Part shown: piece after piece, positions 1 through 33,523 of the stretch
Numbering within the stretch: the first letter of the stretch is position 1
Layout of the letters: every line of letters starts with the position of its first letter
Assembly (NCBI GenBank): GCA_030266245.1
Contig: JAJDHP010000009.1
Coordinates: forward strand, 1 to 33,523
Reading direction: 5' to 3'
Origin: Methanimicrococcus sp. OttesenSCG-928-J09
GTDB lineage: Archaea; Halobacteriota; Methanosarcinia; Methanosarcinales; Methanosarcinaceae
Length of the DNA: 33,523 nt
The notes under the pieces: model-generated
The model's database searches: none
Seen by the model: the letters and a program-made list of their open reading frames with translations, nothing else
Told to the model about the DNA's origin: nothing
Translations under genes and position numbers: made by a program

Positions 1-240
1 GCAACAGTAACCTGACTCCAAGTGGCAACAGTAACCTGACTCCAAGTGGCAACAGTAACCTGACTCCAAGTGGCAACAGTAACCTGACTCCAAGTGGCAA
101 CAGTAACCTGACTCCAAGTGGCAACAGTAACCTGACTCCAAGTGGCAACAGTAACCTGACTCCAAGTGGCAACAGTAACCTGACTCCAAGTGGCAACAGC
201 AATCTGACTCCAAGTGGCAACAGTAACCTGACTCCAAGTG
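1..240 (+). repeat. 24-bp tandem array, 10 copies, cut by left edge
   Basis: Ten head-to-tail 24-bp units fill the first 240 bases with no spacers. Each contains the core CTGACTCCAAGTGG. Nine are identical and the ninth (193-216) differs at two positions. The array continues off the left edge. The same 24-bp family recurs in reverse orientation at 12482-12698 and in the same orientation at 22345-22416. Because 24 is a multiple of three, several frames stay open, including an octapeptide NSNLTPSG frame on the plus strand. The context looks non-coding: a motif shared with other arrays follows directly. Confidence 0.95.
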
Positions 241-467
241 GAAATTATTTTTGCATGGGCAGGTGCATATAATAAAAAAGAAATGAAATGCAGTAACCGA
301 TACCATCAAAATAATTACATTCCATACAGCAATTAATTGCTGCGTTTGGCAGGTACATATTATTAGAGTATAATAAAATGAAAAAAGCGACATCAATTTT
401 GCCGTTTATTCTTTTGGAAAAATGATGCAGCTCGCACGCGAACGAGCCGCCAAAAAAGTAAAATAAA
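241..467. other. Non-coding gap left of ppa with the GCATGGGCAGG motif
   Basis: Directly after the 24-bp array, at about 248-280, lies TTTTGCATGGGCAGGTGCAT followed by an A-rich run. The same sequence follows the 26-bp array at 27728-27760, and reverse-strand variants lie at 15654-15675 and 15854-15876. A weaker second copy (GGCAGGTACATAT) lies at 349-361. No gene is seen here. The segment is the 3' flank of ppa, but no clear intrinsic terminator hairpin is visible. Confidence 0.6.
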
Positions 468-1007
468 TTATTGCTGTCCTTCGAATTTCAGTTTATACTT
501 TTCAATGCAAGAGGAAATAATTTCTTTTGCTTCCGCTGCCCCTGAAACGTTTTCAATCACTGTTTCTTTGCCTTCAAGCGCTTTGTAAACTTCAAAGAAA
601 TGCATCATTTCGTCAGCGACATGTTTTGGCAGGTCCTGAATTTCTTTATAATTGTTGTACATCGGATCGCCGAAAGGAAGCGCAATGATTTTTTCATCCA
701 GAGCGCCGCCGTCAATCATTGTGATGACGCCGATTGGGAAACAGGAAACGATTGACAGCGGTTCAAGCTCTTCACTGCAAAGAACTAAAACATCAAGCGG
801 ATCGTTGTCATCGGCATATGTGCGCGGAATAAAACCGTAATTTGCCGGATAGTGCGTGGATGTGTAAAGAACGCGGTCCATCATCAGGAGACCCGTTTCT
901 TTATCCAGTTCGTATTTGATTTTTCCGCCTTTCGGAATTTCGATACAGGCGAAAAAGTTATCCGGCTGTATTCGATCTGCCGGAAAATCATGCCAAATAT
1001 TTTTCAT
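468..1007 (-). CDS. ppa: Inorganic pyrophosphatase (family I, soluble)
   Basis: Hydrolyses pyrophosphate to two phosphates in the cytoplasm, pulling PPi-releasing biosynthetic reactions forward (ArgG in this window is one). The 179-residue length is normal for prokaryotic family I enzymes. The family signature D-N-D-P-L-D-V is visible at residues 67-73, whose aspartates bind the catalytic metals. The conserved N-terminal part with EIPKGGKIKYE (23-33) and the HYPANYGFIP segment (52-61) are also present. The ATG at 1005-1007 is preceded by GGAGG with a 7-nt spacer, so the start is well supported. The helicase gene ends about 70 bp upstream on the same strand. The two could be co-transcribed, but nothing suggests a functional link. 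Confidence 0.97.
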   Translation of the reverse strand: MKNIWHDFPADRIQPDNFFACIEIPKGGKIKYELDKETGLLMMDRVLYTSTHYPANYGFIPRTYADDNDPLDVLVLCSEELEPLSIVSCFPIGVITMIDGGALDEKIIALPFGDPMYNNYKEIQDLPKHVADEMMHFFEVYKALEGKETVIENVSGAAEAKEIISSCIEKYKLKFEGQQ

Positions 1008-1078
1008 CGTTTTTTCCTCCCTATTTATGAGTTCTTTTAATTTTCAATTTCTTTTCATTATGCTAAGAGTGGTTTCAC

Positions 1079-4000
1079 TTATTCGTCTAAGTAAATTTTG
1101 CCGTTGGGCAAGTGAACAATTTTACCTTCTGCAACAGCTTTGTTAATCACTTCATCTATTTGTGCTTTGACCGCCGGTCTCATAATTTTAAATCCGAAAA
1201 TTTGGGACACGCGTTTTGTCAGCTGCTCCTGCGGTGTTGAATATTGTGTCTTTAAAACATAAACAACAGCCTGAAGGATTTCTTCATCCGAAATCCAGTC
1301 GATGTTGAGCAAATCGCCCGTTCTCTTTCTGACAATGCAGCCTCTGACTTTGGCCGGCCACAAGAAATTGCCGCGGACGCGGATGTAATTGGATTTTTCC
1401 GCCGAAGAAATCTCACGGATAATCATATCGCGCATCGCTTTTGTCAATCGCTTAACATCGCAGCGCTGTTTTATTTCTAAAATCAGCTGCTCCTTGTGAA
1501 TCGGACCTTCATGCGCGACGATTTCAACAATTTCATGTTCCATCTTGTGACGCGGAATTTCCAGCAAGTTTTCAGTTGACGGCAAATCAATTTTTGAATA
1601 AGGCGCATAATCCGGAACACCGCCCTGAATCAGAGGTTCGACATTGAACAGTTTCTCATCGGTAATATCATCCGGCAGTTTTCTAATATCGCTGAACGGA
1701 TCATCATAATCTTCATCGGAATCGTCAAAGTCTTCATCATCAAGAGTGATGTCGTCATCCAAATTCGAAGCATCGGCTTCTTTTTCAGATTCATCCTTCT
1801 CAATAACTTTTTCTTTTTTCTGTTTTTCCGCTTTCGGCTTTTCCGGACGATATTCAACAATTTCCTCTTCGGGCTGCTCAACATTTTCCTCTTCAGGCTG
1901 CTCAGCAATTCCTTCCTCAGATTTTATGGTTTCTTCTTCCGGTTTGATGACTTCCTCTTCCGGTTTAATTTCTTCTTCAACCGTTTCATTAACTTCCGTT
2001 TCTTCAGCGAGGTCGGATGTTTTTTCTTCTTCCTCTTTTATTTCCTCAATCGGCTCAACGATTTCTTCTTCAATTGCCGGTGCGGATTCTTCAATTGTTT
2101 CAATGATTTCTTCTTCCTCAGCAACTTCGTTGGAAACTTCCGCTTCCTGTTCCGGTTCAGATGAGCTTAAAACTTCAACCGGCTCTTCGTCTGCGCTTTC
2201 CGCTTCTTCAATATCTGAAACAATCGCTTCGGTTTCTTCTTTCTCATCATCAGAAACGGTTTCAGCATCTTCTTTTGCCGATGCTGCTGTCGCTGCTTCA
2301 ACTGCTGCTGCCTCAGATTCAGCTTGTGCTTTCTTCTGTCTGCGGCTTTCCGCTTCTCTTTCATTGATAATTTGAATCATTTTTTCGATTTCTTTTTCAT
2401 CCGTCACCGTAACAGTGACTTCTTCGTCATCGAATTCAAATTCAACGGGTGCTTCAATCTTTTTGGCATTTTCCTTGGCTTTTGCAATCGCATCAAGCAA
2501 GTTTTTGCGTGCTTTCTGCGGATTCAAATACCAATCGGTTGACCATACACGGTACAACTGCCAGCCGAGTCCGGCCAGAACGCCGTGTCTTAAACGGTCG
2601 CGGTCGCGGGCAACACGAGATGTGAAATATTGGGGACCATCACATTCAATACCGATAATATAGTGGCCGGGAACTTCTTCGTTCACAATCGCCATATCCA
2701 TCTTGTAGCCGGCGCAGCCGATTTTCTGATGAATCATAAAGCCGTTTTCCCTCAGGAATGTGGCGACTGATTCGTCAAAAGTCACTTCGTCCGGTTCATA
2801 TTCCGGCATCTTACTGATAATTTCTTTCGTTTCAGCATATTCTAAGAATGATTTTAAAACACGAAGACCGGCAGGATCGTCATCGGTGACGTGGAGGTCG
2901 ATTGCTTTAAAGTTTGAAAAGATAACACATTTCTCTCTGGCACGCGTGAACAAAACATTTAAACGGCGTTCGCCGCCGTCTCTGTTGAGCGGGCCGAAGT
3001 TTTTAGATAAACGTCCTTCTTGATCGAAACCGAAACCGATACTGACGAAAATAACATCTCTCTCGTCACCCTGAATCGTTTCGATATTTTTAACCATGAA
3101 ATTTTCACCGTTTTCGTTGGTGAAATACTTTTCAAAGCCGGGACTGCTTTTAACAAGCTCTTCCACTTCTTTTTGAATCGCTTCCTGCTGCTTCACGTTA
3201 AATGTTCCGACCATGAGCGTTTTATCCGGGAACTGAATGAAGTGGCGCATCACTTCCTGAGCGACAACACGTGCTTCTTCACGGTTCACACCGGTCTTAC
3301 CGCGTTCATAAACAGAATCTTTAACATGTCTGAATCGAAGACCCATATTTTTGTCTTCGTGAAGCGGCGATGGATAAACATACAAATGGTTGCCGTAGAA
3401 TTCATTGTTGGAAACGGCAATTAATGATTCGTGACGGCTTCTGTAGTGCCAGCGCAGCGTTTTGTACGGGAAACTGCGCTTACAGATATTGAGAACACTT
3501 TCCACATCAGAATAAAAAGAGGCGTCTTCATTATATTCGTCATCCGCTTCCAATAAATTTTCAAAGAACGTTGTCGGCGGAAGCTGCTTCGAGTCGCCCA
3601 TCACAACAACCTGACGGCCTCTGAGAAGTGCGCCGAGTGCATCTTCCGGTCTGACCTGACTGGCTTCGTCAAAAATAACGACATCGAATGAAGTGTGCTG
3701 CGGTTCTAAGTACTGCGCAATCGAAAGCGAGCTCATCATAAAGCACGGTTTGATTTTCTGAATCAGTCCGCCCGCACTTGACATCAAGCGGCGGATCGGC
3801 ATGTGTGCTTTTTTCTTGTTGAATTCATTGAGGAGAACGCCTGCTTCTGATTCGCGGGACGCGCCGACATAAATCTGCGGCATACGCTTATAAATTTCAA
3901 CATTGACGCGCTCTCTGTTTTTGGTAATCACTTTTTCATCTAATTCCGCGAATTTCTGAATCTTGTTTTCATGGACTTCTTTGATGAAAGTTGAAAGCAC

Positions 4001-6727
4001 ACGCTTTTTCATAAATTCTGCTCGCAGAACGCCGTCGGCATAGTTGCCCTTAAATGTTTGAATCAAATCTTCAGGCAAAACTTCATTCTCATTGATATAC
4101 GGAACCATCGGCGCCGCCACAGTTTCTGAACATTTCTCGCGGTAAAGCAGGAACTGACTCCATAAAACAAGTGACGGAAGTTCTGTATTCCAAACATGAA
4201 GGATGTTGCTGAGCTGCTTTGCTGAAAGCGTGTCGCGGAAAACATTGCCGGTTGCAATCAGTTCATACTTTTTCTTTTCCGGCACTTTCATTGCGTCTTC
4301 GGCGTCGTTGGGCTCTTCCACTTTGATTAAGCCGCCGTCCTCTTCTAAGTTTTCGGGAGCGGCAATCTCTATTTTCGACTCTTCCTGTTTCGGCGGAATC
4401 AGGCGGACGCTCTTTTCATTGAAGAATAAATCGGGATCGGCACCGACACTGTTTGACAGTTTGATGAGCGCGACATCTAAATATTCTTTTTCCGCTTTGA
4501 TATTTTCAACGGCGGTTTCCAATGCTGCTCCGTTAATGCCTTTTTCAATACAGACGTAGGTTTCTTCCGTTACACTGCCGCCGCTTTCCAAGACATCGAA
4601 AAGAACAATCCAGTCATAAAACGCTTCTAAACGGGCAGGATCGGCAAGACCGGCTTCCCAGTGGGCGCCGAATAAAAGAATTGCTTTTTGCTTGGAATTT
4701 TCTAATTCGCGTTCCAAATCATTGAATTCCTGAACAAGCTGAACATCTTTTTTGATGTCAGCATCGCTTTTATCGGTGCGTTTGATGTAGCAGTTTTGAA
4801 TGCGGTTTTTGGAATCCTTAAAGCCGCTGTCCATGAATTTCAGGAGCTTACCGGCTTTTTTAAGATAAGCGTCAATATCTTCTTCAAAAATCTGAGAAGT
4901 GAATATTTCTTCAATCTGCTGCTCCAGTTCGCTGTAGCGGCGAGCTTTTTTCATCAGCTCTTTTTGTGTGCTGCGTTCTTTGACACTTTGGTTTTTCAGC
5001 ACATCACAGCTGATTTTAGGTGCTGTTTTGAATGTATCTATATTTTCAATAAATGAGTCCAATTCATTCAATGAAGCCGGTGCTTTTAATCCTGTTTCTG
5101 AAACGATTGTTTCCACGCTTTCGCTGATGATTTGTGCGCGGCGGGAGACATCTTCTAATATTCTTTCAATATCCTGTAAATCGGGCGGTAAAATGATTCC
5201 GGGCTGTACATCCCGCCACGGATTTTCTTTAACGCCGCCGACGCCTGGCAGTGCATCTCCAATCTTTTCCAATATGGATACTGCTTCTGCCCACTGCTTT
5301 CTGTCCCACTTCTCGGGACTGTAAAATTCAATATGTGCCATCTTTCTTTTGTTCATGTTGAAATAATGGCTGACATCTTCGCGCATTCCGTAAATATCGT
5401 AAACAGTGTAGCCGATCGGTCCGATTGTTTGGCTGAGTGTTTTAGCGTATTCGTTGAGTTCATATTTGAGGTTTTCAAGTTCCGCTAAATCCTGCGCATA
5501 GTTTTTCTCTGCCGGTGGCTGGCGTTTCAATGTTCTTTCGAGCTCGTCTAAAATTGCTTTTTTCTGCGCTTTATGACTGTGCATTTCAAGAACCATGTCG
5601 CCAAGACCGATTGCATCCAGTCTCTTTTTAACGACCTGAAGCGCGGCCATCTTTTCACTGACGAACAAAACGCTTTTGCCGCTCATGAGAAGTTCGGCGA
5701 TGAGGTTTGTAATTGTTTGGGATTTTCCGGTTCCCGGTGGTCCTTCGACGACTAAATTTTTGCCGGATTTGACATCTTCAATGACTGATATTTGAGATGA
5801 GTCGGCATTGACAATGTGATAAACGGAATCGGTGCTGAGTTTTAAGTCAACTTCGTTTTCGGCAAAACCGCCGTCGTAATTTTCGTCGGACGGGTTGAAA
5901 ACCTGATTAATCAGCGGGTGTGTTTCGGGACCGTGTCCTTCGGGCCAGATTTTCGGATCAAGGTCTTTATACATGACGAATTTTTTGAAGTTGTAGAAGT
6001 CGATGTTTGCTTCGCGAACAATTTCCCATTCTTTTTTATCGGAAATCAGGTCTTCGACGGCTTTGAGATAAAATTCGACGGCGCCTTTATCGTCCGCGCC
6101 GAAAAATTCGGGGAGTTCCAATCCGAATTCTAAAAGTTTGGCTTTAAGTGTGATGGACGCGAAAATTTCATCGCCGGTCCATTGAACAGTAAATCTTCTT
6201 TTCGGACCGACACGTTTGAATTCGACCGGAATCAAAATCAGGGGGGCTTTAAAGAATTTCTTGGAACCGTCGGTCCATTTTAAGAAACCGACTGCCAAAT
6301 ATAATATCGGATAACCCTGTTCTTCAAAAACGGCAAGGGATTGGTTGTTTGTATAGAATAAACGCTCTTCCAATTCATCGGCATGGTAAGGTGTTTCAAC
6401 GCCGACAGATGCGCTTTCTTTTCCTTCTTTTTTCTTCATCAATCCTTTTAAGAAACCGGATTCTTCATCATCATCGGCTGCGGCAGCATCTATTGCATCC
6501 GTTTCCTCAGCAGTTCCTTTTTTTGTTTTCTTCAAAGCGTTCGGATCCGCTTTGAAACGCATTGTTTTTTCCTGAACAACCAAAATATCGTAAATTTCGG
6601 CGATATTTTCATTTTTAATTTCCACCGTCCTCTTTTTTGACGGCGTGTAATTTAAGAGATTGTTGTTCAAAGATAAGTCCAAAAGTTTTTGTCTGAGGAG
6701 TTCAAGTTCTATTTTAACGTCTACCAT
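1079..6727 (-). CDS. Large DUF4011-type SF1 helicase with C-terminal PD-(D/E)XK nuclease and DUF3320 domain
   Basis: An 1,882-residue multidomain protein. The N-terminal 250 or so residues match the DUF4011 type. The SF1 (UPF1-like, AAA_11/AAA_12) helicase core is split: Walker A GPPGTGKS is at 329-336, DEAS at 1020-1023, and a motif VI-like segment (RRLNVLFTRAR) at 1254-1264. About 690 mostly charged, probably helical residues lie between Walker A and DEAS. A Vsr/MTES_1575-like nuclease follows, with D1344, IECDG at 1360-1364, an RDRDRLR segment, then LGW and STDW. Next comes a strongly acidic linker (about 1467-1680) and a C-terminal DUF3320-like domain (about 1728-1882). Proteins of this architecture were reported as single-gene phage-defence candidates (Hhe, as I recall); that role is inference here. 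The ATG has GGAAGG with an 8-nt spacer. No other defence gene is adjacent. Confidence 0.9.
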   Translation of the reverse strand: MVDVKIELELLRQKLLDLSLNNNLLNYTPSKKRTVEIKNENIAEIYDILVVQEKTMRFKADPNALKKTKKGTAEETDAIDAAAADDDEESGFLKGLMKKKEGKESASVGVETPYHADELEERLFYTNNQSLAVFEEQGYPILYLAVGFLKWTDGSKKFFKAPLILIPVEFKRVGPKRRFTVQWTGDEIFASITLKAKLLEFGLELPEFFGADDKGAVEFYLKAVEDLISDKKEWEIVREANIDFYNFKKFVMYKDLDPKIWPEGHGPETHPLINQVFNPSDENYDGGFAENEVDLKLSTDSVYHIVNADSSQISVIEDVKSGKNLVVEGPPGTGKSQTITNLIAELLMSGKSVLFVSEKMAALQVVKKRLDAIGLGDMVLEMHSHKAQKKAILDELERTLKRQPPAEKNYAQDLAELENLKYELNEYAKTLSQTIGPIGYTVYDIYGMREDVSHYFNMNKRKMAHIEFYSPEKWDRKQWAEAVSILEKIGDALPGVGGVKENPWRDVQPGIILPPDLQDIERILEDVSRRAQIISESVETIVSETGLKAPASLNELDSFIENIDTFKTAPKISCDVLKNQSVKERSTQKELMKKARRYSELEQQIEEIFTSQIFEEDIDAYLKKAGKLLKFMDSGFKDSKNRIQNCYIKRTDKSDADIKKDVQLVQEFNDLERELENSKQKAILLFGAHWEAGLADPARLEAFYDWIVLFDVLESGGSVTEETYVCIEKGINGAALETAVENIKAEKEYLDVALIKLSNSVGADPDLFFNEKSVRLIPPKQEESKIEIAAPENLEEDGGLIKVEEPNDAEDAMKVPEKKKYELIATGNVFRDTLSAKQLSNILHVWNTELPSLVLWSQFLLYREKCSETVAAPMVPYINENEVLPEDLIQTFKGNYADGVLRAEFMKKRVLSTFIKEVHENKIQKFAELDEKVITKNRERVNVEIYKRMPQIYVGASRESEAGVLLNEFNKKKAHMPIRRLMSSAGGLIQKIKPCFMMSSLSIAQYLEPQHTSFDVVIFDEASQVRPEDALGALLRGRQVVVMGDSKQLPPTTFFENLLEADDEYNEDASFYSDVESVLNICKRSFPYKTLRWHYRSRHESLIAVSNNEFYGNHLYVYPSPLHEDKNMGLRFRHVKDSVYERGKTGVNREEARVVAQEVMRHFIQFPDKTLMVGTFNVKQQEAIQKEVEELVKSSPGFEKYFTNENGENFMVKNIETIQGDERDVIFVSIGFGFDQEGRLSKNFGPLNRDGGERRLNVLFTRAREKCVIFSNFKAIDLHVTDDDPAGLRVLKSFLEYAETKEIISKMPEYEPDEVTFDESVATFLRENGFMIHQKIGCAGYKMDMAIVNEEVPGHYIIGIECDGPQYFTSRVARDRDRLRHGVLAGLGWQLYRVWSTDWYLNPQKARKNLLDAIAKAKENAKKIEAPVEFEFDDEEVTVTVTDEKEIEKMIQIINEREAESRRQKKAQAESEAAAVEAATAASAKEDAETVSDDEKEETEAIVSDIEEAESADEEPVEVLSSSEPEQEAEVSNEVAEEEEIIETIEESAPAIEEEIVEPIEEIKEEEEKTSDLAEETEVNETVEEEIKPEEEVIKPEEETIKSEEGIAEQPEEENVEQPEEEIVEYRPEKPKAEKQKKEKVIEKDESEKEADASNLDDDITLDDEDFDDSDEDYDDPFSDIRKLPDDITDEKLFNVEPLIQGGVPDYAPYSKIDLPSTENLLEIPRHKMEHEIVEIVAHEGPIHKEQLILEIKQRCDVKRLTKAMRDMIIREISSAEKSNYIRVRGNFLWPAKVRGCIVRKRTGDLLNIDWISDEEILQAVVYVLKTQYSTPQEQLTKRVSQIFGFKIMRPAVKAQIDEVINKAVAEGKIVHLPNGKIYLDE

Positions 6728-6891
6728 GAATGATACCTTCCGAATGAAGACTGTTAATTGTTGCTAATGCGTCTTTGCATCTGCCGACGACTATTTTTAA
6801 AATTCGTGAAACGTGTTTTCCGGTTCGTTTCTGTTTTTTAAATGATTTCGTTACAATATTATTTTAAGAATAAAAGAATAGAGGGATGCTT

Positions 6892-6900
6892 CTATATAAG
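6892..6900 (-). promoter_or_regulatory. Possible TATA box for the helicase gene
   Basis: On the minus strand the sequence reads CTTATATAG, close to the archaeal TATA consensus. It lies about 165 bp before the helicase ATG, which would give a leader of roughly 140 nt. No second gene lies between, so it is the best visible promoter candidate, but the region is AT-rich and chance matches are likely. Confidence 0.35.
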
Positions 6901-6960
6901 GTTTATTTCTAAAACCCTTGACGGGGAAAACAAATATTTTTTTAAAATCTGATAAAAACG

Positions 6961-7144
6961 AAACATCGTTTTTCATTTATTTGATAAAAACCGAACTCCC
7001 CTTTTTCTTTTTTAAAATAAAATGAAAGCGGAGTTCGTTTTTGAGTGATTTCGATAAATCGATGTTTAATTTTCTTACAAGAATGAAGCCCCCCTCCAAA
7101 CTTTTAATTCCGTGAACGTTAGTGAGCGGAATTAAAATTTGGAG
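6961..7144 (+). repeat. Twin stem-loop element, copy a
   Basis: The first part is a nested palindrome at 6961-7067: outer arms AAACATCG and CGATGTTT, inner arms with CGAACTCC and GGAGTTCG. After 26 bp comes a second hairpin at 7094-7144 whose arms begin CTCCAAA and end TTTGGAG, with one bulged base and a stem near 18 bp. The same order and spacing is seen at 15355-15550, and in reverse at 7407-7594 and 27828-28023. Confidence 0.85.
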
Positions 7145-7157
7145 AGGTTATTAATAT

Positions 7158-7278
7158 ATTCCAACTTAATGAAAATTGAATTAACTAATTCCAACTTAAT
7201 GAAAATCGAATTAACTAATTCCAACTTAATGAAAAATCGAATTAACTAATTCCAATTTAATGAAAATCAAATTAGAAA
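7158..7278 (+). repeat. Four 30-bp AT-rich direct repeats
   Basis: Four consecutive units start at 7158, 7188, 7218 and 7249. Each contains ATTCCAACTTAATGAAAA or a close variant. The third unit has one extra A and the fourth is the most diverged. They lie between two oppositely oriented twin stem-loop elements. A shorter A-rich repeat built on ACAAACTTAAAAA follows at about 7279-7325. Confidence 0.9.
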
Positions 7279-7406
7279 ACAACTTAAAAAACAAACTTAA
7301 AAAACAAACTTAAAAAACAAATTAAAAACTTTCAGAAAAATTAAATGTGATAATTCAATAATGTACGGTTTCTTGCTTTCTTTTTATTTTGATATTTTAA
7401 TAACCT

Positions 7407-7594
7407 CTCAAATTTTGAATTCGACCATCGCTTCGCGCCGTCCGAATTCCAAAATTTGAGTGGGGTTTGCCGTCATTCTTTAAAATTTAAACATCGGTTT
7501 TATGATTTTGAAAAAAACAAACGCCCTCTTTTCTTTTTATAATGAAATGAAAAACGGCGTTTGGTTTTTATGACTTTTTTAAAAAACGATGTTT
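7407..7594 (-). repeat. Twin stem-loop element, copy b, overlapping the nnr stop codon
   Basis: Reverse-oriented version of copy a. A hairpin at 7407-7460 has arms CTCAAATTTTGAATTCG and CGAATTCCAAAATTTGAG, with one bulged base. After 28 bp comes a nested palindrome at 7489-7594 with outer arms AAACATCG and CGATGTTT. The inner arms read AAACGCC and GGCGTTT, so they are diverged from the other copies but still pair. The outer arm ends inside the nnr stop codon (7593-7595), so the structure would form right at the end of the nnr message. Confidence 0.8.
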
Positions 7595-9272
7595 ATTTTT
7601 TCACAGATTGATTTGAAAAGACAAATGGCAGTTTCTCCAAAATATCTGAAGGAATCAGCGAATCACCTTTTTCTGAATAAGCAGCATCACCTGCTTTGCC
7701 GCAAAGATAAGCACCGCATCCTGCTGCCGCTGCCGCACTGTTTGCTGCCAGCAGCCCGCCGACAATGCCGGCCAGCACATCACCTGTTCCACCGACAGAC
7801 ATTCCCGCGTTTCCGGTAGCATTGTATCGTGTTTTTTCGACAGCGCCGTTTGAAATTAAATCTTCGGGTCCTTTCAAAAGAACAGTAACGCCAAACTTTT
7901 GACTGATTTCCGAGACCGCAGCTTCAAGAACTTCGGCTGCAACATCTTTTCGCTTCGGCTGTAAAGAAATTCCCAAATATTCAGCTGCTCTCAAAAGTTC
8001 CTGATAATGGGGCGTAATAATGATTTCAACATTCTCGTCAGCAGAATTTTGCTCCTGTTCTTTATTTTGGTTCTGCGTCCAATCTTGTTTTTGTATAAGC
8101 GCTTCAAATATTTCGGGTCGAAGGGCGTCGGCATCAATGACCGCTTTTTTGAAGACCGGAACTAATTGAGCCGCCGTTTTTAGGGAAGAAGGGTCGCGAC
8201 CGAGTCCCGGACCGATAATAACAGTATCATGTGATAAAATAAGTTCTTTCAATAACGGTATATCATTTTCCGACAAAACATCTCCTGAAAGTTTCCGGAC
8301 AATGAATTCAGGCGCATAAGACGCAATCGGTTTGTAAATGCTGCTCGGCGCCGCAATGGTGACAATATCGCAGCCTGCACGAAGCGCACCTGCTCCTGCC
8401 AGCGCGGGCGCACCTGAATACGGACCGCCGGCAATAACTAATATTTTGCCGCTGTCGCCTTTTTTGCTGTCAGCTGTACGCTTGTATAATAAAGAAACAT
8501 CTCCCGGACCGATATATTTCTCAGCGTTTTCAGGAATTCCGATTGGGCGGACATAAATTTTTCCGATATTTTCAGTACTGCTGCCTTCAAGCCAAGTTTT
8601 CATTTTATGAAAAGTAATTACGGCATCAGCTTTGATGACTGATTCCTTATTGTTTTCAGTTTTGTTTTTAGTTGAAGTAATTTGATTGGGAGCCGCCGGC
8701 AGCATTCCCGACGGAACATCAACGGCAAGAACAAAAAGATCCTTCTTCATTTCTTTTTCATGATTGATTAAATCAATCGCTGCTTTTTCAATTCCTTTCG
8801 GCTTTCCTGAAAAACCGGTTCCGAATATTCCATCAACGATAACGGCAGCATTTTCGATGGTTTGAAAAATCTCAGCCAAATCCGATTCGCTTTTAATTTC
8901 AAAAACGGATACAAGACTTGTTTGTTTTAAAAGTTTGAAATTCAATTGCGATTCGCTTGTCTTGATTTGATTTTCTCTGCCGAGCAGAAGAACGGCGGAT
9001 CGAATGCCGGCGCAGGCTAAATGACGGGCCGCAACAAAAGTATCACCGCCGTTGTTTCCAAGTCCCGCGATAAATAAAACAACAGGCGAATCCTCTGATG
9101 TGGTTGGTTTTGAAGTGATTTCATTGATTCTTTCAGCAGCAATTTCAGCGACTGCCGCACCGGCATTTTCCATAAGCTGCAGCGGACTCATTCCGAGACC
9201 TACGGCATTCATATCAATCGCTTTCATTTCATTGGCTGTAATGGTTTTTTGTCTCATTGAATACCGGCTCAT
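7593..9272 (-). CDS. nnr: Bifunctional NAD(P)H-hydrate repair enzyme (epimerase and ADP-dependent dehydratase)
   Basis: Repairs hydrated NADH and NADPH: the N-terminal YjeF_N domain interconverts the R and S epimers and the C-terminal ribokinase-like domain dehydrates the S form using ADP. Residues 1 to about 230 hold the epimerase, with an NNGGD motif near 72-76 and VDGIFGTGFSGKPKG and VDVPSG further on. Residues from about 255 hold the dehydratase, with GGPYSGAPALAG, IGPGLGRD, VIDADALRPE and the catalytic GGTGDVLAG (D498). The 559-residue length fits full fusion proteins. NNGGD is followed by T rather than the usual G. The start is uncertain: ATG at 9270-9272 and an ATG five codons later both lack a strong ribosome-binding site. 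The downstream end touches a palindromic element. Confidence 0.93.
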   Translation of the reverse strand: MSRYSMRQKTITANEMKAIDMNAVGLGMSPLQLMENAGAAVAEIAAERINEITSKPTTSEDSPVVLFIAGLGNNGGDTFVAARHLACAGIRSAVLLLGRENQIKTSESQLNFKLLKQTSLVSVFEIKSESDLAEIFQTIENAAVIVDGIFGTGFSGKPKGIEKAAIDLINHEKEMKKDLFVLAVDVPSGMLPAAPNQITSTKNKTENNKESVIKADAVITFHKMKTWLEGSSTENIGKIYVRPIGIPENAEKYIGPGDVSLLYKRTADSKKGDSGKILVIAGGPYSGAPALAGAGALRAGCDIVTIAAPSSIYKPIASYAPEFIVRKLSGDVLSENDIPLLKELILSHDTVIIGPGLGRDPSSLKTAAQLVPVFKKAVIDADALRPEIFEALIQKQDWTQNQNKEQEQNSADENVEIIITPHYQELLRAAEYLGISLQPKRKDVAAEVLEAAVSEISQKFGVTVLLKGPEDLISNGAVEKTRYNATGNAGMSVGGTGDVLAGIVGGLLAANSAAAAAGCGAYLCGKAGDAAYSEKGDSLIPSDILEKLPFVFSNQSVKK

Positions 9273-9662
9273 CTTTATTTTGGATTTTATTTGTTAATTC
9301 AGAATGATTAATTAAACGATTTATAATTATTTTATATTCCCATTGAATTTATTTGAATATTACTTTATGGCAGCCGACTTGGTTTTGTTAGTGCCGTCAC
9401 AAATTCTAAAAAGAAATCCGAAAACGGTTTTCAAAAAAAAGAATGGATTTAAATATATGATGACAAATTCTTGGTATTACAATTTCAGATGACATATCTG
9501 CCGGCAAAATCGGCAATAATAAATTAGCAAATGAATACTTGTACAATAAAAAAGATGCAGGCGTTGTTGATATTTAAGTTGTTTTTCTTTTAAAACAAAT
9601 GCAGCATCATGTAAAAATCAATTTTCAAGATTTCAAAATCAAATAAACCATTTTATCAATTC
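9273..9662. other. Divergent gap between nnr and the DHH gene
   Basis: An AT-rich region of about 390 bp between divergently transcribed genes, so it should hold both promoters; no single TATA box stands out. At 9464-9577 there is an open stretch with no start codon that reads like coding sequence (reported separately as a possible gene remnant). Confidence 0.5.
9464..9577 (+). pseudogene. Possible remnant of a decayed gene
   Basis: A plus-strand frame runs open from just after a TGA at 9461-9463 to a TAA at 9575-9577. It gives 37 residues, including SDDISAGKIGN and NEYLYNKKDAGVVDI, with protein-like composition unlike the surrounding low-complexity AT DNA. There is no usable start codon or ribosome-binding site. 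It could be the 3' end of a lost gene or a chance frame. I do not recognise the family. Confidence 0.25.
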
Positions 9663-9670
9663 AAAGGTGA
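9663..9670 (+). promoter_or_regulatory. Ribosome-binding site setting the DHH gene start
   Basis: AAAGGTGA lies 5 nt before the ATG at 9676. It overlaps an in-frame GTG at 9667 that could otherwise be taken as the start, so the ATG is preferred. Confidence 0.75.
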
Positions 9671-9675
9671 TCTTT

Positions 9676-11148
9676 ATGAGTCCCTCTTCAAAAAATGTCG
9701 AAAGCGTCAAAAAACCCCGTCCCGATTTCTTAATTTTGGGCGGCGGAATTATCGGCTTTGCGGTAGCGAAAGAGCTGCGCAGAACCGAAAAAGAAATCAC
9801 AATTATTGACGTTGACAAAACCCGCGTTGAAACACTTCGCCAAGAAGGTTTTAATGCCCTTATCGGAGACATTTCCGACCCTGATCTTTATAATACAATC
9901 GACATGCGGAATCTGATTTGCGTTGCCGCTCTCAGTTCCAATGACGATGCCAACATCAAAGCGGTGGCGAACTTTAAAACAGTCGTCCCCGATTCCGTTA
10001 AAATTATTTCCCGCGCTTCCGACTCTTTAAAGAAGGAAGAAATGCTCTCCGCCGGTTCCGGCTATGTTTTTATTCCGCCTCTGATTGTCTCAAAAACAAT
10101 TACGGAATACTTAGATTTAATTGAAACAAAACACATCGGCAACCGCCTGGCGCAGTGGCTTGAAGAACACCGCGGCAGCACGCTCGGAATCGTTCTTCAT
10201 GACAATCCCGATCCGGACGCAATTTCAAGCGCTTACGCTTTGACAGAAATTACAAGAAAATTCGATATCAAAGCAGATATTTTATATGACGGAAAAGTCG
10301 GTCACCATGAGAACAAAGCCTTCATTAATTTGCTGGCAATTCCCATGATTAAAGTGCCCGGTCCCGAAATTTTTGACCAGTATGATTCGCTGGCGCTTGT
10401 GGACAATTCCATCCCGTCCATCAACAATTCCGTTCCCGCCGACAAGCCGATCGGAATCATTATCGACCACCACTCTTATGCGGATATCGAACCGTATGCC
10501 GAATTCATTGATATTCGAACAAATGTCGGCGCTTCCGCCACAATTTTAACAAAATATCTCCAGCAGATGGATATTCCTGTTTCTAAAGAATTGGCGACAG
10601 CTCTTCTTTTCGGTATTCGAACCGATACAAACGATTTCAGAAGAAACACAACTTCCGCTGATTTCGCCGCCGCTTCTTTCTTACATCCGCTTTCCGACCA
10701 CGATTTGCTGACGCAGGTCGAAACGCCGTCCATGTCTGTTGAAACGCTTGACATTCTCAGTGAAGCTATCCGTAACAGAGAAGTTTACGGAACAGTTCTT
10801 CTCTCCAATGTCGGCACAATCCGAAACCGCGACACGCTCCCGCAAGCTGCTGATTATTTGCTTGCAATGGAAGGTGTTTCAACCGTTGTCGTTTTCGGAA
10901 TTATGGATGACAGCATTTACGTTTCTGCAAGAAACGAGGACATTCGCGTTCATTTAGGCGATGTCATGCGTGAAGCTTTCGGCGACAATGCAGGCGGACA
11001 TCCGACAGCGGCCGGCGCAAAAATTTCGCTCGGTGTTTTCAGCTGCGCCAAAGACAAGCAAATTCTTCAAAAACTCGTCGAAGAATCTGTTGTCAAGCGT
11101 TTCCTTAACGCAATCGGTGTCGATGAAGACAGCGAAAACGATTTGTAA
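9676..11148 (+). CDS. TrkA-N/DHH-DHHA1 phosphoesterase
   Basis: A 490-residue fusion of an N-terminal Rossmann (TrkA-N/RCK-like) domain and a DHH-family phosphoesterase. The nucleotide-binding glycine motif LGGGIIG is at 21-27. The phosphoesterase shows HDNPDPDA (175-182), LVDNS (D243), the name-giving DHH (264-266) and a DHHA1-type GGHPTAAG starting at 440, so its metal-binding motifs look complete. Family members cleave phosphodiester bonds in cyclic dinucleotides, linear nano-RNA or inorganic polyphosphate. A substrate cannot be assigned from sequence, but a c-di-AMP/pApA role deserves testing because DAC genes lie about 8 kb away. A strong terminator-like hairpin follows. The nucleotidyltransferase-like gene begins 73 bp downstream on the same strand. 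Confidence 0.92.
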   Translation: MSPSSKNVESVKKPRPDFLILGGGIIGFAVAKELRRTEKEITIIDVDKTRVETLRQEGFNALIGDISDPDLYNTIDMRNLICVAALSSNDDANIKAVANFKTVVPDSVKIISRASDSLKKEEMLSAGSGYVFIPPLIVSKTITEYLDLIETKHIGNRLAQWLEEHRGSTLGIVLHDNPDPDAISSAYALTEITRKFDIKADILYDGKVGHHENKAFINLLAIPMIKVPGPEIFDQYDSLALVDNSIPSINNSVPADKPIGIIIDHHSYADIEPYAEFIDIRTNVGASATILTKYLQQMDIPVSKELATALLFGIRTDTNDFRRNTTSADFAAASFLHPLSDHDLLTQVETPSMSVETLDILSEAIRNREVYGTVLLSNVGTIRNRDTLPQAADYLLAMEGVSTVVVFGIMDDSIYVSARNEDIRVHLGDVMREAFGDNAGGHPTAAGAKISLGVFSCAKDKQILQKLVEESVVKRFLNAIGVDEDSENDL

Positions 11149-11153
11149 ATTGT

Positions 11154-11182
11154 AAACAGAATCAAAATTCTGTTTCTTTTTT
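11154..11182 (+). terminator. Terminator-like hairpin after the DHH gene
   Basis: A perfect 9-bp stem, AAACAGAAT (11154-11162) and ATTCTGTTT (11167-11175), closes a CAAA loop and is followed by a T-rich run. It begins 5 bp after the stop codon. Confidence 0.7.
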
Positions 11183-11221
11183 ATTTCACTCGATCTTATT
11201 TTTCATTCAGAGGCAGACGCC

Positions 11222-12250
11222 ATGATAAAATCTCAAACACCGCCGGAGTTCAAAGATTCGGATCCGATTCTGCGTGATTTTTTTGTAACAAAAGACGGTT
11301 TAATCTTTTCCGTTCCCGATTATTTTCACCCGTCCGAAGGTATTCGTTCAATTTTAAGATACATTCCTGACGAAAACGGCCCGCGGCTTCGAAAATCAAC
11401 ACAAAAAAGATACCGAAAAGCAGGTTTTGAAGAATCTTTTGATTATTTGAAAAAGAATCATCCGAGTTGGGTTTCTGATGTCGCCGTTGTTCCGCGATCC
11501 GAAATCTCTGAAATACTAAAACCCGAAACTGTTGTTTCAGAAATTATCAGCGGCAAAAGAGATTTCCCCTCCGCGCTTTCCTTAATCCGCCGTTTCGAAA
11601 ATGCCGGTATTCCGATTGAATCTATGGGAATTTCAGGATCACTTTTGCCCGGTCTCGAAAACGAAGAATCAGATATTGATTTTATGGTTTACGGAAATGA
11701 TTGGCAAAAAGCAAAAGAAGCTTTAGCGGCAATGAAAAAAGAAGATTCCGGCAAAACCGCCGAATTTAAAATTTCCGAACTTGATGATGAAATGTGGCAA
11801 ACGGTTTACAAAAAAAGAAAATCACCGTTTTCATTTGAAGATTTTCTGGCGCATGAAATTCGAAAAGGAAACCGCGGCATGTTAATCGGCGCTAACAACG
11901 ATAAAAATGTTTATTTTGATTTGCTTTTCGCCCGTTCAGAAAATCAAATTAAATTTCATGAACCGATTCGACGCGGAAAAGACACAGAAAAAACGGAAAT
12001 TGAAGCCGTCGTAACAAACGCCGATTTCGCATTTGACAGCCCTGCAATTTATTTAATCGATCACCCCGCGTTCGATGAAATTTACAGCTATACGCACACA
12101 TACGCCGGACAAGCGGAAGCGGGCGAAAAGATCAGAGCGCGCGGAATGGTTGAAGTCATCGGCGATAAAAAAAGACTTGTCATCGGTACAACGAGAGAAG
12201 CCCCGGACGAATGGATTATTTCCTTAACACTTCTTGAAAAACAAAAATAA
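11222..12250 (+). CDS. Archaeal nucleotidyltransferase-like protein (COG1665 type)
   Basis: A 342-residue protein with a nucleotidyltransferase-fold active-site pattern: GISGSLLPGL (136-145) followed by SDID (150-153), that is G-S plus the D-x-D pair D151/D153 that binds metal in this superfamily. The N-terminal 90 residues are conserved-looking but lack a motif I can name. The C-terminal part (IRARGMVEVI, RLVIGTTREAPDEW) looks like a small beta-rich domain. It resembles the archaeal COG1665 group, for which I know no established substrate. The ATG follows GAGG with an 8-9 nt gap. It lies just downstream of the DHH gene, separated by a terminator-like hairpin, so co-transcription may be partial. 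Confidence 0.75.
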   Translation: MIKSQTPPEFKDSDPILRDFFVTKDGLIFSVPDYFHPSEGIRSILRYIPDENGPRLRKSTQKRYRKAGFEESFDYLKKNHPSWVSDVAVVPRSEISEILKPETVVSEIISGKRDFPSALSLIRRFENAGIPIESMGISGSLLPGLENEESDIDFMVYGNDWQKAKEALAAMKKEDSGKTAEFKISELDDEMWQTVYKKRKSPFSFEDFLAHEIRKGNRGMLIGANNDKNVYFDLLFARSENQIKFHEPIRRGKDTEKTEIEAVVTNADFAFDSPAIYLIDHPAFDEIYSYTHTYAGQAEAGEKIRARGMVEVIGDKKRLVIGTTREAPDEWIISLTLLEKQK

Positions 12251-12351
12251 ATCCAATCGTTTTACTTTTATTCGAGCCCGAATCGCATTTTTTAGCTGCT
12301 GGCGCCCCCAAAAATAAACTTAATTGTTTTACTTTATTCCTCATTTAAATC

Positions 12352-12425
12352 CCAAATACGACCGTTAATTTTCAATTTCGAACGGAGCGGAGCGCAGAGA
12401 GGAATTGGAAATTTACGGATTCGTA
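12352..12425 (+). repeat. Solo hairpin related to the twin stem-loop element
   Basis: It begins CCAAATACGACCG and ends CGGATTCGTA, as the second hairpin of the twin element does at 15485-15550. The arms around AATTTTCAATTTC and GAATTGGAAATTT pair imperfectly. The nested palindrome that precedes this hairpin elsewhere is absent. Confidence 0.7.
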
Positions 12426-12481
12426 CTTATTATTTTATAAAACTTATTTTCTCTAATCTTATCATTGGGAATCAGTTTTCC

Positions 12482-12698
12482 GTTTCCATATTAGTTGAGG
12501 TGTTTGTTTCCACTTGGAGTCTGTTTTCCGTTTCCATGTTGGTTGAGGTGTTTGTTTCCACTTTGAGTCTGTTTTCCGTTTTCCATGTCGGTTGAGGTGT
12601 TTGTTTCCATTTGGAGTCAGGTTTCTGTTTCCATATGGGTTGGGGTGTTTGTTTCCACTTGGAGTCTGTTTTCTGTTTCCATATGGGTTGAGGTGTTT
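12482..12698 (-). repeat. 24-bp satellite, nine units in alternating types
   Basis: Nine consecutive units all begin GTTTCCA (one has an extra T, giving 25 bp). Two types alternate: one with TTGAGGTGTTT and one with CTTGGAGTCTG, giving a 48-bp higher-order period. The second type is the reverse complement of the unit at 1-240. The unit at 12603-12626 carries GGAGTCAGGTTTCT and is intermediate between the two. A degenerate half unit precedes the array at about 12464. Confidence 0.9.
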
Positions 12699-12935
12699 AC
12701 TGAAAAACCGCTTACGCGATTTTTAGCGGCTGCCACCGCTGTAATATTAATGCAGCTATTAAATCAATCATTAAAGCAGCCGCCGCGCGCGAGCCGCTCC
12801 GCTTTTCGAATTCTCTAAAAACGACCCGCATTTTTAATAAAACAAAAAAACTTTCAGTTCACTGATCATTGAAAATTAAATTTAAAAAACAGATAATAAA
12901 ATAGGAGAAGGAATCCGATTCGGATTCCGGAATGA

Positions 12936-13244
12936 TTAAATTTTGATTTGATCAGCACTAAATCCGCGTTGAATCAACACGTCTTTCATGCGTCCGAGGT
13001 GGTTGCCCTGCAATTCAATGGAACCGTCACGAATTGTTCCGCCACAAGCGAATTTTGATTTTAAATAGGTCACCAGATCATGAACATCAATTTCAGCAGG
13101 ATCCAGCCCTTCGACAATCGTTACTTCTTTTCCATATCTTCTTCTGTTTACTTTGACGGTAATTCTCTGCTGCTCCTTTGCAACTTCTTCGCAAATACAC
13201 AACTCTTCGGGTAAACCGCATACAGAACACATTCCAGTACTCAT
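12936..13244 (-). CDS. Translation initiation factor aIF1/SUI1
   Basis: A 102-residue SUI1-domain protein. Archaeal aIF1 binds the 30S subunit near the P site and promotes accurate start-codon selection. The N-terminus carries four cysteines, C6-x2-C9 and C16-x-C18, likely binding zinc as in many archaeal members. The SUI1 core follows, with [35 protein letters not shown] and a DVLIQRGF-type end. The ATG at 13242-13244 is preferred because the protein then begins with the usual [16 protein letters not shown] lies 12 nt upstream, a long but tolerable spacing. A longer frame to 13304 exists but lacks support. Confidence 0.93.
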
Positions 13245-13620
13245 TTTAAAATAAATCCTCCATGATTTCAAATAAATTTGACGTGATTTAGGGATCACGA
13301 ACACGTTTTCAACGTTATTTTATCAATACTAACTATTTATTAAAATTATTTTATCAATAATTATCTGCGCCGTTTTACATCGCAGATTACAGAAATTATA
13401 ACCGAAATTTATAACGGTCAAAATAACTTCCGATATGCAATATTTGTCAATTTCATATTAATACTTAGTGCTTTTTTCGTTTTTTCGGAATCTTGAGACA
13501 GATTTGAAAGAGAAAGCGAAATTATAATATGATTCAAATTCATTTCTGATTGTTTATTTTGCGATTTTATTGAATTAGAAAATAGGTAGAAAATATAAAA
13601 AAAGGAAAGGAAGTCAGATT
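13245..13620. promoter_or_regulatory. Divergent promoter region, aIF1 and winged-helix gene
   Basis: A 376-bp AT-rich region between divergent genes. TTATTTTATCAATA occurs at about 13316-13329 and nearly again at 13348-13361, a direct repeat that could be an operator or a duplicated promoter element for aIF1. GAAAATATAAAA near 13591-13602 and the AT run near 13520 are candidate promoter parts on the plus side, but the former is very close to the ATG. No gene is seen. Confidence 0.4.
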
Positions 13621-13863
13621 ATGGAAGAACTTACAGGATTTGTCAATGGAAACATGAACCGCCGAAAAGTTTTAGAAATTTTGCAATCAAAGGAAGCGAC
13701 AGAGCCCAAAAGAATCGCGAAAATCGCCCGTTTAATTCCCGCCGCGACAAATCAGATTATTGCAGAACTCGAAGCAAACGGATTGGTTCAAAAAGCAGAC
13801 GGTGAAAAAATAGAATTAACGGAAACAGGCAAAGTTATCATTGACTTTACACGCGCTCTTTAA
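13621..13863 (+). CDS. Small winged helix-turn-helix protein
   Basis: An 80-residue protein consistent with a single winged-helix domain. It reads as N-terminal helices (RRKVLEILQSKEA), a recognition-type helix pair (RIAKIARLIPAATNQIIAELEANGLV) and a wing (KIELTETGKVIIDF). Such proteins are common as archaeal transcription regulators or nucleic-acid binding partners; no ligand domain is present. The ATG follows a purine-rich GGAAAGGAAG stretch. It lies 168 bp upstream of nreA on the same strand, so it could regulate or share a transcript with nreA. That link is inference. Confidence 0.8.
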   Translation: MEELTGFVNGNMNRRKVLEILQSKEATEPKRIAKIARLIPAATNQIIAELEANGLVQKADGEKIELTETGKVIIDFTRAL

Positions 13864-14019
13864 TCCTGAAATTTTAATAATAAGACAGAAGAACGATTAA
13901 AAACAAAAACCATCAATTAAAGCAATATTTTTTCAAATAATTATCAAATAGTTACCAAATTTATTAAAATTTTCAAATAATTATTGAAATTATCAAAAAA
14001 TAATTCAAATTATCAAAAC

Positions 14020-14028
14020 GAGCTGATC
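14020..14028 (+). promoter_or_regulatory. Ribosome-binding site deciding the nreA start
   Basis: GAGCTGATC is a good partial match to the archaeal GGAGGTGATC and stands 3 nt before the ATG at 14032. This supports that ATG over the in-frame TTG at 13984. Confidence 0.55.
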
Positions 14029-14031
14029 AAA

Positions 14032-15309
14032 ATGCCAACGGAAGGACTGTGTATGCGCTGCAAAGGAAAAGGTCTTTGCGGCCGTCCCTACTGTCCGACC
14101 TTAGAACGTTTTAAAAATAACAGCCGCTTAACGAAAGCGCTTTCCAATCAAACGACCGTTTTCGGTCCGTCACCTCCTTCTGTTTTTGTCGGCAGCTACA
14201 ATTATCCTTCTCTTTCAGCCGGTCCGCTTATTCCGCCATCGATTGATTTGCCGGAATTGGAATTCAGCGAAGCGTCTGAAATTCTGCGCGAAAAAGTGGT
14301 CAAGAATCCGGGTTTTATGGAAGACTCGCGCCTGTGGCATGACCTGCAAATGCAGGATGTGATTACGATGCGAACGGCTCTTGTCCGCGCTAACACGACT
14401 TTTAAGCCGTCGGATGCAAAAACTGATAATCCGCTACTGATGAAAGCGCAGGAACTGGCTCTTTCGGCAAAGCCTGTTGATACGGAAGCTTGGTTCAAAA
14501 AACCAATTATCTCGGATTTGAAATTTGACAGCATGATGATGCCGATGGGACCGTCCGGTCAAGTCAAAAATTTCAATATCACGGAAAACCCGAAAGTTCC
14601 GAATGCGGTTGACCGCCTGGTTTATGATACGGACGCGCTTGCAAAAGACGCGATTACCGAGCTTTACCGCGACAACGTTTCGAATGAGCAGATGACGCGC
14701 TTAATGTCAATCGGTCTGCTCGGCCGCGACCGTAAACTTGTGCCGACGCGCTGGTCGATTACTGCGATTGATGACATGACCGGCAAAGAAACGATTAAGC
14801 GTATCAAAGATTATCCTCACCTTCGGGAAATCACGCTTCTGACGGGCGAAATTTTCGGCAATCATTTTGAAATATTATTGCTTCCCGGAAGTTTTTCTTA
14901 CGAACTTCTTGAAATTTGGATGCCGCAATCGGTTTGGAACGGTGAAAAAACATATATCGGTCAGGATCACGAGGACTTTTACGGCAAAAAACAATATTCC
15001 AATCTTTCCGGCGGCTACTATGCCGCACGTCTCCCAATCCTGGAATATTTAGATTCAATTAAAAAACAAGCGTTCATTTTCGCGATTCGTGAAATCCGCC
15101 CGAGTTATTGGGCACCCCTTGGCGTTTGGGTTGTTCGTGAAGCCGCCCGAAATGCAATTATGAATCCAAAGAAAACATTTGAAACAAAAGAAGACGCGCT
15201 GGCAGATTTATCAAAACGCGTAATGACGCCGAGACCGGATTGGGAAAGAGAGACAAAGCTGCTTTATAATCAGGCAGTGCAGATGAGAATTGATTCTTTT
15301 TATGATTAA
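14032..15309 (+). CDS. nreA: DNA repair protein NreA with PCNA-binding tail
   Basis: A 425-residue archaeal Nre-family protein. The family has been linked to DNA damage repair through interaction with PCNA. The N-terminus has a zinc-finger-like pattern, C7-x2-C10-x5-C16-x4-C21. The body shows the family-typical FGPSPPSVFVGSYNYP and later YARLPILEYL- and REARPSYWAPLGVWVVRE-like segments. The last residues form a PIP box, Q417-x-x-I420-x-x-F423-Y424, ending one residue before the C-terminus, which is the expected PCNA contact. The chosen ATG gives the conserved start directly before the finger. It follows a small winged-helix gene. The next gene is convergent, with a composite repeat between. 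Confidence 0.93.
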   Translation: MPTEGLCMRCKGKGLCGRPYCPTLERFKNNSRLTKALSNQTTVFGPSPPSVFVGSYNYPSLSAGPLIPPSIDLPELEFSEASEILREKVVKNPGFMEDSRLWHDLQMQDVITMRTALVRANTTFKPSDAKTDNPLLMKAQELALSAKPVDTEAWFKKPIISDLKFDSMMMPMGPSGQVKNFNITENPKVPNAVDRLVYDTDALAKDAITELYRDNVSNEQMTRLMSIGLLGRDRKLVPTRWSITAIDDMTGKETIKRIKDYPHLREITLLTGEIFGNHFEILLLPGSFSYELLEIWMPQSVWNGEKTYIGQDHEDFYGKKQYSNLSGGYYAARLPILEYLDSIKKQAFIFAIREIRPSYWAPLGVWVVREAARNAIMNPKKTFETKEDALADLSKRVMTPRPDWERETKLLYNQAVQMRIDSFYD

Positions 15310-15354
15310 ATCGTTTTCTTTTTTTTATAGTTTTTATGATTTTGGATAAAAACG

Positions 15355-15550
15355 AAACATCCCTTTTTATTGATTTGGCGAAATCCGAACTCCCTCTTTT
15401 CATTCAGAATATTCATGAAAACGGAGTTCGTTTTTGAGTGATTTTAAAGAAAACGGATGTTTAATTTTTGTAAGAAATGAAATCCCAAATACGACCGCAA
15501 AACGAGATTTTACGAGCGCAGCGAGTGAAATTGAGGTTGCGGATTCGGAC
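15355..15550 (+). repeat. Twin stem-loop element, copy c
   Basis: A nested palindrome at 15355-15462 has outer arms AAACATCC and GGATGTTT, inner arms CGAACTCC and GGAGTTCG, and an inner pair around TTTTCAT and ATGAAAA. After 22 bp comes a hairpin at 15485-15550, CCAAATACGACCGC to GCGGATTCGGAC, with a GCGCAGCG core. The 66-bp hairpin part is almost identical to the reverse complement of 27828-27893. It starts 45 bp after the nreA stop codon. Confidence 0.9.
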
Positions 15551-15653
15551 TATATTATTCAATGAAATTGTAAGTAATTTTCTAATTTAATCCATATTGG
15601 ATTCATAGTTGTGATTCTTGATGCTGTTTATAGGTACCATTTGTTTTATTAAA

Positions 15654-16010
15654 TGTACTTACCCATGCAAAACTAATTACACAGCTACCTTACCGCGACC
15701 GTTACGGTCTGCTGCTACTGCCACCTACTGCTGTCACTCACTCTGCTAGCCTGCTGTCACTACTGCTTACTTCCGGCAGTCTGTGCACGTGTTCTGCACC
15801 ATTTTTACAAAATTATCAAAAAGGCGATATGATTTCTCATTTCTTTTTTTATTACATTTACCTGCCCACGCAAAACTAATTGCCACAGCTACCTTACCGC
15901 TACCGTTACAGTCTGCTGCTGCCGCCTACTCTGTCATTCACTCTGCTAGTCTGCTGTCACTACTGCTTACTGTCGGCAGCCTGCGCGCGCGAACTGCACC
16001 GGTTTAACAA
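15654..16010 (-). repeat. Two tandem copies of a ~202-bp unit with GCA-rich tail
   Basis: Both copies contain, in plus-strand reading, CCCATGCAAAACTAATT or CCCACGCAAAACTAATT, then CAGCTACCTTACCGC, then a CTG/CTA-rich tail with CTGCTGTCACTACTGCTTAC. The corresponding points are 15663 and 15865, so the period is about 202 bp. On the minus strand this reads as GCA-rich DNA leading into the GCATGGGCAGG-type motif, the order seen beside the 26-bp array at 27281-27760. Confidence 0.8.
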
Positions 16011-16053
16011 AAAATAAGAAAAATCGCCTCTGATTTTTCAATTTTAAAAAAGA

Positions 16054-17130
16054 TTATTGTTTTTGAGCAAAATAAATCCAAGAATCGTAATTCGTGCCTT
16101 CATCCCGATTATCAATGATTTCGCCATTGATTCCCTGCTCTTTCAAATAATCGGCAACCCACTTCGCTTCATGCTCTTCCCGAAGCGTGAACAAAAAATA
16201 ACCGTCGGGTTTGAGCATCTTTACAGCTTCGTCAGCGATTGAAAACCAAATATTTTTATTGAATTCATAAACAGTTCCGATCATGAAACCGATGACGGTG
16301 TCAAAATGACCGGCATTCAGATTTTTGGAAAGCGCCGTCGCATCCATTATGATTGTGCGTTCCGGCTTTAAAACGCCATGAGACAAACCGATGCAAATGT
16401 CTTCGGCATTAATATCAATGCAAAGAGGATTGACATTTTCATCATAAAGAGCCAGTGTTGACATGCCGTTGCCGCAGCAGATTTCCAAAATGTTTGTCTT
16501 CGGCTCTAAAAATTGCGGCTGCATTTGTTTTATTTTTTGAATCGTTGCGGTTGCTTTTGAAACGCGCGCGGGCGAATAAACCGAATCGTAAGACGGCAAA
16601 TATTGACTTTGATTTGCTTCTTGGAAAAAAGCGAGCGCGGATTTTGAATAATATTCCCGAATGTCGTCGGCAAGCTCTTCATTTGAAATTTCAATTTGAT
16701 AAGTCGGACAATTTAAAGTCGGCGATTTTGAAATCAAATTCGGAAGAATTGAGAAAAAGGCGGATTTGGTTTCAAGATCAGATACTGCCGGCGTAAATAC
16801 CAAACAATTTCCGGTGTCCGGAAGATTCGGGTTGCCGGACGGCTGTCTTTCAATCATCACAAAACCTGTGATTGACGCCTGTGCGCTCTGCCGAATAAAA
16901 GTGTCGGTGTCAGCCGGATTTTTGTCAAACATCGGCGTATTTTCATGAAGCAAAAGCACAGTTTCAAAACCAAATTGACCGGCCATCTTCATTTCAACAA
17001 GTTCTTCCAATTGCGGAATTCCGGCATAAAGAAAACGCTGGCCGGCAAAATCATCTTCCGTCAGATAAAAAGAAGCGTCAATACCGAGCTTTTCCAAAAA
17101 TAAAGAAGATAAATTTGACATTTTCATCAT
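16054..17130 (-). CDS. Class I SAM-dependent methyltransferase
   Basis: A 358-residue protein with a C-terminal Rossmann methyltransferase domain. Motif I ILEICCGNGMS spans 214-224, D239 in LCIDI is the likely ribose-binding acidic residue, and MDATAL followed by FDTVIGFMIGT matches the middle motifs. The end of the fold is seen in VKMLKPDGYFLFTL. The N-terminal 200 residues are a separate domain without a motif I recognise. Substrate is unknown. Three ATGs cluster at the start (17130, 17127, 17121). A GGTGA precedes the first by one base, so the second or third may be the real start. The gene is oriented with the membrane protein and rfcS. Confidence 0.85.
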   Translation of the reverse strand: MMKMSNLSSLFLEKLGIDASFYLTEDDFAGQRFLYAGIPQLEELVEMKMAGQFGFETVLLLHENTPMFDKNPADTDTFIRQSAQASITGFVMIERQPSGNPNLPDTGNCLVFTPAVSDLETKSAFFSILPNLISKSPTLNCPTYQIEISNEELADDIREYYSKSALAFFQEANQSQYLPSYDSVYSPARVSKATATIQKIKQMQPQFLEPKTNILEICCGNGMSTLALYDENVNPLCIDINAEDICIGLSHGVLKPERTIIMDATALSKNLNAGHFDTVIGFMIGTVYEFNKNIWFSIADEAVKMLKPDGYFLFTLREEHEAKWVADYLKEQGINGEIIDNRDEGTNYDSWIYFAQKQ

Positions 17131-17267
17131 TTCACCGCGAACAATAAATTATGAAATTTTATGAATTCAATGGGTAAATAAAGAGCAGATAAAGAGTAAA
17201 TAAAAAGCAAATAAAGGATAGATTAAGAATTAATAAAGGATATGGGTCAAAAAAATAAAGGTGAGGT

Positions 17268-17789
17268 TCAAGAGAACCAACCGAAAATAACATCCAAAAT
17301 GTGGATTCCTGAAATCGTCAAAAACGTTACGATAATGCCTGCAATGATAACACCGGCTAAAATTGAAAGAAACGCGTTCTTAAACGGATATTTTAAGACG
17401 AGCGCGGCGGCAGTTCCGGTCCAGGCGCCTGTCAGCGGAAGCGGAATCGCGACAAACGTCATCAGCGCTAAATCTTTGTATTTTTCAACGCGCTCATTTC
17501 CTTGTTTTTCGACACGATTGAAAAGCCAGTCAAAGAATTTGGCGAAAAGCTTGCTGTGCTTTGACAAGAATTTGGAAACCGGATCAAGGAAATAGAAAAT
17601 GATTGTTACCGGAATCATGTTGCCGATAACAGCCAGTACAAACGCCAAAACCGGATCCATTCCGTAAAGACCGATGGCGACCGGAATTGCGCCGCGCAAT
17701 TCAATTACGGGAATCGCGGAAATTACAATGACAACAAGCCACGGCGGAAGCCATTGAAATAAATCTACGAAAAATGAAACAAAATCCAT
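17268..17789 (-). CDS. Small integral membrane protein, Sm_multidrug_ex (COG2426) family
   Basis: A 173-residue membrane protein with about four hydrophobic segments, near 18-38, 46-68, 107-131 and 139-163. The family hallmark ELRGAIPVAIG is at 30-40 in the first segment, and PLPLTGAWTG lies before the later segments. The family is named for small multidrug export, but I know of no firm transport assignment for archaeal members. The ATG is preceded by GGAGCG with a 7-nt spacer. It lies 88 bp after rfcS and 137 bp before the methyltransferase on the same strand, compatible with a loose operon. Confidence 0.88.
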   Translation of the reverse strand: MDFVSFFVDLFQWLPPWLVVIVISAIPVIELRGAIPVAIGLYGMDPVLAFVLAVIGNMIPVTIIFYFLDPVSKFLSKHSKLFAKFFDWLFNRVEKQGNERVEKYKDLALMTFVAIPLPLTGAWTGTAAALVLKYPFKNAFLSILAGVIIAGIIVTFLTISGIHILDVIFGWFS

Positions 17790-17877
17790 CTTTTAGCGCT
17801 CCTGGTTATGTATATTGCATTTTATATCTGCATATTATATTTGCATATTAATTTGCATTTTATGTATTCATTGCATT

Positions 17878-18840
17878 TTATGAATTCTTTCTGAGCAGCG
17901 CAAAATGAGCGACGAGCGCTTCTAACTGAATTTTTTCATTCGCGCCTTCCGAAATTCTGAAATCGGTTTCACCGACAGCGTCAATGAGGTGAATCATTTC
18001 AGTGTCGCTCAAATCTTCGAGTTTGAAAAGCGCACGATAGATTTGATTCATAACGTCATCAGCTGACAAACCTTGATCAAAAACCAAACTGTTCAGCTTT
18101 TCACGGGCATTTTTAAATTCGCCGGCCAGTGCCGTTTGAATTAAATCCAAAACTTCTTCGGGGCGCGCAGTTGCCGTAATTTTGTAAACGGTTTCCTCAT
18201 CAATATCTCTTTGAATGAAAGCGGCCGCCTGCAAAGAATTGACGGCTTTTCTCATGTCGCCGCCGGAAACATAAACAAGCGCTTTTAAGCCGCCTTCGGT
18301 AATTGTCAGACTTTCGGTGTCTGCAATGAAGCGGACGCGCTTTGAAATCGCATCATCCGTTAAACTGCGGAATCTGTAAATCGCGCAGCGGGACTGAATC
18401 GGTTCAATAATTTTTGACGAATAATTACAGGAAAGAATAAAACGGCAGTTACTGCTGTATTTTTCCATCGTTCTGCGAAGCGCGGACTGCGCATCATTTG
18501 TCAGCGCATCGGCTTCGTCTAAAAAGATAATTTTAAAAGATGCGCCGCCGATCGGGGCCGTTTTGGCAAATGTTTTGATTTTATTTCTTACAATATCAAT
18601 ACCGCGCTCATCAGACGCATTCAATTCCGTAAAATTTTCAGCCCAGAATTCACCGAACATTTCACGCGCGATTGAAACGGCGGAAGCTGTTTTGCCGACG
18701 CCCGGCGGACCGGTAAAAAGAAGATGCGGCAGATTCTTTGATTGAACATAAGATTTCAAACGCTCAACCGTTTCCTCCTGGCCGAAAACATCGTCCAGCT
18801 TCATCGGGCGGTATTTTTCAACCCAAATTTCTTCTCTCAT
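17878..18840 (-). CDS. rfcS: Replication factor C small subunit
   Basis: Clamp-loader ATPase subunit that, with the large subunit, opens PCNA and loads it on primed DNA. The 320-residue length is normal. Visible landmarks are the RFC N-terminal WVEKYRPMKLDDVFGQE, Walker A GPPGVGKT at 44-51, Walker B DEAD at 108-111, the arginine-finger SRC motif at 150-152, and sensor 2 GGDMRKAVNSLQ. All catalytic residues are present, so this is an active-type subunit rather than a degenerate paralogue. The ATG has GAGGA about 8 nt upstream. nreA, whose product carries a PCNA-binding motif, lies about 2.6 kb away, a suggestive but not proven replication/repair association. Confidence 0.97.
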   Translation of the reverse strand: MREEIWVEKYRPMKLDDVFGQEETVERLKSYVQSKNLPHLLFTGPPGVGKTASAVSIAREMFGEFWAENFTELNASDERGIDIVRNKIKTFAKTAPIGGASFKIIFLDEADALTNDAQSALRRTMEKYSSNCRFILSCNYSSKIIEPIQSRCAIYRFRSLTDDAISKRVRFIADTESLTITEGGLKALVYVSGGDMRKAVNSLQAAAFIQRDIDEETVYKITATARPEEVLDLIQTALAGEFKNAREKLNSLVFDQGLSADDVMNQIYRALFKLEDLSDTEMIHLIDAVGETDFRISEGANEKIQLEALVAHFALLRKNS

Positions 18841-19354
18841 AAATAAATCCTCTAAATCTAATGAATCATCTAAATGAATTTAAGCAATCTAATGAATCTA
18901 ATTTAACCAAATCAAACCAAAGGATACTATATACTTTTTTCGAACATTATAAAGCAACCGCCGTTTGCGCAGAAACAGAATGCAGATGCAGAATCTGAGT
19001 CGGCAGCAGCAAGCAGCAAACAGTGCAGATGGCAGCAAGCGGCAAATGATAAGCGGCAAATAGCAAGTGGCAGCAGCAAGCAGTAAGTGGCAAGCGGTAA
19101 GTGGCAAGCGGTACTGACGGCAACAGTAAACTGATAGCAGTGACGGCAGACCGCAGCAATAGCAAGCAGTAGTAATTGCAGGCAGTAGAAGCAATAGTAA
19201 GCAGCAGCAAGCAATAGCAACCAGCAGTACTAATTATATAGTAAGCAGTGGCAGCAGACAGCAGGAGCTGAGTCCGCAGACTGCATCAGTAAAAAGCTGC
19301 GCGGGATGAAAGCGGCCTGTAAACGGATAGCAATCAGCGCCAATTCAGCTGCAT
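18841..19354. other. Gap with degenerate GCA-rich repeats
   Basis: A 514-bp stretch between rfcS and the 459-residue DAC-domain gene. From about 18990 to 19270 it is made of irregular GCAAGCAG, GGCAGCAG and GCAAGCGGTAAGTGGC-type pieces without a fixed period. The vocabulary matches the GCA-rich tails at 15654-16010 and 27281-27698, including AGTAAGCAGTRG. Reverse-strand frames here stay open only because the complementary strand is poor in stop codons. The first 100 bp before rfcS are AT-rich and may hold its promoter (TACTATATACTTTTTT near 18925). Confidence 0.65.
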
Positions 19355-20734
19355 TCAGCCGACATAAGTTATCAGCTTTCCATGTCTGTAAATTGAAATC
19401 GGTCCGTCATCCGAAACTTTAACGGCAATGCCGTAAATGCTGGCATTCCAGGCGGCTGTGCTTCTTGCGCCCGGCAGAACTTCCAAATTCTTAAGACCGT
19501 GTTCATTCAGACGGATTTCATCGGGCTCGCCGATCATACAGGACACATCCAATACTTCGCCGTTCTTGGAAATGACGACTGCGCCATCTACTTTGGCGGC
19601 AGCCATTATTATTTTGCGATGAATTTTATGAGTTACATTCAATCCCTTGACAGTGTTTCGGAGGGTTTCGTTCACTCTTTCACTTTGACAGTAATCGGGA
19701 ATAATTTCATCTAAAATTTCTTCGTTTTCCGGAATAAAAATAAGCGTTCCTTTCCGTTCGTAAGATAAATCCAGAACCAATCTCAATATGGAAAGCGCGA
19801 TGTGTTTTTCAACAAATTTGGAAAGCGTAATGTGAATCGTAGAATAATTAACGTAATGCCACTTGCCTTGTGTTTTATGGAAAAGTGTTCTTTTCGGAAG
19901 AATCACATAAATGCTTCCGTTTTCGGAAGTCATCATGATAAACGTTTTCGGCGGCATTCTGGCAATCAAAGGAATCAAATCTTCATGAGGCGCCAGCAAT
20001 GTATTTTGTTCAATTTCCTCTTCCGTTAATGTCGGTTCAGGCATCGTAAACATACCGAAAATGTCGCCGTTTTCACCGTAACCCGCAATTCCGACTGTGT
20101 TTTCGCTCATGGAACCGCGAATCCATTTTTCTTCCATAATTCCTTTTTCAAACGGAACCGGCTGCGTGAAAGGCATAAAACTGTCCGAAAGCGTCTGCAG
20201 AATACATTCTTTCTTTTTCGCCATCAGCATACAGAATGTAAACGGTTTATTTTCATATTGAAGATGCGTGCTGTTTTCGGCAATCTGAAGCCATTTGATC
20301 ATCGGATTCGTGCTGAATGAAGAAAACTTAGCGATCGCGCGGCTGAATTGACTTTGCTTCAAGGTCATCCAAACTTCAGAATGTTTCTCTTGAACCGGAA
20401 TAATCGTAATATCGTCATTAAAAACCTGGCAAAAATGATCGCCGAATATCAAATCAATTTCCTGAACCTCATTTAAAAGTGAAATAAAATAACCGGCGGC
20501 GACTTTCTTTTCAGGTCCGCTTTGATATAAAACAGAAATCAATCCGTTTCGACCGGCGCTCCAAAAAAGATGAACCGTTTCTTTATTGCCGAATATTTCA
20601 AGCTCATTCCGAATTTCATCTGCCGTCAGCGTTTGAACACTTTCAATCGGAAAAATATATTTTAACGAAGTGATGAGCTCGGCCTTTGTTTCTTCACTTT
20701 CAAATCTTTGCATATAATTGGAAAATAATCTCAT
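19355..20734 (-). CDS. DAC (DisA_N) domain protein with unrecognised N-terminal region
   Basis: A 459-residue protein whose last 150 residues or so match the diadenylate cyclase (DisA_N) fold: LDLSYERKGTLIFIPE, then VDGAVVISKNGEVL with an intact DGA at 383-385, then LPGARSTAAW and ISIYRHGK near the end. The second catalytic motif, normally R-H-R, reads R424-S425-T426, so phosphate contacts expected for catalysis are changed. Residues 1 to about 300 show no domain I can name. It could be an inactive or altered DAC, a c-di-AMP or nucleotide sensor, or one half of a heteromeric enzyme. It is transcribed divergently from a DacZ-type gene, with 463 bp between. The ATG lacks a strong ribosome-binding site. 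Confidence 0.75.
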   Translation of the reverse strand: MRLFSNYMQRFESEETKAELITSLKYIFPIESVQTLTADEIRNELEIFGNKETVHLFWSAGRNGLISVLYQSGPEKKVAAGYFISLLNEVQEIDLIFGDHFCQVFNDDITIIPVQEKHSEVWMTLKQSQFSRAIAKFSSFSTNPMIKWLQIAENSTHLQYENKPFTFCMLMAKKKECILQTLSDSFMPFTQPVPFEKGIMEEKWIRGSMSENTVGIAGYGENGDIFGMFTMPEPTLTEEEIEQNTLLAPHEDLIPLIARMPPKTFIMMTSENGSIYVILPKRTLFHKTQGKWHYVNYSTIHITLSKFVEKHIALSILRLVLDLSYERKGTLIFIPENEEILDEIIPDYCQSERVNETLRNTVKGLNVTHKIHRKIIMAAAKVDGAVVISKNGEVLDVSCMIGEPDEIRLNEHGLKNLEVLPGARSTAAWNASIYGIAVKVSDDGPISIYRHGKLITYVG

Positions 20735-21034
20735 TGATTAAATATTCTTTTTCGCAGCAGTTGACAAAAATTGAAAACTCAATTATATCGAAATAATCAG
20801 ATAAATCGTATAATAATCGGAAAATCAAATTAAATCAAAAAAACCAATTAAATCAAAACTCAATTAAATCGAAATATCGGATTAAACAAAATAAAATTGA
20901 ATTAAAAATTGCGTAATATTAAAAATAGAATTTTATTTTTAAGCTCATTTTTAGTTTATTGTCGAAAATTTAGAACAGTTTATCGACAGACTCTTGAAGC
21001 GGATACTGAAAAAAACAAGATTTGAACTAAAAAG

Positions 21035-21043
21035 TATATATAA
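21035..21043 (+). promoter_or_regulatory. Possible TATA box of the dacZ-type gene
   Basis: TATATATAA preceded by AAAAAG and located 163 bp before the ATG. Initiation 25 bp downstream would leave a leader of about 135 nt. Judged by sequence alone. Confidence 0.4.
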
Positions 21044-21184
21044 AAGAAAATTGCTTTTAAAATATATAGAGCAAAATTCTGATTAAATCTGTAATTTAAA
21101 TGCTGAAATATAAGACAGCAAAAAACAAACAAATATGATTCTAGTTTTGAACATTTGCTTTTCACAGAATTAAAAGTCATTTTT

Positions 21185-21190
21185 GGTGAT
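21185..21190 (+). promoter_or_regulatory. Ribosome-binding site setting the dacZ-type start
   Basis: GGTGAT stands 7 nt before the ATG at 21198 and overlaps the in-frame TTG and GTG codons just upstream, so the ATG is the likely start. Confidence 0.7.
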
Positions 21191-21197
21191 TGACAAA

Positions 21198-22175
21198 ATG
21201 GATGAAATAACGGATATATCGGAAATAAAAACAAATGTGGAAACTCCGATTTTTAATGCTTCCGCCTCTGACGATCTTTGCGGCATCCTGTTAAAAGATA
21301 CGGTCGTTCATATCGCAAAGCTGATGGGAGCCGTGGCTGTCTTTACTTTTGGAAACATCGACACCAAAACCTTCAGAGACTTAGATGTTCCCGTTATTGA
21401 TATCACCCAAATTAAAACAATTATTGAAAAGTTAACGTATTTGAAAAACGAAGATCAATCTCAGCTTCGCGAAATTTCTGACGCCATTCGAAATGAGGCT
21501 GACAAAAACGCGTCTCTTCTGATGAGCGCCGCTGCTGTAGAATACAGTTTGGGAACAATTGACTGCGGCATTGTCATCGGTTTGATTCGTACTCAGGACT
21601 CATATTCGCTTGTCGTTCACAGCATGGAAGAAAATGAGACGGTTCAAGTGGTTCGCGAATGTGAAAAGCGCGTCACGCCCGAAACATTCAGAAGCGCACT
21701 TCATTTATCTTTGAATATCGCAATGAAGGGCCGCGAAGGCAAAAAAGTAGGCACCGCTTTCATCCTCGGCGACGAAGAAGAAGTTTTGGAAAGATCACAT
21801 CAAATGATTATCAACCCGTTCCGCGGTCAGGATCCCAATTTCGAAGTCAATATTAACAAGAAAGAAAATTGGGAAACAGTCATGGGATTTGCCCAGCTCG
21901 ACGGCGTGTTCATCATATCAGAATCCGGCAAAATTCTCTCAGCCGGCCGCTATTTAGACGTAGATACACGCGACGTTCATATTGAAAAAGGACTCGGCAC
22001 CCGTCACCTCTCATCCGCCTCCATCACCAGAGATACAAATGCAATCGCGATTGCCGTTTCAGAATCAGGCGGAACAATTCGCGTTTACATGGACGGCAAA
22101 GAAGTCATTTATGTAGAGCCGAACGCATCGCTTGTTCAAGTTGACGGCCAGAATGTGGCAAGCCGATCTTTTTAA
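21198..22175 (+). CDS. dacZ: DacZ-type diadenylate cyclase
   Basis: A 325-residue protein with the layout of archaeal DacZ, which makes c-di-AMP from two ATP. The N-terminal 150 residues form an alpha/beta domain rich in valine and isoleucine (VFTFGN, DVPVIDITQ), as in DacZ proteins. The DAC domain runs from about 165 to 310: LHLSLNIAMKGREGKKVGTAF, LDGVFIISESGKIL with DGV at 235-237, and GLGTRHLSSASIT with RHL at 269-271. Canonical motifs are DGA and RHR, so both are altered by one residue. V for A is mild, but L for the second arginine may affect phosphate binding. It is divergent from another DAC-domain gene and ends in a clear terminator-like hairpin. Confidence 0.85.
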   Translation: MDEITDISEIKTNVETPIFNASASDDLCGILLKDTVVHIAKLMGAVAVFTFGNIDTKTFRDLDVPVIDITQIKTIIEKLTYLKNEDQSQLREISDAIRNEADKNASLLMSAAAVEYSLGTIDCGIVIGLIRTQDSYSLVVHSMEENETVQVVRECEKRVTPETFRSALHLSLNIAMKGREGKKVGTAFILGDEEEVLERSHQMIINPFRGQDPNFEVNINKKENWETVMGFAQLDGVFIISESGKILSAGRYLDVDTRDVHIEKGLGTRHLSSASITRDTNAIAIAVSESGGTIRVYMDGKEVIYVEPNASLVQVDGQNVASRSF

Positions 22176-22192
22176 TGACTTTTTTGTAAATG

Positions 22193-22213
22193 AAAAAACG
22201 GCGGTCGTTTTTT
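22193..22213 (+). terminator. Terminator-like hairpin after dacZ
   Basis: AAAAAACG (22193-22200), a 5-nt loop, and CGTTTTTT (22206-22213) form a perfect 8-bp stem ending in a T run, 18 bp after the stop codon. Confidence 0.7.
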
Positions 22214-22344
22214 CAACCTTTTTTAAAACTTGGAGCAGCTCGCGCGCGTGAGACGAGAGACATAATGATCAGCAGAAATATTACTGCGGCGGCAGCCGCA
22301 AAAATCGCGAAGCGATTTTAAATGCAAATCGCCCTCCCACTGCA

Positions 22345-22416
22345 AAACTAAAAACAGACTCCAAGTGGGAACTAAAAACAGACTCCAAGCGGAAAATTAA
22401 ACCTGACACCAAATGG
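22345..22416 (+). repeat. Three 24-bp satellite units
   Basis: Units at 22345-22368, 22369-22392 and 22393-22416 end in CCAAGTGG, CCAAGCGG and CCAAATGG. They are in exact 24-bp phase and carry CAGACTCC or CTGACACC, related to the left-edge array. A degenerate reverse copy of the GCATGGGCAGG-type motif (CCCACTGCAAAACTA) lies just before them at 22336-22350. Confidence 0.85.
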
Positions 22417-22507
22417 TTGCGTCTGACGCCGGCCTTCGGCGGCGCAGCCGTAAAAATTGCGAAGCGATTTTTCAGTAAACGCCTGATGAAATCTTAGGCG
22501 CAGCCAT

Positions 22508-22549
22508 AAAAAATCGTGAGCAGCCCGAAGGGCAGCGAAACGATTTTTT
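22508..22549 (-). terminator. Hairpin overlapping the pyrI stop codon
   Basis: Outer arms AAAAAATCGT (22508-22517) and ACGATTTTTT (22540-22549) enclose an inner GCCC/GGGC stem. Read on the minus strand the structure ends in a T run, as expected for a terminator. It overlaps the stop codon (22548-22550). Confidence 0.65.
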
Positions 22550-23081
22550 ACTCAATAAATTGAATCAATTCTTCCGTCATCACACTTTCACAGAAAACGC
22601 ATCTTAAAACAAGCGATTTGACTTTTTCGTCAGCGGCAACTGCAAATTTAGATTCAATCGGTTCGCTGTTTGTGATACAGTTCGGATTGATACATCTGAC
22701 AATTCCGCAAACATAATCGGGCGTTTGGATTTTTCTTTTTTCGATGACTTCGAAATCACGAATAATGTTGACGGTCGCCTTGGGAGAAATGAGAGAAATC
22801 GCGTTGACTTCTTTTTCCGTTAACTCGCGGCCTTCGATTTTGACGACATCTTTGTCGCCGCGGGAACTGCCGGCATTCATAACGATGCTGACCGTATTGG
22901 TGAAATTTTCGCCGCCGCCGAGAATGCTGATAACATTCAGCGCCTGACCGGCTGTAATGTGATCGATGACGGTGCCGTTTTCAATCGCTTTGATTCTCAG
23001 GTCGTTTTTGTCGCCGAGCTTGTCGGATCTTTTCTTATCTGTTTTATCAGTACTTGTTCCTTCAGTTTGGAGCGCGCTCAT
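22548..23081 (-). CDS. pyrI: Aspartate carbamoyltransferase regulatory chain
   Basis: Regulatory subunit that binds nucleotide effectors and joins PyrB catalytic trimers into the allosteric complex. The 177 residues exceed the 153 of E. coli because of a charged N-terminal extension of about 25 residues (KTDKKRSDKLGDKNDL). The regulatory domain begins at RIKAIENGTVIDHI. The C-terminal zinc domain has four cysteines: C130, C135, C161 and C164. The ATG overlaps the pyrB stop codon as ATGA, so translation is likely coupled, and GGGAGGG stands upstream. A hairpin covers its own stop codon. Confidence 0.96.
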   Translation of the reverse strand: MSALQTEGTSTDKTDKKRSDKLGDKNDLRIKAIENGTVIDHITAGQALNVISILGGGENFTNTVSIVMNAGSSRGDKDVVKIEGRELTEKEVNAISLISPKATVNIIRDFEVIEKRKIQTPDYVCGIVRCINPNCITNSEPIESKFAVAADEKVKSLVLRCVFCESVMTEELIQFIE

Positions 23082-24022
23082 AATTTTCCCTCCCTGACTT
23101 GGTCTTCCATTCCGAGAACTTTACAAAGAATCGCCATTCGAACCGGAACGCCGTAGAACGCTTGTTTAAAGTAGGCGGCGTGTGAAGTTTCGTCGACATC
23201 AAAAGAGATTTCATTCACACGCGGCAGCGGATGCATGATTTTCATTTCCGGCTTGGCGGTTTGAATGAGTTCTTTGGTAATCCGCATGCTGTTTGAAACG
23301 CGGTTGAATTCTGCCGGATCGGGGAACCGTTCTTTTTGAATCCGTGTCATGTAAAGGACATCAATATCTTCAATCACATCTTCCATGTTGGTTGTGATGT
23401 TGACTTCGATGTCGCGCTTCAGCAAGTCGTCCACGATTCTGTCGGGCAGATGCAGTTCGGGCGGCGAGACCAGATTAATTTTTGAATGATAACGAGAAAG
23501 AGCGTAACAAAGAGAATGAATTGTGCGGCCGTATTTTAAATCGCCGGCCAGAGCGATGTTTAAATGGTCAAGGCGGCTTTCGCGCTTGATGGTATAAAGA
23601 TCGAGAAGAGTTTGTGTCGGGTGATGCCCCGCGCCGTCGCCACCGTTAATAATCGGCGCAGATGTATATTCAGAAGCCATAAGTGCCGCGCCTTCACGCG
23701 GATGTCTTAAAACAACGGCATCGGCATACTGCGATACGACGCGAATTGTGTCAGATAATGATTCGCCTTTAGCGATTGAACTTGCCTCCACCGCGCCCAT
23801 ATTGATAATTTGACCGCCGAGGCGGATCATCGCGGTTTCAAAAGACATGCGCGTTCGGGTACTGGGTTCAAAAAAGAGAAGTGCCAACACTTTGCCGTCC
23901 AGCAGTTTGGATTTAACTTCGCCTTTGGCAATCGGCTCCAACAGTTCGGCCAGTTCCAATATTTCGTCAAACATTTCCTTTGTATATTCTCTTGTCGAGA
24001 TGATATGATGCATCGGCCGCAT
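23078..24022 (-). CDS. pyrB: Aspartate carbamoyltransferase catalytic chain
   Basis: Catalyses the committed step of pyrimidine synthesis, carbamoyl phosphate plus L-aspartate to N-carbamoyl-aspartate. The protein is 314 residues from the chosen ATG, normal for the family. The carbamoyl-phosphate loop FFEPSTRTR has S54-T55-R56-T57, and HPLPR lies at 264-268. The GGDGAGHHPTQTLLD segment is also present. AAAGGAG with a 6-nt spacer fixes the start at MRPMHH. A longer frame to 24136 is upstream non-coding sequence. It forms an operon with pyrI through a 4-nt overlap. The HPS-RraA gene is divergent, 218 bp away. Confidence 0.97.
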   Translation of the reverse strand: MRPMHHIISTREYTKEMFDEILELAELLEPIAKGEVKSKLLDGKVLALLFFEPSTRTRMSFETAMIRLGGQIINMGAVEASSIAKGESLSDTIRVVSQYADAVVLRHPREGAALMASEYTSAPIINGGDGAGHHPTQTLLDLYTIKRESRLDHLNIALAGDLKYGRTIHSLCYALSRYHSKINLVSPPELHLPDRIVDDLLKRDIEVNITTNMEDVIEDIDVLYMTRIQKERFPDPAEFNRVSNSMRITKELIQTAKPEMKIMHPLPRVNEISFDVDETSHAAYFKQAFYGVPVRMAILCKVLGMEDQVREGKL

Positions 24023-24028
24023 AGTGAC

Positions 24029-24035
24029 TCCTTTT
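24029..24035 (-). promoter_or_regulatory. Ribosome-binding site setting the pyrB start
   Basis: AAAGGAG on the minus strand, 6 nt before the ATG at 24020-24022, rules against the longer frame beginning at 24136. Confidence 0.8.
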
Positions 24036-24099
24036 GTTTGTTCAAATGGTGGTTGAAACAACGAACTCGGATATAACTTTAATGTTAGAACGGGAGAAT

Positions 24100-24109
24100 A
24101 AAATATAAA
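24100..24109 (-). promoter_or_regulatory. Possible TATA box of pyrBI
   Basis: TTTATATTTT on the minus strand, about 80 bp before the pyrB ATG, placing initiation about 55 nt before the start codon. Confidence 0.4.
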
Positions 24110-24150
24110 TGTACTGGGATTTTGAGAAAACTTCAAAAAACGGGAATGAT

Positions 24151-24158
24151 TTTATAAA
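24151..24158 (+). promoter_or_regulatory. Possible TATA box of the HPS-RraA gene
   Basis: TTTATAAA on the plus strand, about 85 bp before the preferred ATG at 24241. It lies back to back with the pyrB candidate in the 218-bp divergent region. Confidence 0.4.
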
Positions 24159-24240
24159 GAGGAATTGAAATAAAACGAATAGACAATAGAATCAATTCCG
24201 AAAAATCGGGATTAAAAAACAATTCATGAAGGAAAACAAA

Positions 24241-25563
24241 ATGGTCAATATTCAAGTTGCTTTAGATGTTGTTGAACCTGACCGCGCTGTTGAAATCGCT
24301 CATGAGGCGATTGCCGGCGGCGCTGATTGGATAGAAGCCGGAACGCCGCTGATTAAGAGCGCGGGGATGGATATTATCCGCAGACTTCGTGAAGCGTTTC
24401 CTGACAGAATTATTCTCGCCGATATGAAAACCATGGATGTCGGCGCAACGGAAGTTGAAATGGCCGCTAAATCGGGCGCAAATGTTGTTACGATTTTGGC
24501 AGCGGCAGATGATGCTGTTATCGAACAATCCTTGTTGTCAGCCAAAAAATACGGCGTCAGAATCATGGTCGATTTTATTTCGGCACAAGATCCGATTGAA
24601 CGCGCCAAGGAAATTGAATCGCTAGGCGTTGATTTAATTAATGTTCATGTCGGCATCGACGCGCAGATGACCGGCGAATCTCCGATTGAAAAGCTGCGCA
24701 GACTGGCAGCGGAAACAGATATGGAAATTGCTGTTGCAGGCGGACTGACACCGGAAACGGCACAGGAAGCTGCAGCGGCGGGTGCTGATATTGTTATTGT
24801 CGGTTCATATATTATTAATTCCGATAATGTCAGGCAGTCGGCAGCTGATATTCGTAAAGCGGTTGATTTTCCTTATCCGGAAAATGCAACGGCGGACGGA
24901 ACGGCAGTAATGTCACAGGCGGCAGCAGCTAAAAAATCAAAAGAAGCTGAGATGATTGAGATTTTCAAAAGAGTTTCGACATCCAACATTTCAGACGCAA
25001 TGCACCGAAAAGGCGCAATGAAAGGCATTTCTTCAAAGATTCCGGGCAAGAAAATTGTCGGAAAAGCTGTGACGGTCCGTTCTTTCGGCGGCGACTGGGC
25101 AAAACCGGTTGAAGCGATTGACATCAGCGGTCCGGGAGACATTATTGTGATTTACAATGGCGGCGACCGCGACATTTCAATGTGGGGCGGTTTGGCAACG
25201 CTGACAGCCGTGAACCGGAAATTAGAAGGTGTTGTGATTGACGGCGCTGTTCGCGATTTCGATGAAGTTCAAAATATGGATTTCCCAGTTTTCGCGGCGA
25301 ATATTGTTCCGAATGCGGGTGACCCGAAAGGACTTGGAGAAATCAATGTTGAAATCGTCTGCGGCAATCAAACTGTGAATCCCGGTGATATTATAATCGG
25401 TGACGACAGCGGTGTTGTTGTGGTTCCGAAAGAACGGGCTTATGAAATCGCGCGCCGTTCTGAAGAAGTTTGGAAGCGTGAGAAGAGATTGTTTGAGGAA
25501 ATCAAAAACGGTAAAACATTGGCGAGCGCCCTTGAACTTTTGAAATGGGAAAACAAAAAATAA
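24241..25563 (+). CDS. 3-hexulose-6-phosphate synthase fused to RraA-like domain
   Basis: A 440-residue two-domain protein. Residues 1 to about 215 are an OMP-decarboxylase-fold hexulose-phosphate synthase, with [12 protein letters not shown] and the catalytic D61-x-K63-x-x-D66. In archaea lacking a full pentose phosphate pathway it runs in reverse, releasing formaldehyde and giving ribulose 5-phosphate for nucleotide synthesis. Residues from about 235 form an RraA-like domain, with [21 protein letters not shown] and DGAVRD (334-339). This fold also contains aldolases, so its activity is open. A poly-Ala, Ser and Lys linker joins the domains. The start at 24241 is preferred because AAGGA (24229-24233) lies 7 nt upstream, but an ATG at 24226 is possible. 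It is divergent from pyrBI, another nucleotide-precursor operon. Confidence 0.92.
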
Positions 25564-25584
25564 CAGATTTTTTTCTGTTTTTAT
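25562..25584 (+). terminator. Terminator-like hairpin after HPS-RraA
   Basis: AACAG (25562-25566) and CTGTT (25575-25579) enclose a T-rich loop and are followed by more T residues, at the stop codon. Confidence 0.45.
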
Positions 25585-25865
25585 CGTTACCTGTTTTAAT
25601 CTGTTTATATTCGTTCGTCTAAACTTATTTATTTGTGAATATCTTTGAAAATTTATTTTTATTTGATTTAAGTTACATCTAATTTAGTTTAAATTACATC
25701 TAATTTGGTTTAACTACATTTAATTTAGTTTAATTTACATCTAATTTAGTTTAATTACATCTAATTTGGTTTAATTACGTTTAATTTGGTTTACATTTAA
25801 ATTTACATTAAATTTATTAAATTGGTTTAATTTACATTTAGTTTTATCATGGAAAGGTCAAAATT
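25564..25865 (+). repeat. AT-rich direct-repeat leader before the aminotransferase gene
   Basis: Between about 25672 and 25795 variants of TTTAATTACATCTAATTTGG recur six to seven times with a spacing near 20 bp, then decay into TTTACATTTAA-type pieces up to about 25850. The whole 302-bp gap is non-coding and must contain the promoter and leader of the downstream gene. AAAGGT (25854-25859) serves as ribosome-binding site. Confidence 0.7.
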
Positions 25866-27032
25866 ATGAAAAGATCAAAAATGCCCGATGTACCGCTTTT
25901 AATGACTCCCGGACCGACTCAGGTTCGTGAAAATGTCAGAATCACACGCGCTCTTGAAATGACGAACCCGGATTTGGATCCGAAATTCTTCAAATTCTAT
26001 CGGAAAACGTGTTACAGGCTGGCTTCTTTTTTGAAAACCAATTCACAAGTGCTGATTTTGGGCGGCGAAGGAATGGTGGCACTGGATGCTGCGTGTGCTT
26101 CTCTTGCAGAACCGGGCGACCGCGTTTTAATCATTGATAATGGTATTTTCGGCGAAGGTTTTGCTGATATGGTCAGAGTTTACGGTGCCGAGCCTGTTGT
26201 TTTTTCGGGCGACCGGACACGCGGTATTTCTTCAAATGATTTGCATGATTTTCTGGAAAAGGATTCGGATTTCAAATTCGCGACAATCGTTCACTGCGAC
26301 ACGCCATCCGGTGTTTTAAATGATATACGCGAGATTTGTCCGATGCTTAAAGGGTATGGAATCGTGACGGTTGTTGATGCCGTTTCTTCGATGGTCGGCG
26401 AAAAGATCCGCGCGGATGATTGGGGAATCGATATTTGTATCGGCGCTTCTCAGAAAGGATTTTCCGCGCCGTCCGGTCTCGCCTTTTTGAGTGTCAGTCC
26501 GGATGCTTGGACGCTGATTGAAAACAGAAAGACGCCGATTCCGTCTTTTTACTGCAATCTGCTGCTCTGGAAAAACTATTATGAAGACTTTTGGTTCCCA
26601 TATACGCCTCCCGCCAGCGACATTTTCGGATTCAGTGTAGCGCTGGATAATGTTTTCAAAGAGAAAGATATTTTCAACAGACACAAAAAGATTGCCAAGG
26701 CTGTCAGAAAAGCTGTTTTAAGGTCAGGTTTGTCTCTCAATTTGAAATCGGATTACTGCAGCACAGTGACTGTCGTTAATATGCCTGATGGAATCGATGG
26801 CGAGGATTTGATTCAGAAAATCAAAAATGATTACGGCATTTTAATCGGCGGCAACTTCGGGTATTTAATGGGAAAAACGATTCGTATCGGTCACATGGGC
26901 GAAAACGCCCGGCTGGAATATGTATCGGAAACCTTAAAAGCCCTTCAAAAAACGCTCGAAAAAGAAGGCGTTGTTTTGAATGCCGATATGGAAACCGTCT
27001 TTTTGGAAGAAATGATGAAGAAAAAAGAGTAA
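25866..27032 (+). CDS. Class V aminotransferase (alanine-glyoxylate / broad aspartate aminotransferase family)
   Basis: A PLP-dependent transaminase of 388 residues. The PLP lysine is K197 in GASQKGFSAPSG, D171 in DAVSSMVG is the pyridine-nitrogen aspartate, and the family start LLMTPGPTQVRENV is intact. LGGEGMVALDA (65-75) contacts the cofactor phosphate. Related methanogen proteins of this group were described as broad-specificity aspartate aminotransferases that can serve phosphoserine formation. Which substrate applies here cannot be read from sequence. The ATG at 25866 has AAAGGT 6 nt upstream. It stands alone, preceded by AT-rich repeats and followed by a hairpin over the stop codon. 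Confidence 0.92.
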   Translation: MKRSKMPDVPLLMTPGPTQVRENVRITRALEMTNPDLDPKFFKFYRKTCYRLASFLKTNSQVLILGGEGMVALDAACASLAEPGDRVLIIDNGIFGEGFADMVRVYGAEPVVFSGDRTRGISSNDLHDFLEKDSDFKFATIVHCDTPSGVLNDIREICPMLKGYGIVTVVDAVSSMVGEKIRADDWGIDICIGASQKGFSAPSGLAFLSVSPDAWTLIENRKTPIPSFYCNLLLWKNYYEDFWFPYTPPASDIFGFSVALDNVFKEKDIFNRHKKIAKAVRKAVLRSGLSLNLKSDYCSTVTVVNMPDGIDGEDLIQKIKNDYGILIGGNFGYLMGKTIRIGHMGENARLEYVSETLKALQKTLEKEGVVLNADMETVFLEEMMKKKE

Positions 27033-27056
27033 AGAGCAGACAGAACTCTTTTATTA
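27023..27056 (+). terminator. Terminator-like hairpin over the aminotransferase stop codon
   Basis: AAAAGAGT (27023-27030) and ACTCTTTT (27045-27052) form an 8-bp stem with a 14-nt loop, ending in T residues. The left arm includes part of the stop codon. Confidence 0.6.
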
Positions 27057-27280
27057 TTCATTTTTTCTTTTTCTCATTTTCTCTTTTCAATTTCTCTTTT
27101 CATTTTCTCTTTTCATTTGTCTCATTTCCTTTTTCTTTTTTTCATTTTTTCTATTTAATTTCCGTTTTCTCACGTTTCTTTTCTCCTTTCTCGATTCTAT
27201 GAAAAACAGGATTCGGTGTTGGAGAAATCAATAAAATTGCGGCAGTTATAATGGCGGGGGCAGCAGGCGTAAGCAGTAGC

Positions 27281-27698
27281 GGCAACAGCAGATAGCAAGC
27301 TGTAACGGCAACAGCAGATAGCAAGCTGTAACGGCAACAGCAGATAGCAAGCTGTAACGGCAACAGCAGATAGCAAGCTGTAACGGCAACAGCAGATAGC
27401 AAGCTGTAATGGCAACAGCAGATAGCAAGCTGTAACGGCAACAGCAGATAGCAAGCAGTAGCGGCAACAGCAGATAGCAAGCTGTAACGGCAACAGCAGA
27501 TAGCAAGCTGTAACGGCAACAGCAGATAGCAAGCTGTAACGGCAACAGCAGATAGCAAGCTGTAACGGCAACAGCAGATAGCAAGCTGTAATAGCAACGG
27601 CAGGTGGCAAGCTGTAACAGCAACGGCAGGCAGTAAGTTGTAACAGCAACGGTAGAGGTAGCAGTCTGTAACGGCAACGGCAGGTAGCAAATTGTAAC
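27281..27698 (+). repeat. 26-bp tandem array, 12 regular units plus 4 degenerate
   Basis: Twelve 26-bp units run from 27281 to 27592, each with GGCAACAGCAGATAGCAAGC. They are identical except for AAT instead of AAC ends (27385-27410 and 27567-27592) and one variant with GCAGTAGC (27437-27462). Four decaying units follow to 27698, one of them 28 bp long. The period is not a multiple of three, so the open reverse frames read the same peptide in rotating frames and are not genes. The array leads into a GGTAAGGTAGCTGTGG segment shared with 15654-16010. Confidence 0.95.
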
Positions 27699-27727
27699 GG
27701 TTGCGGTAAGGTAGCTGTGGTAATTAG

Positions 27728-27760
27728 TTTTGCATGGGCAGGTGCATATAGTAAAAAAAA
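27728..27760 (+). repeat. GCATGGGCAGG-type flanking motif
   Basis: TTTTGCATGGGCAGGTGCAT followed by ATAGTAAAAAA lies 30 bp after the 26-bp array. The first 25 or so bases match 249-273, which follows the 24-bp array, and reverse variants occur at 15654-15675 and 15854-15876. Confidence 0.8.
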
Positions 27761-27827
27761 GAATAAAGAAACAAAAAGAGTAGAGCATAAGTCCAAAAAC
27801 AGAACTGCAATTCCATTGAATAATATA

Positions 27828-28023
27828 GTCCGAATCCGCAACCTCAATTTCACTCGCTGCGCTCGTGAAATCTCGTTTTGCGGTCGTATTTGGACTTTTC
27901 GTTTCATTTTAAAAACAAACATCGTTTTCTTTGAAATCACTCAAAAACGAACTCCCTTTTAAACAAAAATAATGAATGAAAGAGGGAGTTCGGTTTTTAT
28001 CAAATCAATAAAAACCGATGTTT
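27828..28023 (-). repeat. Twin stem-loop element, copy d
   Basis: Reverse-oriented copy. The hairpin is at 27828-27893 (GTCCGAATCCGC to GCGGTCGTATTTGG, core CGCTGCGC), nearly identical to the reverse complement of 15485-15550. After 23 bp the nested palindrome occupies 27917-28023, with outer arms AAACATCG and CGATGTTT and inner arms CGAACTCCC and GGGAGTTCG. TAATATAGTC and CATTGAATAATA beside the hairpin also match copy c in reverse. Confidence 0.9.
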
Positions 28024-28182
28024 CATTTTTTTGAAAAATAAACCAAAATCAAAATTGAGAATATAAAATGTAAAAAAATGCTAAAATATCCAAAATAAAA
28101 CCAAAAAAATACATAAACGAAAAAATGAAAAACAAAAAATAAAAGAAAAAAATGATTCGGAAAAACCGAATCCGTTTGCAAA

Positions 28183-29844
28183 TTATTCAACAATCGCGCC
28201 GTGATTGGCCGATCTGACTGTTCTTCTGTATTTCTTCAAGTAACCGCCGACGGGTTTCTCGATTGTCTTGAATGTCTTTTTGCGTTCTTCCAGAATCTTT
28301 TCGTCGACCAAAAGGTTGAGCTTGCGGTTCGGAATATCAATTTCAATCATATCGCCATCTTCAACTAAACCGATCGGACCGCCTTCGGACGCCTCAGGTG
28401 AAACGTGACCGATACAGGGACCGCGCGTGCCGCCTGAGAATCTGCCGTCGGTGACGAGCGCAACGGATTCAATGAGGCCGAGACCGGCAATTGCAGCAGT
28501 GGGTGACAACATTTCACGCATTCCGGGACCGCCGCGCGGACCTTCGTAGCGGATAACAACAACATCGCCTGCCTTTACAGTGCCGCCCATAATAGCTGCC
28601 ATTGCGTCTTCTTCAGAATCGTAAACACGCGCGGGACCTGTGTGAACCATCATTTTTTCGCTGACGGCAGCTTGTTTGACAACCGAGCCGTCGGGAGCAA
28701 GACTGCCTTTTAAAACAGCGATGCCGCCTTCTTTATGAACAGGATTGTCAACGGTTTGAATCACTTTTTGATTGAATTTCGGGTTCACTAAAACACGGCG
28801 TTGGAGGTTTTCACCAACAGTTCGACCGCTGACCGTCTTCTCATTCTTGAAAACGCGGTCGCCGAGACGATCCAGAATCGAATAAATACCGCCGGCGCGG
28901 TCAAAGTCCGTCATAAACCAGGAACCGGCAGGACGAAGAGAAACTAAATGCGGCGTATTTTTGCTGAGACGATCGAAATCATCAAGCGTCAAACAAATAT
29001 CGAAAGCATTTGCAACTGCCGGCAAATGAAGCGCTGTATTGCTGCTGCCGCCGATTGCCATATCCGTCATGACAGCATTTTCAAATGAATTTTGTGTCAC
29101 AATTTGGCGGGCAGTAAGACCTTCCTTAACCATCGCGACAATTCGTTCGCCGGATTCCTTTGCCAATCGAATCTTATTCGCATCCACCGCAGGCGACGTT
29201 GCGCATCCCGGCAGAGAAAGACCAAGCGCTTCAGTCATGCACGCCATAGAGTTAGCAGTGAACATACCGGAACAGGAACCGCATCCCGGGCAGGCATTGT
29301 CTTCCAGCATTTTCAGTTTTTCTTCAGAAATGTCACCGCTTTTCACTGCACCGACACCTTCAAACATTGAAATCAAATCCAATTCACCGTCATCGGCAAA
29401 ACCGGGCTGCATCGGACCGCCTGTCACAACAATTGCCGGAATGTCCAAGTCACCTGCCGCCATCAAATGCCCGGGAACAACCTTGTCGCATGACGGAATT
29501 AAAACCATACCGTCAAATTGATGAGCTCGGACCATCACTTCAATCGTATCCTGAATCAATTCCCTGCTCGGAAGAGAATATTTCATGCCCTCATGACCCA
29601 TTGCGATACCATCACAAACACCGATTGTTTGAAACTCGAACGGAACGCCGCCGGCATTACGAATACCCGCTTTAACCGCTTCGCCGATTTTATCCAAATG
29701 TGTATGTCCCGGAACGATTTCATTTTTTGAGTTAACGACCGCGATAAACGGTTTGTCAATTTCAGAATCTGTCAGCCCCAACGCCTTGAGCAAAGAACGG
29801 TTAGCAGCTCTCTCAAGTCCTTTTTTAGCATTATCGCTTCTCAT
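28183..29844 (-). CDS. ilvD: Dihydroxy-acid dehydratase
   Basis: Iron-sulfur enzyme that dehydrates 2,3-dihydroxy-isovalerate and 2,3-dihydroxy-3-methylvalerate in valine, leucine and isoleucine synthesis. The 553 residues fit the short archaeal and bacterial type. Cluster and active-site cysteines are visible in CDGIAMGH (C77), IPSCDK (C119) and [11 protein letters not shown] (C185, C188, C191). The early motif reads VPGHTHL, as in the E. coli-type enzyme, rather than the PCNxHL form of [2Fe-2S] enzymes. The ATG at 29842-29844 is supported by AGGTGA with a 5-nt spacer; the GTG three codons upstream overlaps that site. It stands alone. Confidence 0.96.
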
Positions 29845-29849
29845 AATTG

Positions 29850-29855
29850 TCACCT
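29850..29855 (-). promoter_or_regulatory. Ribosome-binding site setting the ilvD start
   Basis: AGGTGA on the minus strand, 5 nt before the ATG at 29842-29844, overlapping an in-frame GTG that is therefore unlikely to be the start. Confidence 0.75.
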
Positions 29856-30296
29856 GAATGCAGAATTTATTTTCTAATTTGATTTTATTTTGATTTTAGA
29901 TTAGATGTTAGTTAAATTTCAGATTAGAGATTAGAACATTAATTAAGATTTTAGTTTTATGTTTTGTGTTTTTAGTTTGTTTTTATTTTCTTTTGTTTAG
30001 ACAAATCTACTATAATAACCTTAAAGCAGGAACTGTTTGAAAAAAATAATCCTGATTTTTCTAATAATTTAAGAAAAATTACTGAATTAATTAGTTTTAA
30101 CTTGATTAATATTTAGACTATTTTTATTTCTTTTGAAAATATTTAAAAAAGAATAAATACAATCGTTGATGATTGTGTTTTGTTCAATTATTTCATTTAA
30201 TAAATTATCAATTACCTCATCAGGGCGATATGAAAAATAATCTGCTTAAATTGAAAAACAAATTAATTCAAACTGATAAATTAAAGGAGAAAAACA
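29856..30296. other. AT-rich gap between ilvD and the frameshifted small gene
   Basis: About 440 bp of AT-rich sequence between divergently oriented genes. GATTTTAGATTAGATGTTAG and related GATTAGA pieces recur near 29892-29935 in the ilvD upstream region. A weak open frame starting with ATG at 30230 overlaps the small gene and is probably chance. No other structure is clear. Confidence 0.45.
30283..30289 (+). promoter_or_regulatory. Strong ribosome-binding site before the small broken gene
   Basis: AAAGGAG stands 7 nt before the ATG at 30297. It shows that the start of this small gene is still well formed although its frame is broken downstream. Confidence 0.75.
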
Positions 30297-30595
30297 ATGG
30301 CAACTTCATCTTATACAACAACTCTTGTGATTCGGGATCCGAGGGTTATTCAAAAATTGGAACAAATTTTAAACACACCAAAAAGCTATCCTGACGAACA
30401 ATTGCCAAAGGTTGATACAATTGAAGAAATGCGCAGATGTCGAGAATTATTCTGAACCATCTGTCTTAATCCTAAGCTTGAATGATTATTTAAAAGAAAA
30501 ACAAAGGAAATTATCTGAAAAAAAGTTCAGAATTTACAGAACAGAATCAAGTACAAACCGTTGAAATACAAAATGAAACTGTAAATGAGATGTAA
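30297..30595 (+). pseudogene. Small gene with two apparent frameshifts (about 100 residues if restored)
   Basis: A good ribosome-binding site precedes an ATG that encodes 52 residues, including TTTLVIRDPRVIQKLEQIL, and stops at 30455. A second, protein-like stretch follows one frame later (SEPSVLILSLNDYLKEKQRK, about 30451-30523). A third follows one more frame later (SSEFTEQNQVQTVEIQNE, about 30521-30595, ending in ATG TAA). The second shift coincides with a run of seven A. Read together they look like one gene of about 100 residues broken twice. Alternatively the 52-residue product is real and the rest is decay. I do not recognise the family. A small antitoxin-like or DNA-binding protein is possible from the short size only. 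Confidence 0.5.
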
Positions 30596-30597
30596 AG

Positions 30598-30655
30598 AAT
30601 GAGATGTAAAGAAATGGAAAAGAAGATTTTAGTTCTCCTTTTCAAATGTCTCATT
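30598..30655 (-). terminator. Imperfect hairpin after argG
   Basis: AATGAGA (30598-30604) and TCTCATT (30649-30655) form the base of an imperfect stem, with GAAAAG and CTTTTC pairing further in. It lies 8 bp after the argG stop codon on the minus strand and also closes the region after the broken plus-strand gene. Confidence 0.45.
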
Positions 30656-30663
30656 CAACAGAC

Positions 30664-31848
30664 TTATTTTTTCTTCAGCTGCTGATACAATCTCGCCTGG
30701 AAACCGTGATATTTACAATATCCTTCGGCATCTTTCTGATCAATTGTTTGACTGTCAAAAGACACCAGATCTTCAGAATAAAGAGCGAATGGAGAGTCAC
30801 GGGCGACAACAATAAGACTGCCTTTGTAAAGCTTCACTTTAACAGTTCCGGTGACACGTTCCTGAGTTTTGTCAATAAATGCATTTAAATCGGCATAAAG
30901 CGGCTCATCGACAAGACCCTGATAAGCGAGTTCAGACCACTGGATATCAACATTTGCTTTGAATTTAAGTTCGGCACGAGTCAAGACGAGATGTTCTAAA
31001 TCTTTGTGACATTTCAGCAAAATCGTTGCAGCCGGATGTTCATAATTTTCACGGGCTTTGAGACCGAGAATACGGTCTTCCACCATATCAGAACGACCAA
31101 TACCATTTTCACCGCCGATTTGATTCAGCTTTTTAATTAAATCATACCCTTTCATTTTTTGACCGTCAAGCGAAACCGGAACACCATTTTCAAAACCGAT
31201 AACAATCATAGTCGGTTTGTCAGGTGCGTTTTCGGGGGATGTCGTCCATTCATAAATTTCTTCGGGCGGAACAAAACCCGGGTCTTCAAGGCGACCGCCT
31301 TCAATACTGCGGCTCCATAAGTTTTCATCAACACTCCACGGCTTATCTTTGGTAGCGGCAACAGGAATATTGTGGCACTTCGCGTATTCAATTTCCCATT
31401 CGCGCGTCAGATTGCGTTCACGCATCGGTGCGATGACATCTTTACCGGTTGATCTGAAAATTGTTTCAAAGCGGAGCTGGTCGTTGCCTTTTCCAGTACA
31501 GCCGTGAGCGAATGCGGCAGCACCTTCTTTTTCAGCGATTTCGACCACTTTTTTAGCAATCAGCGGGCGTGCGATGGAAGTTCCCATCACATAACCTTCA
31601 TAGTTGCCGTTCGCTTTTATCAGCGGGAAAATATAATCGGCGACGAATTCATCTTTTGCGTCAATCGTGTAATGCTTGTCGCTGATCAGTTTTGCCTTTT
31701 CTTCGGCATTCTTAACTTCGTTTTCAGGCTGGCCGACATCAACAGAAACCGTAATGACCTCATCAAATCCGTAATCTTCTTTCAGCATCGGAATACATAC
31801 AGAAGTATCAAGACCGCCTGAATAGGAAAGTATTGCTTTTTTAACCAT
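30664..31848 (-). CDS. argG: Argininosuccinate synthase
   Basis: Joins citrulline and aspartate using ATP, releasing AMP and pyrophosphate, in arginine synthesis. At 394 residues it is of normal length. The N-terminal PP-loop YSGGLDTS is at 9-16, and the typical segments [18 protein letters not shown] and [11 protein letters not shown] are present, covering the ATP and citrulline sites. The ATG at 31846-31848 is preceded by AAGTGA. It is transcribed in the same direction as cpgS, 349 bp away across a purine-rich gap, so a separate promoter is likely. Ppa, elsewhere in the window, would remove its pyrophosphate product, but that is general metabolism, not linkage. Confidence 0.97.
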
Positions 31849-32197
31849 TATTTTTCACTTTTGTAGGAAAAATAATCATTATTCTTAAAGTTTTTCCATA
31901 ACTCTGTCATTAAAATTCATGATGCCACTCGTCACTCATTTAAATAATTGAGATAAAAATGGAAAAGAGAATACGATAAAATGAGATGAAAATACCATCG
32001 TGGATACAATAAAATGAAACAAATGAAACTAAAAGAAATAAAAGTAAAGAGAAAAAAAGGTAAAGAGAAACAAACATAAAAAGGAAACAAACAAAAAAAG
32101 AAACTAAAATAAAAAGGGAACAAAAATAAAATATGAAAAACCGCCATTTGTCATGGCAGTTCTTTCATTTGTCCTGTGTTCGTTTTTATAAATCTTC
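31849..32197. other. Purine-rich gap upstream of argG
   Basis: A 349-bp stretch whose plus strand from 31950 to 32130 is nearly all A and G with scattered C and T (AAAGAGAAACAAACATAAAA-type pieces), so the argG message would have a pyrimidine-rich leader. A short hairpin, GCCAT (32142-32146) and ATGGC (32153-32157), precedes the cpgS end and may help termination. No gene; the hydrophobic minus-strand frame here reflects composition. Confidence 0.5.
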
Positions 32198-33523
32198 TTA
32201 GTTTTTGATTTTTTTGACGAAATCTGTCAACACATCTTCCATGTCGGGGTGTCCGATTTCTTGGAGGCTGTAGTTCACGCGTGTGTTGGGTTTATCAATT
32301 TTTATGACGCGAGCAAGGTCAATCGGCGTTCCGATGATAACACTGTCACAGTCGGTGCGCTCGATTGTTGCGGCCAAATCTTTCATTTGTTCTTCGCCGT
32401 AACCCATTGCGGGAAGCAGTCCTTTGACATTCGGATAGATACGGAATGTTTCAGCGATTTTTCCGACCGCATACGGTTTCGGGTCGACGATTTCGGCAGC
32501 GCCAAAGCGCTTGGCGGCAACAATGCCTGCACCGATTCCCATTTCACCGTGCGTGAGCGTCGGTCCGTCTTCAATGACTAAAACGCGCTTTCCGCGAATG
32601 ACATCGGGGTCATCCACGCTGATTGTAGAAGCGGCATCAATAACAGTGGCATTCGGATTGACACGTTCAACATTGTTTCTGACGGTTTGGATATTGTCAA
32701 AGTCGGCGCTGTCAATTTTGTTAATCACAACAATATCCGCGATGCGCAGAGTCACTTCGCCGGGATAATATGAAAGTTCGTGTCCGGGGCGGTGCGGGTC
32801 AACAACTGTAACCATGAGGTCCGGTTTATAGAACGGGAAATCATTGTTTCCGCCGTCCCACAAAATCACATCGCAGCCATCGGGGTCGTTTTCGGCGGCA
32901 CGCAGAATTGCCTCATAATCAACGCCGGCATAGATAACATTGCCGCGCGCGATATGAGGTTCATATTCTTCCATTTCTTCAATGGTGCAGCTGTATTTCT
33001 TTAAGTCATCGATTGCGGCGAAGCGCTGCACTTTTTGAGCAACGAGGTCACCGTACGGCATCGGGTGGCGGATGGCGATGACTTTGAGTCCGTGCGACAT
33101 CAAAACTTCAGCGATGCGGCGAGTGGTCTGACTTTTACCGCAGCCTGTGCGTACTGCACCGACAGCAATGACGGGTTTTGTGCTTTTGATCATGGTGTTT
33201 TTGTAACCCATGAGCGTAAAGTCCGCTCCGGCAGCGTTGACAATTGCGCCGATGCGCATGACTTCCGCATACGGAACGTCGCTGTACGCAAAGACACATT
33301 CGTCTGCATCCAATTCTTTAATGAGACGCGGCAATTCAGCCTGCTCATAAATCGGAATACCTTCAGGGTAAAGGCTGCCTGCAAGTTCTGCGGGATATTT
33401 TCTTCCGGCAATATCCGGGATTTGCGCGGCGGTGAACGCAACGATCTGATAAGCAGGATTGTCGCGGTAGCAGGTGTTGAAATTGTGGAAATCTCTTCCG
33501 GCTGCGCCGACAATAATAATTTT
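32198..33523 (-). CDS. cpgS: Cyclic 2,3-diphosphoglycerate synthase, 5' end cut by window edge
   Basis: Forms cyclic 2,3-diphosphoglycerate from 2,3-diphosphoglycerate with ATP. The product is a solute and phosphoglycerate reserve known from methanogens. 441 residues are visible and the frame is open to the right edge, beginning KIIIVGAAGRDFHNFNT, so probably only a few residues are missing. An apparent TTG start at 33334 lies inside the gene and is not the true start. The P-loop-like segment AVGAVRTGCGKSQTT, the LWDGGNNDFPFYKPD motif, VVDPHRPGHEL and VINKIDSAD (GTPase-like base-recognition region) identify the COG2403 group. It is upstream of argG on the same strand. Whether this lineage accumulates the compound is unknown. 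Confidence 0.92.
   Translation of the reverse strand, partial: KIIIVGAAGRDFHNFNTCYRDNPAYQIVAFTAAQIPDIAGRKYPAELAGSLYPEGIPIYEQAELPRLIKELDADECVFAYSDVPYAEVMRIGAIVNAAGADFTLMGYKNTMIKSTKPVIAVGAVRTGCGKSQTTRRIAEVLMSHGLKVIAIRHPMPYGDLVAQKVQRFAAIDDLKKYSCTIEEMEEYEPHIARGNVIYAGVDYEAILRAAENDPDGCDVILWDGGNNDFPFYKPDLMVTVVDPHRPGHELSYYPGEVTLRIADIVVINKIDSADFDNIQTVRNNVERVNPNATVIDAASTISVDDPDVIRGKRVLVIEDGPTLTHGEMGIGAGIVAAKRFGAAEIVDPKPYAVGKIAETFRIYPNVKGLLPAMGYGEEQMKDLAATIERTDCDSVIIGTPIDLARVIKIDKPNTRVNYSLQEIGHPDMEDVLTDFVKKIKN

What the first reader, a model, noticed from the sequence alone, without database searches (positions are those of the whole stretch)
1079..6727. Hhe-like helicase-nuclease standing alone among housekeeping genes
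The DUF4011, split SF1 helicase, Vsr-like nuclease and DUF3320 order matches a class reported as single-gene anti-phage systems. Here it lies between ppa and nnr with no other defence gene, and next to a repeat-rich region that may have helped it arrive or change.
Basis: partly seen in the sequence, partly recalled or inferred. Interest (0 to 1): 0.5.

Follow-up and report, generated by a model that had tools for sequence, protein, structure and literature searches.

The report
Ancient core helicase-nuclease of methanogens
A gut methanogen carries one very large protein that joins a nucleic-acid motor to a DNA-cutting enzyme; it resembles bacterial anti-virus proteins, but this lineage seems to have passed it down and kept its working parts almost unchanged for a long time, rather than gaining it recently.

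Summary
The gene is real: 1079-6727(-), 1882 aa, with DUF4011, a split SF1B (Upf1/Dna2-like) helicase, a Vsr-like EDxHD nuclease, a long disordered linker and what look like two winged helices (DUF3320 region). The host is a Methanimicrococcus MAG. It is not Hhe by curated test (921 bits, cut-off 2000); PADLOC's best match is the candidate PDC-S37 (1572 bits). It did not arrive recently: all 6 Methanimicrococcus species searched have it, its tree matches rfcS, its helicase core changes no faster than rfcS, and a 45-bp promoter-like block is kept (40-42 of 45) in all five others. The Methanosarcina-Methanimicrococcus clade has it in 39 of 44 genomes, other genera of the family in 5 of 67; in Methanosarcina it sits mostly at one locus among housekeeping genes. 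The nearby repeats are a genome-wide family. Two distant relatives sit in BREX and Wadjet loci and others on plasmids, so a defence origin is credible. New points: a defence-type protein inherited as a core gene, and a clade-specific long linker (421-681 residues after the nuclease; 232-255 in 32 of 34 complete homologs outside the clade). Its role, immunity or genome maintenance, is untested.

The parts
1079..6727 (-). whole gene, DUF4011 helicase-nuclease, 1882 aa (PDC-S37 / ProA-like)
6863..6909 (-). conserved promoter-like block with archaeal TATA-like CTTATATAG
   Evidence: 40-42 of 45 bases kept in 5 of 5 other Methanimicrococcus; no second convincing copy in the 57.7% complete own genome (next E 0.009). 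TATA reading is recalled knowledge
6134..6688 (-). DUF4011 (residues 14-198)
   Evidence: Pfam; weak alignment of residues 1-399 with Upf1-like helicases (Z 4.5-6.0), not above unrelated rows
5720..5743 (-). Walker A GPPGTGKS (residues 329-336)
3953..5512 (-). mostly helical insert between helicase motifs I and II (residues 406-925)
   Evidence: model; equivalence to the Upf1 1C domain is inference
3656..3673 (-). Walker B / motif II FDEASQ (residues 1019-1024)
   Evidence: invariant in 77 homologs
2912..3472 (-). second RecA domain, AAA_12 (residues 1086-1272), Upf1/Dna2/Sen1/Aquarius-like
2486..2779 (-). EDxHD / Vsr-like nuclease MTES_1575 (residues 1317-1414)
   Evidence: Pfam; I-Bth0305I catalytic domain Z 12.7 over 97 residues
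1628..2410 (-). long acidic linker (residues 1440-1700; 39% D+E), predicted disordered
1355..1564 (-). probable winged helix 1, DUF3320 region (residues 1722-1791)
   Evidence: Pfam marginal; my reading of the helix and strand order of the model
1088..1288 (-). probable winged helix 2 (residues 1814-1880)
   Evidence: my reading of the model
468..1007 (-). ppa, inorganic pyrophosphatase, co-directional and 71 bp downstream; neighbour shared by 3 of 6 species

Best explanation
It is a vertically inherited core gene for a single-protein nucleic-acid surveillance and cutting machine of the PDC-S37 / ProA-like DUF4011 group, most likely a standing innate restriction factor. Shown by computation: gene, domains, intact catalytic motifs, vertical inheritance in Methanimicrococcus, a stable locus in Methanosarcina, strong purifying selection, a conserved promoter-like block. 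Inferred: the C-terminal winged helices and the DUF4011 part bind DNA with an unusual feature (free end, single-stranded gap, fork of a replicating virus or plasmid); the SF1B motor moves along one strand (5'-3' by analogy with Upf1/Dna2) using ATP; the EDxHD nuclease then cuts. The long linker may hold nuclease and DNA-binding parts off the host's own DNA until engaged. The gene was probably a mobile defence gene that became fixed before Methanosarcina and Methanimicrococcus split.
For: Profiles: PDC-S37 1572 bits, Hhe 667; ProA 1255. Relatives in defence loci: Methanoperedens L042, behind a PglX end, a PDC-S02 gene, PglZ and BrxL; Methanolobus psychrotolerans L055, followed by JetA, JetB, JetC, JetD of Wadjet. 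351 of 72,556 plasmid records carry a relative, all below 60% identity, some named hhe. Motifs intact. SF1B fold, nuclease fold Z 12.7. Vertical status: 6 of 6 Methanimicrococcus and 39 of 44 in the wider clade against 5 of 67 elsewhere in the family; trees agree; dN/dS of helicase 926-1272 0.029-0.044 over five pairs against, for the window-M. blatticola pair, 0.055 for rfcS and 0.24 for nnr. Not strictly essential: no DUF4011 in G075 and G076, apparently split in G083, which fits a conditional function.
Against: No defence neighbours where it is vertical: 3 PADLOC families (4 protein hits) at E 1e-15 among 86 neighbours. Clear defence systems were identified at 2 of the 20 other loci scanned; 4 of 10 large neighbours checked singly had no hit. 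A stable locus and slow core are unusual for arms-race genes. Frequency alone proves nothing: type I restriction HSDR_N is in 38 of 44 clade genomes and 28 of 30 Methanosarcina, as often as this gene, so the case rests on tree and locus. A DUF4011 gene is a core flanking gene in every P. aeruginosa isolate (PMC10250203, section 17 read) with no defence role tested in what I read. Most PDCs are unvalidated (PMC12988326, passages read). No expression, virus or enzyme data.
Confidence: 0.5

Rival explanations
1. Domesticated genome-maintenance enzyme: a Dna2-like helicase-nuclease that processes stalled forks, flaps or recombination intermediates of the host; the defence kinship is ancestral only.
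For: Vertical status and housekeeping neighbourhood; helicase core more conserved than rfcS; Dna2 is the top Foldseek match; present in all six Methanimicrococcus genomes where Cas1 is found in 2 of 6 and HSDR_N in 3 of 6, all genomes incomplete; conserved promoter-like block.
Against: No DUF4011 in the near-complete Methanosarcina genome G076 or in G075; absent in 62 of 67 other genomes of the family, so not a general repair need; relatives in BREX and Wadjet loci.
Confidence: 0.3
2. Recently acquired Hhe-type defence gene brought or altered by the adjacent repeats.
For: Domain order; repeat-rich 6937-7602; stand-alone position; repeats also lie before the gene in L032.
Against: 6 of 6 species have it with an rfcS-like tree; Hhe cut-off missed by more than half; repeats are genome-wide and not found before the gene in L033-L036; the promoter-like block is shared by all six; GC and codon use within the range of other window genes.
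Confidence: 0.03
3. RNA-directed role: a Sen1/Upf1-like translocase that surveys viral or aberrant transcripts, the nuclease cutting R-loops or DNA at transcription sites.
For: Aquarius, Upf1, Sen1, Senataxin and Ighmbp2 are among the nearest helicase folds.
Against: The nuclease is of a DNA-endonuclease fold (I-Bth0305I); tandem winged helices usually bind DNA (recalled).
Confidence: 0.1

Closest known systems
PDC-S37 (PADLOC phage defence candidate, single gene)
   Same: best PADLOC profile, 1572 bits
   Different: untested as far as I could find: 0 papers of the held library name PDC-S37
ProA (NCBIfam NF058533, anti-phage protein ProA)
   Same: profile aligned from residue 8 to 1511, 1255 bits
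   Different: below cut-off 1500; match starts at model position 360 of 1903; 5 of 5 relatives tested also miss the cut-off
Hhe (Gao et al. 2020, recalled; NCBIfam NF042953)
   Same: DUF4011, split SF1 helicase, Vsr-like nuclease
   Different: 921 of 2000 bits; best-matched stretch ends at residue 1464, before the DUF3320 part
DUF4011 core gene flanking P. aeruginosa cDHS1 (PMC10250203, section 17 read)
   Same: a DUF4011 gene that is core, not an accessory defence gene
   Different: there it borders a large defence hotspot; no sequence comparison was made here
Dna2 / Upf1 / Ighmbp2 SF1B helicases
   Same: helicase motifs and fold
   Different: C-terminal EDxHD nuclease and a very large helical insert here

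Membership tests
Hhe | over curated NCBIfam equivalog cut-off (2000 bits) | tested here: not met
   921.5 bits
Hhe | DUF4011, SF1 helicase, Vsr-like nuclease in this order | tested here: met
Hhe | anti-phage activity | not testable with these tools
   no experiment
PDC-S37 | best and strong PADLOC profile match | tested here: met
   1571.6 bits, next Hhe 667.1; PADLOC's own cut-off is not shown by the tool
PDC-S37 | linkage to defence loci | tested here: inconclusive
   yes at 2 of 20 other loci scanned, no clear system in the vertical clade
ProA | over NCBIfam cut-off (1500 bits) | tested here: not met
   1255.2
SF1B Upf1/Dna2-like helicase | helicase motifs and fold | tested here: met
SF1B Upf1/Dna2-like helicase | 5'-3' translocation | not testable with these tools
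   inferred by analogy
EDxHD / MTES_1575 nuclease | profile cut-off, fold and acidic residues | tested here: met
   107.5 bits (cut-off 38.2); Z 12.7 to I-Bth0305I; D1344, E1361, D1363
DUF3320 | over Pfam cut-off (25) | tested here: inconclusive
   24.9 bits

The most novel reading that the evidence does not exclude
A mobile anti-virus helicase-nuclease was domesticated at the base of the Methanosarcina-Methanimicrococcus clade, gained a disordered linker some 200-400 residues longer than in its relatives, which in Methanimicrococcus turned acidic and acts as a built-in DNA mimic restraining nuclease and winged helices, came under a conserved promoter there, and now serves as core immunity or fork surveillance even in gut genomes where CRISPR-Cas and type I restriction are patchy.
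Probability: 0.25. Interest if true: 0.65.

Novelty: new variant of a known kind. Interest (0 to 1): 0.42.

Why it matters
Single-gene candidates such as PDCs are among the commonest predicted defences of archaea but mostly untested (PMC12988326, passages). This one behaves as a core gene in genera with cultured members, including Methanosarcina (genetic tools recalled), so its role can be tested directly. It also warns that a defence-profile hit need not mean a mobile, accessory gene.

Tried and rejected
Recent arrival through repeats: rejected, though the repeats also occur before the gene in L032. Odd composition: GC 0.435, GC3 0.446; codon distance 0.083 against 0.051 expected by sampling, an excess of 0.032 where the other 16 window genes run from -0.008 to 0.065. 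Empty site in the genus: none, six of six have the gene. Empty site in G075/G076: the pdaD side was found, the tat side not within the stretches fetched, so no empty site shown. RNA families: none in the window at gathering score. Same promoter block before 11 homologs outside the genus (10 Methanosarcina-type, 1 Methanofrustulum): best 22-26 of 45, chance level. Defence genes in the variable interval behind the Methanosarcina gene: among 37 proteins scanned with six from L042 and L055, the strong hits that I traced belong to L042 and L055, six large interval proteins checked singly have none at 1e-30, and the one interval protein shown has only weak RT-nitrilase models; one search lists 25 of 56 families, so this is not exhaustive. 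Single gain of the long linker: not resolved; the long-linker rows form one branch at support 50 only, and joining the short-linker Methanosarcina paralogs to either group is not rejected (AU p 0.74 and 0.82). Foldseek on the N-terminal half: no match at E 0.001; in the second look Upf1-like rows (Z 4.5-6.0) do not stand above unrelated helical rows (best Z 6.4), so DUF4011 as stalk/1B is a hint only. ProA: one search listed 20 of 60 papers; I saw titles and abstract starts, none of which defines it.

Limits: neighbour scans took 89 of 222 listed ORFs from 20 of 22 loci (other lineages) and 86 of 214 from 15 of 20 loci (vertical clade); Methanosarcina loci repeat the same genes, so that set is about seven independent neighbourhoods; the 133 PADLOC families in the other set are inflated by redundant models and only 25 were listed. 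dS is near or above 1, so ratios are rough, and control genes were measured on one pair. Trees are 'quick' ones. Methanimicrococcus genomes are incomplete. Promoter controls: for closer pairs some control genes reach 39-44 of 45.

Full report
What is there. The window belongs to a Methanimicrococcus MAG (1.375 Mb, 88 contigs, 57.7% complete). The ORF at 1079-6727(-) encodes 1882 residues. Pfam gives DUF4011, a split SF1 helicase, an MTES_1575 nuclease and a marginal DUF3320. AlphaFold models of residues 926-1882 (mean pLDDT 66; linker near 32) and 1-925 (pLDDT 80) show an SF1B motor, a nuclease close to I-Bth0305I (Z 12.7), a disordered stretch, and two C-terminal units that I read as winged helices. 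Residues 1-399 align weakly with Ighmbp2 and Upf1 (Z 4.5-6.0), no better than unrelated rows; that DUF4011 is the stalk/1B part and the helical insert an enlarged 1C is inference.

What family. PADLOC: PDC-S37 1572 bits, Hhe 667. NCBIfam: ProA 1255 (cut-off 1500), Hhe 921 (cut-off 2000). Five relatives, from blatticola to Poribacteria, also miss both cut-offs. So it is a relative of Hhe and ProA, best filed with PDC-S37, not a member of Hhe.

Inheritance. In the family 44 of 111 genomes have the gene. By genus code (recount): Methanimicrococcus (g1) 6 of 6, g7 2 of 2, g5 4 of 4, Methanosarcina (g13) 27 of 30, g4 0 of 2: 39 of 44; the other genera 5 of 67. A DUF4011 search finds 28 of 30 in g13, the extra one (G094) being the start of the gene at a contig end. 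rfcS is in 107 of 111. Control against over-reading: HSDR_N of type I restriction is in 38 of 44 of the same clade and 54 of 67 elsewhere, Cas1 in 25 of 30 Methanosarcina, so frequency alone does not show vertical descent. The trees do: rfcS groups g1, g7 and the Methanosarcina-like genera (39 rows, SH-aLRT 99), and inside Methanimicrococcus both trees give ((G013,G011),(G014,(window,G010,G012))), the last three unresolved in the gene tree. Sequences of other lineages (Methanolobus, Methanococcoides, Methanoperedens, Planctomycetota, Poribacteria) intermix, as expected of transfer.

Locus. In Methanosarcina and g5 the gene lies between tatA/tatC/EamA-like genes and pdaD: 25 of 27 distinct loci listed (28 rows, one genome twice) have tatC or EamA among the upstream ORFs, and pdaD follows within the fetched stretch in 17 of 28 rows; these gene names are my reading of the proteins printed. 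Of the two exceptions one (L117) keeps the pdaD side and the other (L093, G093) is the short-linker paralog type. G089 and G090 hold the gene elsewhere; G098 and G100 were not fetched. In Methanimicrococcus ppa is next in 3 of 6 (window, L032, L036), an aldo-keto-reductase-like gene is shared by L034 and L036, another gene by L033 and L035; nnr is adjacent only in the window.

Constraint. Identity to the window within the genus: helicase parts 89-98%, nuclease 83-94%, DUF4011 77-86%, helical insert 69-86%, linker 36-51%; rfcS 87-91%; nnr 54-63% in four species. dN/dS: helicase 926-1272 0.029-0.044, nuclease 0.043-0.122 (five pairs); rfcS 0.055, dacZ 0.079, ppa 0.083, methyltransferase 0.139, nnr 0.238 (one pair).

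Linker. Residues after the nuclease W1399 number 421-681 in 34 proteins: 6 of 6 Methanimicrococcus, Methanofrustulum L037, 26 Methanosarcina-type main-clade proteins, and divergent L088, whose place in the tree is unsure. In 32 other complete homologs, Methanosarcina paralogs L040, L050 and L097 included, the number is 232-255; L072 and L075 (Methanocorpusculum) have 334-336 and L115 (the split G083 gene) 315; eight truncated rows, main-clade L051 among them, were left out. The stretch is acidic in Methanimicrococcus (27-35% D+E), less so in Methanosarcina (15-26%), and mixed-charge in Methanofrustulum. One or more gains cannot be told apart.

Promoter. A 45-bp block before the gene is kept at 40-42 of 45 in 5 of 5 relatives; with the two most distant species control genes give 23-35 of 45, while for closer pairs some controls reach 39-44. 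No second convincing copy was found in the incomplete genome.

Defence links. L042 (Methanoperedens) has the end of PglX, a PDC-S02 gene, PglZ and BrxL on the same strand just before the homolog; L055 (Methanolobus psychrotolerans) has JetA, JetB, JetC and JetD just behind it. These are 2 of 20 loci scanned; three neighbours in that set match UvrD-like GajB models, which are generic. Among 86 neighbours in the vertical clade only mad3 (2 proteins), LmuB (1) and an effector model (1) reached 1e-15. 351 of 72,556 plasmid records and 1 of 50,697 phage records carry a relative.

Literature. In the two Methanimicrococcus genome papers held (PMC9723798, PMC11362671) word searches of the main text found no 'helicase', 'defense' or 'CRISPR'. 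Three papers of the library name DUF4011.

Reading. The evidence fits a defence-type helicase-nuclease that became a core gene. Whether it still defends is open; its absence from G075/G076 and the split in G083 fit a conditional, not essential, role.

Noticed in passing
window 6961-7067 and 7489-7594: Two hairpin-like ~107-bp elements with ends AAACATCG/CGATGTTT, part of a dispersed family (52 matches of the whole 6728-7592 stretch in the genome, self included); MITE-like.
   Followed up: partly
window 7075-7478: About 400-bp region bounded by imperfect inverted repeats, each itself a hairpin, with 30-bp and 13-bp tandem repeats inside.
   Followed up: no
window 1-241, 12468-12698, 15644-16012, 27271-27700: 24-, 48-, ~200- and 26-bp tandem arrays; a GACTCCAAG-containing unit recurs at 22346-22412.
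   Followed up: no
G083 C1:3958789-3963408 and C1:2357391-2357966: The C-terminal DUF3320 part lies about 1.6 Mb away on the other strand: the gene looks split inside the linker by a rearrangement.
   Followed up: no
L092, L108, L109, L112, L115 downstream of the homolog: The interval between the homolog and pdaD varies in Methanosarcina, recalling the P. aeruginosa hotspot flanked by a DUF4011 gene; no clear defence gene was traced there.
   Followed up: partly
window 19355-20734 and 21183-22175: Two divergent genes with DAC (diadenylate cyclase) similarity side by side, beside rfcS.
   Followed up: no
L088 (G027): Divergent 2380-aa homolog with a DSDVYDPASG-type repeated linker.
   Followed up: no

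Follow-up and report, generated by a model that had tools for sequence, protein, structure and literature searches.

A DAC-like protein with a shortened RHR loop beside an ordinary archaeal dacZ in Methanimicrococcus

In the genome of a gut methanogen, a Methanimicrococcus (Methanosarcinaceae), two genes for DAC-domain proteins lie back to back: dacZ on the plus strand and, on the minus strand, a gene for a protein that we label DAC2. Both are real open reading frames. DAC domains are c-di-AMP synthases that bear two motifs, DGA and RHR. The reading that we favour, and to which we give an even chance, is that DAC2 is an acquired, DAC-derived protein that has lost cyclase activity and acts as a nucleotide-binding sensor or regulator, next to a DacZ that is an independent synthase. 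Its homology to DAC domains, the loss within its motif, the site of its insertion, the purifying selection on it and its patchy presence all come from the data. The features concerned are given below in coordinates of the window, by which we mean the whole stretch of 33,523 nucleotides that was analysed.

17878..18840, minus strand: rfcS (replication factor C small subunit), which we take it to be from its sequence; placed by synteny, it marks the DAC2 insertion site
19355..20734, minus strand: DAC2, 459 aa; open reading frame, Pfam DAC match of 27.6 bits, intact copy in M. blatticola, dN/dS
19376..19768, minus strand: DAC-like domain of DAC2; PF02457 genome search and profile alignments
20959..20988, no strand assigned: dyad TTGTCGAAA...TCGACA upstream of dacZ, in 6/6 Methanimicrococcus genomes
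21035..21046, plus strand: TATA-like element TATATATAAAAG, conserved in the six-genome alignment; putative dacZ promoter element
21198..22175, plus strand: dacZ, 325 aa; PF21754 and PF02457, ATG common to six genomes
21717..22100, plus strand: DAC domain of DacZ; PF02457, 82.7 bits in the genome search

The gene pair and its DacZ

The preliminary description had reported a minus-strand frame with DGA at residues 383-385 and a plus-strand protein with DGV at 235-237 and RHL at 269-271, and had called both DAC-domain proteins; all of this was borne out. The DAC2 frame runs from 19355 to 20734, and an ATG at 20713 (codon 8), where the M. blatticola copy starts, may be the true start. The DacZ residues are counted from the genus-conserved ATG at 21198, within a frame that spans 21183-22175 (+). 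Pfam DAC matches DacZ at 81 bits (E 6.4e-23) and DAC2 at 27.6 bits, and these two are the only DAC matches that a PF02457 search found in the assembly, which is 58% complete. An Rfam scan of 18000-23000 and a tRNA scan gave no matches. Low-complexity repeats (GCAAGCGGTAAGTG-type units) occupy 18841-19354, between DAC2 and rfcS, with a similar stretch at 27372-27461, and downstream of dacZ a 24-bp unit (AACTAAAAACAGACTCCAAGnGG) is repeated about three times at 22345-22412.

Judged by its sequence, the gene on the plus strand is an unremarkable dacZ of the archaeal type. Its N-terminal domain is DacZ_A (PF21754, 46.7 bits against a cutoff of 28.3), and DGV and GTRHL are found in every Methanimicrococcus copy. 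Among 60 distinct DacZ-type sequences, the first motif is DGV in 37 and DGI in 10, a few of the other readings (DGY, DGR and similar) being artefacts of the search pattern, and the second is RHV in 23, RHR in 14, RHL in 9, RHM in 5, RHI in 4, RHA in 4 and RHS in 1, counts from which the universality of RH cannot be read since the pattern demanded it. In archaeal DacZ, DGV is thus usual and the residue after RH is variable. The proposal that the two proteins carry complementary motif changes does not survive this census, since the DGV and RHL of DacZ are the usual archaeal motif, and no partner is needed to explain DacZ. A DAC match as strong as that of DacZ occurs in 109 of the family's 112 genomes, among them every one of the 86 that are at least 90% complete, and members of the DacZ family are kept in genomes without DAC2. 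DacZ is predicted to be the resident c-di-AMP synthase, one that would work without DAC2. PADLOC model C3a181, named "diadenylate cyclase", recognises this housekeeping protein (E 1.9e-13), so that a match to C3a181 alone is no evidence of defence.

The altered DAC domain of DAC2

Pfam places a DAC domain at residues 323-453 of DAC2 with 27.6 bits (E 2.3e-6), the cutoff being 27, and the M. blatticola copy scores just under that cutoff at 25.5 bits. Alignment to the DacZ profile by hhalign gives E 3e-12 over 134 columns, and pairwise comparison with the neighbouring DacZ gives 37.7 bits, pairwise E-values applying to the single comparison alone. With the profile alignment, the homology between DAC2 and DAC domains is secure and not a matter of chance. 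A PDB profile search returned weak matches only (DisA at E 0.22), and AlphaFold2 models built from shallow alignments of 2 and 4 sequences had mean pLDDT values of 32 and 36. For the first 345 residues, Pfam gave no match at E up to 10; neither DacZ_A nor any other sensor domain was recognised there.

DAC2 retains D383, G384 and A385. At its second motif, the preliminary description had read RST (424-426) in place of RHR. The position is right (R424, S425 and T426, in the loop GAR-STAA at 422-428), but a residue-for-residue replacement is not what the profile and pairwise alignments give: in both, the loop has two residues fewer than that of DacZ (GAR--STAA vs GTRHLSSA), the His and the third residue of RHR being deleted and the first Arg remaining. 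In Mycobacterium tuberculosis DacA, changing RHR to AAA abolishes both ATP binding and c-di-AMP formation (PMC3328451), and for that reason DAC2, with its His and third residue lost and its DGA aspartate kept, is predicted to be unable to make c-di-AMP. The parallel is inexact, since DAC2 keeps the first Arg and the DacA mutant lost all three residues, and DAC2 may use another substrate or yield another product. Quite unlikely, in our view, is the alternative that DAC2 works as a nucleotide cyclase, its active site being altered and its product either c-di-AMP or some other dinucleotide; such an enzyme would be consistent with the kept DGA and first Arg and with the altered domain being the most conserved part of the protein, but DisA-type enzymes require the motif to which the missing His and third residue belong (PMC3328451), and every bacterial relative whose C-terminus is intact lacks the His as well.

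The loss of cyclase activity in DAC2, its nucleotide binding, its regulatory role and the direction of its transfer are what we infer. In the favoured reading, the DAC fold of DAC2 would most likely still bind nucleotide (ATP or a cyclic dinucleotide), and the ligand state would be relayed to the N-terminal region, which would make the protein a nucleotide-responsive regulator or effector. The loss of ATP binding in the DacA mutant argues against nucleotide binding by DAC2. That the altered domain is so strongly conserved speaks for a role that was kept, presumably ligand sensing. The dN/dS of DAC2 is about 0.07, from the one available sequence pair (window vs M. blatticola, 90% identical), and falls to 0.015 over the last 90 residues; DAC2 is under strong purifying selection, and this is strongest in the altered DAC domain. 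Its dS of 0.77 lies within the range of the neighbouring genes (0.77-1.23) and hence gives no sign of recent exchange. Two other candidates were rejected: a decaying gene, since DAC2 is intact in two species at this dN/dS, and a known anti-phage defence gene, since PADLOC had no match for DAC2, nor for its Agrobacterium and Vescimonas relatives. From the earlier suggestion of a regulatory pseudo-enzyme paired with an active enzyme, one half can be kept, in that DAC2 looks catalytically altered and possibly pseudo-enzymatic beside a normal DacZ; the functional pairing has lost support.

Distribution, insertion site and promoter region

DAC2 is present in two of six Methanimicrococcus genomes, that of the window and that of M. 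blatticola DSM 13328, whose protein is its closest relative at 90% identity, and none of the other genomes sampled from the family or the phylum yielded it. In both genomes, it sits within the spacer between rfcS and dacZ. Three congeners (G012, G013 and G014) have dacZ and rfcS as direct divergent neighbours, about 370-510 bp apart, with no trace of DAC2 in the spacer; in the remaining one (93% complete), DAC2 is absent and dacZ has other neighbours. The intergenic region common to DAC2 and dacZ thus arises because DAC2 lies inside the divergent rfcS-dacZ spacer. In a dacZ tree and in one built from three flanking genes, concatenated, M. blatticola groups with the DAC2-less G012 at moderate support (86-96). 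The probable history is a gain of DAC2 ahead of the split between these species and a later loss in G012; its separate transfer into the two species is possible. In M. blatticola, a 306-aa orphan frame of 31% GC (L032:7418-8338) lies between DAC2 and rfcS; it occurs neither in the window nor in the 110 further genomes of the family that were searched, and it has no Pfam, PADLOC or PHROGs match.

Conservation of the pair in relatives, which had been suggested as a check, was accordingly looked for and not found: DAC2 occurs in 2/6 congeners, and the orthologous site is empty in three. Without such co-occurrence of DAC2 and dacZ, the mixed dimer put forward at the outset loses support, and at present it is neither supported nor excluded. 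The broader alternative is that DAC2 is a dedicated partner of DacZ, mixed DAC-DAC faces tuning or blocking c-di-AMP synthesis and divergent transcription balancing the doses. DAC enzymes do act as facing dimers (PMC8573169), the neighbour of DAC2 is the one further DAC gene that the assembly yielded, and the arrangement is retained in two species; moreover, the chance of a random insertion at this place is roughly 1/1000 by our own estimate, made after the adjacency had been seen, and for this reason a partnership stays open. However, the adjacency reflects a single inferred insertion event and is itself what the finding was selected for, dacZ occurs without DAC2 in four of the six congeners and in the rest of the family, the bacterial relatives of DAC2 have no annotated DAC neighbour, and DAC2 was likely lost in G012. 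On balance, we consider a dedicated partner unlikely.

The dyad TTGTCGAAA...TCGACA is single in its own assembly and is followed, about 50 bp on, by the TATA-like element; since it is present in genomes without DAC2, it belongs to dacZ, of which it is possibly an operator. The DNA between the dyad and DAC2 has no match between the window and M. blatticola, and a shared regulated promoter is thus not demonstrated.

Bacterial relatives and known systems

A tblastn search, starting from a weak match on a Paracoccus albus plasmid (E 0.09), led to Agrobacterium vitis, Vescimonas fastidiosa and a faecal "phage" scaffold. The unannotated relatives, four in all, are these:

WP_235678681.1: Agrobacterium vitis, plasmid
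WP_271073601.1: Paracoccus albus, plasmid
WP_212822112.1: Vescimonas fastidiosa, plasmid
MT837587.1: faecal scaffold

DAC2 matches the A. vitis protein by blastp at 55 bits (E 6e-12) and the four relatives together by hhalign at E 1.7e-10, the score being carried by the DAC domain and the segment before it, with a weak N-terminal part. DGA is kept in all four, and the three with an intact C-terminus have a shortened loop without His, GGRTAAA or GARGAAC; the Paracoccus copy stops before the RHR loop. The relatives share with DAC2 the segment before the DAC domain and can be aligned with it over most of their length. They differ from it in sequence (about 17-24% identity), DAC2 carries an insert before the loop, and DAC2, unlike them, is on an archaeal chromosome and beside dacZ.

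A tree separates DAC2 and three bacterial relatives from all DacZ proteins (99/97), on long branches. The alternative tree, in which DAC2 joins the Methanimicrococcus DacZ, has a p-AU of 0.052, so that a local origin of DAC2 is not formally rejected. This p-AU, the adjacency to dacZ, the 38-bit similarity to the neighbouring DacZ and the DacZ-like C-terminal end would all suit a local duplicate of dacZ that diverged and took on a new N-terminus. Against this stand the 99/97 split and the pre-DAC segment, shortened loop and layout that DAC2 has in common with the bacterial proteins, to which its pairwise scores are higher, and we regard local duplication as very unlikely.

The Paracoccus gene is surrounded on its plasmid by IS elements and an integrase, and the Vescimonas gene by conjugation-type genes. 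The A. vitis gene (L058:4971-6251) is near traA and adjoins a CBASS operon (DncV-like cyclase, patatin-like phospholipase, ThiF, Mov34/MPN), an adjacency that may be chance in this one case. No DAC gene is among the annotated neighbours of the bacterial relatives. Protein and pattern scans of viral contigs found no DAC2 relatives, with a corrected pattern that recovers its own two positives. In the favoured reading, DAC2 would be one inserted representative of a DAC-derived family, as yet without a name, that bacterial mobile elements carry too. A more far-reaching version, that DAC2 and its plasmid relatives form an unrecognised family in which a synthase fold has become a cyclic-dinucleotide receptor, sponge or regulator spread by mobile elements, and that in Methanimicrococcus DAC2, settled beside dacZ, now tunes c-di-AMP signalling, strikes us as distinctly doubtful. 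The bacterial group has possibly been described in earlier literature; a search for DAC pseudoenzymes, of incomplete coverage, found nothing, and a survey of DAC architectures has reportedly been published. A His-less group that retains the fold and DGA, has an N-terminal region of no recognised kind and extends across bacterial plasmids and an archaeal chromosome would point to a second use of the synthase fold, perhaps in sensing.

Among known systems, archaeal DacZ/CdaZ (e.g., Haloferax volcanii HVO_1660, PMC6741144) has a C-terminal DAC domain, as DAC2 does, and the plus-strand gene is a plain member of this group; DAC2 differs in its lack of DacZ_A, in its longer, different N-terminus and in a loop two residues shorter and without His. 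The bacterial enzymes CdaA, DisA and CdaS are homologous to DAC2 in the DAC fold, and the DGA is kept; unlike them, DAC2 has lost RHR, and it has neither the membrane region of CdaA nor, by Pfam or NCBIfam, a DisA-type architecture. The locus would be a compact system for asking if a DAC-like protein controls DacZ. That a partner can control a DAC has a precedent in GlmM, which inhibits CdaA by blocking assembly of the active facing subunits (PMC8573169). GlmM, unlike DAC2, is not DAC-derived, and an equivalent interaction for DAC2 is hypothetical.
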